This document shows, one piece after another, positions 1-64,000 of a stretch of 64,000 nucleotides of DNA. Each line of letters begins with the position of its first letter. Positions within the stretch are counted from its first letter, which is position 1. The DNA is taken from positions 627,393 to 691,392 of the forward strand of contig NZ_JACIDN010000001.1 of assembly GCF_014196345.1 (NCBI RefSeq), written 5' to 3'. This stretch comes from Methylobacterium brachythecii (GTDB lineage Bacteria; Pseudomonadota; Alphaproteobacteria; Rhizobiales; Beijerinckiaceae). Made by a program: the position numbers and the translations under genes. The notes under the pieces were generated by a model, which had not been told where the DNA came from, searched no databases, and worked only from the letters and a program-made list of their open reading frames with translations.

Positions 1-231
1 GACAACGTCGTCGGCATAGCCGTCCAGGGAGGCGTACTTGGCGGCGTCGTAGGCGGACAGGTCCGATCCGCCAGCCCCGATATGGTCGAACAAGATCGTG
101 CGGTACTCATCTTCGAAGGCTGGAGCCACGAAACGCCACATGTTCTGGTCGCAGCCGAAACCGTGCGCGAAGACCATGGCGGTCGCGCCGGCGCCGGCCT
201 GCCTCACGTTGTGCCGCTGAACGACGGACAA
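1..231 (-). CDS. RsbQ-like alpha/beta hydrolase, N-terminal part (cut by window edge)
   Basis: Reading the minus strand from a TTG at 231 gives 77 codons open to the window edge. The peptide contains FAHGFGCDQNMW, then FEDEYRTILFDHIGAGGSDLSAYD and a YADDVV segment. From family knowledge this order closely matches the N-terminus of RsbQ, the alpha/beta hydrolase that works with the RsbP phosphatase in Bacillus stress signalling: the HGFGCDQ oxyanion loop, then the LFDxxGxGxSDL strand-loop. The TTG start is chosen because AAGGAG lies 7 nt upstream and no ATG or GTG precedes the conserved block. The catalytic Ser/Asp/His are outside the window. It could instead be a general hydrolase of this clan, and the partner gene cannot be seen. 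Confidence 0.8.
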   Translation of the reverse strand, partial: MSVVQRHNVRQAGAGATAMVFAHGFGCDQNMWRFVAPAFEDEYRTILFDHIGAGGSDLSAYDAAKYASLDGYADDVV

Positions 232-531
232 GCCCGCACTCCTTGGAAGCCGAGCGGTCTAGCATGCATCGGCGCGCAGCGCTCACATAACCCGCTGGCC
301 CTGCTGACGCGGCAGTCTTCAGGTGTGCAGGGGGCCACCTGTCGTTTTCGGAACCGGTTCGCGATCATCCCGCAGCCAGCGCTGGCCATTCAGCGAATGT
401 CCGCTTGTCTACTATCGCGCTCCGAAAGCAGCCCAGCGGAAATCCACCCATCTGCGCCATCCGCATGTCTAGCTGCACGGCCACTTTGGAGTTGATGAAG
501 AGGCTGTAGCGGGTTGGGGCTCATCCTGCTG
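232..531. other. Intergenic, no gene recognised
   Basis: These 300 bases separate the RsbQ-like start from the stop of the helix-turn-helix gene. The open frames here are antisense or lack a ribosome binding site and have no recognisable motif. The promoter of the hydrolase should lie here, but I cannot pick a convincing -35/-10 pair. Confidence 0.5.
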
Positions 532-999
532 TCATTTCCCCACGCTTACGCGCACCCTACGCGGCCGCGACACCCGCGAGCGCGGCATCCCTGGCCGATC
601 GAGACGCTGCACCAGCGCGAGGATGCGGACGGCACGGGTGAAGGCGGCGGGAGTTGCGGAAGGGTCCAGCTCGACCCGGCGGACCAGGTCCTCGGCCGCG
701 CGCAAAACCCGCTCCGCCAGGAGACCGCGCCGCGCCCGGCGCTCGGCCTCCGCGCTGAGCGGCGGGACATCACCGCCCTGCGGCCTGATCCAGCCGCCAT
801 CCAGCACGTGGCGCGAGATGGTCGTGCGCGGCACGCCGGTGATCCGCGCGATGGCCCGGTAGGAGAGGGCGCTCGTCTCGATCAGCCGCCGTACCTCGGC
901 GAGGGAGGCTGGATCATGCGGCTTGCTCCGTGACCGCTTCGGCTGCTCGCCCGGCGGGTCCTGGAGTGCCGTCGACAATCTGAGCACGCTTCCCAACAT
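532..999 (-). CDS. Small helix-turn-helix DNA-binding protein, function unknown
   Basis: A 155-aa basic protein. Residues about 43-65 (ALSYRAIARITGVPRTTISRHV) form a classic helix-turn-helix of the resolvase/Xre-like type: an AIA helix, a G-V-P turn and a TTISRHV recognition helix. It is preceded by an Arg/Lys-rich stretch and followed by an Arg-rich helical region. No effector or catalytic domain is visible, so it may be a small regulator or a remnant of a transposase-type DNA-binding module. The ATG at 999 has no Shine-Dalgarno sequence, but a near-consensus promoter sits directly upstream, which suggests a leaderless message. I do not recognise a named family. Confidence 0.65.
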   Translation of the reverse strand: MLGSVLRLSTALQDPPGEQPKRSRSKPHDPASLAEVRRLIETSALSYRAIARITGVPRTTISRHVLDGGWIRPQGGDVPPLSAEAERRARRGLLAERVLRAAEDLVRRVELDPSATPAAFTRAVRILALVQRLDRPGMPRSRVSRPRRVRVSVGK

Positions 1000-1005
1000 A
1001 TAGGA

Positions 1006-1034
1006 ATTATGTCATAGTATGGGCTGGGTGTCAA
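1006..1034 (-). promoter_or_regulatory. Near-consensus sigma-70 promoter, probably leaderless
   Basis: On the minus strand TTGACA (1034-1029) is separated by exactly 17 bases from CATAAT (1011-1006). Six more bases lead to the ATG at 999, so the expected transcription start falls on or beside the start codon of the HTH gene. This is one of the best matches to the housekeeping consensus in the window. Confidence 0.6.
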
Positions 1035-1064
1035 GATTTTGGGAGTGGGGCTTCCCACCCACAA

Positions 1065-1177
1065 CCTCATCCTGAGGTTCGGAGCGCAGCGCAGCCTCGA
1101 AGGAGGGTTCTAGGGATCGTAGTGGGTTCTGGAGCCCTCCTTCGAGGCTCCCCTTCGCTCCGCACCTCAGGATGAGG
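1065..1177. repeat. Palindromic intergenic repeat element, copy 1
   Basis: A 113-bp imperfect inverted repeat. The left arm begins CCTCATCCTGAGGTTCGGAG and runs to the AAGGAGGGTTC at 1110. The right arm (1131-1177) is its near reverse complement and ends CTCAGGATGAGG. Each tip also contains the small palindrome CCTCA-TCC-TGAGG. A second copy lies at 2307-2421, on the other side of trmB. It would fold into one long hairpin in RNA or DNA. The REP/MITE-like nature is inferred from the shape and the two copies. Confidence 0.8.
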
Positions 1178-1421
1178 GGGGTTGGTGAGAGAGCGCAGTG
1201 GGCCGGGCTCGGGCGGAATCGTTGCGGCTACGTTTGTTTGGGCGAACGGTGCGAGAATCGTCTGCGGAGTGCGGGCCGGCGTGGGACGGGCCGGGACGGG
1301 TGGGACGGGCGTCCCAAATCCCGTCGATGAGACGCGTTTCGGCGCGGTTGCGTTCGGTTTGCCGATGGTCGGCCAGGATGGCGAGCGTTGCGAAGCCACC
1401 CAGCGCGAGCACCTGCGTCAC
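1167..1421 (-). CDS. Possible 84-aa membrane-anchored protein (weak candidate)
   Basis: A GTG at 1421 opens an 84-aa frame with a hydrophobic stretch (VLALGGFATLAILA) followed by a charged segment (DHRQTERNRAETRLID) and a Pro/Arg/Ser-rich tail. The first 45 codons have the G/C-rich third positions normal for this genome, which is why it is listed. Against it: the ribosome binding site is poor, the tail runs into the repeat element at 1065-1177, and no homologue is recognised. It would be the gene after trmB on the same strand. Treat it as a candidate only; the rest of 1178-1512 holds nothing else I can support. Confidence 0.25.
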   Translation of the reverse strand: MTQVLALGGFATLAILADHRQTERNRAETRLIDGIWDARPTRPGPSHAGPHSADDSRTVRPNKRSRNDSARARPTALSHQPPSS

Positions 1422-1512
1422 CTGCCCGGTGGCCCTGAATGGCGTCGGCCGGGCCTCGCCATGACAGGCGGCATGCGGCGCATGCTGGCGCGCGTCATCG
1501 CCCGGAACATGA

Positions 1513-2409
1513 TCAGGCCGGGTTCGGCTCGCGGATGAAAGTGAGGTAGCTCGGGCGGCGGCCCGCGGCGATGGCCTTGGCCTCGTAGCGGGTGCCGGGC
1601 CAGCCCGGGAAGGGTTTTCGCCAGTCCTCGGCGCGCTCGGCCGCCCAGCGCAAGGCGGGGCAGCGGGCGGCGCGCACCAGGGTCCAGCCGGCATAGTCGT
1701 CGATGTCGGAGGCGAAGCGGAAGAGGCCGCCGGGCTTCAGCACGCGGGCGATCTCGGCGAGCGAGGCATCCGAGACGAAGCGGCGCTTGCGCTGGCGGCG
1801 CTTCGGCCAGGGATCGGGATAGAGCAGGTAGAGGCGGGCCACGCTCGCATCGGGCACGGCCGCGAGGAGCGCGGTGGCGTCCTCGTCGCGGATGCGCACG
1901 TTGGTGAGGCCGCGCTCGTCGACCTCGCGCAGCAGCTTCACCACGCCGTTCACGAAGGGCTCGCAGCCGATGATGCCCACGCGCGGGTTTTTCGCAGCGT
2001 TGTCCGCGAGATGCTCGCCGCCGCCGAAGCCGATCTCGACCCAGACCTCGTCGACGGGGGTGGGGAAGAGGGTTGCGGGGTCGAGGCGGCTGCCGTCCTC
2101 GGGGGGCGTGACGCGCAAGCGCGGGAGGAGGGAGGCGAGGCGATCCTCCTGCGCCGGGCGAAGGCGCTTGCCCTTGCGGCGGCCGAAGAAGGCGCGATCT
2201 GACGGATCGGGGAGAATGGGACTGGTCTCGTACTGGACGGGAGGCCCGTGTCGCGCAGAGCAGGGGACGGGACAAGGGCGATTTTGGGCTGGCTTCCAAC
2301 CCGTGCCCTCATCCTGAGGTGCGGACGCGAAGCGGGAGCCTCGAAGGAGGGCTCCAGATGGCGCGGTGCTCGCTGGAGGTCTCCTTCGAGGCTTCGCTGC
2401 GCTTCGCAC
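1513..2409 (-). CDS. trmB: tRNA (guanosine(46)-N7)-methyltransferase TrmB
   Basis: TrmB makes m7G46 in the tRNA variable loop using SAM. The conserved protein starts around base 2217 (ILPDPSDRAFFGRRKGKRLR). It continues with the SAM-binding EIGFGGGEHL, the diagnostic LLYPDPWPKRRQRKRRFV, then LKPGGLFRFASDIDDYAGW and GTRYEAKA near the C-terminus. Start problem: the only in-frame ATG, GTG or TTG upstream is the GTG at 2409, which lies inside the palindromic repeat 2307-2421 and adds about 64 residues of low-complexity sequence. A start at the ATT codon at 2217 would give a normal 234-aa protein. The 5' end is therefore uncertain; the 3' end and function are firm. As a SAM consumer, it fits beside metK. 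Confidence 0.9.
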   Translation of the reverse strand: MRSAAKPRRRPPASTAPSGALLRGSRFASAPQDEGTGWKPAQNRPCPVPCSARHGPPVQYETSPILPDPSDRAFFGRRKGKRLRPAQEDRLASLLPRLRVTPPEDGSRLDPATLFPTPVDEVWVEIGFGGGEHLADNAAKNPRVGIIGCEPFVNGVVKLLREVDERGLTNVRIRDEDATALLAAVPDASVARLYLLYPDPWPKRRQRKRRFVSDASLAEIARVLKPGGLFRFASDIDDYAGWTLVRAARCPALRWAAERAEDWRKPFPGWPGTRYEAKAIAAGRRPSYLTFIREPNPA

Positions 2410-2421
2410 CTCAGGATGAGG
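2307..2421. repeat. Palindromic intergenic repeat element, copy 2
   Basis: A 115-bp imperfect inverted repeat with the same tips (CCTCATCCTGAGGTGCGGA and its complement ending CTCAGGATGAGG) and the same GCCTCGAAGGAGGGCTCCA core as the element at 1065-1177. It lies just upstream of trmB, and its right arm supplies the only canonical in-frame start codon of that gene. Confidence 0.8.
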
Positions 2422-2455
2422 TGGGTGGGGTTGGAGTGGTGCTGTTCTCGTGCCC

Positions 2456-2550
2456 CGTCGTCATTGCGGGGCGGAGCCGAAACGATCCAGGGCCGTCACC
2501 CGGTTGTGCGGGTGCGGCCCTGGATGGCTTGGCTCAGCTCGCGATGACGG
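2456..2550. repeat. REP-like nested palindrome
   Basis: The outer arms CCGTCGTCATTGC (2456-2468) and GCGATGACGG (2541-2550) are near complements, and the inner arms GATCCAGGGCCG (2484-2495) and CGGCCCTGGAT (2515-2525) match exactly over 11 bases. The outer arm is shared with the hairpin at 56093-56128. It lies 25 bp past the metK stop and could act as a 3' hairpin for that message. Confidence 0.65.
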
Positions 2551-2574
2551 AGCGGGGTCGGACCCGAGCGGGTC

Positions 2575-3759
2575 TCAGCTCAGCGCGGACTTCAGCTTGT
2601 CGGCCAGATCCGTCTTCTCCCAGGAGAAGCCGCCATCGGCATCGGGCTCGCGGCCGAAATGGCCGTAGGCGGCGGTGCGGGCGTAGATCGGCTTGTTGAG
2701 CTGGAGCGCCGTGCGGATGCCGCGGGGCGACAGGTCGATGGCGTCGTTCAGGACCGCCTCCAGCTTCGCCTCGTCGACGTTGCCGGTGCCGTGCAGGTCG
2801 ACATAGATCGAGAGCGGCTTGGAGACGCCGATCGCGTAGGAGAGCTGGATCGTCGCCTTGCTGGCGAGACCGGCCGCGACGACGTTCTTGGCGAGGTAGC
2901 GGGCCGCGTAGGCCGCCGAGCGGTCGACCTTGGTCGGGTCCTTGCCGGAGAAGGCGCCGCCGCCATGGGGCGCTGCGCCGCCATAGGTGTCGACGATGAT
3001 CTTGCGGCCGGTGAGGCCGGCATCGCCGTCGGGGCCGCCGATCACGAACTTGCCGGTGGGGTTCACGTGCCAGACGGTGCCCTCGGTGATCCAGTCCTTC
3101 GGCAGGGCCGCGCGGATATAGGGCTCGACGATGGCGCGCACGTCGGCCGAGTCGAGGGACTCGTCGAGGTGCTGGGTGGAGAGCACGATCTGCGTGGCCT
3201 CGACCGGGCGGCCGTTGGCGTAGCGCACCGTGACCTGGCTCTTGGCGTCGGGGCCCAGCTTGGCGGCGTCGCCCTGCTTGGCCTTACGCGCGTCGGCGAG
3301 GTCCTTGAGGATCTTGTGGGCGTAGTAGATCGGCGCCGGCATCAGCGAGGGGGTCTCGTCCGAGGCGTAGCCGAACATGATGCCCTGGTCGCCCGCGCCC
3401 GCGCCCTCGTCCTTGTTGCCGGCCGCGTCGACGCCCTGGGCGATGTCGGCGGACTGGGCGTGCAGGTAGATCTGGACGTCGTTGTTCTTCCAGTGGAAGC
3501 CGTCCTGCTCGTAGCCGATGTCCTTCACGGCCTCGCGGGAGAGCTCCTCCAGGTCCTTGAAGGTCACGGAATCGGGGCCGCGGACCTCGCCGGCGATGAT
3601 CACTCGGTTCGTGGTGGTCAGGGTCTCGACGCCGAGACGGGCCTCGGGCATCGCCGCGAGATAGGCGTCGACCACGACGTCCGAGATCCGGTCGCTCACC
3701 TTGTCGGGGTGGCCTTCGGAGACGGATTCGCTGGTGAACAGGAAGTCGGAACGAGGCAT
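2575..3759 (-). CDS. metK: S-adenosylmethionine synthetase MetK
   Basis: MetK makes SAM from methionine and ATP in the cytoplasm. The 394-aa product begins [23 protein letters not shown]. It carries the ATP-binding [12 protein letters not shown] and the P-loop-like [19 protein letters not shown], both signatures of the family, and has normal length. The ATG at 3759 is chosen because it immediately precedes the family N-terminus; the 30-residue upstream extension of the frame is not conserved. ahcY, metH and metF, the other activated-methyl-cycle genes, are in the same window, but unlike ahcY and the sahR operon metK has no ACATAAAGAT-type operator. Its 5' leader can instead fold (see 3802-3850). 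Confidence 0.97.
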
Positions 3760-3801
3760 GAAGCACCCCCGATGACGGGCACGCCCGCCAATACCGCGGC
3801 G

Positions 3802-3850
3802 CTTGACCCAGAAGCCCAAGCTTCTCGCACCCCCAAAAAAAACGGTCAAC
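3802..3850 (-). promoter_or_regulatory. Foldable metK leader, unclassified
   Basis: In the metK leader, AGAAGC and GCTTCT (3825-3820 and 3815-3810) form a 6-bp hairpin with a 4-nt loop. TTGACC (3849-3844) can pair with GGTCAA (3808-3803) outside it, leaving a T8G5 internal loop on one side. Downstream, CGCC/GGCG and GGGC-GT-GCCC mini-hairpins follow, and the octamer GGGGGTGC occurs both in the loop and just before the ATG. This is suggestive of a regulatory RNA for a SAM-producing gene, but it does not match the SAM-I, SAM-II or SAM/SAH consensus as I know them. The same TTGACC could simply be a -35 box. Confidence 0.3.
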
Positions 3851-3898
3851 CCGATCTGGCGAAATCGTCCGCTATACCGAACGACGTCAGAATAGGTA

Positions 3899-4309
3899 TC
3901 AGCGGTTCAGCTGGCGTGAGAGCGCATCGATCACGAGGCCCAAGTTGCGCCTCTGGGGCTCGTCGAAGTGGTCGGATACGTGCTTGACGACCACGGCGGC
4001 GAGTCCCGCCCAGCGGTCGTCCGATGAAAAGGTCCGCTGCTCCGCGTCGGCGAAGCCACGATCGGGCACATCGTCGAGATGCGGAATTTCTGTGAAGAAC
4101 TCCGACAGCGGTACCCCGGTCATCCGGCTCAGGATCTCGAGATGCACCGCGCTGACCCGGTTAATGCCCTTCTCGTATTTCTGGAGCTGCGCCGCGGACA
4201 TGCCGAAGCTTTGAGCGACCTTCCGCTGCGTCAGCTGGCGACGTTTTCGCTCTTCCGCCATGCGTTGGCCGAGATAGATATCTCGCTCGTCGGTTTTTTG
4301 CCCCGCCAT
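3899..4309 (-). CDS. Xre-family (HTH_3) transcriptional regulator
   Basis: A 136-aa protein with an N-terminal lambda-repressor-like domain. [41 protein letters not shown] carries all five helices, including the T-Q-x-x-x-A, S-x-x-Q-L-Q-K-Y-E-x-G signature, followed by [16 protein letters not shown]. The C-terminal 60 residues are acidic with no clear effector domain. The ATG at 4309 is preferred over the in-frame start at 4372 because AGGA lies just upstream and the family N-terminus begins there. It is transcribed towards metK, but with a gap of about 140 bp and its own likely promoter between it and the tRNA. The target genes are unknown. Confidence 0.85.
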
Positions 4310-4430
4310 CTCGTGTCCTGCGCAGCCCTGTCCCTCTGCCGGATCATTCGGAAGGATCCCGGCACCGCACAAGCTCTAAAACATAACAAAAGATAAAAAG
4401 ACAACTAATTCTGCGTTAAGAAAGAATGGT

Positions 4431-4752
4431 TGGCGTCCCCGGCAGGGCTCGAACCTGCGACCCCAGGTTTCATACCACTTCGGTTTTCACCGCCACCCTG
4501 GGGCTGTCCCTCGGGTGTTCGTGGTCTGGACTATCCCTTCACCGTAGGCCTCGGAACGAAGCCTTTAGGTGCCGCCCGTCTAGTCTCTACACCTTCCTGC
4601 GGTGATCGCAGGCTTGGCTCGGGATCGGCAGGCGCCCTCGCGGGCGCTGTGAGCTTTCCCCGAATTTGAGCGGATCCGCCGCGTGGTTTCCCTTCGCGGC
4701 GCCCAATTTGTGTCTAGGAAACCTGTGCTCTGTCCAGCTGAGCTACGGAGAC
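4431..4752 (-). tRNA. tRNA-Arg(CCU) interrupted by a group I intron
   Basis: The exons are 4752-4716 (37 nt) and 4470-4431 (40 nt, CCA encoded) and give a 77-nt tRNA. The acceptor stem pairs GTCTCCG with CGGGGAC (one T-G pair), the discriminator is G, the D-arm is GCTC...GAGC and the T-arm is GCAGG-TTCGAGC-CCTGC. The anticodon stem is CAGGT/ACCTG with loop TT-CCT-AA, so the anticodon is CCU, reading AGG. The intron is inserted immediately after the third anticodon base. All stems close only when the 245 nt are removed, so splicing is required for function. Confidence 0.93.
4471..4715 (-). ncRNA. Group I self-splicing intron in tRNA-Arg(CCU)
   Basis: A 245-nt intron. The 5' exon ends in U (TTTCCT|AGAC) and the intron ends in G (GGTATG|AAACC), as group I requires. 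The conserved elements appear in order: P (AATTCGGGGAAAGCTC, about 4651-4665), Q (CGATCCCGAGCCAAGCC, about 4611-4627), R (GTAGAGACTAGACGGGC, about 4574-4590) and S (GGGATAGTCCAGACC, about 4523-4537). AGACTA of R pairs with TAGTCC of S in P7. GGGAAA within the intron can pair with the exon UUUCCU, giving the usual U-G at the 5' splice site. No reading frame for a homing endonuclease is present. It resembles the known Agrobacterium tRNA-Arg(CCU) intron (subgroup IC3) in position and size. Confidence 0.93.
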
Positions 4753-4971
4753 AACCGAGGTTGCCATAGCATCGCGGCGGGGCAGCGCCAACTGGCCGCG
4801 CGCGGAACGTATCCGCCGGCTCCAAGACACGCCGCCCCATCGGCTGCGGAAGCAACCGCTGCGGGAAGTACATCGGCGCCGTCGAAGAACCGCCGCAGAT
4901 GATCGTGATGATGCGCCTCATGCTCACGCAGCGGGCCCATTTCCGCAGCGCCGATATCGGGTCGTCCATCC

Positions 4972-5781
4972 GTGTCACGATCGTTCGTCCCAGCCGTCGG
5001 CTGCCTGGGTTTTGCGCTCGCCATCCTGCCGGCTGCGGCCGCGCCGCGCATCGCGCCGGAAACCTGCCAGGCCTCCATCTTGCGCGAGGATCGCATTGAC
5101 GCCGTGGGTCCTCGCGGAGAGCTGGTTCTGGCTTCCGGCACGCGGGCGATCCTCGACGGGATCCACTGGCCCGAGACCGAGCCGGAAGCGGCTCAGGCCG
5201 CCGCCCATCTCGCCGGCTTCCGCGGCAGGGGGCTGGCTATCAGTCAGCGCGGCGAGACCGACCGCTGGGGGCGCGCGCGCATCGACGCCGTCGCCGAGCC
5301 CGCCTCAGAGACGGACGAACCGAGCGATCTCGCCACCGGCCTCGTCGTGGCCGGCCTTGCCCACGCCGATGCCGGCGAGAGCGACCTTTTCTGCCGGATC
5401 GACCTGATCGCGCCGGAAGGCCAGCCGCGGCTCGCGCGGCGTGGGGTCTGGCGCGAGCCTGTCCTCGACGCCCGCGACGGATCGGCACTGGCGACCCAGG
5501 CGGCCCGCTTCGTCGTCGTCGAGGGCCGGATCGTGAGTGTCGGCGAGCGAGCCGAGCGCACGTACCTCGACTTCGTGAGGCGTTCGGCGGAAGGCTTGAC
5601 CGTAACCGTGACGAAACGCACTTGGCGGATCATGCGGGAGCGTGGTTTGACTGCCGCTACGCTGAGGGGGCGCCTCGTGCGTGTTCGCGGCAGACTGGAG
5701 GTTCGGCGAGGGCCGATCCTCGAGATCGCAAGCGCGGACATGATCGAGGTGCTGGAAGGGGAGCGGGCGCTGACGCGCTGA
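4972..5781 (+). CDS. Secreted nuclease-like protein (SNase/OB-fold domain)
   Basis: A 269-aa protein starting at GTG 4972. It has an Ala-rich signal peptide ending near AAAAPRIA, then a Micrococcal-nuclease-like domain: the segments LASGTRAILDGIHWPE, ETDRWGRARIDAVA and LVVAGLAHADAGESDLFC correspond to the DGDT, DxYGR and G-x-A-x-V blocks of that family. The second half (VVEGRIVSVGERAERTYLDFVRR) looks like another OB-fold. The catalytic Arg/Glu/Asp pattern of SNase is only partly kept, so it may be a non-nuclease OB protein. It lies 6 bp before the M48 lipoprotein gene and is probably co-transcribed with it. Confidence 0.6.
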   Translation: MSRSFVPAVGCLGFALAILPAAAAPRIAPETCQASILREDRIDAVGPRGELVLASGTRAILDGIHWPETEPEAAQAAAHLAGFRGRGLAISQRGETDRWGRARIDAVAEPASETDEPSDLATGLVVAGLAHADAGESDLFCRIDLIAPEGQPRLARRGVWREPVLDARDGSALATQAARFVVVEGRIVSVGERAERTYLDFVRRSAEGLTVTVTKRTWRIMRERGLTAATLRGRLVRVRGRLEVRRGPILEIASADMIEVLEGERALTR

Positions 5782-5787
5782 CTGGTA

Positions 5788-7266
5788 ATGGTTGGGGCAC
5801 TGCAGCATAGATTGCGGGCGAAATTCGCACGGCGCCTGATCGCGCTCGGCGGACTTGCCGCCGCGCTCGCGGGATGCGCCGGCGAGCAGACCGGCACGAT
5901 CCTCGCGCCGGCCACGATCGCCGTGCCGGCCCAGGCACCGCGGACCACCGGACGGCGCATGGCCGACGAGGCGGATCACGCCAAGCTCGTCGCCTCCTTC
6001 GGCGGCGAGTACCGTGCCCCCGCCACGCTCCGCCTCCTGACCGAGGTCACCGACCGCTTGGTGCGTGCCAGCGAACGGCCGGACGAGGCCTACGCGGTCA
6101 CTCTGCTCGATTCGCCCGTGGTCAACGCCTTCGCGCTGCCGAGCGGCCGGCTCTACGTCACCCGCGGCCTCGTTGCGCTGGCCTCGGACACCTCCGAGGT
6201 GGCGGCCGTGCTCGCCCACGAGATCGCTCACGTCACCCTGCGCCATGCCACGGCGCGCACCGAGATGGCGCTCCGCTCGCAACTCGTCAGCCGCGTCGTC
6301 GCCGACGTTCTGAACGACCCGGCCACCGGCGCGCAGATGGAAAGCCAGTCGAAGGTCACCTTGGCGCGGTTCTCGCGCGACCAGGAACTCGAGGCGGATG
6401 CGGCCGGCGTGAAGACGCTGGCCGGGGCCGGTTTCGATCCCTTCGGCGCTGCCCGCTTCCTCAACGCGCTCAACCGCACCACCGCGATGAAGAACGGCAC
6501 CGGATCGGGCGCCGAGCCGGACATGCTCGCGACCCATCCGGGCACCGCTGAGCGCATCAACCTGGTCACCCGCGCTGCACGGCGTATCGGCGCACCAGGG
6601 CTCGGCGTCGACGAGCGGGCGCGGTTCCTCGCGGCGATCGACGGCATCGCTTACGGCGACAATCCGGGCGATGGCATGGTGCGCGGCAACCGCTTCCTGC
6701 ATCCGAGCCTCGGCATAGCTTTCGAGATCCCAGACGGTATCGCCGTCGAGAACACGCGTAACGCGGTGCTCGGCACCACCCGTGACGGCAGTCGTCGCAT
6801 CCTGTTCGATCAAGTCGAGAGCAGCACTGGCCGCAGCCTCGATGACGTGCTCAAGGCGACCTGGAACGACGGGATCGATGCCGCGTCCATCGAGAACCGG
6901 ATCGTCGGCGGCCGCCCGGCGGTGTTCGCTGTCTCGAAGGGCAAGGATTGGACCTTCCGCCTCGCAGCGATTCGCGTCGGCGAGGGCACGTTTCGCATGA
7001 TCATGGCCGCCAAGGGTTCAGCGGACCCCGATGCCGCCTTCCGGCGCTGGGTCGACAGCCTGTCGGGCGTCGATCCGGACGAGGCGCGCTCGCTGAAGCC
7101 GTTGCACCTGCGCATCGTCACGGCATCGTCGGGCGACACCACCGAGCAGCTCGCCGCCCGCATGGTCGTGCCCGATCGCGCGCTCGATCGCTTTCTCGCC
7201 CTCAACGGGCTGGAGCGCGGAGCCGTTCTGAAACCGGGTCAGGGCTACAAGCTGATCGAGGAATAA
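5788..7266 (+). CDS. M48-family metalloprotease lipoprotein
   Basis: A 492-aa protein with an N-terminal signal ending in a lipobox (ALAGC, Cys30), so it is probably anchored in the periplasmic face of a membrane. The catalytic zinc motif HEIAH is at residues 144-148, the third ligand region is QELEAD (about 199-204), and DMLATHPGTAERI is the usual closing motif of BepA/YfgC-like M48 proteases. After the protease domain come a region of about 110 residues with no assignment and a C-terminal LysM-like segment (SGDTTEQLAARM...LNGL...LKPGQGYKLI). The likely role is outer-membrane or envelope protein quality control. It follows the SNase-like gene by 6 bp. Confidence 0.9.
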   Translation: MVGALQHRLRAKFARRLIALGGLAAALAGCAGEQTGTILAPATIAVPAQAPRTTGRRMADEADHAKLVASFGGEYRAPATLRLLTEVTDRLVRASERPDEAYAVTLLDSPVVNAFALPSGRLYVTRGLVALASDTSEVAAVLAHEIAHVTLRHATARTEMALRSQLVSRVVADVLNDPATGAQMESQSKVTLARFSRDQELEADAAGVKTLAGAGFDPFGAARFLNALNRTTAMKNGTGSGAEPDMLATHPGTAERINLVTRAARRIGAPGLGVDERARFLAAIDGIAYGDNPGDGMVRGNRFLHPSLGIAFEIPDGIAVENTRNAVLGTTRDGSRRILFDQVESSTGRSLDDVLKATWNDGIDAASIENRIVGGRPAVFAVSKGKDWTFRLAAIRVGEGTFRMIMAAKGSADPDAAFRRWVDSLSGVDPDEARSLKPLHLRIVTASSGDTTEQLAARMVVPDRALDRFLALNGLERGAVLKPGQGYKLIEE

Positions 7267-7499
7267 GGCGCGGATCGGCCGGGCGAGACCAAAGCCGGGC
7301 GGTTGCCGCGAGAGCCGCTCCAAGCCCGTGTTCCGAGACTGCGAAACAGCCCTCGGAATCCGAGCCGGACCGCTTCCTCGCAAGCCTTGCCGTTGCACCT
7401 CGCGGAGTCCATGGTGCGCCCGCTCCGCTGGACAGGGCCGACGAGCGACCCATTTCCGCCCGACAGCACGGCTGCGAGCCCGCTGAACGAGGTTGCGTC

Positions 7500-9260
7500 T
7501 TGGACGACAGAGGCGAGGACGACGACCGGGCGGCTCCGCCCGCTCCCGGCCTGCATGAAGCGGTCTTCTCGGCGGCGTCCGTCGGCCTCGCGCTGATCGC
7601 CGCGGACGGCCGGACTCTGCGCGACGCCAACCCTTTTCTCTGCCGCTTGCTCGGCTACACGCCCGGCTGCCTCTTCGGCGCGCCCGTCGCGAAGCTGCTC
7701 ATCGACCGCACGCCTGTGCTCGCGCCCGGCATCCGGCGCTGGCGCAGGGCCGATGGCGAGGGCATCGACCTTCGCTTGACGATCACTCCGGCGGCGCAGG
7801 CAGGGGGGGAGCCTGACCTCGTCGCCGTGGTCGAGCCGGTCGACGCCGACGAACTCGTCCGTGCCGAGCAGAACCGCGACGCCGTCATCGCCGCCGGCCT
7901 CGGCGAGTGGCGCTGGGAGGCGGCGCGCGGCCAAGTCTCGCTCTCGCGCCGCGCCGGCGAGATCCTCGGCCATCCGGCCGGCCGCTCCGCGCGTTGGGCC
8001 ACGATGCAGGCGGGCTTCTCCTCGCGGAACTATCAGCGCATCGAGCAGGTCGTGACCGCGGCGCTGGCTCGTCGCGAGTCTTGGGAGTTCGAGAGCCGCT
8101 TTGTCCGTGGCGGCGACGGCGAGGAGATCGCCATCGGCGTGCGCGGCCAGCCGATCTACGGCGCCGACGGGGCGCTCAGCGGCATGGTCGGCATCGTCTG
8201 TAACGTCACGCAGCGCATCGAGGCGCAGCGGCTGTTGCGAGAGCATGAACAGCGCCTGCGCGTCGCCACCTCCCTGGCCGAGCTCGGCATCTTCGAGTGG
8301 CACCTACTCGACGATGCGGCGATCTGGGAGAACGAACGCATGTTCGAGATCTTCGGGCGCCGGCGGGAAGAGGGTGGCCTCGGAAAGGGTGAGTTCCTCA
8401 ATAGGATCGTCCACCCCGAGGATCGCACGACGGTGCGCCGGGAGATCATGAAGGCGCTGCGCAAGGACGGCATCCTCCAGGTCTCCGGCCGGATCAGGCA
8501 TTTCGAAACCGGTGCCTGGCGCAGCATCGAGATGGCGGGCCGTTTCGAGCGTGACGCTCCGGAGCAATTGCCGACGCGGCTGATCGGGGTGGTCGCTGAC
8601 GTCACCGACCGTCGTCAGGCGCAGGAGCGCCAGAGCCTGCTGATCCGCGAACTGCACCACCGAGTGAAGAACACGCTGGCCACGGTGCAGGCGATCGTCG
8701 GCTCGACAGCCCGCACGGCGACGAGCATCGACAGCTTCTACGAGGCCTTTGTCGGCCGCATCAAATCGCTGTCGCACACGCATTCGGTGCTCACCGAGGA
8801 CACTTGGCAGACGGCGAGCCTGCATGGCCTGCTGTCCAATGAGCTGACGCCGTATCTCGGAACCGGTGTGGAGGGCGGCCTTGAATCCCGCGTCTCCCTC
8901 GATGGGCCGGAGGTCGACCTGCCCTCGGACATCGCCGTGCCGATCGGAATGGCGATCCACGAACTCACCACCAACGCGGCGAAATACGGCGCGCTCTCGA
9001 CGCGTCAGGGCCGGATCAGCGTGAGCTGGTCGATCCTACCGGGCGGCGAGGCCGGCATCCTGCATCTGGCCTGGCGTGAGAGCGACGGACCGCCGGTCAC
9101 CGCGCCGTCGCGCCAGGGGTTCGGCTCAAGGTTGCTGCAGCGGGTCCTGACCACGCAGGTCCAGGCTCAAGTGCACAGCGAGTACGCCGCGGATGGGTTC
9201 CGTCTGATCATGCAGGCGCCGCTGCCCGGCCGAAACGCGGCGCTCAACCCGCTGGTCTGA
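7500..9260 (+). CDS. HWE-family sensor histidine kinase with PAS domains
   Basis: A soluble sensor kinase of 586 aa if the TTG at 7500 is used (GAGG lies 7 nt upstream; no ATG or GTG is in frame between the preceding stop and the first PAS domain). The N-terminal PAS core is LHEAVFSAASVGLALIAADGRTLRDANP. Two further PAS/PAC units follow, ending VGIVCNVTQR and IGVVADVTDR. The kinase core has the H-box ELHHRVKNTLATVQAI, the N-box HELTTNAAKYGAL and the W-x-E of LAWRES, which define the HWE family. It lacks transmembrane segments, so it senses a cytoplasmic cue, possibly light or redox. No response regulator is adjacent. Confidence 0.88.
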   Translation: MDDRGEDDDRAAPPAPGLHEAVFSAASVGLALIAADGRTLRDANPFLCRLLGYTPGCLFGAPVAKLLIDRTPVLAPGIRRWRRADGEGIDLRLTITPAAQAGGEPDLVAVVEPVDADELVRAEQNRDAVIAAGLGEWRWEAARGQVSLSRRAGEILGHPAGRSARWATMQAGFSSRNYQRIEQVVTAALARRESWEFESRFVRGGDGEEIAIGVRGQPIYGADGALSGMVGIVCNVTQRIEAQRLLREHEQRLRVATSLAELGIFEWHLLDDAAIWENERMFEIFGRRREEGGLGKGEFLNRIVHPEDRTTVRREIMKALRKDGILQVSGRIRHFETGAWRSIEMAGRFERDAPEQLPTRLIGVVADVTDRRQAQERQSLLIRELHHRVKNTLATVQAIVGSTARTATSIDSFYEAFVGRIKSLSHTHSVLTEDTWQTASLHGLLSNELTPYLGTGVEGGLESRVSLDGPEVDLPSDIAVPIGMAIHELTTNAAKYGALSTRQGRISVSWSILPGGEAGILHLAWRESDGPPVTAPSRQGFGSRLLQRVLTTQVQAQVHSEYAADGFRLIMQAPLPGRNAALNPLV

Positions 9261-9293
9261 CGTGGTTTGCCGCCTAACTAGTGCGCGCAAGCA

Positions 9294-10238
9294 TCAGGCC
9301 GCGCCGCGAGCGGCCGTCTCTCCGCCGGAATCCACGAAGGCCTTCAACTCGTCGAGCGACTGGAAGGTGAATTTTCCGCGCGGCGTGTCGGCCTGGATCG
9401 TTCCGTTGGCGAACATGACGTAGGTGTTGGCGCCGGACGAGTAGGTTCCGACGACCTGCAACTCCTCGGGTTTCTGCGGCTCAGTCTCCGTGGCCGATGG
9501 CTCCTCGGCAACCGGGGCGACATCCACGGCGGCGGCTTTGTTCTCTGGGGCCGGGTCTTCGAGGGCTGGCCGCAGCGCGAACTCTTCCTGAGCCGGGTCG
9601 GGCTCTGGAGCGGCCACGGCGGCTTGTTCCTCGATCGGCATGTCGGGGGCGGCGCGCGGACCATGCCCGACCTGGTCGTCGGGCCAGGCGAACAGGTCCT
9701 CATCCTGCAAGATCGGCTCGCCAGGCGCGGGCGGCGGCACCGGGCCGGGCACGGCCGGCGGGGGCAGGTCCGGCAACGGCAGCGTCGGCTCGGCTTCGAG
9801 GGAGCGGGCCGGCGTCGGATCGAGGGATGGGCGACGGTCCCGGCTGAACATGTCACGCGCGGCTCCGAGCGCAACTCCGGCGAGGCCGGCCGCGCCGGCC
9901 GTGGCAGCGGCCGCGCCGGCCGTGGCAGCGGCCGGCCCGATCGAGACGGGCGCGGCCTCCTCGATGGCGGGCGCGTGCAACGGGACGGCCGTCGCGGTGA
10001 GAGCTGGTTCGGACACGACGTCGCCGCCGTGGCGCTGGCCGAGCCGCGAGATGAGCCGCCTCACCTCGATGAGCGCCATGGCGATGCCGAGCAGCACCGC
10101 GCCTGCGGACGCCGCCGTGGCACCACCCATCACCAGGACCTGCCCACTCTCGAGGCGGACGTAGGGGAAGCCCTGCGTCACCGCGGCGATGCCGCCGAGG
10201 ATCATGACGAGGCTGAGCGCAAACAGCGCGACGATCAT
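9294..10238 (-). CDS. Membrane protein with Ala/Pro-rich linker, unknown function
   Basis: About 314 aa from ATG 10238, which begins the first membrane helix (MIVALFALSLVMILGGIAAV). A second helix (LVMGGATAASAGAVLLGIAMALIEV) follows. The rest is an Ala/Pro/Glu-rich, probably disordered region with two perfect 21-bp tandem repeats, and a short C-terminal fold (VVGTYSSGANTYVMFANGTIQADTPRGKFTF...LDELKAFV). That end domain is a compact beta unit seen in other rhizobial membrane proteins, but I cannot name it. An in-frame start at 10373 is possible but gives an unlikely N-terminus. The gene is divergent from sodB across a gap of about 265 bp. Confidence 0.6.
   Translation of the reverse strand: MIVALFALSLVMILGGIAAVTQGFPYVRLESGQVLVMGGATAASAGAVLLGIAMALIEVRRLISRLGQRHGGDVVSEPALTATAVPLHAPAIEEAAPVSIGPAAATAGAAAATAGAAGLAGVALGAARDMFSRDRRPSLDPTPARSLEAEPTLPLPDLPPPAVPGPVPPPAPGEPILQDEDLFAWPDDQVGHGPRAAPDMPIEEQAAVAAPEPDPAQEEFALRPALEDPAPENKAAAVDVAPVAEEPSATETEPQKPEELQVVGTYSSGANTYVMFANGTIQADTPRGKFTFQSLDELKAFVDSGGETAARGAA
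9888..9929. repeat. Two perfect tandem 21-bp repeats inside a coding region
   Basis: The unit GGCCGCGCCGGCCGTGGCAGC occurs twice head to tail and encodes repeated Ala/Thr/Gly residues in the linker of the membrane protein above. Being 21 bp, gain or loss of a unit keeps the frame. Confidence 0.85.
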
Positions 10239-10503
10239 GGGATACTCATGTACGGCCGCAGCGAGGGCTGCGGGTGTTGCGGCGAGGATAAAGCTCTGAG
10301 GTGCTTTTTCAAAATTGAGTGACCGGACGCGGCGGGCTTGCGCACAGCCGCACGATCGACGCAGGACGATCATGCGACATTGCGGCGTTGCCGAGGCGGC
10401 GACGTGACTTACCTACAGGCCGGTCGTCCCGAGAGGCCACACGCACTCAGCGTGCGCCAAGACCGACCTGCGCCCCGGGGCTCAACCGACACGGAGTGAC
10501 CAG

Positions 10504-11100
10504 ATGACCCTGACCTTGCCAGAGCTTCCCTACGCCTACGACGCGCTCGGCCCGTACATGTCGAAGGAAACCCTCGAGTTTCACCACGACAAGCACCACA
10601 AGACCTATGTCGACACGGCCAACAAGCTGCTCGAAGGCAGCGAGCTCGAGGGCAAGAGCATCGAGGAGATCGTCAAGGCCTCGCACGGCTCGAACCAGCC
10701 GCTCTTCAACAACGCCGCGCAGCACTTCAACCACCTCCATTTCTGGAACTGGCTGAAGCCCAACGGCGGTGGTCAGCCCCCGGCTGCGCTCGCCAAGAAG
10801 ATCGACGAGGATCTCGGCGGCTACGAGAAGTTCAAGGCCGACTTCGTCCAGGCCGGCATCGGCCAGTTCGGCTCCGGCTGGGCCTGGGTCGCGGTGAAGG
10901 ACGGCAAGCTCGCCATCATGAAGACCCCGAACGGCGAGAACCCGCTGGTGCATGGCGCCAAGCCGATCCTCGGCGTCGATGTCTGGGAGCACTCCTACTA
11001 CATCGACTACCGCAACCGCCGTCCCGACTACCTCAAGGCCTTCGTCGAGAACATGATCAACTGGGAATACGTCGAGAAGCTCTACGGCGAAGCGAAATAA
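10504..11100 (+). CDS. sodB: Iron superoxide dismutase
   Basis: Converts superoxide to hydrogen peroxide and oxygen in the cytoplasm. The 198-aa length is typical. The metal ligands are in FHHDKHHKTYV (first His), NNAAQHFNHLHFWNW (second His) and LGVDVWEHSYYIDYRNRRPDYL (Asp and last His). The Gln in NNAAQ, rather than Gly, points to the iron-type enzyme. GGAG lies about 10 nt before the ATG. A strong hairpin with a T-rich tail follows the gene, so it is probably monocistronic. Confidence 0.96.
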   Translation: MTLTLPELPYAYDALGPYMSKETLEFHHDKHHKTYVDTANKLLEGSELEGKSIEEIVKASHGSNQPLFNNAAQHFNHLHFWNWLKPNGGGQPPAALAKKIDEDLGGYEKFKADFVQAGIGQFGSGWAWVAVKDGKLAIMKTPNGENPLVHGAKPILGVDVWEHSYYIDYRNRRPDYLKAFVENMINWEYVEKLYGEAK

Positions 11101-11136
11101 GCCGGCTTAGTATCGCCGTTTCGGCGATGTGCGATC

Positions 11137-11164
11137 GAAGCCGTCCCTGTTTGGGGGCGGCTTC
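11137..11164 (+). terminator. Rho-independent terminator after sodB
   Basis: GAAGCCGTCCC (11137-11147) pairs with GGGGGCGGCTTC (11 bp, one T-G), with a 6-nt loop and a TTTCGTTTCC tail. A smaller perfect hairpin (ATCGCCG-TTT-CGGCGAT, 11112-11128) sits just before it. Confidence 0.8.
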
Positions 11165-11274
11165 TTTCGTTTCCGATACCGTGGCGCGCTGCTCTGGCCG
11201 CTTGCTTGTGCTGCCACGCCGCGCCTAGACCTGCCGCCGGATCCCCCCCTTCTGATCCGGGTCGAAGAAAGACG

Positions 11275-12804
11275 ATGATCCGCTCGATCCTCTCCGTCGG
11301 CGGCTGGACGCTGGTCTCGCGGGTGACGGGATTTGCCCGTGACGTGGTGATGGCGGCGATCATGGGCGCCGGCCCCATCGCCGACGCCTTCGTCGTCGCC
11401 TTCCGCCTGCCGAACCATTTCCGTGCGATCTTCGGCGAAGGCGCCTTCAACACCGCCTTCGTGCCGGCTTATGCGCGCCTGGAGGAGGCGGGAGAGGCCG
11501 GGGCGGCCAAACGCTTCGCCGACCGCGTCTTCACGCTGATGCTCGTCGTGCAGATCGTGCTGCTCGCCCTCGCCTGGCCGGCGATGCCCTGGGTGGTGAA
11601 GGCGCTCGCGCCGGGCTTTTCGCAGGACCCCCAGCGCTTCGATCTCGCGGTCTCGCTGACGCGGATCACCTTCCCCTACCTGCTGTTCATGACGCTGGTG
11701 ACGCTGTTCTCCGGCGTGCTGAACGCCCATCGCAAGTTCGCGGTGGCGGCGGGGGCGCCGGTGCTGCTGAATCTGGCGATGCTGGCGGCTTTGGCGCTGG
11801 TCGGCCTGTTTCCGAACGCGGGCTACGCCGCCGCCTGGGGCGTCACGGTCTCCGGCGTGCTGCAATTCGCCCTGGTCTGGTGGGCCTGCCGCCGTGGCGG
11901 CTACGCACCGAACACGACGCGTCCGACGCTTCGCGACCCCGACATGCGCCGCTTCTTCAAGGTGCTCGGCCCGGCGGTGATCGGCTCGGCCGGTTTCCAG
12001 ATCGCCTCCTTCGCCGACACGATCATAGCGAGCTTCCTGCCAGTGGGTGCGGTCTCGGCGCTCTACTATGCCGACCGGCTCTACCAGCTCCCCTTCGGTG
12101 TCATCGCCATCGCGGCCGGCACCGTGCTGCTCCCCGAGATGAGCCGGAGGCTCGCGGCAGGGGACGCCGCCGGAGCCCATGCCGCGCAGAACCGGGCCGC
12201 CGGGTTCTCATTGGCACTGTCGGCCCCCTTCATGGTGGCCTTCCTGACGCTGCCCGGGCTGATCATGGCCGCGCTTTTCCAGCGGGGCGCCTTTTCCGCG
12301 GAGGACGCGGCCCGCGCGGCTTCGGTGCTGGCGGCCTACGGGATCTCGCTGCCGGCCGTCGTCCTGGTGCGAAGCGCCGTGGCGAGCTTCTACGCGCGCC
12401 AGGACACGGTGACGCCGCTCGTCGCCTCGCTCACGGGCATCGCGGTCAACGTGCTGCTGAAGATCGTCCTCACCGGCCCCTACGGCGTGACGGGCCTCGC
12501 CCTGGCCACCGCAGTCGGCCAGTGGATCAACCTGATCCTGCTCTACGGTCTGGCCATGCGGCGCGGTTGGACGGCGCCGGGCCGGACGCTCGGAGTAACG
12601 GTGCTCGGCGTGGCGATCGCCTGCGTGGTGCTGTCATTGCTCGCGGTCTACGGGCTGCCCTTCGCTGAGCAGATCGTGCCGCCGCTGCCGCATCTGCGCG
12701 AGATCGCGGTGCTCTCGGTGCTCGGCGTTGCCGGGGCGGTCGCCTACGCAGGCACCCTGGTCGCCGTTCTCGCCGCGTTCGGGCTGCGGCTCAAGCGGGC
12801 CTGA
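11275..12804 (+). CDS. murJ: Lipid II flippase MurJ (MviN)
   Basis: A 509-aa polytopic inner-membrane protein of the MOP superfamily that moves lipid II to the periplasmic side for peptidoglycan synthesis. It starts MIRSILSVGGWTLVSRVTGFARDVVMAAIMG, the family hallmark. The RDVVMAA block, the NHFRAIFGEGAFNTAFVPAY segment and about 14 hydrophobic helices are present. The ATG at 11275 is preferred over an in-frame start at 11206 because the family N-terminus begins there. The stop codon abuts that of addB on the other strand (12804/12805). Confidence 0.96.
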   Translation: MIRSILSVGGWTLVSRVTGFARDVVMAAIMGAGPIADAFVVAFRLPNHFRAIFGEGAFNTAFVPAYARLEEAGEAGAAKRFADRVFTLMLVVQIVLLALAWPAMPWVVKALAPGFSQDPQRFDLAVSLTRITFPYLLFMTLVTLFSGVLNAHRKFAVAAGAPVLLNLAMLAALALVGLFPNAGYAAAWGVTVSGVLQFALVWWACRRGGYAPNTTRPTLRDPDMRRFFKVLGPAVIGSAGFQIASFADTIIASFLPVGAVSALYYADRLYQLPFGVIAIAAGTVLLPEMSRRLAAGDAAGAHAAQNRAAGFSLALSAPFMVAFLTLPGLIMAALFQRGAFSAEDAARAASVLAAYGISLPAVVLVRSAVASFYARQDTVTPLVASLTGIAVNVLLKIVLTGPYGVTGLALATAVGQWINLILLYGLAMRRGWTAPGRTLGVTVLGVAIACVVLSLLAVYGLPFAEQIVPPLPHLREIAVLSVLGVAGAVAYAGTLVAVLAAFGLRLKRA

Positions 12805-15800
12805 TCATTCTTCGCCGGCCAGCGACCATTCCAGCACGCGGGCGAGGTGGTCGTACTCGTTGTAGGCGCGGGCATATTGCGGGTAGGGCCGCGAGACGTA
12901 GGCTGCCTCGCCCGTCATGAAGCGCGCGATCAGACCGCGCAGCCGGGCAACATGTTCGTCGACGATGCCGTCCACCGTGCGCGCCTCCCCCTGCGGCGGC
13001 TTCACCGGCACGGGCCGGAACGGCTCGCGCCCGCCCGAGGCGTGGACGTAGAGCAGGTCCGGCGTGGTCGTGGCCTTCATCCCGTCGAAGGCGCCGTGCA
13101 TCAGCATCGCGGCTTCCAGCGTGAGCTGCGGCGAGAAGCCGGCAAAGACCGTCTTGTTGCTCGGCGGCGCGCCGGTCTTGAAGTCGACGATGCAGTGGGT
13201 GCCATCCTGCCGTGCCTCGATGCGGTCGGCACGCCCGGTCAGGGCGAAGCTTTCCTGGCCCAGCGGGATCGTCCACTTGCCCCCGATTTCCGGGCGGATC
13301 TGCGCCAGCTCGGGCCGGCGCGCGCGCTCCCAGGTCAGGAAGGCCGCGGCCATGCGCTGGAAGCGCGGAAACCACTCGGCGAAGAGTTCGGGATAGTCCC
13401 GCTTCACCCAGGCGAACTCGTCCTCGGCTAGCCGGTCGAGATCCGCCTTGGCCCGGTCCGGATCGTCGATGGCGTCGGGATAGAGCCCGACGAATTTCGC
13501 CATGACGTCGTGAACCAGCGTGCCGCGCTCGCTGGCACCGGGCGGCACGGCGAGATCGTCGAGGGCTTCGAGGCCGAGCACGTATTCCGCAAAGATCGAA
13601 TAGGGGTCGCGCACCAGCCGCTCGATGCGCGTCACGCTGAGACTGCGCGGAAACAAAGCCGGGTCCGGCTTCGGTGCTGGCCGGGCTAAACGCGGTGTGC
13701 GAGCATCACCGCTGCTGTCGATGGCGACGGCATAACCGCGCAGGCGCTGGCCGGCCGCGATCGATACCTGCCAGGCCTCCTCGCCGGAAAATGCGCGCAG
13801 CCGCTGCAGAAAGCGGGAGGGTACCGTCGGCGTGCCCTCGCGTTTGGCGGCGCGGGTGACCACGGCGTCGTGGCAGCCGAGCGCCTGCACGAAGTCGTGC
13901 GCGCTCTGGCCGATGCGCCGCTCCGGCGGGTTCAACCCGACTCGAATCCGCATCGGCCGATTGAGAAAGGCGTCGGTCTTGGTCCGCATCGGCCAGACGC
14001 CTTCGTCGAGGCCGCCGAGGATGATGCGGTCGACGCTCAAGAGCCGCGCCTCGAGCAGGCCGAGGATGCGCAGCCGCGGATGCACAGCCGCCGGCATCGC
14101 GACGATCGTGCGATCCTGGGCGAGGGCGGCGAAGAAGGCCGGATAGTCGCGCAGCTCTCCGGCCAATTCCTCGGTGGTGGCGAAACCGAGATCGTCGAAC
14201 AGGCTGTCGAGCACATCGAGCGACTGATCGCCGGGCGCTCCGGCGGGGTCGTCGGCCGGGGCGTCCATCAGACGCTCGCAAGTCGCGCGGTGATGCTCCG
14301 CTACGCCGACGAGGTTGCAGATGCCCTCGCAGGCATCGGCAAATCCCGCAAAAGCCGCGTCGAGACGCTCGATGAGCATCTCGGCCAGATCCCAGTCGAT
14401 GGGTTTCAGGCGGCGTCGCGCCCGCGGCACGCGGCCGGTGCTCGATCGCGCCTTGCGTGCCGCCTCTCGAAGCCCATCGAATCCCGGGCGCGGCGCCGGC
14501 CCGCGCAGCACCCCAATCTCCAGGGCGGCCGTACCGCGCACCACCTCGCTTCGCGTCAGCCCGAGGCGGGTGAAGGGATGCGACAGCAAAGCGATGACTC
14601 GCGCCGGTTCCACGGCCACGGCGAGCTCGGCGGCGAGCCGGGCGAAGCGGCCGGCCGGCGCGCGCGCGAGGCTCGCGCCGGCGGAATCCTCTGCCGCGAT
14701 GCCCCAACGGGCGAGCTCCGCCGAGACGCGCATCGCCAGCATCCGGTCCGGCGTGACGAGGGCCGCCGTGGCATCGGGCGTCTCCAGCGTCTCGCGCATC
14801 GCCAGCGCGATCACCAGGGCTTCCTCGCGCTCGTCCAGGGTCTCGACCACGGCGATGCCGTCGAGGCCTCTGCTCGCGATCGCGACCCGCGCGTCGGTGT
14901 CGATCTCCGCCCAGGCGTCGGTGGTCTCGGCCGGACGCAGCGCCTGGGACAACACAGCCTGCCGCGCCTCCGCGGCGGGCGACGGCACGCCGAGGGGGAC
15001 GACATCCGGGCGGTCGACGGCGAGACAGCCCGGCCCGAGCAGCCGGTGCAGGATGGCTTGCGGATGGCCGTGCGCGATCTCCTCGTCCGTCTCGATCGCG
15101 TCCCAACCCTCCGCGTCGAGGCCCTGATCGAGGCCGGGCAGCACCACGGCGCCGCGGGGCAGGGCGGCGATCGCTGCGATGAGCTTGGCGGTGGCCGGGA
15201 CCGAGCCCGTCGAGCCGGCGACGATCACCGGGTCGGATGGCGTTTCCCGACGCAGCCGTTCGGCTTCGGCCAGCACCATCAGCCGCGAGCGGGCGACGGG
15301 GTCGCTCAAGCCGCGCTCGGCGAGGATGCCGGGCCAATGCTCGGCGGCGATCTTCAGGAAGTCGAGGGTCAGTCCAAAATAGCGCGAGTGCTCGGCTTCC
15401 ACCGCCGCGCCGATCTCCTTCCAGGGCAGGCCCTCGACGGTGAGGGCATCCATCAGGCGTTCCAGATCCGCTGCGAGGCTGAGGGAGTCGGCCGGGGACG
15501 AGGGCACCAGGAAGGGCACGTCGTCGCTGATCGGCAGCAGGTTTCGGTCGATTGCGTTCGACCAGCCCTGCACCAGCCGTGAGAGGGTCAGCCGGCGCTC
15601 CAGCGGCGGCATCGCCGGATTCAGCGCCTGCGCGGCGGTCTCGAGCTGCGGGCTCGCCGCGAGGTCGAGCTCCGCTTCGTCGGCCTCGCCGAGCGGGATC
15701 ATCCGCGGCAGCAAAGCCGCGTGCCCGAGCCTCTCCGAGAGGATCGCCGACAGGGCCGGCACGGCGCGCCGCGTCGGTAGGTAGAGGGTGACCGCACCCA

Positions 15801-15915
15801 GCGCGAAGGGATCGCTGCCGACATCGCCCACGAGCCGCCCGGAGACCAGCGCGTCGGCCAGTGTCGGCAGGAACGGGACGCCGGGTGGGATCGTGAAGAT
15901 GTGGGACGCGGGCAT
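12805..15915 (-). CDS. addB: Double-strand break repair protein AddB
   Basis: A 1036-aa subunit of the AddAB helicase-nuclease, which processes DNA ends for recombination. It starts with a UvrD-like ATPase-derived region (VTLYLPTRRAVPAL..., RRLTLSRLVQGWS). It has the alphaproteobacterial block LLSVDRIILGGLDEGVWPMRTKTDAFLNRPMR and ends in a PD-(D/E)XK nuclease domain (LTGRADRIEA...HCIVDFKTGAPPSNKTV...SPQLTLEAAM). In most alphaproteobacteria addA and trxA follow directly. Here the next gene is convergent murJ with abutting stops, so addA must be elsewhere. murU lies 36 bp upstream and is probably co-transcribed. Confidence 0.93.
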   Translation of the reverse strand: MPASHIFTIPPGVPFLPTLADALVSGRLVGDVGSDPFALGAVTLYLPTRRAVPALSAILSERLGHAALLPRMIPLGEADEAELDLAASPQLETAAQALNPAMPPLERRLTLSRLVQGWSNAIDRNLLPISDDVPFLVPSSPADSLSLAADLERLMDALTVEGLPWKEIGAAVEAEHSRYFGLTLDFLKIAAEHWPGILAERGLSDPVARSRLMVLAEAERLRRETPSDPVIVAGSTGSVPATAKLIAAIAALPRGAVVLPGLDQGLDAEGWDAIETDEEIAHGHPQAILHRLLGPGCLAVDRPDVVPLGVPSPAAEARQAVLSQALRPAETTDAWAEIDTDARVAIASRGLDGIAVVETLDEREEALVIALAMRETLETPDATAALVTPDRMLAMRVSAELARWGIAAEDSAGASLARAPAGRFARLAAELAVAVEPARVIALLSHPFTRLGLTRSEVVRGTAALEIGVLRGPAPRPGFDGLREAARKARSSTGRVPRARRRLKPIDWDLAEMLIERLDAAFAGFADACEGICNLVGVAEHHRATCERLMDAPADDPAGAPGDQSLDVLDSLFDDLGFATTEELAGELRDYPAFFAALAQDRTIVAMPAAVHPRLRILGLLEARLLSVDRIILGGLDEGVWPMRTKTDAFLNRPMRIRVGLNPPERRIGQSAHDFVQALGCHDAVVTRAAKREGTPTVPSRFLQRLRAFSGEEAWQVSIAAGQRLRGYAVAIDSSGDARTPRLARPAPKPDPALFPRSLSVTRIERLVRDPYSIFAEYVLGLEALDDLAVPPGASERGTLVHDVMAKFVGLYPDAIDDPDRAKADLDRLAEDEFAWVKRDYPELFAEWFPRFQRMAAAFLTWERARRPELAQIRPEIGGKWTIPLGQESFALTGRADRIEARQDGTHCIVDFKTGAPPSNKTVFAGFSPQLTLEAAMLMHGAFDGMKATTTPDLLYVHASGGREPFRPVPVKPPQGEARTVDGIVDEHVARLRGLIARFMTGEAAYVSRPYPQYARAYNEYDHLARVLEWSLAGEE

Positions 15916-15951
15916 GGCTCGCGCCTTCTAGCATCGGCTGCGGGCCGAAAC

Positions 15952-16698
15952 CTAAGGCGCGGTGGCGCTCTCCTTCACACGCGTCTCGGCGGCGGCGATG
16001 GCTTCCGGCGTGCCGACATGGAGCCATTGGCCGTCGAGGCGTAAGCCGTACAAGCGCTCGCGCTCGATGGCGCGGCCGAAGAGCAGGGTGAGGGAGAACG
16101 AGCCCTCCGGCGTGTCCGCGAAGAGCTCGGGCTTCACGATCGCGACGCCTGCATAGATGAAAGGCGCCACCTCGCGCTCGCCGCGCCAGGTCAGGCGGCT
16201 GTCGGGGTCCATGAAGAAGTCGCCGGCGCCCTCGTAACCGAGGCTCGTCGCGGTGGGAGCGACGAGGAGCAGGATGTCCATCGTCTCCGGATCCCAGGTC
16301 TCGATGAGACGGGACAGGTTGGGCCGGGGTCCTTCCAGCCAGAACGAGTCGGAATTGAAGATCACGAAGGGCTCGCTGCCGAAATGCGCCAGTGCCTTTT
16401 TCACGCCGCCGCCGGTCTCGAGCAGTGCGTCGCGCTCGTCGGAGATGGTGATGGACGGAGCTCCGGTGCGGTGGCCGAGATGGCCTTCCATCTGGTCAGC
16501 GAGCCAGTGGATGTTGACGACGGCCTCGCTGATACCGCCTTCCGCCGCCCGGTCGAGGGCGTGGTCGATCAACGCCTTGCCGGCGACCTCGACGAGAGGC
16601 TTGGGCACCGTCGCGGTGATCGGACGCATCCGCTTGCCGAGGCCAGCCGCGAGGACGAAGGCGCGCGAGATCGCGGGCTGTTGGGGGGCGTCGCTCAT
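15952..16698 (-). CDS. murU: N-acetylmuramate-1-phosphate uridylyltransferase MurU
   Basis: A nucleotidyltransferase of 248 aa. It has the signature AFVLAAGLGKRMRPIT...KPLVEVAGKALIDHALDRA, followed by NIHWLADQMEGHL, ETGGGVKKAL and FVIFNSDSFW (metal-binding Asp). In the AmgK-MurU recycling route known from Pseudomonas and Caulobacter, MurU turns MurNAc-1-P into UDP-MurNAc. An AmgK domain encoded 1 kb upstream on the same strand supports this over a sugar-specific role. ATG 16698 is preferred to the start at 16728. Confidence 0.85.
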   Translation of the reverse strand: MSDAPQQPAISRAFVLAAGLGKRMRPITATVPKPLVEVAGKALIDHALDRAAEGGISEAVVNIHWLADQMEGHLGHRTGAPSITISDERDALLETGGGVKKALAHFGSEPFVIFNSDSFWLEGPRPNLSRLIETWDPETMDILLLVAPTATSLGYEGAGDFFMDPDSRLTWRGEREVAPFIYAGVAIVKPELFADTPEGSFSLTLLFGRAIERERLYGLRLDGQWLHVGTPEAIAAAETRVKESATAP

Positions 16699-16791
16699 AC
16701 CGGCCGGCTCTCTCGAAGGCACAGGCACAGGCCGTGCCGCGGCATCCTGTTCACGGCGCTTGCCGCGTCAAGCGGAGATGCCGGAGGTCGG

Positions 16792-17217
16792 TCAGTCCGG
16801 CAGCCGCATGCTGCCGTCGGGCAACAGGGTGAATTCCGGATTCCAGGCGACCTCCCAGAGGAAGCCGTCGGGATCGGCGAAGTAGCCGATATAGCCGCCC
16901 CAGAACACGTCGTGCCCGGCCTTCACCAGCGTCGCCCCGGCCTCGACGGCCTTGGCCAGCACCGCATCGGTCTCCTCGCGACTCGCCGTGTTGTAGGCGA
17001 GCGAGAAGCCGCGAAAGCCGCTGCCCTCTACGGGCAAGCCGGCGTCGCGCGCGAGATTTTCACGCGGGTAGAGTGAGAGGGCGAGGCCGCCGAGCTGGAA
17101 GAAGGCGACGCCTTCGGCCGCCTTCACTGACCGCGTCCAGCCGAGCGCCTCGTAGAACCGGATCGCGCGAGACAGATCGTCGGTGCCAAGGGTGATCAGG
17201 GTCAGGCGTGGCTGCAT
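16792..17217 (-). CDS. VOC (glyoxalase/bleomycin-resistance fold) protein
   Basis: A 141-aa single-domain protein. LTLITLGTDDLSRAIRFYEALGW opens the first beta-alpha-beta module and GYIGYFADPDGFLWEVAWNPEF closes the second, a typical vicinal-oxygen-chelate pattern with a metal-ligand Glu in LWEV. GGAGAGG precedes the ATG at 17217. The substrate is unknown. It lies inside the cell-wall-recycling/AddB cluster and interrupts the order TsaE/AmgK-MurU seen in many relatives, so it is probably an insertion rather than a functional partner. Confidence 0.85.
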   Translation of the reverse strand: MQPRLTLITLGTDDLSRAIRFYEALGWTRSVKAAEGVAFFQLGGLALSLYPRENLARDAGLPVEGSGFRGFSLAYNTASREETDAVLAKAVEAGATLVKAGHDVFWGGYIGYFADPDGFLWEVAWNPEFTLLPDGSMRLPD

Positions 17218-17268
17218 GGTGGGATCCTCTCCTGTGGCCGAGAAGCAGAGGCGCGCGGCCACCGGCGG

Positions 17269-17703
17269 TCACATGCCCTGCCAAGCCCGCTTGAACGCTC
17301 CCCTCACGACGGTTGATTGGCCGGTGCCCCGATCGACCGTCATGGTCATCTGGAGTTCGTCGCGTTCGAGTCGGAAGCCGATGGCAAACGGGCGATTGCT
17401 GACCCAGTTGCGTCCGACGTCCTGCCAGCGTCCGGCCCCGCTGACGACGGTGCCCCCCGCGCCATCCAAAGTGGCCTGCCAGCCGTTATTCGCGATCACG
17501 GACAGGCGGCCACCGAGGCGAACGAACGCGATGCTGCAAGTCGGGCACGCGCCCGCGTTTGAAGCGACCTGCCCCCACTCGCCGAGCAGCGCATCGCCGT
17601 CGCCTGCATGCGATGGGTCAGCCGTCGTCGCCAGAACCGGGAGCACCACCGCGATCGCTCTGAGCGTACCCCACACCGAACGTGCTCCGATCTTCTGTGC
17701 CAT
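17269..17703 (-). CDS. Secreted protein of unknown function
   Basis: About 144 aa from ATG 17703 (an in-frame start at 17727 would add 8 residues). A signal peptide (VWGTLRAIAVVLPVLATTADPSHAG) precedes a beta-rich domain of about 100 residues with a CPTC motif (GACPTCSIAFVRL), a WQDVGRNWVSNRPFAIGF segment and a TMTVDRGTGQSTVVRGAFKRA ending. It looks like a small periplasmic lipocalin-like or DUF-type beta sandwich. I do not recognise the family. It starts right after the TsaE-AmgK stop and is probably in that operon. Confidence 0.6.
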   Translation of the reverse strand: MAQKIGARSVWGTLRAIAVVLPVLATTADPSHAGDGDALLGEWGQVASNAGACPTCSIAFVRLGGRLSVIANNGWQATLDGAGGTVVSGAGRWQDVGRNWVSNRPFAIGFRLERDELQMTMTVDRGTGQSTVVRGAFKRAWQGM

Positions 17704-17732
17704 GCGGGCGTGCCTCGCCTGGGTCATTCGCC

Positions 17733-19319
17733 TCAGCCGACGAGGTCCGGCAGGTGCCTGGCGTGCCAGGCCCTCAGGCTTTCGAGGGCCGGATGGGCGA
17801 GGTTGCGCGCGAGATAGCTCTCGATCCGCGGCAGGTGGGCGAGGTAGCCCGGCTTGCCGTCACGCTTGTTCAGCCGGGCAAAGATGCCGAGGATCTTCGT
17901 GGCACGCTGTGCCGCCAGCACCGCATAGGCGCGGGCGAAGGCCTGCATGTCGAAGTTCTGGTCGCGGGCGCGGCGCTCGCGGATGTAGAGGCCGAGCAGG
18001 CGCAGCTCGAAATCGGCGCTCGCATCGACGCGGGCATCCTGGAGCAGCGAGGCGAGGTCATAGGCCGGGTGGCCGAGCACTGCGTCCTGGAAATCGATCA
18101 CGCCGACCCGCTCCAGGCCATCGCGATCCGGGAGCCAGATCAGGTTCGGAGAGTGGTAGTCGCGAAGCGTCCAGGTGGGCGGTTCGGCCAGAAGGTCGTT
18201 CAGCGCATCCGTCCAGAGGGCGAGGAACTCGCGGCGACCCGTCTCGTCGAGGGAGCTGCCCTTATGGGCCGTGTACCACTCGGGCATCAGCTCGGCTTCG
18301 AACAGCAACGCCTCAAGATCGTAGGGTGGCAGGTGGTGATCGATGCCGTCGGCCACGGGCAAGACGGGCGGCAGCTCGGTGGCGTGAAGTCGAGCGAGCA
18401 GGCGCACCGCCTCCGAGTAGCGCTCGGGACGCGGCGCGCCGTTCTCGACCACCGGCTCGCGGCCGAGGTCTTCTATGATCAGCAGGCCCTGCTCGCGATC
18501 CTCCGCGTAGATCTTCGGTGCCGAGAAGCCGAGCGCGCGCAGGCCTCGATCCATGGCGACGAAGGCGTCGACGTTCTCGGCGAGCTTGACGATGGCGCTG
18601 TAGGGCTTTCCTCCGCGCACCGGGGGTCCGTCGGCACGAGCCGGGGCGATCATCAGCACGGCGCTGGAGCCATCCGGCTTCACCAGCCGCTCGTAAGCAC
18701 GGGCTGAGGCATCACCCTGCATGAACTGGCGCTCGGCCTCGTCCCAACCGCTGCGGCCGAGCAGGGCGCGGATGGCCCGGGCCCGTTCGAGCCGAGCGCG
18801 CATGCTGTTGAGACCGTCGATGCGCACGAAGCGCGCGCCCTCGCCGAATTCCGGCCGGAGCGACAGCTCCACCGTGAGGATCGGCGTGGCCCGCGGCTCC
18901 ATCCGCTCCGGCCACTCGACCAGCGTGATCGCCGCCTCGGTGATCTCGTCGAAGCCGAGCTCGACCAGCTCGTCGGGGCCGCGCAGCCGATACAGGTCGG
19001 CATGGATGATCGCCGCGCCGGGCTGGTCGCCGCGGGGTTTGGCCTCGTAGGGCTGGATCAGTGTGAAGGTCGGGCTCGGGACTTCGAGATCGTAGTCGCC
19101 TGTGAGCTCCCGGATCATGGCGCGGGCGAGCACAGTCTTGCCGCCGCCGAGGCCGCCGGACAGCGCCACCAGGTCGCCCGGTACGAGCATGCCGGCGAGG
19201 AAGGCTCCCAGATCCTCGGTGGCGCCCTCTTCGGGCAGCACGATCTCCCAGGGCTTCAGCGCGGCAGCCTCCGCCTCGGCGCCCTGCACCCCCTGGATGG
19301 TCTCCCGATCCTCGTTCAC
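17733..19319 (-). CDS. tsaE: Fusion of TsaE ATPase and AmgK-like sugar kinase
   Basis: One 528-aa chain with two domains. The first 165 residues are TsaE, the ATPase of the tRNA t6A37 threonylcarbamoyl complex: Walker A LSGGLGGGKTVLAR, then SPTFTLIQPYE, HADLYRLRGPDELVELGFDE and LVEWPERM. The remainder is an aminoglycoside-phosphotransferase-fold kinase: VKLAENVDAFVAMDRGLRALGFSAPKIYAED, a catalytic loop LRDYHSPNLIWLPD, and the Mg-binding IDFQDAVLGHPAYDLASLLQD. By sequence style and by its nearness to murU, it is AmgK (MurNAc/GlcNAc anomeric kinase). GTG 19319 is chosen for its GGAGGA at the right distance; ATG 19361 has none. This fusion is known in Rhizobiales; both activities are inferred. 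Confidence 0.88.
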   Translation of the reverse strand: MNEDRETIQGVQGAEAEAAALKPWEIVLPEEGATEDLGAFLAGMLVPGDLVALSGGLGGGKTVLARAMIRELTGDYDLEVPSPTFTLIQPYEAKPRGDQPGAAIIHADLYRLRGPDELVELGFDEITEAAITLVEWPERMEPRATPILTVELSLRPEFGEGARFVRIDGLNSMRARLERARAIRALLGRSGWDEAERQFMQGDASARAYERLVKPDGSSAVLMIAPARADGPPVRGGKPYSAIVKLAENVDAFVAMDRGLRALGFSAPKIYAEDREQGLLIIEDLGREPVVENGAPRPERYSEAVRLLARLHATELPPVLPVADGIDHHLPPYDLEALLFEAELMPEWYTAHKGSSLDETGRREFLALWTDALNDLLAEPPTWTLRDYHSPNLIWLPDRDGLERVGVIDFQDAVLGHPAYDLASLLQDARVDASADFELRLLGLYIRERRARDQNFDMQAFARAYAVLAAQRATKILGIFARLNKRDGKPGYLAHLPRIESYLARNLAHPALESLRAWHARHLPDLVG

Positions 19320-19477
19320 CGCGCTCTCCTCCGCCCCAGGCCCTCCGCGTGGATCGGCCATGCGCGAAGGTCAATCTGTCTTGGGGCAACCTTAGACTGA
19401 ATTTTCCTTGGTTCGTCAGCCCTTGGGGGTATCTGCGCCGGTTTCTACCCAGCCGGATGTATCCCCTTTCGCGCTGT

Positions 19478-21991
19478 CTACTCCGCCGCCTCGCGGTTCC
19501 CTTCGGGCGTCTGCAGCGGGAAGATGCAGGTGACGCTGGTGCCGACCCCGAGGGTCGACTCGATGCCGACCCGGCCGCCATGCAGCTCGACGAAGGAGCG
19601 CACGATAGAGAGGCCAAGCCCGACGCCGCGGTGCTTGGTGCCCAGCGTATGGCTCTCGAACCGGTCGAAGACCCGCGCGATCACGTCTGGCGGGATGCCG
19701 CGGCCGTGGTCGATCACCCTGAGCACCAGCTCGTCGGAGGTGCGTCGTGCCTCGACCTGCACCCGTTGGCCGGGCCGCGAGAAGCCCACCGCGTTCGAGA
19801 GCAGGTTGAAGAGGATCTGGCGCACCCGCTTGGCATCGGCGGGGAAGCTGCCGACGTTGCCGGGCACGTCGAGATCGAGGGCGACGTTCGATTCCTTGAG
19901 CCGGTCCTCGACGCCCCGCGCCGCCGCCTCGATGGTCGAGCGCACATCGACGGTCTCGCGCTGGAGCGCCAGCGAATGCGCGTCGATCGAGGCGAGGTCG
20001 AGGATGTCGTTGATGATGGCCAGCAGCGCCGAGGAGGAGCCGCGAATATGGTCGGCATATTCGCGCTGGCGGCCGTTGAGCGGTCCGACGGTCTCGTCTC
20101 CAAGCAGCTCGGTGAAGCCGATGATGTTGGTGAGCGGCGAGCGCAGCTCGTAGGAGACGTGATGGACGAAGGTGTCGCGTAGCTGTGCGGCGCGTTCGAG
20201 GGCGTCGTTCTTCTCGGTGAGCGCCCGCTCGACGTTCACGCTCGCGGTAACGTCGATGAAGGTCAGCAGGGTCGCGTTGGCGGGCAGCGGCTGGGCGGTA
20301 CAGTCGAGGACCGAGCCGTCGAGCACCTCCAGGCGACAGGACAGGCCCGAGCGGGTCTCGCTCAGGCCTGTGACGATCCCGCGGATGTCCATCCAGGGCG
20401 CCGGGTCTGGCGACAGCGTGCGACAGGCCGCGATTACCGCGTCGATCCGCGGGTTCTCGCTCACCGCAGCCTCGCTGATACGCCAGACGGTGCGGAAGGC
20501 CTGATTGGCGATCCTCAGGCGGCCATCGGCTCCGAACAGGGCGACCGGTTCCTTGAGGGTGTCGAGAGTCTCGGCCTGCTCCTTCATCGCCGCCGAGTAG
20601 CGGGATTCAAGCATCAGGTTCTCTGAGACGTCCTGGAACAGGTAGGTCAGACCGCCCTGCGGGTTGGGGTCGGCGATCACGTTCAGCGTGCGGCCGTCGG
20701 GCAAGTACCATGGTCCGTCCGTCGCCTCGACGGCGCGATAGGCGGCGAGCACCTCGGCCTTCCAGCTCCGGAAATCGGCCTGCTCCGGAAGTTTGCGCAT
20801 CACCCGCAGCCGGTCGAGAATCTCGCCGTCGAGGGGGCGGCTGTCGAGGAAGGCGGGATCGAGGTCCCAGAGCTTCTGATAAGCGGCGTTGTGGAAGATC
20901 AGGCGCTGGCCCTGATCGAACATCGCCACTGCCGTCGGGAGCTGGTCGAGGGTGCGGACATGGGCCGCCATCTGGCGCTGGTGGTCGGCTTTCACGCTCT
21001 CGAGGTCCGTGACGTCGACGGCGATGCCGACCCGGCTGCCCTCGGCCGTGCTCTCGCTGACATCGAGGATGCGTCGTGCGCCCGCGACGACGGCGGACAG
21101 GCGCAGGGCTTGGGTCGCGCCGCCGAGCCCGGTCTCCTCGCGCGCGACCCGCTCGCGCGCACCGCGGTCGAGGAGTTCGGTGCCGGCCTGGAGCACCGCG
21201 TCGCGGCTGCCACCCTCGACGGCCGAGACATAGGCGGTGTTGACGAAGGACAGCGCGCCGGCCCGGTTACGGTGCCAGACCGGTTGCGGAATCGCGTCGA
21301 GCAGGCCGTGTAGGGCGAGGATCTCGTCCGCGGCAGCATCGACGCTGGCCCGGGCCTCGATCAGCGCCCGGTGTTCGCCGGTGGTCTCGCGCAGGCGCAG
21401 GAGTGCCCGGCCGCTCACCGCCTGACCATGCGCCTCGACGAAACGGCCCGATTGCGTGCGCAGGGTACGGCGGAAGCCGGTGCCGCGCCGGCACAGGGAT
21501 TCGATCGCGGCCTCCAGCGCGGTCGCGTCGGCTTGGAGAAGCCAGGTGCTGAAGGCGAAGATGCGCCGGCTCGCGGAATGGGCCTGCACCACGGCACCGA
21601 GATGCGTGCCGTCGAGCGCAAAGCTCGGATCGCCCTCGATGGTCGGTTCGCCGCGTCCTGCCCAGGCGATGATTATCTGGCTGTCGGCATTGAGCAGCAA
21701 CTCGGCCCGGTCGTCGGCGCCCTGGAGAGCGACGAGAGCACTCTGGAGGGCCAGTTCGCGGCGGTTCCAGCCGGCGCGCTCGCGCAGGTAGAGCAGAGAC
21801 AAGATGGTCGCGAAGGCGGTCAGTCCGACGAGAACGACGAGGACGCTGCCACTATGCGCCGGAAAGGCGTGCATCAGCGGACCCGCCGGCGCCACGGAGT
21901 CCTGCGCGGTCGCCGTGTGCGGCGCCGAGGCAAAGACCACGCACAGAGCGCCGGCGCGCGTCAGGCTGCGCGCCGCCCGTTCAAGCCCCAT
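19478..21991 (-). CDS. divL: DivL-type PAS pseudo-histidine kinase
   Basis: An 837-aa protein from ATG 21991 (signal/anchor MGLERAARSLTRAGALCVVF). A second hydrophobic helix (VLVVLVGLTAFATILSLLYL) follows, then three or four PAS domains (NRAGALSFVNTAYV, LPTAVAMFDQGQRLIFHNAA, LKEPVALFGADGRLRIAN), and HisKA plus HATPase. The phosphoacceptor block reads HHVSYELRSPLTNI, with Tyr where kinases have His; N- and G-boxes (LFNLLSNAV, DHGRGIPP, GVGLGLSI) are intact. Tyr here is the hallmark of Caulobacter DivL, which senses DivK-P and tunes CckA/CtrA. A longer frame from 22141 is possible. It sits between ahcY and the TsaE fusion in a conserved order. Confidence 0.82.
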   Translation of the reverse strand: MGLERAARSLTRAGALCVVFASAPHTATAQDSVAPAGPLMHAFPAHSGSVLVVLVGLTAFATILSLLYLRERAGWNRRELALQSALVALQGADDRAELLLNADSQIIIAWAGRGEPTIEGDPSFALDGTHLGAVVQAHSASRRIFAFSTWLLQADATALEAAIESLCRRGTGFRRTLRTQSGRFVEAHGQAVSGRALLRLRETTGEHRALIEARASVDAAADEILALHGLLDAIPQPVWHRNRAGALSFVNTAYVSAVEGGSRDAVLQAGTELLDRGARERVAREETGLGGATQALRLSAVVAGARRILDVSESTAEGSRVGIAVDVTDLESVKADHQRQMAAHVRTLDQLPTAVAMFDQGQRLIFHNAAYQKLWDLDPAFLDSRPLDGEILDRLRVMRKLPEQADFRSWKAEVLAAYRAVEATDGPWYLPDGRTLNVIADPNPQGGLTYLFQDVSENLMLESRYSAAMKEQAETLDTLKEPVALFGADGRLRIANQAFRTVWRISEAAVSENPRIDAVIAACRTLSPDPAPWMDIRGIVTGLSETRSGLSCRLEVLDGSVLDCTAQPLPANATLLTFIDVTASVNVERALTEKNDALERAAQLRDTFVHHVSYELRSPLTNIIGFTELLGDETVGPLNGRQREYADHIRGSSSALLAIINDILDLASIDAHSLALQRETVDVRSTIEAAARGVEDRLKESNVALDLDVPGNVGSFPADAKRVRQILFNLLSNAVGFSRPGQRVQVEARRTSDELVLRVIDHGRGIPPDVIARVFDRFESHTLGTKHRGVGLGLSIVRSFVELHGGRVGIESTLGVGTSVTCIFPLQTPEGNREAAE

Positions 21992-22288
21992 GACCCCCAC
22001 CGTCTCCAAGACCCGCCCGCGGACCGCCGACGGGGTGCAGCCGGAGCGCTCCAACGAGCATCCCGGCTGGCAATCGCTGCCGATTCCGCTCCCGACATCG
22101 GCCGAACGCGAAGCACTCTCACCCGAGAATCGGTTCACCATATCTCGGTGCCGAATCGCGCCGGAAGGGGGAATTCGGCGCGTGACTCACGCCGGCGGCG
22201 GTGGGCGCAGAAAAGACACAGTCAGAAAAACCGATCTTGACTTCGGCTCACGTTGATGGATCGTTTTTGGACTGAGAACGAAACAGGA

Positions 22289-22313
22289 AAAGCCCGGCGC
22301 AAGGCCGGGCTTT
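22289..22313 (-). terminator. Terminator after ahcY
   Basis: A perfect 10-bp stem, AAAGCCCGGC (22289-22298) with GCCGGGCTTT (22304-22313), and a 5-nt loop. In the minus direction it ends in CTTTTCC, 47 bp past the ahcY stop, and so separates ahcY from divL. Confidence 0.8.
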
Positions 22314-22359
22314 CCAGTCGTCATCAAGTCTTCGGCGGATTGAAGCCGAAGGGGTAAGA

Positions 22360-23766
22360 TCAGTAACGGTAGTGCTCGGGCTTGAACGGGCCGTTCTCGC
22401 CGACGCCGATATAGGCGGCCTGATCAGGCCGAAGCTTCGAAAGCTTCACGCCGATCTTCTCAAGGTGGAGTTTGGCGACCTTTTCGTCGAGCGCCTTCGG
22501 CAGAGTGTAGACCTGCTTCTCGTACTTGCCCGGGTTGGTCCAGAGTTCGATCTGGGCGAGCGTCTGATTGGTGAAGGAGGCCGACATCACGAAGGACGGG
22601 TGGCCGGTAGCGTTGCCGAGGTTCACCAGGCGGCCTTCCGACAGCAGGATGATGCGGTGGCCGTCGGCGAAGGTGATCTCGTCGACCTGCGGCTTGATGT
22701 TGTTCCAGGTGAGGTTCTTCAGGCCGGCGACCTGAATCTCGTTGTCGAAATGGCCGATGTTGCAGACGATCGCACGGTCCTTCATGGCCCGCATGTGTTC
22801 GATCGTGATGATGTCCTTGTTGCCGGTGGCGGTGACGAAGATGTCGGCGCGCGGGGCGGCCTCTTCCATCGTCACGACCTCGTAGCCTTCCATGGCGGCC
22901 TGGAGAGCGCAGATCGGATCGATCTCCGAGACGAGCACGCGGCAGCCGGCGTTGCGGAGCGAGGCGGACGAGCCCTTGCCCACGTCGCCGAAGCCCGCGA
23001 CCATCGCGACCTTGCCGGCCATCATCACGTCGGTGCCGCGGCGGATACCGTCGACCAGCGACTCCTTGCAGCCGTAGAGGTTGTCGAACTTCGACTTGGT
23101 GACCGAGTCGTTCACGTTGATCGCCGGGAAGAGCAGCTTGCCCTCCTTGGCGAGGTTGTAGAGGCGATGAACGCCGGTAGTGGTCTCCTCGGAGACGCCC
23201 TTGATCGCGTCGGCGAGGCCGGCGAACCAGCCCTTCGGCTTTTCGGCGAGCTTCTTCTTGAGGAGGGCGAAGAACACCTCCTCCTCTTCGCTCTCCGGCT
23301 TGTCCAGGAAGGCGGTGTCGCCGTTCTCGGCGCGCAGGCCGAGATGCACGAACATCGTGGCGTCGCCGCCGTCGTCGAGGATCATGTTCGGCGTACCGCC
23401 GTCATGCCAGTCGAACAGGCGGGCGGTGTAGTTCCAGTAGTCTTCCAGGGTCTCGCCCTTCACGGCGAAGACCGGGATGCCGGCGGCGGCGATGGCGGCT
23501 GCGGCGTGGTCCTGGGTCGAGTAGATGTTGCACGAGACCCAGCGGATGTCGGCGCCGAGAACCTTCAGCGTCTCGATGAGCACTGCGGTCTGGATCGTCA
23601 TGTGCAGCGAGCCGGCGATCTTGGCGCCCTTGAGCGGCTGCGATGCGCCGTATTCCTCACGGGTGGCCATGAGGCCCGGCATCTCGGTCTCGGCGATCGA
23701 GATCTCCTTGCGGCCGTAATCGGCCAGCGCGATGTCCTTGACGATGTAATCGGTGGCGGCAGCCAT
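22360..23766 (-). CDS. ahcY: Adenosylhomocysteinase AhcY
   Basis: Splits S-adenosylhomocysteine into adenosine and homocysteine, removing the product inhibitor of methyltransferases. The 468-aa length and all family blocks are present: [29 protein letters not shown], the [19 protein letters not shown] segment, the NAD-binding [15 protein letters not shown], and the C-terminal [25 protein letters not shown] 23766 begins [23 protein letters not shown] palindrome matching that of the sahR operon lies 71 bp upstream, so it is probably controlled by SahR and induced when SAH rises. Confidence 0.97.
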
Positions 23767-23836
23767 GTGTCCAAATCCTCTTGCTGTGCCGGCGTTCGGC
23801 CGTCCCTAGCAGGCCGCTCGATAGGAATCAATCAAG

Positions 23837-23856
23837 ACATAAAGATGTCTTTATAT
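23837..23856 (-). promoter_or_regulatory. Predicted SahR operator upstream of ahcY
   Basis: ATAAAGA-TG-TCTTTAT is a 7+7 inverted repeat (23839-23854). Over 20 bases (23837-23856) it matches the site at 41824-41843 at 18 positions. On the minus strand it overlaps an AT-rich TATATAAAG stretch that is the best -10 candidate for ahcY, so binding would block initiation. No other copy was found by eye in the window. Confidence 0.75.
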
Positions 23857-24012
23857 AAGTTCGAAGCTGGCTACGGCTCCCGAGGAACTGGAGGGCGGTT
23901 TCCGCGACCTCGACGGATCGCCGCCGCGCTCGATCATCGAAAGGGCCAAGCACTCTTGCCGAGGTCTCGCACCGGCCGCTATCACCGCATCGCCGAGTCT
24001 GACGAGGACTGG

Positions 24013-25731
24013 ATGCGTATTCTTTCTGCCCTTGCGGTCTCGCTGCTGTGGCTCACGGCGCTCGCCGTCTCCGGTCATCCGGCTCCCGCGCAGGCCGCCT
24101 CCGGCCGCGTTGCTTTGCTGATCGCCAACGCGGATTATCCCGACAGCGACGCCGAGCTGCCGACGCCGAAGAACGATGCTGCGGCCCTGTCCGAGGAACT
24201 GAGCCGCCGCGGCTTCGCGGTCGAGGTCGTGACCAACCTCACCAAGGACCGCTTCCAGAGCGCGATCGACGGCTTCATGCGCCGGATCGAGCCGGGCTCC
24301 ACGGCACTGATCTTCTACAGCGGCTTCGCGATCCAGGTTGCTCGGAAGAACTACCTGATCCCGATCGACGCGAAGATCTGGAGCGAGCCGAACGTCCTGG
24401 AGGAGGCGATCGGAGTCGATGCCCTGATGGCCGATGCGGCCAAGCGCGGCGCAAGCAGTCGGGTGCTGGTGCTCGATGCCTCGCGCCGTAACCCATTCGA
24501 GCGCCGTTATCGAAGCTTCTCGACCGGGCTAGCGCCGGCCGCGGCGCAGCCGGGCTCGCTGGTGCTGTATTCGGCCGCTGCCGGAAGCGTCGTCAACGAG
24601 ACGACCGCCAACCGCGGCCTGTTCGCGACGGAACTCGTGAAACAGATCGCCCTGTCGGGGATCAGTGCCGAGCAGGCCTTCGGCGCGACGCGCGATGCCC
24701 TGTCCAAGGCGAGCAAGGGCCAGCAGATTCCCGCCCTGGTCTCGGGTCTCGAAGATCCGTTCTCTTTCGACCAGAATTGGGTGAGGCCGGCCGTCTCGAA
24801 GCCGCCGCCGGCTGCAGTCGAGAACAAGGCGCCGCCCCCGCCCTCCAACAAGCCTGTCGCCGTCGAGCCGAAGCCTGAACCGGAAGCGCCGGTGGCGAAG
24901 CTCGAACTCCCACCCGACCCGAGCGATCCCCCGCTATCCCCGGCGGCTGCGGATCCCTCCGCCGCGATCGAGCCGAAATCCACTCCGCCGGCCGACACCA
25001 AGCCGTCGCAGCCGGTGCAGACGGCTACGAAGGAGCCGGCCGCGCCGGCTGCGAGCGAGGCGACGACATTGCGCGAATTCGAGGATGCGAAGGCCATCGG
25101 CTCGCGGGAGTCGTATCAGGACTTTCTGGACCGGCATCCCGATGGGTCCCTGGCCGCGCAGGCGCGTGCCGAGATCGCCAAACTCGACGCCGCCGCGCTG
25201 CCGCAGCCGGCCCAGCCGCCGACCTACACGCCTGCCGAGAGCGCGCGGAAAGCGGCGCTCGACGCGGCCATCAAGAAGAATCCGGCCGATGAGCAGGCCT
25301 ATTACGAGCGCGGCCAGTTCCATGCCCAGCGCGGGGACACGGTGCCGGCGATCGCCGATTTCGACCAGTCGATCCGGATGAACCCCAGCAATCCCGACGC
25401 CTACAACAACCGCTGTTGGATGCAGGCCGTGAGCGGCGCGCTGGATCGTGCGCGGGCCGATTGCGATCAGGCCCTGAAGCTGCGCCCGAACTACGTCGAC
25501 GCCCTCGATAGCCGCGGCTTCGTGAACCTCAAGGCCAGCCGTTTCCGCGCCGCCGTGGCCGATTACGATGCGGCTCTGCGGATCGACCCAGCGCACAGCT
25601 CCTCGCTCTATGGGCGGGGTATCGCCAAGCGCCGGCTCGGTCTGACCGGGCAGTCGGAGAAGGACTTTGCCGGCGCCCTGCAGCTCAATGCCCGCATCGG
25701 CGAAGAATTCGCCGGCTACGGGCTGCGCTGA
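24013..25731 (+). CDS. Caspase-fold protein with TPRs, catalytic residues lost
   Basis: A 572-aa exported protein: signal peptide (to AAS30), peptidase C14-like domain (GRVALLIANADYP...PKNDAAALSEELSRRGF, about 31-260), a Pro/Ala/Lys-rich linker (265-400) and three or four TPRs at the C-terminus (EQAYYERGQFHAQRGDTVPAIADFDQSIRMNP, then two similar units). The His motif (YSGHG in active members) reads YSGFA with Phe105, and the Cys motif (DACRxNPF) reads DASRRNPF with Ser157. Both catalytic residues are gone while the surrounding fold is kept, so it is probably a pseudo-enzyme, scaffold or decoy. ATG 24013 has GAGG upstream; the long upstream frame is antisense to ahcY. It is divergent from ahcY. 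Confidence 0.85.
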   Translation: MRILSALAVSLLWLTALAVSGHPAPAQAASGRVALLIANADYPDSDAELPTPKNDAAALSEELSRRGFAVEVVTNLTKDRFQSAIDGFMRRIEPGSTALIFYSGFAIQVARKNYLIPIDAKIWSEPNVLEEAIGVDALMADAAKRGASSRVLVLDASRRNPFERRYRSFSTGLAPAAAQPGSLVLYSAAAGSVVNETTANRGLFATELVKQIALSGISAEQAFGATRDALSKASKGQQIPALVSGLEDPFSFDQNWVRPAVSKPPPAAVENKAPPPPSNKPVAVEPKPEPEAPVAKLELPPDPSDPPLSPAAADPSAAIEPKSTPPADTKPSQPVQTATKEPAAPAASEATTLREFEDAKAIGSRESYQDFLDRHPDGSLAAQARAEIAKLDAAALPQPAQPPTYTPAESARKAALDAAIKKNPADEQAYYERGQFHAQRGDTVPAIADFDQSIRMNPSNPDAYNNRCWMQAVSGALDRARADCDQALKLRPNYVDALDSRGFVNLKASRFRAAVADYDAALRIDPAHSSSLYGRGIAKRRLGLTGQSEKDFAGALQLNARIGEEFAGYGLR

Positions 25732-25950
25732 GCCAGGGAAAAGGGGTGAATCGACTGGGGAGGACAGCAGCCGCAAGGCCAGGGCCTTGCCCGAAGACTG
25801 GAATGATCTGTCGTTTCGTGTCGCGGCGCACGGCTGATCTGTGGGTTGCCTGTCATCACGTCGTTGATCGGCGCGCCGCGCCGTGTGAAGACAACCGAGG
25901 CACAGGATGTCGCAGGCGTCGACTCCTTCGCCCTGTCATGGGAGGCTCTG

Positions 25951-26592
25951 ATGGTGAGCTCAGCACGTGCGGTCCGCCGGGTGATCGGGTTGGGTGCCCT
26001 TGCCTTGGTCGTCTTGTCACAACCGGCCGGCGCGCAGGAGGTGACCGAGCAGCAGATCGTGCGGGCGCTGATGCCGCCGAAGACACGCGGTCTCTCGCTC
26101 GGTGCGCCGACCCCGGCCCCGGCCGAGGTCGTCAGCCCGGACAAGGCCTTCGTCGACTCCCTGCGCGGGCGGTCGACGCGCTCCTTGAGCCTCGGCGACC
26201 GGGTGAAGCTCGATACCGTCGCCGCGGACAAGCCCGCGATCGACCTCGTGATGGAGTTCGATTTCAACTCCGACATCCTGCGTGGCGATGCGCTGGCCAC
26301 CGCAGACAAGCTCGGCAAGGCGCTGTCGAACCCCGAACTGAGGGGCCAAACCTTCATGATTGCCGGTCATACCGACGCCAAAGGCGGCGAGGACCCGAAC
26401 CAGAAACTTTCAGAGCGCCGTGCCGACGCCGTGAAGCGCTATCTGGTCGAAACCTATCGCATCCCGGCCGACACCCTGATCGGCGTCGGCTACGGCAAGT
26501 CGCATCTCAAGAACGGGAGTGATCCGTTCGGGCGCGAGAACCGCCGCGTGCAGGCCGTCAACATGCTCCAGGTCAAGACCGCCGAGCGCTGA
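25951..26592 (+). CDS. OmpA-family peptidoglycan-binding protein
   Basis: A 213-aa secreted protein with signal peptide RVIGLGALALVVLSQPAGAQ, a short linker and a C-terminal OmpA_C domain. MEFDFNSDIL starts the domain, and IAGHTDAKGGEDPNQKLSERRADAVKRYLV carries the meso-DAP-contacting Asp/Arg pattern (TDxxG...N..LS..RA..V). It lacks a beta-barrel, so it is a periplasmic anchor to peptidoglycan rather than a porin. GGGAGG precedes ATG 25951; an in-frame start at 25846 is not preferred. The RND adaptor begins 80 bp downstream on the same strand. Confidence 0.85.
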   Translation: MVSSARAVRRVIGLGALALVVLSQPAGAQEVTEQQIVRALMPPKTRGLSLGAPTPAPAEVVSPDKAFVDSLRGRSTRSLSLGDRVKLDTVAADKPAIDLVMEFDFNSDILRGDALATADKLGKALSNPELRGQTFMIAGHTDAKGGEDPNQKLSERRADAVKRYLVETYRIPADTLIGVGYGKSHLKNGSDPFGRENRRVQAVNMLQVKTAER

Positions 26593-26672
26593 CTGCTCGC
26601 AGCCGGCGGGTCCGGCTGCACGAACGACACCCATGGACGGCCCGGTAGTGGTCGAGACGGAGCAGCGGGGGC

Positions 26673-27620
26673 ATGCGCGAGGATCCCATCGGGCGATGGT
26701 TCTGTGACGTCTTCGGGGTTGCGTCGATCCTCGCTTGCCTCGTGACGCCCGCGCTGGCCGAGAGCACGCCCGAGGGCACCAGCGTCGTCGGCGTACGCGC
26801 GGGCGCTGCTTGCCTGAAAGAGCAGGTCCGGATCAGCGGCTTCGCGCTAGCCCGCGAGGAGAGCGGCGCCAGTGTTCCGCTCGAAGGCTACCGTATTACC
26901 GAAATCCTGGTCGGCGAGGGCGACACCGTCACCGCCGGGCAGGAACTCCTGCGTGCGACGCGGCTCGGGGCCGAGGCGGGGCGGCCTGCCCAGGCCCTGC
27001 CGCCGAGCTATAGCCTGCGCGCGCCGATCGCCGGCCGCATCACCAAGCTCAACGTGCGCGTCGGCATGGTCACCAGCCTGCCTTCGGCCGCGCCATCGGC
27101 CTCGGGCCAGCCGCCGGAGCCGCAGGTGCGGATCATGGCCGATGCCGGCATCGATCTGCTGGTCGACGTGCCGAGCCTGTTCGTCACCAAGATCCGCACC
27201 GGGCTCACCGCGCGCATCCTCTCGGAGGACGGCCGCGAGGCTGCCGGCACAGTCCGCGTTCCGGCGAGCGAGGTCGATCCCGCGACCCAGCTCGGCCGCG
27301 CCCGCCTCTCCGTGGAGCCGGCGACGGCCCTGCGCCCTGGCCAATTCGCGAGTGCCGTGCTCGAGACGGCGCGCGATTGCGGCCTGTCGGTGCCACGCAC
27401 GGCGGTGAGCTACCGCAACGGCGAGGCGACGGTTCAGGTGTTGAACGGGACGGCGGTCGAGACACGCAGCGTCCGCACGGGGCTGTTCGACGAGAACACC
27501 ATCCGCATCAGCGACGGGCTCAGCGAAGGCGAGCCCATTGTCGCGAATTCCGGCAACGACCTGCGGGCCGGCGACAAGGTGCGTGCGGTGATCCCCGCCG
27601 CCGGCGGAGCATCGCGATAG
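26673..27620 (+). CDS. RND efflux periplasmic adaptor (membrane-fusion protein)
   Basis: 315 aa. A signal peptide (VASILACLVTPALAES) is followed by the split lipoyl-like halves (YRITEILVGEGDTVTAGQELLRAT and YSLRAPIAGRITKLNVRVG), the beta-barrel region (IDLLVDVPSLFVTKIRTGLTARI) and the membrane-proximal domain (VETRSVRTGLFDENTIRISDGLSEGEPIVAN). The alpha-helical hairpin that normally meets an outer-membrane channel is very short or absent, as in minimal adaptors. The pump gene follows after 13 bp, so the two are one operon. No outer-membrane factor gene is nearby. A paralogue lies at 32975-33907. Confidence 0.88.
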   Translation: MREDPIGRWFCDVFGVASILACLVTPALAESTPEGTSVVGVRAGAACLKEQVRISGFALAREESGASVPLEGYRITEILVGEGDTVTAGQELLRATRLGAEAGRPAQALPPSYSLRAPIAGRITKLNVRVGMVTSLPSAAPSASGQPPEPQVRIMADAGIDLLVDVPSLFVTKIRTGLTARILSEDGREAAGTVRVPASEVDPATQLGRARLSVEPATALRPGQFASAVLETARDCGLSVPRTAVSYRNGEATVQVLNGTAVETRSVRTGLFDENTIRISDGLSEGEPIVANSGNDLRAGDKVRAVIPAAGGASR

Positions 27621-27633
27621 ACATGGGCCACTG

Positions 27634-30600
27634 ATGTCGCTCAACATCTCGGCGCTTGCGATCAAGCGGCCCCTGCCTTCGGTCGTCTTCTCGATCATCC
27701 TGCTCATCCTCGGCTGGACGAGCTTCATGCGGCTGCCGGTCACGCGGCTGCCGAGCGCCGACATCCCGCTGGTCTCCGTCGTCGTCTCGCAATTCGGGGC
27801 CGCGCCCGCCGAAATCGAGGCGCAGGTCACCAAGACCGTCGAGGACGGCGTCTCCGGCGTCGAAGGCGTGCGCCACATCGCGTCCTCAGTCACAGACGGC
27901 CTCTCGATCACCACCATCGCCTTCCGCCTGGAGACCAACACCGACCGGGCGCTGAACGACGTCAAGGATGCGGTGACGCGCATCCGGGCGAACCTGCCGC
28001 GCAGCGTCCAGGAACCGCTGATTCAGCGCGTCGACGTGGTCGGTCTGCCGATCGTCACCTACGCCGCTGCCGCCCAGGGCAAGAGCCCGGAGCAGATCTC
28101 CTGGTTCATGGAGAACACCGTCAAGCGCTCCCTCCAGGACCTAAAGGGCGTGGCGCAGGTCGAGGTGATCGGCGGCGTCGAACGCGAGATCGGCGTGGCG
28201 CTCGATCCAGACCGGCTCCAAGCCTTCGGCCTGACGGCGGCGGATGTGAGCCGGCGGCTCTACGGCACCAACATCACCGTCACCGGCGGTAGGGCCGAGA
28301 TCGGCGGCCGCGACCAGGCGATCCGCACCCTGGCCTCCGCCAAGACGCTCGAGGAGCTCGCCGGCACCATGATCACGCTGCCGAGCGGCGGCGAGGTCAG
28401 GCTGCAGGACCTCGGCATGGTCACTGACGGCATCGCCGACCGGCGCACCTTCGCCCGGCACAACGGCGAGCCGACGGTGGCAGTCGGCATCAAGCGCGCT
28501 CAGGGCGCCAGCGATGTCGTGGTGGCCAAGGCCGTCGCCAAGCGCATCAAGGAGATCAAGGCCGAGAACCCGGATTACGACCTGAGCCTGATCGACACCT
28601 CGGTCGATTTCACGCTCGGCAATTACGAGGCGGCGATCCACACCCTGTTCGAGGGCGCCATCCTCGCCGTGGTCATCGTGTTCCTGTTCCTGCGCGACCT
28701 ACGGGCAACGGTGATCGTGGCCGTGTCTCTGCCGCTGTCGATCTTCCCCGCCTTCTGGGCGATGGACATGCTCGGCTTCTCGCTGAACCTGATCAGCTTC
28801 CTCGCCATCACGCTCTCGACCGGCATCCTCGTCGACGATTCCATCGTCGAAATCGAGAATATCGTCCGGCACATGCGAATGGGGAAGAACCCGATCCGGG
28901 CCGCCATGGACGCCGCCGACGAGATCGGGCTCGCCGTCGTGGCGATCTCGCTCACCATCATCGCGATCTTCGCGCCGGCGAGCTTCATGTCCGGCATCGC
29001 AGGCCAGTTCTTCAAGCAGTTCGGCATCACCGTCGCGGTGCAGGTGTTCTTTTCGCTGATCGCGGCACGCTTCGTCACGCCGATGCTCGCCGCCTACCTG
29101 ATGAAGCCGCACCAGGCCGAGGAGAAGTCGCCGGGGCCGGTGCTGCGCGCCTATACGAAGTTGGTGACGCTCTCGGTCGAATGGTCCTTCGTCACCGTTC
29201 TGATCGGCCTCGCCTTCTTCGCGGCCTCGATCGCCAGCGTCGGGCTGCTCTCGAAGGGATTCTTGCCGGCTCAGGATACCGCGCGCTCGGTGATGGCGCT
29301 GGAGCTGCCGCCGGGCGCGCAACTCTCCGATACCGAGAAGACCACCGAGCAGGTCGTCTCGGTGATCCGCGGGCTGCCCGAGGTGCGCAGCGTCTTCGTC
29401 GATGGCGGCCGCGTGCCCAAGGAGCCGGTGGAGTTCCGGCGCGCCTCGCTGATCATCAACTACACTCCGAAGGCCGAGCGATCGATCACGCAGGTCGAGC
29501 TGCAGCGCGAGATCGGCAAGCGCTTGAGGCAGGTGCCGGACATCCGCTTCTACTTCGTCGACGAGAACGGCCTGCGCGCGATCTCCCTCGTGGTACGCGG
29601 CCCGGATCCGCGCATCGTCGCCAACGTCGCCAACGAGTTGGCTGGCCAGATGCGCCGCCTGCCGACCGTGGCGAACGTCATCTCGGGCACTACCCTCGAT
29701 AGGCCCGAGCTTCAGATCCGTCCGCGCCTCGACCTCGCCGCGCGTCTCGGCGTCTCGCCGACGATCCTCGCCGAGACGATCCGCGTCGCCACCATCGGCG
29801 ATGTCGGCCCCGCGCTCGCCAAGTTCGATGCCGGCGACCGGCTTGTGCCGATCAGGGTGCAACTCGACGACAAGGCGCGCGCCAACCGCCACATCCTGGA
29901 GCAATTGCGGGTGCCGAAGGGCGGCGGCGGCTCGATCCCGCTCTCGGCCATCGCCGATCTCGACTTCCAGCAGGGCCCGTCGAATATCGGCCGCTACGAT
30001 CGCCAGCGGCAGGCAACGGTGGCCTGCGACCTCGTCGGAATGGCCGCGCTGGGCGACGTGCTGAAGTCGATCGACACGCTGCCGGTGATGAAGTCGCTGC
30101 CCAAGGGCGTCACGGTGAGCCAGTCGGGCGATGCCGAAAGCCTCAACGAACTCTCGGAGGGCTTCACCCAGGCGATCAGTGCCGGTCTGATGATGGTCTA
30201 CGCGGTGCTGGTCCTGCTGTTCGGCTCGTTCCTGCTGCCGCTGACCATCCTGTTCTCGCTGCCGCTTTCGCTCGGCGGCGCGGTGATCGCGCTGATGGTT
30301 ACCGGCAAGCAGCTCACGACGCCGGTGTCCATCGGCATCCTGATGCTGATGGGCATCGTGACCAAGAACGCGATCATGCTGGTCGATTTCGCGGTGGAGT
30401 CGATCCGCCACGGCATGCCGCGGGACGCCGCGATCATCGATGCCGGCCAAAAGCGCGCCCGGCCCATCGTGATGACCACCATCGCCATGGTCGCCGGAAT
30501 GCTGCCCTCGGCGCTTGCCTTCGGCATCGGCGGCGAGTTCCGTTCGCCCATGGCGATCGCCGTGATCGGCGGCCTGATCCTGTCGACGCTGCTGTCGCTG

Positions 30601-30795
30601 GTCTTCGTCCCCGCGGTCTTCGTGGTGATGATGAAGCTGTCCGGTGGATCGGAAACGGTGTTCCGGCGGATCAGCTCCCGGTTCGGTGGCCGCAAGACGC
30701 AGGCGGATTCGGGCGAGGCGTCGGCCAATGCCACGAACCCGCTGCCCCATGGCGCGATGCCTCAGAGCGCCGGCACTGCCTCTCCTTTGCGCTGA
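27634..30795 (+). CDS. RND-family efflux permease
   Basis: A 1053-aa, 12-helix inner-membrane pump of the HAE1/AcrB class, proton-driven. It starts MSLNISALAIKRPLPSVVFSIILLILG. It has the TM4 proton-relay pair in LSTGILVDDSIVEIENI, TM10 GIVTKNAIMLVDFAVES with the partner Lys, and two porter domains (APAEIEAQVTKTVEDGVSGVEGV; SQSGDAESLNELSEGF). The substrate cannot be told from sequence. The 3' end overlaps that of the convergent ankyrin gene by 34 bp. Confidence 0.95.
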   Translation: MSLNISALAIKRPLPSVVFSIILLILGWTSFMRLPVTRLPSADIPLVSVVVSQFGAAPAEIEAQVTKTVEDGVSGVEGVRHIASSVTDGLSITTIAFRLETNTDRALNDVKDAVTRIRANLPRSVQEPLIQRVDVVGLPIVTYAAAAQGKSPEQISWFMENTVKRSLQDLKGVAQVEVIGGVEREIGVALDPDRLQAFGLTAADVSRRLYGTNITVTGGRAEIGGRDQAIRTLASAKTLEELAGTMITLPSGGEVRLQDLGMVTDGIADRRTFARHNGEPTVAVGIKRAQGASDVVVAKAVAKRIKEIKAENPDYDLSLIDTSVDFTLGNYEAAIHTLFEGAILAVVIVFLFLRDLRATVIVAVSLPLSIFPAFWAMDMLGFSLNLISFLAITLSTGILVDDSIVEIENIVRHMRMGKNPIRAAMDAADEIGLAVVAISLTIIAIFAPASFMSGIAGQFFKQFGITVAVQVFFSLIAARFVTPMLAAYLMKPHQAEEKSPGPVLRAYTKLVTLSVEWSFVTVLIGLAFFAASIASVGLLSKGFLPAQDTARSVMALELPPGAQLSDTEKTTEQVVSVIRGLPEVRSVFVDGGRVPKEPVEFRRASLIINYTPKAERSITQVELQREIGKRLRQVPDIRFYFVDENGLRAISLVVRGPDPRIVANVANELAGQMRRLPTVANVISGTTLDRPELQIRPRLDLAARLGVSPTILAETIRVATIGDVGPALAKFDAGDRLVPIRVQLDDKARANRHILEQLRVPKGGGGSIPLSAIADLDFQQGPSNIGRYDRQRQATVACDLVGMAALGDVLKSIDTLPVMKSLPKGVTVSQSGDAESLNELSEGFTQAISAGLMMVYAVLVLLFGSFLLPLTILFSLPLSLGGAVIALMVTGKQLTTPVSIGILMLMGIVTKNAIMLVDFAVESIRHGMPRDAAIIDAGQKRARPIVMTTIAMVAGMLPSALAFGIGGEFRSPMAIAVIGGLILSTLLSLVFVPAVFVVMMKLSGGSETVFRRISSRFGGRKTQADSGEASANATNPLPHGAMPQSAGTASPLR

Positions 30796-32342
30796 GGGCC
30801 GGTTGCCGACAGGCATTCGTCGAGAAATGCCATGACGTCTTCCGAGAAGCCGTAGCGCTCGAATTCGCAGAACGGGACACCAGCCGCGACGAGTGCCTCG
30901 GCGCAGCCGACATAATCGCCGGGTGCCGTGTCGTCGATCTCGCCGAAGCGCGACGCGAAAGACAGGGTCCCGAGCGAAATATCACCGAAACCGTGCCGCG
31001 TGCGCCAGTCGGCACCGTGACTGAGGAGCAGCTGTGCCATCTCCGCATCGCCGCGGAAGATGACGAGGTTCAGGGCGGTGGTGTCCCAGGCCGTCTTCAC
31101 CTCGGTCGGCCAGCCGAGACTGAGCATGGTGCGCACTGCCTCGGTGTCTCCGATGTCGGCCAGTTGCGGCATCACCTGGAGCTGCACTGAGCCGAGCCGC
31201 GCGACAACATCCGGTACGCGGGCCAGGATCGTGCGCGCCCCGGCCTCGTCGGCCCGCGTGCAGGCCACGACGAATGCGTCCTCTTCGCTCAGCGCCTCGT
31301 CGACCCCTCTCTCGCGCAGCAGGCCGACCACGTCCTCGCGTCCATGCAGGAGTGCCCAGCGGAACAGGCTGACGCCGTTGTCGTCCTCGGCGCGCGGATC
31401 GGCCCCGTGGTCGAGCAGGGCGCGGACATGGTTCAGCGAGCGGCCACGCAGGATGGCATGGTGAATCCAGGGCCGCTCGCTCGCATCACCGCCATGCGAG
31501 AGGAGAAGCAGCAGCCCGTCGAGTCGATCGAAGTCGAGCACGCGGCCGATGGCGTTGGTGCGGATCACGCGCGCGCCGGCATCGAGCAGGAGCCGGGTGC
31601 AGGCGAGGTCGCGGCTTTCTACCGAATGGTAGAGCGACTCGCCGTCATCCGTTTTTGCTCCGGCATCCAGCAGCAGCCGCGTCATGGCTGGATGGTGCGT
31701 TCGGCCGGCGGCTCCGTAGAGCGCGGGAAGCGGCGAGTCGGGAAAGCGAGTGTCGATCCATGTAGCGTTGGGGTCGGCTCCGGCGCGCAGCAACAGTTCG
31801 GCGCTCGCGAGGAGGCCCGCCACGAAGGGCTGTTCGAGGATGAGACGGGAATGGGTGACGGCGATGAGCGGCGTCATGCCCGAGGGACCGCCGGGACGGT
31901 GGACCCAGTCCGCGTCGGCGGAGAGGGCTTGCCGGATGCGAGGCGTGTCGCCGGTCACGCAGGCTAGCCAGGGATCGTCGGCGAAAAGCGCAGGTCCCTC
32001 GCGAAGCATCCGGATCGCCGATCCTCGGGCGCTGGAATTGCCCTCGAAGACCCAGCTCAGCCAGGTCTCGATGCGCTTGGCCGCGGCGCTGCGCTTCCAT
32101 TCGACGAGCCGCTTCAGCTCGCTCCATGAGGCGAAGCCGTATTCGCGAGCCACGACGGATTGCGCGTCATGCAGCTTGAGCGCGTCTTCGGCGAGGGCCG
32201 CGATCTGCCGGTTTTGGAGAGCGGGCAGCGTCTCGATGAAGCGCTGAACGGCCGTTGACTCGCCCGCCAGGGCGTCTCGCAGCAGGGCTTTCGCCTGCTT
32301 CTTCAAGTGAGACAGGTCGGGGGATGCAGGAAGGGTCTTCAC
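30762..32342 (-). CDS. Ankyrin-repeat protein
   Basis: 526 aa from GTG 32342, which has GGAGG four bases upstream. The N-terminal 80 residues (SPDLSHLKKQAKALLRDALAG...LHDAQSVVAREYGFASWSELKRLV) are a helical module that often precedes ankyrins in bacterial proteins. About eight ankyrin-like units follow, such as LLASAELLLRAGADPNAT, TRLLLDAGAKTDDGESL, HVRALLDHGADPRAEDDNGVSL and EMAQLLLSHGADWRTRHGF. No signal peptide is present, so it is a cytoplasmic protein-interaction scaffold. No partner is evident. Confidence 0.88.
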   Translation of the reverse strand: MKTLPASPDLSHLKKQAKALLRDALAGESTAVQRFIETLPALQNRQIAALAEDALKLHDAQSVVAREYGFASWSELKRLVEWKRSAAAKRIETWLSWVFEGNSSARGSAIRMLREGPALFADDPWLACVTGDTPRIRQALSADADWVHRPGGPSGMTPLIAVTHSRLILEQPFVAGLLASAELLLRAGADPNATWIDTRFPDSPLPALYGAAGRTHHPAMTRLLLDAGAKTDDGESLYHSVESRDLACTRLLLDAGARVIRTNAIGRVLDFDRLDGLLLLLSHGGDASERPWIHHAILRGRSLNHVRALLDHGADPRAEDDNGVSLFRWALLHGREDVVGLLRERGVDEALSEEDAFVVACTRADEAGARTILARVPDVVARLGSVQLQVMPQLADIGDTEAVRTMLSLGWPTEVKTAWDTTALNLVIFRGDAEMAQLLLSHGADWRTRHGFGDISLGTLSFASRFGEIDDTAPGDYVGCAEALVAAGVPFCEFERYGFSEDVMAFLDECLSATGPQRKGEAVPAL

Positions 32343-32703
32343 GGTGCCTCCATGTGCATGAGGCCGAAGACCCGCAATCCGGCTGCACAGGGGCAGAGCG
32401 TCGACGCAGCGATCGTCCGAGCAGGTTGAACCTTTCCCGCGGGTCCGGAGGCGTCTCGGTACGCCAACGGCAGATTACGAGTGCCGTGCTCGCGGGGCAA
32501 GGTGAACCGGATTTCAGGCGATGGCCTGCACCTGCGGCTCCGAGGCCTCGACCGGCGTGCACCGGATCGACAGGCGTCGGCACAGTCAGCGCTTCACACT
32601 CGCGGACGATGGCGCCGTGGAGACGCGGGACGGATTTGCAATCGCGTACACATGGTCCTAACCCGAGCTTGGCCGTTACCGGCCGGTGACCGAAGGACAT
32701 TGG
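32343..32703. other. Intergenic, 360 bp
   Basis: Separates the ankyrin gene from the divergent 63-aa ORF. The open frames here are antisense or have no start signal. No palindrome or promoter stands out, apart from the good ribosome binding site (GAAGGA) at its right edge serving the gene at 32704. Confidence 0.5.
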
Positions 32704-32895
32704 ATGACTTCAGACACGCAGCTCGACCGCTCTTCTGCGCCTCTCGCTTCTGTCTCTGAGCAGACCCGACCCGACACCATCGTTCGTCCTGACGCCCCGC
32801 TCATCGTCATCGAGCAGGCATCCTCCGACCTCGAAGACAGTTCGGACACTCCTCCGACGAATACGTTCGAAGGTTTCGGCTCTTTTTCGAGCTGA
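32704..32895 (+). CDS. Small acidic protein (63 aa), unknown
   Basis: ATG 32704 with GAAGGA at a good distance opens a 63-aa frame: MTSDTQLDRSSAPLASVSEQ at the start, a hydrophobic PLIVIEQ in the middle, then an acidic DLEDSSD stretch and an aromatic/Ser end (FEGFGSFSS). It is strongly acidic and probably disordered, with no Cys. The third positions look coding. No RiPP enzyme or toxin partner is adjacent, so a precursor-peptide role is not supported. It may be a small regulatory or stress peptide. Confidence 0.5.
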   Translation: MTSDTQLDRSSAPLASVSEQTRPDTIVRPDAPLIVIEQASSDLEDSSDTPPTNTFEGFGSFSS

Positions 32896-32974
32896 CGATC
32901 AAGGACTTGCTGCGGTGCCGGGGGTCACTGCGGTAGGCCGTCCAGGCCCGGCGCGTCGCGAAGGCGGTCCGTCG

Positions 32975-33907
32975 CTAGCGACTGCCGTTCGCCCGGCCCT
33001 TATCCTCGACCACGACCGGATGGACCCGGTCGCCCTCCCGCACGAAGGCCCCGGCTCGCGTCAGGACGACGTCGGTTTCGCCGAGCCCCGAGCGAATCTC
33101 GGCCTCCTCCCCGTCCGCCAGCCCGACGGCGACCTGCCGCGCCTCGATCCGGTCTTCCGCGACCACGTGGACGATCGTGCCCTCCGGCTCATAGGTCACC
33201 GAAGAGAACGGCACCGAGAGCCCGCAGCTCTCGCCGACCTCGACGATGGCGCGCGCAAAGGTGCCGATGCGCAGGTCCTGGCCCGTGCCGAGACCGACCC
33301 GTACCTTGCCGAGCTGCGTGGCAGGATCGGTCGACTCATCGACCCGTCGCGTCTTTCCCGTTATCGGCGCGAGGCCGAGCGGCGTCACCGTAACGGCTTG
33401 GCCGGCTTTGAGCCTCGAGAGGGCGTCGATCGCGACGCCGGCTTCGAGTTCGATGTCGCCCTTCGCCGCGATGCGGAACAGCGGGCCGAGGCTCGACGAC
33501 ACAGGAAGGCCCACCGTCGCGGCGCTCCGCACGATGAAGCCGGCGACGGGCGCCCGCACTGCAAGCCCGGGCGCATTACCGGCATCGCCCGGCTGGGCGA
33601 CACGCGCCAGCACCTGGCCCGAGGCCACCTCGTCGAGAGGCTGGGCCAGGACCTGGATGACACGCGTCCCCTCCTGCTCCGCGCCGACATCGACGATCTC
33701 GCGGGCGACGAGGGTGCCGGTGATCTCGATCCGGTCGCGGAAGCAGCGCTTGTGCACAGGCCGCACGCTGACCGACATTTCGACTGGCCGGGCCGAGGGC
33801 TCGTCCGCCGCGAGGCTCGGGCTGTAAGCCAGGGCGGCCGCGAGTACGGGCCCGATGCAGCCGCCCGCTCGCCGGCTCCACCCCATTCTCTCGTCCCGTC
33901 GGGTCAT
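32975..33907 (-). CDS. RND adaptor-like protein without an adjacent pump
   Basis: 310 aa with signal peptide (IGPVLAAALAYSPSLAA). It shares the same layout as the adaptor at 26673-27620: KRCFRDRIEITGTLVAREIVDVG, GTRVIQVLAQPLDEVASGQVLARV, LAVRAPVAGFIVRSAATVG, then DLRIGTFARAIVEVGESCGLSVPFSSVTYEPEGTIVHVV. The shared CGLSVP..[SA]V[ST]Y block suggests the two are paralogues. GAGG precedes ATG 33907. It follows the AsmA gene by 27 bp and no pump gene is next to it, so it may serve the RND pump 5 kb away or an unlinked one. Confidence 0.8.
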   Translation of the reverse strand: MTRRDERMGWSRRAGGCIGPVLAAALAYSPSLAADEPSARPVEMSVSVRPVHKRCFRDRIEITGTLVAREIVDVGAEQEGTRVIQVLAQPLDEVASGQVLARVAQPGDAGNAPGLAVRAPVAGFIVRSAATVGLPVSSSLGPLFRIAAKGDIELEAGVAIDALSRLKAGQAVTVTPLGLAPITGKTRRVDESTDPATQLGKVRVGLGTGQDLRIGTFARAIVEVGESCGLSVPFSSVTYEPEGTIVHVVAEDRIEARQVAVGLADGEEAEIRSGLGETDVVLTRAGAFVREGDRVHPVVVEDKGRANGSR

Positions 33908-33934
33908 TGGGCCGCCCTCATACCTCGACCGGCA

Positions 33935-35746
33935 TCATCGTGCGGAGTCGAGGTCATCGTCGAGGGAGCGCGAGCGCGGCCGCAGGGGCGATCCACGGTC
34001 CGATTTGCCGAGGAGGCCGTCGAGCAGGCCGCCCAAGGCGTCGCCGATATCCTTGCTACCCTTCTCGCCGATGATGTTCGAGCCGAGATCCTGCAGCGAC
34101 TGGAGCGCGCCTTCGGGATTCTCGGCGATCCCCGAGAAATCTGCGGAGACGGCCGGGTTGGTCCAGGGGCCGACGATGTGGACCGGCACGTCGAGCGGGT
34201 TGCGGCCGCCCTGCTGGCGCGCACCGGAGGCGACTGCCTGCGGCTTGAGCCGCACGTCGAGGGTACGGGCGATCAGATCGATGCTGCCGATTCCGGTTGC
34301 CTCGATCAGCGAGGTCTTCACCGTGAGATCGTTGGAGACGGCCTGTCCTTCGGCGATGGCGAAGTTGCCGCCGAGCTTGTCGAGCCGCGTCGCCAGCGCA
34401 CCGTTGCGTGCGCTCTTCGAGGGCAGCAGGCCGATGGCCCCGGCGAGATCGAGCCCGTCGATCTTGCCATCCGTCACCAACACATTGGCCGACCCGGACA
34501 GAGAGCGACGGACGGCGTCGACCTCCGCGCCCTTGGCCTGCAGATCGACCCGCAAGGTGCCGCTCCCGTCGATGCCGCGCACCCCAAAGGCGTCCGACAG
34601 GAGCGGGAGCACCTGCATCTTGTTGAGCGACACTGCGAGCTGATGCCGGCCGCCGCTGTCAGCCTCGGGCGACAGCACGTAACGCCCACGCGCGGCGCCG
34701 CCGTAGCCGGAGGCCGCAGTGAAGGCGGCGTCGAGCCCACTGTTCTTCACGCTGCCCGTCAGCGCGACCGTGTCGAACCGTGTCGGGCCGAGGGTGAAAC
34801 GCGCGATGCTCAGCCGGCCCGTCGCGTCGAAGCCCGAGAACCAACGCACGTCCGGAATGGTGTCCGGGGTCACCGGCACGACGAGTCCGGTCTGCTGCCC
34901 TGATTCCAGCTTCGTCGCACTGGTTGCGTCGACGAGCGCGAGCGCATCGAGCTGTGCATCCACGCTGATCCGGGGCTTCGCCTGGTCCCAATCGACCGCG
35001 ACGCTGCCCTTGAACGGTGCGGCGTCGATCGTCCCGGCTCGGGTGTCGAGCGAGAAGCCGTTCGGTTTGACGCTCGCCTTGCCGCTCGCCGCAACGCGCA
35101 TGGCCTTCGCGTCGTGCGGGTTCAGGGTGAAGGTGAAGTCGCCCCCGTGCTGGCCGGATACCGGGATGGTGAGGCTCGCCGCGGCGCTGGCGCGCAGCAG
35201 CTCCAGGGTGGCGCGGATCTCGCTCGCGGGCTTGGCGGAGGCGAGATCGAAGGTGATCTCCATGGTCTCGGCGGAGACGACGACGGCACGGCCCGATTCC
35301 GCCAAGCCGGCATCGGCACCGCGCGCGGTGATCTCGACGCTTGCCGCCTTGCCGCGGCTTCGCGATGACGCCGCCCCTCCAGCCGTTCCGGGCTTCCCGG
35401 TGAGAGGCGCCCGCAAACTCACGCCCTGCGCGACGGCGTGGCCGCTGCTGCCAGAGCAGAGCATCAACGACACTGGATCGCCGAGCCGCAACTCGCGAAT
35501 CCGCGCACCTGCGATTTCCGACCCCTCGCGATCGTCGCCGAAGGCGAGGTTGCGCAGGGTGATCTGCGGCGTCGGCGAAAAACTCAGCCCCACGCCTTCG
35601 ACGCGCCAATCCTGACCGGTCTCCTCGCGCAGCCTGTCAGCGACGCGCCTGCGGGCGGTCTCCGCGATCGAGGGCCAGACCACGACCGCCGTCACGGCAG
35701 CGACGATCAGGACGAGTCCGGCAATGGCCAGGCCGCGAAGTCTCAT
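33935..35746 (-). CDS. AsmA-family envelope protein
   Basis: 603 aa. One N-terminal membrane anchor (RGLAIAGLVLIVAAVTAVVVW) is followed by the AsmA opening block (RVADRLREETGQDWRVEGVGLSFSPTPQITLRNLAFGD) and a long beta-rich periplasmic body. The C-terminal AsmA_2 signature is NVLVTDGKIDGLDLAGAIGLLP...GGNFAIAEGQAVSNDLTVKTSLIEATGIGSIDLIARTLDVRLKP. Family members are thought to carry lipids between membranes or assist outer-membrane assembly. A Gly-rich tail with SNIIGEKGSKDIGDALGGLLDGLLGK ends the protein. It is likely in an operon with the adaptor gene downstream. Confidence 0.88.
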   Translation of the reverse strand: MRLRGLAIAGLVLIVAAVTAVVVWPSIAETARRRVADRLREETGQDWRVEGVGLSFSPTPQITLRNLAFGDDREGSEIAGARIRELRLGDPVSLMLCSGSSGHAVAQGVSLRAPLTGKPGTAGGAASSRSRGKAASVEITARGADAGLAESGRAVVVSAETMEITFDLASAKPASEIRATLELLRASAAASLTIPVSGQHGGDFTFTLNPHDAKAMRVAASGKASVKPNGFSLDTRAGTIDAAPFKGSVAVDWDQAKPRISVDAQLDALALVDATSATKLESGQQTGLVVPVTPDTIPDVRWFSGFDATGRLSIARFTLGPTRFDTVALTGSVKNSGLDAAFTAASGYGGAARGRYVLSPEADSGGRHQLAVSLNKMQVLPLLSDAFGVRGIDGSGTLRVDLQAKGAEVDAVRRSLSGSANVLVTDGKIDGLDLAGAIGLLPSKSARNGALATRLDKLGGNFAIAEGQAVSNDLTVKTSLIEATGIGSIDLIARTLDVRLKPQAVASGARQQGGRNPLDVPVHIVGPWTNPAVSADFSGIAENPEGALQSLQDLGSNIIGEKGSKDIGDALGGLLDGLLGKSDRGSPLRPRSRSLDDDLDSAR

Positions 35747-35926
35747 GCAATGTTAGCCGAGGTCATGGGCACGGGCATGCCCTGATCTCCCATCGGCACG
35801 GGCCGCTTGTCGAGCCTTTCCTGCTCGCCCGGCAGCAGCGCGGTGATGTTTCGCATCGGTATTCAGATGTGACGCGAGCCGCTGCTGACGAGCCGCTTCG
35901 TCTCGACATCTCCTGCCAGTCTCAAG

Positions 35927-35954
35927 GGGCAGCCGACACGAGAGCCGGCTGCCC
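35927..35954 (-). terminator. Hairpin after metH
   Basis: GGGCAGCCG (35927-35935) and CGGCTGCCC (35946-35954) form a perfect 9-bp stem with a 10-nt loop, 8 bp beyond the metH stop. No U-run follows (TTGAG), so it may be a weak terminator or an mRNA 3' stabiliser. Confidence 0.55.
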
Positions 35955-35961
35955 GAGACGA

Positions 35962-39714
<3,753 letters not shown>

Positions 39715-39847
39715 TGGATATCCTTCGGGATCGTCGATCCCAGCGGTCACCTCATGTCGAGGCGCCGCAGCGAAACTCAAGTGCGTGTTTCTAAACCCGC
39801 GTCACGCCTGGGCTCGCCGGAGGCGAGAGCCTGGACTGACGAAGGCT

Positions 39848-40768
39848 TCACGCTGCCTTCCGATCCGTCGCCTTCGGGCCATGCCCGCGCAGGCCGAGGA
39901 TGTGGCAGATCGCATAGACTAGGTCCGAGCGGTTCATCGAGTAGAAGTGAAAGTCGTTGATCCCGGCATCGACGAGGTCGACGACCTGCTCGGCCGCGAC
40001 CGCAGCCGCCACGAGCCGTCGCGTCTCGACGTCGTCCTCGAGACCCTCGAAGCGGGCGGCGAGCCAATAGGGCACCGAAGCGCCAGTGCGGCGGGCGAAG
40101 TTCGCGGCCTGCTTGAAGTTCTGAACCGGCAGGATGCCCGGGATGATCGGGATGGTGATCCCGGCCGCGCGCACCTTGTCGAGGTAGCGGAAGTAGACGT
40201 CGTTATCGAAGAAGAACTGTGTGATGGCCTGGTCGGCGCCGGCATCGACCTTGGCCTTCAGCGCATCGATGTCGGCGTCGAGAGAGGCAGCCTCCGGGTG
40301 GACCTCCGGATAGGCCGAGACCGAGACCTTGAAGTCGCCGACCTTCTTGATACCGGCGACGAGATCGCAGGCTTGGGCGTAGCCGCCCGGGTGCGGGCGA
40401 TAGGTGGTGCCGACACCATCCTGCGGATCACCCCGCAGGGCCACGATGTGGCGGACGCCAGCGTCCCAGTAGGACTGCACGACCCCATCGATCTCCTCCT
40501 TCGTCGCATCGACGCAGGTAAGGTGCGCCGCCGGCTTGAGGTTGGTCTCCTTGACCATGCGCGCGACGGTGTTGTGGGTGCGCTCGCGGGTCGAGCCGCC
40601 GGCGCCGTAGGTGACCGAAACGAATTTCGGCTGCAGGGGCGCTAGACGCTCGATCGACGACCACAGGATCTTTTCCATCTCGTCGGACTTCGGCGGGAAG
40701 AATTCGATCGAGACGCGGATCGGCTTGAAACCGTCCCGGCTGGCGCGGTGGCTCTTGGAGGGGGCCAT
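39848..40768 (-). CDS. metF: Methylenetetrahydrofolate reductase MetF
   Basis: A FAD enzyme of 306 aa that makes 5-methyl-THF for MetH. It starts with VSIEFFPPKSDEMEKILW, continues through FVSVTYGAGGSTRERTHNTV, HLTCVDATKEEI, VALRGDPQDG, and the TQFFFDNDVYFRYLDKVRAAGITIPIIPGILPV block, all typical. It sits 48 bp after the sahR stop and 133 bp before metH, so the three genes are probably one message governed by the operator at the sahR start. Confidence 0.96.
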   Translation of the reverse strand: MAPSKSHRASRDGFKPIRVSIEFFPPKSDEMEKILWSSIERLAPLQPKFVSVTYGAGGSTRERTHNTVARMVKETNLKPAAHLTCVDATKEEIDGVVQSYWDAGVRHIVALRGDPQDGVGTTYRPHPGGYAQACDLVAGIKKVGDFKVSVSAYPEVHPEAASLDADIDALKAKVDAGADQAITQFFFDNDVYFRYLDKVRAAGITIPIIPGILPVQNFKQAANFARRTGASVPYWLAARFEGLEDDVETRRLVAAAVAAEQVVDLVDAGINDFHFYSMNRSDLVYAICHILGLRGHGPKATDRKAA

Positions 40769-40816
40769 GGGTCGTCCTCTATGACTCGGTTCAGACGAAG
40801 CTGTCGGGCGCCCCCG

Positions 40817-41827
40817 TCATGCGACGGCGCGTGCGGAAGTCAGGGCAGCGGCCGAGGTGTCCTCGGCGAGCCAAAGGGTGACGGTGAGCGGATGCTCGGT
40901 CCCGTCGGTCGGTGCGATGTCGCGGTGCTCGACATGGTCGAGCCCGGCCTCGACGAGCCAGTTCGACACCTGATCGGCCGCGAAGCCAAGGCGGCGATGC
41001 GCCTGGGTCTCGCGTAAGTGTTCCAGGCTGTGCGGGGCGAAATCCACCACCAGCAGGCGGCCGCCCGGAGCGACGAGACGCGTGGCCTCGCGCAGCGCCC
41101 GTGCCGGATCGTCGAGATAGTGCAGCACCTGATGCACGACGACGAGGTCGAAGCTGCCGCGGCCGAAGGGCGGCGCGTGGATGTCGCCCTGGCGCAGGTC
41201 GACTTTGGAGAGACCGGCCCGTTCGAGATTGGCGCGTGCCACCGAGAGCATGGCGTGACTGGTATCGAGGCCCGTCGCACGTCCTACGAGCGGGGCGAGC
41301 AATCCGAGCATCCGGCCGGTGCCGGTGCCGAGGTCGACGAGGCTGCGGATGGGTGCGTCGCCGAGGGCGTCGAGGACCGCAGCCTCCACGGTCGCTTCGG
41401 GCACGTGAAGCGAGCGGAGGCTGTCCCATTTCGGGGCCAGCCGCGCGAAGAAGGCCTGCGCCGACTCGGCTCGCTGCTCGCGCACCGCGTCGAGACGCGC
41501 ACGATCCTCGGAAAGGGGAGGCGTCTCACGGTCGAGCCCATCGATCATGGGATCGACGAGGCCGATGCTCGCTTCCCGCAGGCGGAAAAAGGCCCAGGCG
41601 CCCTCGCGGTGGCGCTCGACCAGGCCGGCTTCGACCAACAGCTTGAGATGGCGCGAGATGCGGGGCTGGGACTGGCCGAGAATGTCGGTGAGGTCGCTGA
41701 CGGAGAGTTCGCCATCGGCGAGCAGCGCGAGGATGCGCAGCCGCGTCTCCTCGGCGACGGCGCGCAGCATGCCGACCGCGTCCGCGAAGGGGATAGATGC
41801 TGTCGGGATCGGGTCCGTATCAGACAT
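40817..41827 (-). CDS. sahR: SahR-type ArsR regulator fused to a methyltransferase-like SAH sensor
   Basis: 336 aa. Residues about 12-85 form an ArsR winged helix (MLRAVAEETRLRILALLADGELSVSDLTDILGQSQPRISRHLKLL...GAWAFFRL). The remainder is a class I methyltransferase fold: SLVDLGTGTGRMLGLLAPLVGRATGLDTS as motif I, VVHQVLHYLDDPARAL, APGGRLLVVDFAPH. From family knowledge, SahR uses a methylase-related domain to sense SAH and represses SAM-cycle genes until SAH builds up. Position before metF-metH and the shared ahcY operator fit this exactly. ATG 41827 is chosen because it lies in the operator; a TTG at 41863 with AGAGG upstream is an alternative that would add 12 residues. Confidence 0.88.
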   Translation of the reverse strand: MSDTDPIPTASIPFADAVGMLRAVAEETRLRILALLADGELSVSDLTDILGQSQPRISRHLKLLVEAGLVERHREGAWAFFRLREASIGLVDPMIDGLDRETPPLSEDRARLDAVREQRAESAQAFFARLAPKWDSLRSLHVPEATVEAAVLDALGDAPIRSLVDLGTGTGRMLGLLAPLVGRATGLDTSHAMLSVARANLERAGLSKVDLRQGDIHAPPFGRGSFDLVVVHQVLHYLDDPARALREATRLVAPGGRLLVVDFAPHSLEHLRETQAHRRLGFAADQVSNWLVEAGLDHVEHRDIAPTDGTEHPLTVTLWLAEDTSAAALTSARAVA

Positions 41828-41843
41828 AAAGATATCTTTATGT
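41824..41843 (-). promoter_or_regulatory. SahR operator overlapping the sahR start codon
   Basis: A perfect 20-bp palindrome, ACATAAAGAT followed by its reverse complement. Its right end in the minus reading contains the ATG of sahR. TTGCCA and TAAAGA, 17 bases apart, give a plausible promoter whose -10 lies in the palindrome, which would start the RNA at or near the ATG. It matches the ahcY site at 18 of 20 bases. Confidence 0.78.
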
Positions 41844-42027
41844 TCGACGAGCGGGATTGGCAAGCCCTCTTCTCAGCCCGATCATCTTTCCGGAGCCGCG
41901 CCGCGGAATCCGGATTCCAGGCACGCAGGTTCGGTCGGCATAAGCACGGCCGGTGTTTCAGGATTTCGATCTATCGCCTCCGGCGAGCCTAAGAATGCTG
42001 GCGAAGGAATCGTCGCGCCAAGCTCTC

Positions 42028-42783
42028 TTATCGCGCGCCATGCTCGGCATGACAGAACGCATCCACCGCGTCGGTCACCGCAGAGGCGATCCGGTTCTGC
42101 CGGCCCACGCCCGCGAGTTGCTCCTCCTCTGCCCGGTTCACGATGAGGCCCGCTTCCATCAGCACCGCTGGCGCCTCCGTAGCCTTCAGGACGGCGAGCG
42201 CGTCGTAGCGGTAGATGCCGCGCGCAGCGTCGAGGAAGCGGCGGTTCTCGCCCCGGATCGCCTGGGCATGGTGGCGCGTGAACGGCAGCCCGGAAGCAAG
42301 CAGCCTGTCGGCCAACATCCGGGCGAAAGCCGCGCTCTCTCGCGGATGCCCGCTCGCCTGCGACACGAAGAGCGACCAGCCCTTGAAGCGATCGCTGTAT
42401 TGCTGGTCGGTGCCATTCACCGACCAGGTTTCGAGATAGGTTTTTTGGACCGAGTCGTGGTGAACCGAAAGGAAGAGATCGGGCTGGAGCGCATTCGCCT
42501 TGGCAACGCGCGTACCGAGGCCGGCCCGGCCGCCTCCGGTCAGCATCCGAGTGGTTTCGGTGTAGCCGCGCTGCTGGAGATGCGACTCGATCGCCGCCGC
42601 AAGGGCAAGGTTGAATTGGTACTCGTCGACGCCGCGTGCACTCTTGGCGCCCGGCGACTCGGGACTGTGGCCGACATCGAGCACGATGCGGAAGGCCGAT
42701 CGCTCGCAGGCCGCGCCGGCAGCGTCGGCGTGGAGCGCGGCTGGGCCGAGCATCAGCGCCGAAACCGCGAGCCGGGCGATCAT
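42028..42783 (-). CDS. Periplasmic N-acetylmuramoyl-L-alanine amidase (Ami_3)
   Basis: 251 aa with a signal peptide (RLAVSALMLGPAALHADAAGA). The zinc amidase core is visible: FRIVLDVGHSPESPGAKS (first His), YQFNLALAAAIESHL (Glu), LFLSVHHDSVQKTYL (second His) and PAVLMEAGLIVN with the catalytic Glu. The size is that of a minimal amidase without a targeting domain. It would cut the bond between MurNAc and the stem peptide. ATG 42783 overlaps the stop of the upstream caspase gene as ATGA, so the two are translationally coupled. Confidence 0.88.
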   Translation of the reverse strand: MIARLAVSALMLGPAALHADAAGAACERSAFRIVLDVGHSPESPGAKSARGVDEYQFNLALAAAIESHLQQRGYTETTRMLTGGGRAGLGTRVAKANALQPDLFLSVHHDSVQKTYLETWSVNGTDQQYSDRFKGWSLFVSQASGHPRESAAFARMLADRLLASGLPFTRHHAQAIRGENRRFLDAARGIYRYDALAVLKATEAPAVLMEAGLIVNRAEEEQLAGVGRQNRIASAVTDAVDAFCHAEHGAR

Positions 42784-44321
42784 GGCCCGATCTCCGCCGC
42801 GCGTTGCTGGACGGCCTCCAGAAGGCAGCCGCGGATCGCGCTCACCGGGCCGCCGGCGCACCGGGCGTCCCGATCGAGAAGCCAGACGCGGCTCTCCCTG
42901 ACGAAGCGGAGGCGGGCCTGACCGTTCAGTCGCGCGACGGTGCCGTTGTAGAGTCGGTTCAGCCTGACATCCCAGCGTGACAGCTCAGGATCCGAGCAGA
43001 TGATGAGCTCGACCTGCTTCTTGGGCGTATTGCCGAGACACCAGTCCGGACGTTCGACCGCGATCTCCGCAGCCGTCGGCCTGTCCGGCGCGGACAGGGC
43101 GTCGGTACGCTCCTCGATGGCCGCGAGCAGACAGGTGCGGATGGCCGCGTCGGTCCCGGTGGCGCAGCGTGCATCCCGCTCGCGGATCCAGTCGCGGCTG
43201 TCTTGAATGAAGCGCAGGCGCGTCGGCCCGGAGAGCTTCGCCGCCCGCGCGACGTAGACCTGGTTGAGCTTCACGTCCGATCCGCCGAGGCGGGGATCGG
43301 AGCAGATGATGCGCTCGATCCGTGTGCCGGGGCCGCCGCGCGTGCACCAATCCGGCATCGGCCCGACGACGGTTTCGGGCTCGACCGGACGCTGCACCAC
43401 CGACGGCGCGGGTGGCTGAACGGGAGGCAAGGCGGCGACTTGCTGGGGAGGTGCGACGGGAGCAGGTGTCGGGGCCTCCGGCTGCATGGTGTTCGACGCC
43501 TGGGCGGTGCCGGCGAGGTAGAGTTTCCGCGCGCCGATCAGGTCGTTGTAAACGGCGGGCACCTGGTCGTGGCCGGCCGAGCGCGCCAGCATCGCGACGT
43601 CGTCGCGCACGGTCTCGCCCAGTTCAGAGATGCTGACGCCGGGCTTCCTCAGCGTCTGCACGAAGATGCGCGTGAAGACGGAGTTGCGGTTGTCGTCGCC
43701 CGCGATGCTGTCGAGCGCCGTTTGGCCCTCGCGGGCCGAGTAGAGGGTGAAGACGCCGTCGGCCGCCGTCATGCGCGTGAGGCCGCGCGTCGAATTGCCG
43801 AGCGCACGGGTGCCGCGGGGCGGGAATGGGTTGTTGCGGCAGGCATCCAGCACGACGAGGGCGGCGCGCGCGCCGGTCCCACGCAACTGGCCGCTGATCT
43901 CGCGCTCGGCGATGGTGGCCCGCTTGGCGAGAAGCTCGTCGGTCGGCTTCAGGGACGGCACGTCGGAGGGCAGCAGATAAGTGCCGTCGTCGAGCGAGAT
44001 GCCGTGGCCGGCGAAGAAGAACACCACGGTGTCGCCGGGATTCACGGTGCTGACGAACTGGCCGAAGCTCGACAGGAGTGGCGCAAGATCCGCCTTCTGC
44101 GTAAAGCGGGTGACGGTGAAGCCGATCTGCTCCAAGGCGTCGCCCACCGCCTGAGCGTCATTCCCTGCACGCTGCAACTGAGCGTCTGCGCCGAGATTGG
44201 GATAGGCGTTGAGACCGACGACGAAGGCGCGCTTGCCCTCTGCTCGCACCGGGACGGCGCCGAGGATGACGAGCAGGCAGGCGCTCAGCAAGGCTGCGAT
44301 CGCGTGCCGGCCCCTCTGCAT
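42780..44321 (-). CDS. Exported caspase (peptidase C14) with two LprI-like domains
   Basis: 513 aa. A signal peptide (AIAALLSACLLVILGAVPVRA) is followed by a caspase-like domain (KRAFVVGLNAYPNLG...LQRAGNDAQAVGDALEQIGF). The catalytic His106 in FFAGHGISLDDGTYLLPSD and Cys161 in VVLDACRNNPFPPRG are both intact. A Pro/Ala/Val/Gln linker leads to two tandem Cys-containing modules (DWCTRGGPGTRIERIICSDP...DWIRERDARC...CLLAAIEERTDAL, and again), resembling the lysozyme-inhibitor LprI N-terminal/DUF1311 unit. The combination suggests a periplasmic arginine-type protease with wall-binding ends. Coupled to the amidase. Confidence 0.9.
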   Translation of the reverse strand: MQRGRHAIAALLSACLLVILGAVPVRAEGKRAFVVGLNAYPNLGADAQLQRAGNDAQAVGDALEQIGFTVTRFTQKADLAPLLSSFGQFVSTVNPGDTVVFFFAGHGISLDDGTYLLPSDVPSLKPTDELLAKRATIAEREISGQLRGTGARAALVVLDACRNNPFPPRGTRALGNSTRGLTRMTAADGVFTLYSAREGQTALDSIAGDDNRNSVFTRIFVQTLRKPGVSISELGETVRDDVAMLARSAGHDQVPAVYNDLIGARKLYLAGTAQASNTMQPEAPTPAPVAPPQQVAALPPVQPPAPSVVQRPVEPETVVGPMPDWCTRGGPGTRIERIICSDPRLGGSDVKLNQVYVARAAKLSGPTRLRFIQDSRDWIRERDARCATGTDAAIRTCLLAAIEERTDALSAPDRPTAAEIAVERPDWCLGNTPKKQVELIICSDPELSRWDVRLNRLYNGTVARLNGQARLRFVRESRVWLLDRDARCAGGPVSAIRGCLLEAVQQRAAEIGP

Positions 44322-44427
44322 GCAGGATCGTCCGTCCGTTTCGACGAGATCCGTTTAAGGCGTGGCGGCAGCGATGCAAGTGGACCCGGCCGCCGAAACG
44401 GCTGGGGCGACTTGGAGTTGTGGAAGA

Positions 44428-45708
44428 TCAGCCGTGCAGGCCGGATTGCTTCTCGATGGCCGCGAGCAGGATGCAGATCGCGATGCCCTCCGAGGCGGAT
44501 TTCACGTCGGCGAGCGACGGGAAGGTCGGTGCGAGGCGCAGCGTGCGGTCGTGATGATCCTGGCCGTAGGGTGAGGTGGCGCCGGCCGGGGTCAGCGCGA
44601 TGCCGGCCTCTTTGGCGAGCGTCACGATCCGCTTGGCGGTGCCCTCAAGCGCATCAACGGTGACGAAATAGCCGCCGGCCGGCCGCAGCCACTCGGCCGC
44701 ACCCGTGCCGCCGAGCTTGGCTTCGAGGATCTGGAGCAGGGCCTCGAACTTCGGTGCGATGATCTGGGCCTGCTTCTCCATATGCGCTTCGATCCCGGCA
44801 TGATCCTTCAGGAAGCGGACATGGCGGAGCTGGTTGAGCTTGTCCGGCCCGATAGTACGGAAGAAGGCGCGCTCCAGGTACCAGCGCACGTTCTCCGGCG
44901 AGCTCGCGAAGAAGGCGAGGCCGGCGCCGGCCAGCGTGACCTTCGAGGTCGAGGCGAACAGGAAGGCGCGATCCGGGTTCCCGGCCTCGGCGCACAGCGC
45001 CAGGATGTCGGGGACGGTGTGGTGGTCCTTGGTGAGGTGGTGGACCGAGTAGGCGTTGTCCCAGAAGATGCGGAAATCGGGCGCGGCGGTTTCCATCGCG
45101 GCTAGCCGGCGCGAGGTCTCCTCCGAATAGGTCTCGCCCGAGGGGTTCGAGTATTTCGGCACGCACCAGATGCCCTTGACGGCATGGTCCTCGACGAGCC
45201 GCTCGACCATGTCCATGTTCGGTCCGTGGCCGGTCATCGGCACGGGGATCATGCGGATGCCGAGCTCCTCGCAGATCGCGAAGTGACGGTCGTAGCCCGG
45301 CACCGGGCAGAGGAAGGTCGGAGCCCCCTCGCTCCATGGCGCAATCGAACCCGGGACGCCCTTGAGCATCGCCGAGACGAGGGTGCCGTGCATCAGCGCG
45401 AGGCTCGAATTGTCGGCGATGACGACCTGGTCCGCCGGCGCCTGGATCATCTGCGAGAACAGCGCGCGCGTCTCGGGCAAGCCGTTCAGGCCGCCGTAAT
45501 TGCGCGCGTCGACATGGCCGTCGGCGAAGTAGTCGCCGTTGCCGGGCAGCGTCAGCATGGCATTTGAGAGGTCGAGCTGCTCGGGCGAGGGCTTGCCGCG
45601 CGTCATGTCGAGCTTGAGCCCGCGCGCCTTGAAGGCCTCGTACTCGGCGCGCACTGCCTCATGGCGGCTGCGCAGCGTCTCGGGATCCATGCTGGTGAGG
45701 GTCGTCAT
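44428..45708 (-). CDS. Aspartate aminotransferase, class Ic (PLP)
   Basis: 426 aa. The N-terminal LDMTRGKPSPEQLDLSNAML and the middle KGIWCVPKYSNPSGETYSEETSRRLAAM are typical of the AspT-like Ic subgroup found in actinobacteria and some alphaproteobacteria. FRIFWDNAYSVHHL has the cofactor-contacting Asp and Tyr, and FLFASTSKVTLAGAGLAFF has the Schiff-base Lys. Substrate preference is inferred as aspartate/2-oxoglutarate. ATG 45708 is chosen; the upstream frame extension from 45843 is non-conserved. The ROK kinase gene lies upstream in the same direction but with a 103-bp gap. Confidence 0.85.
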   Translation of the reverse strand: MTTLTSMDPETLRSRHEAVRAEYEAFKARGLKLDMTRGKPSPEQLDLSNAMLTLPGNGDYFADGHVDARNYGGLNGLPETRALFSQMIQAPADQVVIADNSSLALMHGTLVSAMLKGVPGSIAPWSEGAPTFLCPVPGYDRHFAICEELGIRMIPVPMTGHGPNMDMVERLVEDHAVKGIWCVPKYSNPSGETYSEETSRRLAAMETAAPDFRIFWDNAYSVHHLTKDHHTVPDILALCAEAGNPDRAFLFASTSKVTLAGAGLAFFASSPENVRWYLERAFFRTIGPDKLNQLRHVRFLKDHAGIEAHMEKQAQIIAPKFEALLQILEAKLGGTGAAEWLRPAGGYFVTVDALEGTAKRIVTLAKEAGIALTPAGATSPYGQDHHDRTLRLAPTFPSLADVKSASEGIAICILLAAIEKQSGLHG

Positions 45709-45811
45709 CGGGGTCTCAGCCTGATTGGGGCGAACGGACGGAATGCGGCCCTCCCTTACAAGCGGCGGCTCCGTCTGTGTAGGGAGCGCCGGTGACAGCT
45801 CCCATGCAGTG

Positions 45812-46726
45812 TCAAGAAGGCGCGTCCCACAGCCAGGCCGCACCGCGCACGCCCGAGGCGTCGCCGTGCAGGCTCGCGCGGACCGGCGTGTCGAAGACGT
45901 CGGAGAAGACGTGCGGAGCGATGGCCTCCGGCAGGCCGGCGAGCAGTTCGGACACGCGCGAGAGGCCGCCGCCGAGGACGATCACGTCGGGATCGAGGAT
46001 GTTCACGACATGGGCGATGCCACGGCCCATCCGGTCGAGGTAGAGAGCAAAGGTCTGCTGCGCTTCCGGGTCGCCCTCGCGCATGGCGGCGACGATCGCC
46101 TCGCCGCTGAGGGTCTGCCCGGTGCGGCGGCCATGGTCGGCGGCGATGCCCGGGCCGGAGAGCCACGTCTCGATGCAGCCGTGGCGGCCGCAGTAACAGG
46201 CCGGGCCAGGCCGCTCGTCGTCGCGGGGCCAGGGCAGGGGGTTGTGGCCCCACTCGCCGCTCACGCGCCCGCGCCCCGAGAGGGGGCGTCCGCCGACAGC
46301 GATGCCGGAGCCGACGCCGGTTCCGAGGATCGCCGCCCAGACGAGATGCGCGCCGGCGCCTGCGCCGTCCGTCGCCTCGGACACGGCCAGGCAATTGGCG
46401 TCGTTCTCGACACGCACCGGGCGGCCCAGCGTCCGGGCGATGTCCGCCTCGAACGGCTTATCGATCAGCCACGTCGAGTTGGCGTTCTTGATCAGTCCGG
46501 TTGCCGGCGAGATCGCGCCGGGCATTCCGATGCCGACGCTGACGGCACTGATGCCGGCCTCGGCTTCCAGGGCGGCCACCAGTCCAGAAACGGCGGCGAG
46601 CGATCCGTCATAGTCGCCACGCGGCGTCGGGATGCGCTGGGCGGCAAGCGTGCGCCCGTCGGCGGCCAGCACGATCCCGGCGATCTTGGTGCCGCCGAAA
46701 TCGATGCCGATGCGCGCGCGGCTCAA
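45812..46726 (-). CDS. ROK-family sugar kinase
   Basis: 304 aa. It has the ATP motif RIGIDFGGTKIAGIVL, VENDANCLAVSE with the catalytic Asp, GTGVGSGIAVGGRPLSG, the zinc loop EWGHNPL plus CYCGRHGCIETWLSG, and IVLGGGLSRV. This matches fructokinase/glucokinase-type ROK enzymes; with no DNA-binding domain it is a kinase and not a repressor. The sugar cannot be assigned. The gene starts 14 bp after the dctA stop and may be in its operon. Confidence 0.88.
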   Translation of the reverse strand: MSRARIGIDFGGTKIAGIVLAADGRTLAAQRIPTPRGDYDGSLAAVSGLVAALEAEAGISAVSVGIGMPGAISPATGLIKNANSTWLIDKPFEADIARTLGRPVRVENDANCLAVSEATDGAGAGAHLVWAAILGTGVGSGIAVGGRPLSGRGRVSGEWGHNPLPWPRDDERPGPACYCGRHGCIETWLSGPGIAADHGRRTGQTLSGEAIVAAMREGDPEAQQTFALYLDRMGRGIAHVVNILDPDVIVLGGGLSRVSELLAGLPEAIAPHVFSDVFDTPVRASLHGDASGVRGAAWLWDAPS

Positions 46727-46739
46727 GGCCGGCGCGCGC

Positions 46740-48134
46740 TTACTGCGCCGCGACCGCCGTGACGCCCGGCTTGCCGACCTCCGAAGGTGCGTCTGGCGTG
46801 TGGTCGGAGATGTCGGTGCCGATCGCGATCGGATGCGCCATCACCTGGCGCAGCTTCTCCTTGTCGAGCTCACCCTCCCAGCGGGAGACCACCACCGTGG
46901 CGACGCCGTTGCCGACGAGGTTCGTCAGGGCGCGGCACTCGGACATGAACTTGTCGACGCCGAGCACCAGGGTCATCGCGGCCACCGGCACGGGGTTGCC
47001 GGGGATGGCGGCCAGCGTCGCGGCCAGCGTGATGAAGCCCGCACCGGTGACGCCGGATGCGCCCTTGGAGGTCAGCATGGCGACGAGGAAGATGGTCGCG
47101 TACTGCCCGAAGGTCAGGTCCGCGCCCACTGCCTGCGCCAGGAACAGCGTGGTGAGCGTCATGTAGATGTTGGTGCCGTCGAGGTTGAATGAATAGCCCG
47201 TTGGGATGACGAGGCCGACGACCGAGTCCGAGGCGCCCAACCGCTTCATCTTGGTCATCATGTGCGGCAGCACCGTCTCCGAGGAGGAGGTACCGAGCAC
47301 GATCAGGAGTTCGTCCTTGATGTAGGCGAGGAACTTGAAGATCGAGAAGCCGGAGAAGGCGGCGATCCCGCCCAGTACCAGGAAGATGAACAGCAGCGAG
47401 GTGATGTAGAAGGTGCCGACGAGCCAGGCGAGATCGATGACCTTGCCGATGCCGTACTGGCCGATGGTGAAAGCCATCGCACCGAAGGCGCCGATCGGCG
47501 CGAGCTTCACGATGATGCCGATGATGCGGAAGAACACCTGCCCGGCGGCCTCAATGCCGTGGGTGATGCCCTCCCCCTTCTTGCCCATGCCGGTGAGCAC
47601 GACGCCCGTCAGGATCGAGACCAGCAGCACCTGCAACAGGTCGCCGTCGGAGAGCGCGTGGAAGAAGCTCTTGGGGATGATCGCGAGGACGTGCGCAACG
47701 GTCGAGTCGTTGGCCGCCAGCTTGGCGTAGCCCTCGACCGCCTTGGCATCGAGCTTGGACGGATCGGCACCGAAGCCCGCGCCTGGCTTGATGACTTCGC
47801 CGACCAGAATACCGATGAGGAGCGCGACGCTCGAGACGACCTCGAAGTAGATCAGCGCTTTGAGGCCGACGCGGCCGACCTTCTTGAGGTCGCCGATCGA
47901 GGCGATGCCGTGGACGATGGTGCAGAAGATGATCGGCGCGATCATCATCTTGATCAGCGCGATGAAGCCGTCACCGAGCCATTTCAGCCCCTTGCCCTGT
48001 TCGGGATAGAGCCATCCGAGCAGGACGCCCAGCGCGATCGCGATCAGCACCTGGATATACAACACCTTGTACCAGGGCGTGTGATGCCCCGCGGACTCGG
48101 CGGTGCCAGGATGATGTGTGATCGACTGAGCCAT
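46740..48134 (-). CDS. dctA: C4-dicarboxylate:cation symporter DctA
   Basis: 464 aa, inner-membrane glutamate-symporter fold. Signatures: [20 protein letters not shown], the TM7-8 hairpin [41 protein letters not shown], and [19 protein letters not shown]. It imports succinate, fumarate and malate. A 21-bp inverted repeat lies 67 bp upstream. No sigma-54 -24/-12 pair could be found, unlike rhizobial dctA. Confidence 0.95.
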
Positions 48135-48200
48135 CTTTCCTCGCCTTTGACACTCGATCGTGTCGGCCTCTTTGCGGGCCGGAGCTGACGCTAGCGGGTT

Positions 48201-48221
48201 TGCCGTTGCCGCTCAACGGCA
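48201..48221. promoter_or_regulatory. Inverted repeat upstream of dctA, possible operator
   Basis: TGCCGTTG-CCGCT-CAACGGCA is a perfect 8+8 inverted repeat with a 5-nt spacer, 67 bp before the dctA ATG. It is placed where an activator or repressor of dctA could bind, but no regulator gene is adjacent to assign it to. Confidence 0.4.
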
Positions 48222-48676
48222 TATCGGACGTTCGACGGCGCTCACCCTGTGAGAAGAATGTCGAAACTGTGGCGCGGCCTCTTTTCTGCCACACCCAAGG
48301 GCAGCAGAAATATCCGCCTGCTCAGCGCCTGATGTCGACCAATATGTCCTTGGCCGAGCAAGAGGATCGCGCGGCAGCTGCTCGGCTGGCCATCTCGGAT
48401 ATCCGTGTCCCTGTCCGCATTCGCCAAGCGCCCCATGGGATGGCGGCGGTACGCGAAGGGCAATCAGCGATCACGCGGCGTCTCGACCGATGCCGTCGGA
48501 TTGCGCCAAACCCAGTCGATCCAAGAGTTTCGGCTGCACGATTTCACAGCGTACCTTGGCCTGCCGAGTCTCCATGGCAGGAGCTTCGGCCGCCGGCCGA
48601 CCACCGAGATCGCTGCCGGTACGCCGGAACGGTCGCCGAAAGGACGAGCCGTCCGATCGACAGGAGGCCTGCGGCG
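48222..48676. other. Intergenic, 455 bp
   Basis: Between the dctA promoter region and the end of the CYTH-like gene. The frames that run through it have no start signals and continue as antisense of the CYTH gene. No hairpin or RNA motif was recognised. Confidence 0.5.
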
Positions 48677-49579
48677 TCAGCTCTGGTTCGTGCGACGGGG
48701 GCGAACCGTCCAGCGCTCGAACGAGCTGCCGCCACTTTCGTCCTTGGCCGGTTCCTTCGGCTGCTGGATCGCGGCGCTGAGGGCTTGCGACAAGCTCTCG
48801 ATGACGTCGTCGATGCGCGCGTCGCCCTTGTCCTCGGTGACCGTGCTGGGCTTGGGTGCCTCGGCGGGAACTGGTGCGGGAGGAAGCACGGCGGCCGGCA
48901 TTTCGGCGACGGGCTCGGGAGCTGGCGCCTCGACCGGCTCCGGCGCGGTCGCCTGTGCCACGGGAGCGGGCGGTGCGACCGGTGCGGGAGCGGGGGCTGC
49001 CGGGATCGGAGTTGTATCGCTCAAGGGAGAGCGCCGGACGCTGCTGCCGAAGCCGAAGCGCGGCTCGATCAGATCGAGCACTGCGTTGAGGGCGGCATTG
49101 GTCAGGCCGATCTCGCCTGCATTCGGCACACCCTGGATCGCCACGGAATGGCGGTCATAGCTGGCCTCCTTCGAGACCTCGGTACCAAACCAGGCCGGCG
49201 CAGCGAAGGCGTTCGCGGCGGCCTCGTCGTCGAAGGACACGTTGGCGATGTCGAGCCCGGCGGGCGTGACGTAACGATCGATCTGGACGTCCCGGCCGCC
49301 CAGCGGGATCAGGGTGCGCTCGTAGGCGGCCTTGCCGGAGCAGACGTCGAGAAGCGCGTCGCCGTGGGCGCGCGGCACCTCCGTACGCTCCTCGGTCGAG
49401 CGGCCCTCGGCATCCGTGGTGACGAGCACGAGGTGGCAGTCCTGCCCGTCGATCCGCACGAAGGACGTGCGTCCGGCCTGCGGGGCGAAGTAGCCCTCGG
49501 TGATGCGGGCACCCCCGCGTTCCTTGCGGATCAGCCGCACAAGCGACGGAGCAATCAGAAAACGCCGGACGACACTCAT
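48677..49579 (-). CDS. CYTH-like protein with Pro/Ala-rich tail
   Basis: 300 aa. The N-terminal 150 residues follow a CYTH (triphosphate tunnel) pattern: VVRRFLIAPSLVRL, ITEGYFA, RTSFVRIDGQDCHLVL, ERTEVPRAHGDALLDVC, YERTLIPLGGRDVQIDRYVTPAGLDIANVSF. The opening ExExK signature is replaced by S-V-V-R-R, so metal-dependent catalysis is doubtful. A 70-residue Pro/Ala/Val/Glu linker (PAPAPVAPPAPVAQ) and a short helix with IDDVIESLSQALSAAIQQ follow. GGAGGTGA lies upstream of ATG 49579. It could be an inactive sensor of a polyphosphate or nucleotide; the family call is moderate. Confidence 0.65.
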   Translation of the reverse strand: MSVVRRFLIAPSLVRLIRKERGGARITEGYFAPQAGRTSFVRIDGQDCHLVLVTTDAEGRSTEERTEVPRAHGDALLDVCSGKAAYERTLIPLGGRDVQIDRYVTPAGLDIANVSFDDEAAANAFAAPAWFGTEVSKEASYDRHSVAIQGVPNAGEIGLTNAALNAVLDLIEPRFGFGSSVRRSPLSDTTPIPAAPAPAPVAPPAPVAQATAPEPVEAPAPEPVAEMPAAVLPPAPVPAEAPKPSTVTEDKGDARIDDVIESLSQALSAAIQQPKEPAKDESGGSSFERWTVRPRRTNQS

Positions 49580-49806
49580 ACGCTCACCTCCCCGTGGGGT
49601 TCGAGGTCGAGCGGCCCGGTCGCCCCGGCCGGAATCGTGTCGATGGCGCCCTGCCGTCGTCTCGAAACCGGGTAAGCGAAGTCGCTCGGCATCTCTATTC
49701 CGTTCACCGCTAAGCGAAACGCCGTCGAAATCAAGACAGTTCAACCTCTGTCACGCCGGCATTAACCCTCTCGTCCCCATACAACGCCCCTCGCACGGCA
49801 GTGGGA

Positions 49807-50226
49807 TCAATCCGCAGGCTCGAACTGGAGCGAGACCCCGTTCATGCAGTAACGCAGACCGGTGGGAGCCGGGCCGTCGTTGAAGACGTGCCCGAGATGG
49901 CCCTGGCATCGCGCGCAATGCACTTCGGTCCGGCTCATCCCGTGGCTGCGGTCGACGGTGGTTTCCACAGCCCCTTCGAGCGGGTCGAAGAAGCTCGGCC
50001 AGCCGCTGCCGGACTCGTATTTGGTGCCGGTCTCGAAGAGGGGGGCGCCGCAGCCGACGCAGCTATAGGTGCCGGCGCGCTTCTCGGCGTTGAAACAGCT
50101 CGAGCCAGGCCGCTCGGTACCGTGCTCGCGCAAGACACGATATTGCTCGGGCGTGAGCACTCGGCGCCATTCCGCGTCGCTGCGCGTCTCTGGCGGGCTG
50201 ATCGTGCCGGCATCGTGCTCGGCCAT
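49807..50226 (-). CDS. msrB: Peptide-methionine (R)-S-oxide reductase MsrB
   Basis: 139 aa. Zinc Cys pairs in [11 protein letters not shown] and [14 protein letters not shown], substrate residues in [12 protein letters not shown], and the catalytic Cys in [14 protein letters not shown]. No signal peptide, so cytoplasmic repair of oxidised methionine. It forms part of the methionine theme of the window but is not adjacent to the other genes. Confidence 0.96.
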
Positions 50227-50307
50227 GGGCGTCCTCCACGTCTCGCGGGGTATGTCGTCGCCCCGATATGGGGTCTTGGCACCGATCGAGCGAGGCCGGA
50301 AGACGAT

Positions 50308-51462
50308 TCAGGCCGCCGCGCCCACTGTGTCGGCCATCCTGGCCCGGCGTTCGCCGAGCGCGCGCTCGCGGCCCGTCGTCGAATCCCGCGCCGTCTGGTG
50401 CTCGATCTCCGCGTTGATCTCGCCTCCGAGCAGGACGATGGTCGCCGAAATCCAGATCCAGGTCATGAAGGCGATCACGGCGCCGAGAGACCCGTAGGTC
50501 TCGTTGTAGGAGCCGAAGCTCGCCACGTACCAGGAGAACAAAATCGAGGCGACGATCCAAAGCAAACCGGCCACCGCGCCGCCCACGCCGACCCAGCGCC
50601 AGCGGGCAGGTTCGCGGCTCGGGCCGTAGCGGTAGAGGATGGTCAGCCCGCCCAGCAGCACGATCAGCAGGGCCGGCCAGCGCAGCATGGCCAGTGCCCA
50701 GGCGCCGTCCCCGAGGCCGACGAAGTTGAACACCACCGGCAGCACGACGATCGCCGAGAGCGCGAGGATCACGAAGAGAAGCGCGCCGATGGTGAAGGTC
50801 AGCGAGCGCAGGTTCAGCCAGAAGAAATTGCGCTTCTCCTCTTCCTCGTAGACCACGTTCAGCGCGTCGAACATGGCCTTCATCGCGGCGTTCGCGCTCC
50901 ACACCGAGAGCAGCAGCGTGGTGAAGAAGGTCAGCCCGAGCGTGCCGCCGCCCTTGGCCGCGATGCGTTTCACCTGGTCGCCGACGATGTCGATGGCCGA
51001 ATCCGGCAATACGCCGCGCAGGCTGGCGAGGTGCACGTTGATGGTACCGGCATCGGAAATCAGGCCGTAGCAGGTGACGAGCGCGGCCACCGCCGGAAAG
51101 AGCGAGAGCAGGGTGTAGAAGGTCACGCCCGCGGCCACCGACAGCACGCGATCCTTGTTGAATTCCTGGAAGACCCGGAAGGCGATGTCCTTCCAGCCCG
51201 GCGCCTGGATCTCGGTGGGGTCCTTCGCGGCCCGGCCGCGATCGGCCTGTGTCGCGGCGACCCAGCGCGCGCTGCGGCCCTTGTGAGAATGTGCTCCGCC
51301 GTTCCGCTCGGGTTGCTCCGGCGCCGTCTCGTCATTGACTTCGGATCGCACGCGGCGGGGGCTGGCGGCGATCGCGACCAGTGCCGCTCCGAGCGCCAGC
51401 GTCCACAGGATCGACGATGCCTCGCCGGTTCGATCGGGCGGGGGCGAGAGGGGCGACGACAT
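50308..51462 (-). CDS. YihY/UPF0761 family membrane protein
   Basis: 384 aa. ATG 51462 starts a leading helix, followed by a polar stretch of about 90 residues. The family core begins at FRVFQEFNKDRVLSVAAGVTFYTLLSLFPAVAALVTCYG and contains GTLGLTFFTTLLLSVWSANAAMKAMFDALNVVYEEEE, GVGGAVAGLLWIVASILFSWYV and NETYGSLGAVIAFMTWIWISATIVLLGGEINAEIE. Six core helices. The family used to be called RNase BN; that role has been withdrawn for it and its real function is unknown. The N-terminal extension is unusual. Confidence 0.88.
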   Translation of the reverse strand: MSSPLSPPPDRTGEASSILWTLALGAALVAIAASPRRVRSEVNDETAPEQPERNGGAHSHKGRSARWVAATQADRGRAAKDPTEIQAPGWKDIAFRVFQEFNKDRVLSVAAGVTFYTLLSLFPAVAALVTCYGLISDAGTINVHLASLRGVLPDSAIDIVGDQVKRIAAKGGGTLGLTFFTTLLLSVWSANAAMKAMFDALNVVYEEEEKRNFFWLNLRSLTFTIGALLFVILALSAIVVLPVVFNFVGLGDGAWALAMLRWPALLIVLLGGLTILYRYGPSREPARWRWVGVGGAVAGLLWIVASILFSWYVASFGSYNETYGSLGAVIAFMTWIWISATIVLLGGEINAEIEHQTARDSTTGRERALGERRARMADTVGAAA

Positions 51463-51793
51463 CGGCAATCAGGGCGCCTGGATCGGGAAGGACGCAGTTC
51501 AACGGGGATCAGGCTTGGCTGTTCCCCCTGTTCCAGACGGTTGCAAGGAGCAGCCAAGTCGTTTGCCCAAGGGGCTGACGCGGCGCCGATTGAATGCCCG
51601 GCAACCGTGATGATCGCCGGTCGATCGATGCCGAAGACTTCGATGAAGAGGGCTGGCGAAACGGGGGCGTGTCACGCGCAATCGCCCTTCGCCCTTCGCC
51701 GTTCGCGAAGTCTGCGTATAGAACTCTCGAATTGCGGTGATCCGACGATTTCATCAGATTTTCTCCAACGACAATGATCGATGGAGACAGACG
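51463..51793. other. Intergenic, 330 bp
   Basis: Holds the upstream regions of the YihY gene and of the 72-aa ORF at 51794. The short frames here are unlikely to code. No clear promoter. Confidence 0.5.
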
Positions 51794-52012
51794 ATGGGCT
51801 CGCGGTCACTCTCCGTGAAGAGCCGTCAGGCTACTCAGGACTTGTACATCATCATCGCGATCGGATTTCTTGCGCTGACGTGTTTCGGCGCGGCGATCGA
51901 TCGGCGAGGCTCCATCCTCGACAGATCGTCGACAGCCCTCCGGATGGCCGACAGAGCGTCCGTGCCGCTCGGCAACGCTGAGCTGGTGCGGGAAATGCTC
52001 ACGCACGACTGA
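51794..52012 (+). CDS. Small single-pass membrane protein (72 aa)
   Basis: ATG 51794 with GGAGA upstream. The 72-aa product has one membrane helix (LYIIIAIGFLALTCFGAAI) after a short Ser/Arg N-terminus, and an RSSTALRMADRASVPLGNAELVREMLTHD tail. The orientation rule (positive N-terminus) puts the tail outside. No family recognised. It lies convergent to matB with 26 bp between. Confidence 0.5.
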   Translation: MGSRSLSVKSRQATQDLYIIIAIGFLALTCFGAAIDRRGSILDRSSTALRMADRASVPLGNAELVREMLTHD

Positions 52013-52038
52013 CGGGTCGCCCCGGGCAGAGCAGCCGG

Positions 52039-53562
52039 TCAGCCGTCCCGGTAAAGCCCGGCATGGGTCTCGCGCAGCAGGTTCTTCTGCACCTTGCCCA
52101 TGGCGTTGCGCGGCAGATCATCGGCGAAGAGGATGCGCTTGGGCTGTTTGAAGCGCGCGAGCCGCCCTTCCAACGCCGTCAGGATCGCGGCCTCGTCCCG
52201 AGCCTCGGGACCGGCGACGACCACGGCCGTGACGCCTTCGCCGAAATCCGCGTGCGGCAGGCCGATCACGGCCGACTCGACGACCCCGGGAAGTCCGTCG
52301 ATCTCGGTCTCGATCTCCTTCGGATAGACGTTGTATCCACCGGTGATGATGAGGTCCTTGCCGCGGCCGACGATGTGGACGTAGCCCTGCGGGTCGATCT
52401 TGCCGAGGTCGCCGGTGATGAAGAAGCCGTCGGCCTTGAACTCGGCCATCGTCTTTTCCGGCATCCGCCAATAGCCCTTGAAGACGTTCGGGCCTTTCAC
52501 CTCGATCATGCCGACATCGCCGACCGGCAGGCGCGCACCCGTCTCGGGATCGACCACGCGCAGCGCCACGTCCGGCAGGGGGAAGCCCACGGTGCCGGCG
52601 ATGCGCTCGCCCTCGTAGGGGTTCGAGGTGCTCATGTTGGTCTCGGTCATGCCGTAGCGCTCGAGGATGGCGTGACCCGTGCGCGCGGACCATTCGCGAT
52701 GCGTCTCGGCGAGCAGAGGCGCCGAGCCGGAGACGAAGAGCCGGATGTGCGCGGTCGCCTCCCGCGTCAGGCCCGGCTCCTTCAGCAGCCGCGTGTAGAA
52801 GGTCGGCACGCCCATCATCGCGGTGGCCCGCGGCATCACCGACAGGATCTGCTTGGCGTCCAATCGCGGCAGCCAGAGCATCGAGGCGCCGGCCATGATC
52901 ACGGTGTTCGTCGCAACGAACAGGCCGTGCGTATGGAAGACCGGCAGGGCGTGGATCAGCACGTCCTCCGGCCCGAAGCGCCAAGTGCGCGCGAGCGTCA
53001 CCGCATTCGAGCCGAGGTTGTCGTGGGTGAGCATGGCGCCTTTGGAGCGCCCGGTCGTGCCGGAGGTGTAGAGGATGGCGGCGAGGTCGTCGGAACCGCG
53101 CGCGACGTCGGCGAAATCGGTCGCCGCGGCATCCGCAGCATCGCGTGCCGTGCCTCGGCCGTCACCGCCCAGAGTCAGCACGCTGGCGACGCCGGCCTCA
53201 CCCGCGACCGTGTCGAGACTCGCCTTGCGGGTCGGATCACAGACGAAGACGGTCGGCTCGGCATCGCCGAGGAAATAGGAGATTTCTCGATCGGTATAGG
53301 CTGTGTTGAGGGGCAGGAAGACCGCGCCAGCCCGCACGGAGCCCAAAAACAGAAAGACGACCTCAGGGCTCTTCTCGACTTGAGCGGCGACGCGGTCACC
53401 CGGCTTCACGCCCAGCGCGACGAGCGCGGACGCATAGGCGCCGGAGCGCGCGATCATATCGGCGTAGCTGAAGCGCGGGCCGTCGGGCGTCTCGAGCAGG
53501 GTCTTTTGCGCCGGCTCCGGCGGCAGATGCGTCCGGATCAGGTCGAAGAGGTGATTGGCCAT
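52039..53562 (-). CDS. matB: Malonyl-CoA synthetase MatB
   Basis: 507 aa, an ATP-dependent acyl-CoA synthetase of the ANL superfamily. It has AILYTSGTTGRSKGAMLTH, HALPVFHTHGLFVATN, SGSAPLLAETH, ERYGMTETNMSTSNPYEG, GRGKDLIITGGYNVYPKEIE and the C-terminal catalytic Lys in LPRNAMGKVQK. The SNPYEGxRIAGTVGFPLPDV block and the overall sequence follow the MatB of Rhodopseudomonas, so malonate or a methylmalonate-like acid is the likely substrate. Confidence 0.9.
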   Translation of the reverse strand: MANHLFDLIRTHLPPEPAQKTLLETPDGPRFSYADMIARSGAYASALVALGVKPGDRVAAQVEKSPEVVFLFLGSVRAGAVFLPLNTAYTDREISYFLGDAEPTVFVCDPTRKASLDTVAGEAGVASVLTLGGDGRGTARDAADAAATDFADVARGSDDLAAILYTSGTTGRSKGAMLTHDNLGSNAVTLARTWRFGPEDVLIHALPVFHTHGLFVATNTVIMAGASMLWLPRLDAKQILSVMPRATAMMGVPTFYTRLLKEPGLTREATAHIRLFVSGSAPLLAETHREWSARTGHAILERYGMTETNMSTSNPYEGERIAGTVGFPLPDVALRVVDPETGARLPVGDVGMIEVKGPNVFKGYWRMPEKTMAEFKADGFFITGDLGKIDPQGYVHIVGRGKDLIITGGYNVYPKEIETEIDGLPGVVESAVIGLPHADFGEGVTAVVVAGPEARDEAAILTALEGRLARFKQPKRILFADDLPRNAMGKVQKNLLRETHAGLYRDG

Positions 53563-53635
53563 GTTTTGCCGTCGGCGTTTCCGTTCCCGGCGACGGCTTG
53601 GCGCGGTTCGCGCCGGCGTTCAAGCCCGCTGGCGG

Positions 53636-54079
53636 TCAGCCCGGCGGAATGCGCCCGACCGAGCAGAGCGTGCGCAGGGACGACGAGCCCGGATCCGCAT
53701 AGCAGCTCGCCGACCAGCCGCTCTGCTGGATGAAGGACTTGCGGCGCTCGCGGAGCGCCGTCTCGTAGGCCTTCACCAGGGCGGCCTCGACGGCGGCCGG
53801 CGGGACCTCGATCGCGATGCCGCCGGCGATCGACAGGTCGCGGTAATAGGTGGCCGACGGGCTCGCATCGGAAGACGAGGCCTGGACGATCGGCTCGGCG
53901 CGGCAGGTGATGTCGATCTTGAGGCCGCCGGCGGAGCGCACGTCGACACTGGGACCGACCCGCCGCCCGACCTTCTTGGCACCGGTGGCCTCTGCGATCC
54001 GTCCGACCAGGGCGTCACACTCGTCGGCCCGTGCGGCGGTCGAGAGCAGAAGAAGGCAGGCGAGGGCGGTCCGGATCAT
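53636..54079 (-). CDS. Secreted protein of unknown function
   Basis: 147 aa with a signal peptide (IRTALACLLLLSTAARA). The mature part has DECDALVGRIAEATGAKKVGR, an IDITCRA strand, a helix (AAVEAALVKAYETALRERRKSF) and Cys residues in SASCYADPG and RTLCSVGR that could pair. No family recognised. It is divergent from the collagen-like gene across 132 bp. Confidence 0.6.
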   Translation of the reverse strand: MIRTALACLLLLSTAARADECDALVGRIAEATGAKKVGRRVGPSVDVRSAGGLKIDITCRAEPIVQASSSDASPSATYYRDLSIAGGIAIEVPPAAVEAALVKAYETALRERRKSFIQQSGWSASCYADPGSSSLRTLCSVGRIPPG

Positions 54080-54211
54080 GGGCGCAGTCTTTGGCAAAGG
54101 CGCTGCGGGAAGTCGAGGCCATTCCGCGCGGCCTCGCGGCCGCTCGCGCAGGCTTGACCGGAGGGCCGGCGCGGCCGCAGGTGCATGCCGGTTCGCGAAG
54201 GAGCTGGTTTC

Positions 54212-54967
54212 ATGATCGGGCGCGTCTCTGCGGCTCTGGCACTGATGCTCGGCGCGGGATGGCCCGCGGCCGCTCAGCAGCCGGCGGCTCCGGTTCCGGC
54301 AACTCAGGCGGAGGTGCCTCGCGAGCGGTCGAAGCCCCGCCGGCCGCGGCAGCCCCAGCAGCCGATCATGGTCTACGATGCCCGCATCGAGGCGGGCGAT
54401 CTGCGCATCTCGGGCAGCGTGCGCAAGGGCGGCCTGATCGTCGTGCTCGACGACGACATTTCGGTGGCCGCCGACGGCCGCGGCCGCTTCACCTTCCGCC
54501 TGCCATACCGCCCGCGCACCTGCGTCGCGACGCTGAAGTCCGAAGAAGACGAACGCGAGGCGGTCATCGCCAATTGCGCTCCCGAGGGCGAGGCCGGCCC
54601 GAAGGGCGAACTCGGTCCGACCGGACCGCAGGGCATGGCTGGGAATCAGGGGGCTGCCGGCCCGCAGGGGGCGGCCGGCGCCCCGGGTCCGGTCGGTCCG
54701 AGCGGCGAGCCAGGTGCCAAGGGCGAGCAGGGCCAGCAGGGCCAGCAGGGCACCTCGCCACCGGCCGGCATCGTCATGCGGCAACTGCAGGCCGGCACCT
54801 GCCCGGAGGCCGGTTGTGCGCTCTCCTGCGAGAGCGGCGAGGTCCTGGTCTCGGCCTATTGCCTCGGTAGCGCGAGCCCGAGCTACCGGGCCGGCCCGGG
54901 CGGCTCCGCGACGGCGACCTGCCCGGCGGGCGGCGAGGGCATGACGGCCTTCTGCGCCAAGCCCTGA
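54212..54967 (+). CDS. Secreted collagen-like protein
   Basis: 251 aa. A signal peptide ([17 protein letters not shown]) and a basic Pro/Arg linker precede a small beta domain ([18 protein letters not shown]..., 53-120). Residues about 126-182 are 19 uninterrupted G-x-y triplets ([20 protein letters not shown] and on, ending in GQQGQQG). The C-terminus has six Cys ([21 protein letters not shown]...CPAGGEG...FC), likely a disulphide-stabilised knob for trimerisation. Pro is mostly in x; there is no prolyl hydroxylase, so stability would come from charge pairs such as GPKGEL and [15 protein letters not shown] precedes ATG 54212. The role (surface adhesion, matrix) is inferred. Confidence 0.88.
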
Positions 54968-55122
54968 GCGGGCTTCCGACGGTTTCCTACCCATCCGACC
55001 GGCTCACTGAGGCCAAGCCGCCGATCGCATGGCAACGAGGCGACCCAGGATCTGATTCGTCGAGCTTGGGGCGTCGGCCCTGGATCGCGGTCGATCCGCC
55101 CTCAACGACGGGGTCGCAAAAT

Positions 55123-55818
55123 CTAGCGGCTCCGCAGGATCAGCCGGTCTCCGCGCACCTCGTAGGAGGGCAGCCTCGTCAAAAAGCTCTGGCCGAGGAG
55201 GTTTGTGCTCAGCGCGCCCGGCTGGCTCACCATCGCGTCGACGTTGCGCTCGGTGATCGGCCCGATCGTGATGGATTCGAGCCGGATCCGCGCAGTCATC
55301 GCGGTGCCGTTGGCAGTGGAGACTTTTTGGGTGAACTCCCGTTCCGCCGGCTTGATGCCGAGCGCGGCGGCGCTCTCCATGGTCAGCACCACCGAGCTGG
55401 CTCCGGTGTCGAAGGCGAAACGCTGCTCGGTCCGGCCGTTGATCTCGGCAAAGACCGAAAAGTCGCCGTCGGAGCGTCGGGTGATGGTGACCTCGCCGCC
55501 GGCCCCGACGACGGCGGTCCCCGGCCGCAGCGAGCCGAGCATCGTGCCGCCGAACTCCTTGGCCTGTTCCTTGTAGGCATAGCCGGCGATGACGACTGCG
55601 CCGATGACGGCCCAGACCAGCAGGTGCCGAACATTCTCGCCCATGCGGTCGCGGAAGCGATGCCAGATCCCGGCGCTCATCAGCACGAGCAGCGCGCTGA
55701 GATAGGCCATCCGTCCAAACTGATCCGAATCGACGCCCCCGACCTGGCTGTGGTCGCCGGCGGCGAAAAGCGCGATCAGCGCGATCCCGAGAACGCCCAG
55801 GCCGATCCAGAGTCTCAT
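55123..55818 (-). CDS. Membrane-anchored retropepsin-like aspartic protease
   Basis: 231 aa with three hydrophobic helices (LGVLGIALIALFAAG, MAYLSALLVLMSAGIW and HLLVWAVIGAVVIAGYAY). A single clan-AA domain follows: FAFDTGASSVVLTMESAAALGI, LESITIGPITERNVDAMVSQPGALSTNLLGQSFLTRLPSYEVRGDRLIL. It would dimerise to make the active site, facing the periplasm. This is the TIGR02281-type protein common in Rhizobiales. ATG 55818 overlaps the stop of the DUF1289 gene (ATGA). Confidence 0.88.
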   Translation of the reverse strand: MRLWIGLGVLGIALIALFAAGDHSQVGGVDSDQFGRMAYLSALLVLMSAGIWHRFRDRMGENVRHLLVWAVIGAVVIAGYAYKEQAKEFGGTMLGSLRPGTAVVGAGGEVTITRRSDGDFSVFAEINGRTEQRFAFDTGASSVVLTMESAAALGIKPAEREFTQKVSTANGTAMTARIRLESITIGPITERNVDAMVSQPGALSTNLLGQSFLTRLPSYEVRGDRLILRSR

Positions 55819-56027
55819 GGGTCCTCGCCGGTGCGGTGGGGGTAGGCCCGGCGGAGGCGCTCGGGCAACGTGGCCATTACCGCCAATCGCTGCGGCTCGG
55901 TCATCGAACCCCAAAGCGCGATCTCGTTCCGTGAGCGGCCGCACCCCTCGCAGAGCCCGGTGACGGCATCGAGGACGCAGACCTTGGTACAGGGGCTCGA
56001 CGGCTTTGGGTGGGGCAGGGTGCTCAT
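55815..56027 (-). CDS. DUF1289 Cys-rich protein
   Basis: 70 aa. It has SPCTKVCVLDAVTGLCEGCGRSRNEIALWGSM, with four Cys that probably bind Zn or an Fe-S cluster, then a helix ending LPERLRRAYP. The stop overlaps the aspartic protease start, so the two are translationally coupled. Function unknown. Confidence 0.88.
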   Translation of the reverse strand: MSTLPHPKPSSPCTKVCVLDAVTGLCEGCGRSRNEIALWGSMTEPQRLAVMATLPERLRRAYPHRTGEDP

Positions 56028-56092
56028 GTGGTGCGCAAATGAGCCGCCGGGCGCGTCGGAATCAAGAGTAAGGCCGGCACTCGAAGTCTCTC

Positions 56093-56128
56093 CCCGTCAT
56101 TGCTTCGCTTGCGGCTCGCAATGACGGG
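56093..56128. repeat. REP-like hairpin
   Basis: CCCGTCATTGC (56093-56103) and GCAATGACGGG (56118-56128) are perfect complements around a 14-nt GC-rich loop. The outer arm is like that of the element at 2456-2550. It lies 9 bp after the cobS stop. Confidence 0.7.
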
Positions 56129-56136
56129 ATGAGTGC

Positions 56137-56964
56137 TCACACAGGCGTCGCCGCCAATAACCCGATCAGACCGGCGATCTCGGCGACCTGTTGGCAGGCG
56201 CCGATCACGTCGCCGGTCTGGCCGCCGATCTGCTGGCGGGCGAGGCGGGTCAGCCCATAGGCGGCGGCCGGAGCGAGCACCAGCATCAGCACGACCCCGA
56301 GCAGCGGGAGCCCTGCGGCCCAGGCGATCAGCCCCAAGACGATGCAGATGGCAGCCGCAACGGCGACCGTGGGCGGCGTCGGGCGGCCGACCGAGGCTCC
56401 GGCCCCGCCGGGCCGCGCGGGTTCGAGCAACACCATCGGGGCGAGCGCCGCACTGCGCGAGACGGCGGCCGTCAGGAGGAGCGCCACGGCTGCAAGGGCG
56501 CCCGAGCGGTCGAGCAGGGTCGCGAGCGCGCCGAGCCTCAGCGAGAAGGACAGCACCAGGGCCGTGCCGCCATAGGCGCCGATGCGGCTATCGCGCATGA
56601 TCTCGAGGCGGCGCATCCAGGTGTTGCCGCCGCCGAACCCGTCGGCGACGTCGGCGAGGCCGTCCTCGTGCATCGCGCCGGTGACGAGAGCCAGCACCGT
56701 CAGCGCCAGCGCCGAGGCGACGAAGGGGCCGAGCCGCAATTCCCAGGCGACGACGAGCACCAAAGCCGCCGGCAGCGCCAGCAGCAGCCCGGCCAGCGGT
56801 AGCACGCGGGGGACGGTGGCGAAATCCGGCGTCGCGAAGGGTGCCGGCTCGTCCGGCAGCGGCGGGATCGGAAGTCGCGTGAAGAAGCGCAGGCAGGCGG
56901 CGATGTCGTAGAGGACGCCCGCGCCGGGAAAGAACGGGGTGTGGTCGGCCCGATCGTCGCTCAT
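56137..56964 (-). CDS. cobS: Adenosylcobinamide-GDP ribazoletransferase CobS
   Basis: 275 aa, integral membrane, joins alpha-ribazole to adenosyl-cobinamide-GDP as the final step of B12 assembly. FFTRLPIP near the N-terminus, MHEDGLADVADGFGGGNTWMRRLEIMRDSRIGAYGG with the DGLADxxD metal site, and QIGGQTGDVIGACQQVAEIAGLI near the end are diagnostic. ATG 56964 is chosen; the frame extends far upstream as antisense to cobT. Divergent from cobT across 135 bp; no cobalamin riboswitch fits in that space. Confidence 0.95.
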   Translation of the reverse strand: MSDDRADHTPFFPGAGVLYDIAACLRFFTRLPIPPLPDEPAPFATPDFATVPRVLPLAGLLLALPAALVLVVAWELRLGPFVASALALTVLALVTGAMHEDGLADVADGFGGGNTWMRRLEIMRDSRIGAYGGTALVLSFSLRLGALATLLDRSGALAAVALLLTAAVSRSAALAPMVLLEPARPGGAGASVGRPTPPTVAVAAAICIVLGLIAWAAGLPLLGVVLMLVLAPAAAYGLTRLARQQIGGQTGDVIGACQQVAEIAGLIGLLAATPV

Positions 56965-57099
56965 CGCTCGCCTGTCGCCGGGCCCGGCTGCGTGTCGGAT
57001 CGTCCGCACGCCTTCACCGCGCCCGCCAGGACTTCTATAGCGCCGCAACCGCTTCCCGCCACGCCCTCCCGGCGCCCCCGTTTCGTTCGAGTTCCCGCG

Positions 57100-58125
57100 A
57101 TGACAGACGAATCCTCGCCCTTCGCCGATATCCGCCGCCTCGTCGCCGAGATCCCCGGCCCCGACGAGGATGCCCTTGCCGCGGTGCGCGCCCGCGATGC
57201 CGTGCTGACCAAGCCTGCTGGCGCGCTGGGCCGGCTGGAGGATCTCGTCGAGTGGGTCGCCGTCTGGCAGGGCAAGGCGAAGCCGAGCTTCGACCGGCCG
57301 CTCGTCTGCGTCTTCGCCGGCAGCCACGGCGTCACGGCACGCGGCGTCTCGGCCTTCCCGGATGCGGTCAACCGCCAGATGCTGGAGAACTTTTCGGCTG
57401 GCGGGGCGGCGATCAACCAGCTCTGCGCCGCCTATGGGCTCGGCTTCAAGGTGTTCGACCTCGCCATCGACATGCCGACAGGCGACATCTGCGAGGGGCC
57501 GGCGCTCGACGAGAAATCCACCGTCGCCACCATGGCCTTCGGCATGGAGGCGGTGGCCGCCGGCACCGATTGCCTCGGCATCGGCGAGATGGGGATCGGC
57601 AACACCACGATCGCGGCGGCGATCTATTGCGCGCTTTGGGGGGGCGAGCCGGAGCATTGGGTCGGGCGTGGCACGGGTGTCGACGCGGCCGGGCTCGCGC
57701 GCAAGGCGGAGGCCGTGGCGCTCGCCATGAAAACGCATGCCGGGCATCTCGACGATCCGCTGAGTGTGCTCGCCCGGCTCGGCGGCCGCGAGATTGCGGC
57801 CATGGCCGGGGCGATCCTGGCCGCGCGCTTACAGCGCGTGCCGGTGGTGCTCGACGGCTACGTTTCGACGGCTGCGGCGGCCGTGCTGCATGCCCTTGAT
57901 CCGCGGGCGCTCGACCATTGCGTCGCCGGCCACGTCTCGGCTGAAGGGGTTCATGCGGAGGTCTTGGATCGCCTCGGACTGGAGCCCGTCCTGTCGCTGG
58001 GCCTGCGCCTCGGCGAGGCCTCCGGCGCGGCCCTGGCGATGGGGCTGATCAAGGGCGCGCTCGCCTGCCACCGCGACATGGCCACTTTCGAGCAGGCCGG
58101 GATTTCGGGGAAGAGCGCGGGCTGA
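57100..58125 (+). CDS. cobT: Nicotinate-nucleotide:DMB phosphoribosyltransferase CobT
   Basis: 341 aa. Makes alpha-ribazole phosphate, the lower ligand precursor that CobS uses after dephosphorylation. KPAGALGRLEDLVEWVAVWQG, VFAGSHGVTARGVSAFP, GEMGIGNTTIAAAI, and GLRLGEASGAALAMGLI with the catalytic Glu are all present. The product name CobU is used for the same enzyme in some species. Divergent from cobS; both may share a control region. Confidence 0.95.
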   Translation: MTDESSPFADIRRLVAEIPGPDEDALAAVRARDAVLTKPAGALGRLEDLVEWVAVWQGKAKPSFDRPLVCVFAGSHGVTARGVSAFPDAVNRQMLENFSAGGAAINQLCAAYGLGFKVFDLAIDMPTGDICEGPALDEKSTVATMAFGMEAVAAGTDCLGIGEMGIGNTTIAAAIYCALWGGEPEHWVGRGTGVDAAGLARKAEAVALAMKTHAGHLDDPLSVLARLGGREIAAMAGAILAARLQRVPVVLDGYVSTAAAAVLHALDPRALDHCVAGHVSAEGVHAEVLDRLGLEPVLSLGLRLGEASGAALAMGLIKGALACHRDMATFEQAGISGKSAG

Positions 58126-58162
58126 TTCCGGCATCGCTCCGGCGCAGCGAGCCACGCCGGAA
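58126..58162 (+). terminator. Possible hairpin after cobT
   Basis: TTCCGGC (58126-58132) and GCCGGAA (58156-58162) pair directly after the cobT stop, with a 23-nt loop that can itself fold. No U-tract follows, so weak. Confidence 0.3.
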
Positions 58163-58178
58163 CGATGCTACTCCGAGG

Positions 58179-58454
58179 TCAGCGCCAGTGACGATGGTGC
58201 CGGTGGTGGCGCCAATGGTGGCGGTGATGCCAATGGTGGTGCCGTCGGTAGTGACCGTGCATCCGGGGGCGGCCGTTGCCGCTGCGCGCGGCGCCCGGCG
58301 TCAACCCATCGCCCGGGCTGTTCATCTGTGCGAGCTGGATGGGCTCGTTCGCCCGGATGTTCACGTTCGGCGAAACGGCAGCGGCTTGAGCGCTCAGGCC
58401 ACCGGCCACGAGCAGGCCGGCCGCGAGCATCGCGGTTCGTATTGTTCTCTTCAT
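58179..58454 (-). CDS. Secreted histidine-rich protein
   Basis: 91 aa. Signal peptide (TIRTAMLAAGLLVAGGLSAQAA), a short polar middle (VSPNVNIRANEPIQLAQMNSPG), then a tail in which 14 of the last 27 residues are His and most others Arg or Trp (HHHWHHRHHWRHHRHH). Such a tail would bind transition metals in the periplasm, or at acidic pH behave as a polycation. It is transcribed convergently with cobT, so cobalt is a tempting ligand, but this is only position-based. Confidence 0.75.
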   Translation of the reverse strand: MKRTIRTAMLAAGLLVAGGLSAQAAAVSPNVNIRANEPIQLAQMNSPGDGLTPGAARSGNGRPRMHGHYRRHHHWHHRHHWRHHRHHRHWR

Positions 58455-58570
58455 CCGTTCTCGATCCTGTCTGCCTTGACGGAGCCGCCGGCGTAGCCGT
58501 GCTCCTGTCGGGCTAACGAACGAAGGGCATGTTTCAGCGGGAGATCGGCTGGAATGTCGCAGGCGGACCT

Positions 58571-58599
58571 GTCAGCCGTCAGCCGTCAGCCGTCAGCCG

Positions 58600-58605
<6 letters not shown>
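58571..58605. repeat. Tandem heptanucleotide repeat
   Basis: GTCAGCC repeated four times in full plus a fifth GTCAGG copy. The fifth copy contains the stop codon of the PdhS-type kinase gene; the others lie just past it. Length changes would therefore not alter that protein. Confidence 0.8.
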
Positions 58606-60153
<1,548 letters not shown>

Positions 60154-60399
60154 TCGGGCGGGATCGGGCACGCAAGCGACGCCCCGCTGGTGCGAGGCTG
60201 GATACCAAGACCGACACAGTGCGCCGGAACCGTTAAGAAGCGGCTGCCGGGATCGACGGCATTTTGCGGTTCACGCCCGTCCGTCGCGTGCGGCCTCGGG
60301 CTGGCGATGCGCGAAACGCTTCGTCATGGTGCAGTCCTCGATTCCGATCGCGCGGCGGATACTGTCTAGCGAAAGACGAAGACTTCCGAGGACACGGCG

Positions 60400-61398
60400 A
60401 TGCGCATGCGAATGGCACCCTCTCTGCGGATCGGCACGCTCGTCGCCCTGCTCTCGGGATTCGCGTCGGCGACCGCCTGGGCGGGCGACGTCGCCGGGGC
60501 GAAGGACCATCCCCTGGCCGGCCGCTTCGAAGGATCGACCATCGTGGACTACAAGGCCCGAAGTTTCGACGAAGCCGCGCTGCTTCGGGCACCGATCGAC
60601 TATGCCGCTCTTCTCGATCGCAATGCGCCCGAGGAGAGATCCGGCCCCGAATGGCTCGCCGTCCAGGGCAAGCTGACCGAGATCCGATACGACATACCGG
60701 AACACCGGTCGTCGCTCGAAGTGATGGTCAACTATCAGTCATTCCTGAAATCGAACGGTTTCGAGATCCAGTTCAACTGTGCGGACAGCGCATGTCTGAA
60801 GGGCAACGTGCGAGATCCCTACGTGCTCGGTCAGCTGATCGATACGCGGAACGGCGTCTCGACGTCCTATTTCGACCATGCGCGCTATCTTCTGGCCGTG
60901 GTCGATCGCTCGGGCGCTCCTGCCTACGTGGCCGTGATCACCGGCGAGGACAAAGAGCGGACCACCGCCTTCGTCCGGGTGGTGGAAACCAAGGCAGCCG
61001 AACTCGACAAGATCAAGCTCGTGACGGCGAGCGAGATGAAGCAGGCCATGGATCGCGCCGGACGAGTCCAGCTCTACGGAATTCAATTCGATTTCGACAA
61101 AGCGACGATCAAGCCGGAATCGAGGCCGACACTCGCCGAGATCGCCAAGGTGATATCGGACAACCCCGGCCTGAAGCTGGAGATCGTCGGTCACACCGAC
61201 GACAAGGGTAAGGACGCCTACAACCTGGCTCTGTCCAATCGCCGCGCGGCCAGCGTCGTCTCGGACTTGCAGGGCAGCTTCGGCGTCGCGCGATCGCGGC
61301 TGACGAGTCGCGGTGCTGGCGTGTCGCAACCGCTCGTCCCGAACGACAGCGACGCCAACAGAGCGAAGAATCGGCGAGTCGAGCTGATCGTCAAATAG
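60400..61398 (+). CDS. DUF4892/OmpA-domain envelope protein
   Basis: 332 aa. A signal peptide (IGTLVALLSGFASATAWA) is followed by a DUF4892-like domain (HPLAGRFEGSTIVDYKARSFDEA...VNYQSFLKSNGFEIQFNCADSACLKGN...RYLLAVVDRSG..YVAVITGE). A C-terminal OmpA domain (YGIQFDFDKATIKPESRPTLAEIAKVI, LEIVGHTDDKGKDAYNLALSNRRAASVVSDL) binds peptidoglycan. GAGGA lies before ATG 60400. Likely an outer-membrane-associated anchor. It is the second OmpA-type protein in the window. Confidence 0.88.
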   Translation: MRMRMAPSLRIGTLVALLSGFASATAWAGDVAGAKDHPLAGRFEGSTIVDYKARSFDEAALLRAPIDYAALLDRNAPEERSGPEWLAVQGKLTEIRYDIPEHRSSLEVMVNYQSFLKSNGFEIQFNCADSACLKGNVRDPYVLGQLIDTRNGVSTSYFDHARYLLAVVDRSGAPAYVAVITGEDKERTTAFVRVVETKAAELDKIKLVTASEMKQAMDRAGRVQLYGIQFDFDKATIKPESRPTLAEIAKVISDNPGLKLEIVGHTDDKGKDAYNLALSNRRAASVVSDLQGSFGVARSRLTSRGAGVSQPLVPNDSDANRAKNRRVELIVK

Positions 61399-61563
61399 CT
61401 CCGCGACGATCGCGACGCTTCAGGCCCCGAGACGAATCTCCCTTGCGCTGCCGATGAAGAGGGCGGCTTCTAGGAACGATTCCAGCTTCATGTGCGCCGG
61501 CGCACATCGCATTCGCCCTCGCCGGTCACATTCCCTCGGGCAATTCGAAACGCGGAGACCGCG

Positions 61564-62019
61564 ATGCTGAAGCTCACCGTCAACGGCGTCCCCCACGACG
61601 TCGACGCCGATCCCGAAATGCCGCTGCTCTGGGCCATCCGCGACCGCCTCAACATGACCGGCACCAAGTATGGCTGCGGCATCGCGCAATGCGGTGCCTG
61701 CACCGTGCATATGGACGGTCAGCCGGTCCGGTCCTGCCAAACCCGGATTGGGGATGTCGGCGAAGCCAAGATCACCACGATCGAGGGCGTGTCGGGCAAG
61801 GTCGCCGAGGCGGTGCAGGGTGCCTGGCGTAACCTCGACGTCGTTCAGTGCGGCTATTGCCAGTCGGGGCAGATCATGTCCGCGATCGGCCTGCTCACGG
61901 ACAATCCGAAACCGTCCGATGCCGACATCGACGGCGCCATGGAGGGCAACATCTGTCGATGTGGCACCTACCAACGCATCCGCGCCGCGATCCACGAGGC
62001 GGCCCGCACGCTCGGCTGA
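61564..62019 (+). CDS. 2Fe-2S subunit of a molybdenum hydroxylase (IorA-like)
   Basis: 151 aa. YGCGIAQCGACTVHMDGQPVRSC holds the plant-type 2Fe-2S cluster and CGYCQSGQIMSAIGLL...GNICRCGTYQRI the second cluster, the xanthine-oxidase-type small subunit. The following gene is a two-subunit (no FAD) large subunit with a Tat signal, as in isoquinoline 1-oxidoreductase or membrane-bound aldehyde dehydrogenases. ATG 61564. It has no signal itself and would be exported with its partner. Confidence 0.9.
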   Translation: MLKLTVNGVPHDVDADPEMPLLWAIRDRLNMTGTKYGCGIAQCGACTVHMDGQPVRSCQTRIGDVGEAKITTIEGVSGKVAEAVQGAWRNLDVVQCGYCQSGQIMSAIGLLTDNPKPSDADIDGAMEGNICRCGTYQRIRAAIHEAARTLG

Positions 62020-62066
62020 TCGTTTTCGCTGCCTTTCCGACACTCATTGCCGAAGCGGAGCCTGCC

Positions 62067-64000
62067 ATGCTCAAGATTGCCCGGCCTAGCGCCACGCCGT
62101 CCCGCCGCGCCTTTCTCGCCGGAGGCGCCGCCGGCGCCATCCTGATCGGTTTCCGGCTCGATCTCAGAAATCCCGCCCATGCTGCCGCCGGACCGGATCT
62201 GTCGAAGGTCCCGGCCCAGCCCAATGCTTTCGTGCGCATCGCCGCCGACGACACCGTCACGGTGATGATCAAGCATCTCGACATGGGCCAGGGCAACACC
62301 ACCGGCCTCGCCACCATCCTCGCCGACGAGCTCGACGCGGACTGGGCACAGGTCCGCACCGCCTTCGCTCCCGCCGATGCCGCGCTCTACAACAACCTGC
62401 TGATGGGCCCCGTTCAGGGCACCGGCGGCTCCACGGCCATCGCCAATTCCTGGTTCCAATTGCGCAAGGCCGGCGCCGCGGCCCGCGCGATGCTGGTGAC
62501 CGCCGCGTCCTCTCAGTGGACGGTCCCGGCCAGCGAGATCACCGTGGCGAAGGGCGTGGTGCGCCATGCCGCTTCGAACCGCGAGGCCCGGTTCGGTCAG
62601 CTCGCCGAATCCGCCGCCAGCCTGCCGGTGCCACAGGAGCCACGGTTGAAGGATCCGAGCGCCTGGACGCTGATCGGCAAGAAGGGCCACCGCCTCGATT
62701 CGATCGCCAAGACGGATGGCAGCGCGATCTATTCCCTCGACATTCGCCGCCCTGGCCAGGTGACGGCGCTCGTCGCGCATCCCCCGCGCTTCGGCGCCAC
62801 GGTGAAACGGGTCGACGATGCGGCGGCGAAGGCCGTGCCGGGCGTGGTTGCGGTGGTCAAGATCCCCTCCGGCGTCGCCGTGATCGCGCGCGACACCTGG
62901 ACCGCGAAGAAGGCCCGCGAGGCCCTGAAGGTCGAGTGGGATGACAGCGCCGCCGAGTCGCGTTCGTCGGACAAGATCCTCGCCGAGTACCGCGAGATCG
63001 CCAAAAAACCCGGCCTCGTCGCCTCCCAGGCCGGCGATGCCGATGCGGCGATCAAGGGTTCGGCCAAGGTGCTGGAGGCCGAGTTCAGCTTCCCCTACCT
63101 CGCGCATGCCGCGATGGAGCCGCTGAACTGCACGATCGAGCGTGCCTCGGACGGCACCTTCGACGTCTATGCCGGCTGCCAGCTCCAGACCGTGGAGCAG
63201 GCGGTGGTGGCGGCGACGCTGGGCGTCACGCCGAACAAGGTCCGGCTGCACACGCAATGGGCCGGCGGCTCCTTCGGCCGCCGCGCGACGCCCGGCGCCG
63301 ACTATTTCGCCGAGGCCGCAAGCATCGTCGCCGCCTGGGACGGCAAGGCGCCGGTCCATCTCGTCTGGACGCGCGAGGACGACATGGCCGGCGGCTATTA
63401 CCGGCCGACGGTCTACCACACGATCAAGGCCGGCATCGACGCCAAGGGCGCGGTGACCGGCTGGCGCCACACCATCGTCGGCAAGTCGATCATGATTGGC
63501 TCGCCCTTCGAGGCGATGATCGTGAAGAACGGCATCGACGCCACCACCGTCGAGGGCGCCTCCGACACGCCCTACCAGATCCCGGCCTATCGCTTCGACG
63601 TGCATAACGGGCGAGAGGGCGTGCCGGTGCTGTGGTGGCGCTCGGTCGGCCACACCCACACCGCGCATGCGATGGAGGTGTTCATCGACGAATTGGCGCA
63701 TGCTGCCGGCGCCGACCCCGTCGCCTACCGCCTCGGCCTGCTTGGGCGCGCGCCCCGGCTCTCCGCCGTGCTCAAACTCGCCGCCAAAGAGGCCGGCTGG
63801 GACCGGAAGCCGACGGAGAAGGGTCGCGGCTACGGCGTCGCCGTTCACGAGAGCTTCGGCTCCTACGTCGCCATGGTCGCCGATGTGACGGCCGGTGACT
63901 CCTCGGTGAAGGTGAACCGCATCGTCGCCGCCGTCGATGTCGGCGTGCCGGTGAACCCGGACGTCATCCGGGCTCAGGTCGAGGGGGCGGTCGGCTTCGC
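62067..64000 (+). CDS. Molybdenum hydroxylase large subunit (IorB-like), cut by window edge
   Basis: At least 644 residues from ATG 62067, open to the window end. A twin-arginine signal (PSRRAFLAGGAAGAILIGF) is followed by a long molybdopterin-binding region: VTVMIKHLDMGQGNTTGLATILADELD, GTGGSTAIANSWFQLRKAGAAARAML, PYLAHAAMEPLNCTIE, GGSFGRRATPGADYFAEA, WWRSVGHTHTAHAMEVFIDELA and ESFGSYVAMVADV. This order is that of the isoquinoline 1-oxidoreductase beta chain. The substrate is uncertain: the family includes aldehyde and N-heterocycle oxidisers. It forms an operon with the 2Fe-2S gene 47 bp upstream. Confidence 0.92.
   Translation, partial: MLKIARPSATPSRRAFLAGGAAGAILIGFRLDLRNPAHAAAGPDLSKVPAQPNAFVRIAADDTVTVMIKHLDMGQGNTTGLATILADELDADWAQVRTAFAPADAALYNNLLMGPVQGTGGSTAIANSWFQLRKAGAAARAMLVTAASSQWTVPASEITVAKGVVRHAASNREARFGQLAESAASLPVPQEPRLKDPSAWTLIGKKGHRLDSIAKTDGSAIYSLDIRRPGQVTALVAHPPRFGATVKRVDDAAAKAVPGVVAVVKIPSGVAVIARDTWTAKKAREALKVEWDDSAAESRSSDKILAEYREIAKKPGLVASQAGDADAAIKGSAKVLEAEFSFPYLAHAAMEPLNCTIERASDGTFDVYAGCQLQTVEQAVVAATLGVTPNKVRLHTQWAGGSFGRRATPGADYFAEAASIVAAWDGKAPVHLVWTREDDMAGGYYRPTVYHTIKAGIDAKGAVTGWRHTIVGKSIMIGSPFEAMIVKNGIDATTVEGASDTPYQIPAYRFDVHNGREGVPVLWWRSVGHTHTAHAMEVFIDELAHAAGADPVAYRLGLLGRAPRLSAVLKLAAKEAGWDRKPTEKGRGYGVAVHESFGSYVAMVADVTAGDSSVKVNRIVAAVDVGVPVNPDVIRAQVEGAVGF

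Follow-up and report, generated by a model that had tools for sequence, protein, structure and literature searches.

Does the minus-strand interval 4752-4431 of this Methylobacterium window, by which we mean the whole 64-kb stretch of DNA analysed here, encode a working tRNA-Arg(CCU) interrupted by a self-splicing group I intron, and how far would the reading of AGG codons then hinge on a ribozyme? ARAGORN with default settings reports zero tRNAs in the 64-kb window. With introns allowed (-i), it calls a tRNA-Arg(cct) carrying a 245-nt intron directly after the anticodon. The 5′ exon (4716-4752, minus strand; tRNA positions 1-36, with the anticodon CCU at 4718-4716), recovered by ARAGORN from both the unspliced and the spliced sequence, ends in U; the intron (4471-4715, minus strand; group I, IC3-type) ends in G at 4471; and the 3′ exon (4431-4470, minus strand) supplies positions 37-73 and the encoded CCA. 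Once the 245 nt are taken out, the joined exons give a 77-nt tRNA-Arg(CCU) with a full cloverleaf, and splice-site enumeration likewise places the insertion between positions 36 and 37 of this tRNA, a junction backed by the intron-free alleles described below. The original prediction had delimited the gene as 4431-4752, to the base as ARAGORN does, and had anticipated that the tRNA folds after removal of 245 nt and that the insert sits directly after the anticodon, as in the Agrobacterium tRNA-Arg(CCU). Around the gene, a scan that does not cover alphaproteobacterial promoters found no sigma-70-like promoter, and no terminator was found at the locus. An XRE-type regulator gene (3899-4372) lies between the tRNA gene and metK, all three on the minus strand; as a viral link this regulator was discarded, the viral-contig scan having returned generic helix-turn-helix matches only.

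The inserted sequence has the hallmarks of a group I intron. At a relaxed threshold, the Rfam family RF00028 matches 4750-4518 along all 253 model positions with 38.1 bits (E=3.5e-8 for 601 bases), and against 100 dinucleotide shuffles the full gene has the better fold in 99 cases (z=-2.97). The RF00028 gathering score is 50, so that the Rfam scan at the curated threshold finds nothing in the window and default scans are blind to the intron; together with the empty default ARAGORN run, this bears out the expectation that standard annotation may miss the tRNA. The related intron loci in tRNA-Leu and tRNA-Lys genes (L150-L153) are also unmatched by RF00028 at the curated threshold, and the cut-off therefore seems insensitive to this intron subgroup; a score of 50 is a curators' filter and no defining feature of group I introns. 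Nothing points to a homing endonuclease, as had been predicted: the open reading frames overlapping the intron match no Pfam family, and the intron is only 245 nt long.

We drew a P1-P9 structure by hand and scored it on an alignment of 37 genus members (all coordinates on the minus strand). P1 (4702-4718) pairs exon CCU and intron AG (4718-4714) with UUGGG (4706-4702), the guide GGG lying at 4704-4702; its pairs, including the splice-site U-G wobble, are kept in 100% of the 37 sequences. The P2 hairpin with its GAAA loop (4677-4701) is paired in 99.4% of cells, with one pair changed on both sides, and the two P3 strands (4668-4673, and 4572-4577 as placed by the covariation alignment) are 100% paired. 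The P4-P5 domain (4619-4663; P4 joining 4663-4659 to 4623-4619) is delineated by both the RF00028 match and the covariation alignment. P6/P6a follows at 4591-4618, with four pairs of P6a changed on both sides, and P8 (4540-4571) shows double changes from A-U to G-C in nine sequences. P7 consists of GACUA (4581-4585, the R element and, by homology, the guanosine-binding site) and UAGUC (4529-4533, the S element); neither strand varies in the 37 members, and the same holds for the splice-site U-G pair and for the G that ends the intron. P9, P9a and P9b (4474-4525) also change on both sides. Overall, 94.3% of pair cells hold standard pairs and 20 pairs have changes on both sides; covariation reaches 0.095 as against 0.056 in shuffles, none of 500 shuffles being as good on pairing or on covariation, and pairing falls to 33-44% when the partners are shifted by one to three columns. 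P5a is badly aligned, only 41% paired, and of little weight. The end-to-end model match and the covariation thus agree on a P3-P8 core with P, Q, R and S elements, which the original prediction had read off the letters along with the U before the intron and the G at its end, and which its proposed check with the group I model recovers at full length, with the 38.1 bits falling below the gathering score.

An alternative P1, pairing exon GUUUCCU with intron GGGAAAC, was rejected. The GGGAAAC block is the conserved loop of the P2 hairpin and recurs in tRNA-Leu introns, whose exon is another; it is the block immediately preceding P2 that varies with the exon.

The intron was present at the shared site in all 37 genus members first sampled. 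Its loops vary in length and sequence while the exons hardly change, the 5′ exon being the same in all 37 members and the 3′ exon invariant in nearly all. The longest intron in a congener, 318 nt (L154:255-649), carries a GGCCTTCGGG-like repeat run inserted in P6a. In the wider genus sample (Methylobacterium, Methylorubrum included), BLAST of the spliced tRNA retrieved an uninterrupted CCU gene from 3 of 111 genomes and none from the other 108. The three intron-free genes (L420-L422) read CACAGGUUUCCUAAACCUG, the exact predicted junction, and their anticodon arm, CACAGGTTTCCTAAACCTG, is identical to the predicted ligation product. The upstream flank is recognisable in two of these three congeners, and the downstream XRE-type gene also in one (L420), so at least two of the intron-free alleles occupy the same locus; the T arm of all three differs by several bases from that of the rest of the genus. 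As the intron is present in nearly all other genus genomes, its loss in the three congeners appears favoured over its never having been gained, and loss with drift and replacement of the gene may both be considered. Near-fixation in the genus combined with a patchy occurrence in the family and order fits an old acquisition followed by vertical inheritance and occasional loss. With three intron-free genomes set against 108 that showed no uninterrupted copy, the genus lends itself to a clean natural comparison for the cost or benefit of a tRNA intron.

What the intron means for decoding depends on the remaining tRNA genes. The assembly (5.4 Mb in 28 contigs, rated 100% complete) was searched with a tRNA model and each match was passed to ARAGORN. 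Besides the split gene it holds 43 other tRNA-model matches, with Arg anticodons ACG, CCG and UCU among them and one weak match that gave no tRNA; no second CCU gene is found among the 43, and the genome has only one group I match. No Watson-Crick reader of AGG other than the split tRNA-Arg(CCU) thus turned up in the assembly, in line with the proviso attached to the original prediction. A tRNA-Arg(UCU) gene is nonetheless present (L020), and such a tRNA may read AGG by wobble. Among 39 likely open reading frames of the window, AGG amounts to about 2.6 per 1000 codons and occurs in 21. The claim that ribozyme splicing is needed for every protein with an AGG codon was overstated, since tRNA-Arg(UCU) is at hand; the identification of the element as a group I intron of the Agrobacterium-like family stands, its supposed consequence for AGG decoding is too strong in the form given. 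Genomes of this genus can seem to lack a tRNA that they encode, which misleads analyses of codon usage and decoding.

With anatomy, conservation, covariation and a precise intron-free allele all observed directly, we put at about 95% the probability that this genome, of Methylobacterium type, has a single tRNA-Arg(CCU) gene and that this gene houses a group IC3 intron which is intact, self-splicing and passed down vertically. Judging from the intron family, the splicing chemistry would run as two transesterifications started by guanosine and leave a functional tRNA. The precursor would be transcribed with the intron inside, P1 would form between the guide GGG and the CCU that closes the exon, and a guanosine bound at P7 would attack after U36. 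Exon 1, once free, would in turn attack behind the intron's terminal G, so that U36 and A37 become linked in a normal 77-nt tRNA. A degenerate, non-splicing intron in a dead tRNA gene, with AGG read through tRNA-Arg(UCU) wobble, would suit the presence of that second tRNA and the rarity of the codon. We consider it highly unlikely: throughout the genus the exons show next to no change although the loops vary, the helices are preserved through changes, and a dead gene is not expected to retain P7, the terminal G and the splice-site U-G wobble in all 37 members.

Should the intron be kept for a function, splicing might act as a control point, its rate setting AGG decoding under stress or according to the GTP and magnesium level. 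The near-fixation in the genus and the occurrence of AGG in about half of the likely open reading frames of the window speak for such a role, which we nevertheless regard as improbable, as three species do without the intron and its scattered occurrence in family and order matches a neutral, mobile element. We give almost no credence to the idea that the insert, instead of being a ribozyme, is excised by protein enzymes or is left over from integration into the tRNA gene: tRNA genes are common integration sites and a related copy in Gordonia phage Daredevil lies near an integrase, yet the insert here has a full group I core with covariation, no integrase occurs at the locus and no open reading frame in the insert matches Pfam. 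The intact self-splicing intron remains our reading.

How widely this kind of intron occurs was gauged by searching a covariance model of its core (R1) against overlapping genome samples of the order, class and phylum. Related introns turned up in 50 of 397, 49 of 385 and 40 of 398 genomes, respectively, and in about 10% of the sampled Pseudomonadota genomes. Splice sites were enumerated for 161 matches and the resulting tRNA was read, about twenty being assigned by relaxed rules or by eye. The 148 distinct cores sit in genes for tRNA-Leu(UAA) (69), Arg(CCU) (31), Thr(GGU) (17), Lys(UUU) (9), Leu(CAA) (7), Lys(CUU) (5), CAU (4), Thr(UGU) (3), Thr(CGU) (2) and Arg(UCU) (1). In each main host the guide block just before P2 fits the exon (exon/guide ACUU/GAGU in Leu, CCU/GGG in Arg, GGU/GCC in Thr, CUCU/GGAG in Lys); this agreement of guide and exon lends independent support to P1 as drawn and to the hosts as called. 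Enumeration also exposed the Phe, Ser and Stop labels that ARAGORN gives to many relatives as products of misplaced boundaries, and two weak model matches without a surrounding tRNA (L416, L417) were left out. Introns in tRNA-Thr genes comprise those with anticodons UGU (L184, L186, L195), GGU (L317, L370-L374, L376 and others) and CGU (L388, L390), and those in tRNA-Lys genes CUU (L193, L333, L337, L342) and UUU (L391, L392, L394, L395); in these Thr and Lys relatives the insertion follows U34, U35 or U36. For tRNA-Leu(CAA) (L403, L412, L413), the sole consistent splice point seems to be after C34, in which case P1 would carry C-G and not the usual U-G at the splice site. Hosts named in the open literature are Leu, fMet, Ile and Arg. 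A cyanobacterial study claimed introns in Lys, Gly and Arg tRNAs, which at 22-49 nt are not comparable because they are too short for a group I core. As judged from open papers, introns of this kind in tRNA-Thr, tRNA-Lys and tRNA-Leu(CAA) genes may not have been described before.

A tree of the cores, built on 137 columns and with many forks lacking resolution, requires at least 22 host changes as against 73 with shuffled labels. One branch (SH-aLRT 89) unites 26 of the 31 Arg(CCU) introns, with the Methylobacterium copy among them, and the rows nearest to that copy are all Arg(CCU). The tree agrees with the known picture of spread at the same site combined with rarer moves between tRNAs. We lean, with some reserve, towards a broad and apparently endonuclease-free family that has moved repeatedly between Pseudomonadota tRNA anticodon loops by a change of guide, with several hosts absent from open reviews and whole isoacceptors regularly missing from annotated genomes. 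If this holds, the family would be a good system in which to study endonuclease-free intron transposition by reverse splicing. The survey suggests that roughly every tenth genome of the phylum has hidden tRNA genes of this sort, and the host range of the relatives is a more interesting lead than the Methylobacterium intron itself.

Relatives also travel on mobile DNA. Plasmid pCTX-M3 (NC_004464.2) carries, at L150:3964-4262 and adjoining aac(3)-IId, a tRNA-Leu(UAA) gene that is absent from the annotation and contains a related group I intron. The 306-bp pCTX-M3 stretch recurs in 1,280 plasmid records; of 5,426 complete E. coli genomes, 635 have it, and no annotated feature lies under its matches among those listed. 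Over 468 nt the plasmid locus is 90.6% identical to a chromosomal tRNA-Leu locus (L426) from the family of Methylobacterium. Homology between the plasmid gene and this closest chromosomal relative covers the tRNA gene plus some 160 nt on its upstream side and extends no further, so that the comparison points to no donor of aac(3)-IId. In Gordonia phage Daredevil (L152:2960-3280), an unannotated tRNA-Lys(UUU) gene near a phage integrase gene is split by a related group I intron.

Among known systems, the plasmid-borne tRNA-Leu intron shares a related core and 73% DNA identity with the Methylobacterium intron and differs in its insertion after U34 and its guide GAGU. The group IC3 intron of the Azoarcus tRNA-Ile(CAU), inserted after position 36 as here, has the same guide position directly before P2, a GAAA loop and a P3-P8 core, whereas its tRNA is another, its guide is GUG instead of GGG and the extra P9a and P9b hairpins are a feature of the Methylobacterium intron; one surveyed locus (L405) is an intron case of the Azoarcus type. 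Closer still in kind are the introns of tRNA-Arg(CCU), reportedly described from Agrobacterium by Reinhold-Hurek and Shub in 1992 and from alphaproteobacteria by Paquin, Heinfling and Shub in 1999. Such introns came to light in the 1990s, in Agrobacterium to begin with and then in further alphaproteobacteria, and have a sporadic distribution with evidence of horizontal transfer (PMC7717549). They share with ours the tRNA, the site after the anticodon, a similar length, the lack of an endonuclease and the sporadic distribution, and differ in genus and in the near-fixation of the Methylobacterium intron within its own. BbgpI of Bartonella bacilliformis also interrupts an unannotated tRNA-Arg(CCU) gene, one that a tRNA finder likewise detects only after intron removal. 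Its splicing was demonstrated experimentally, both in vitro and in vivo (PMC7717549), whereas that of the Methylobacterium intron is predicted from sequence. The Methylobacterium intron is a further member of the known alphaproteobacterial tRNA-Arg(CCU) intron family and ordinary for its class.
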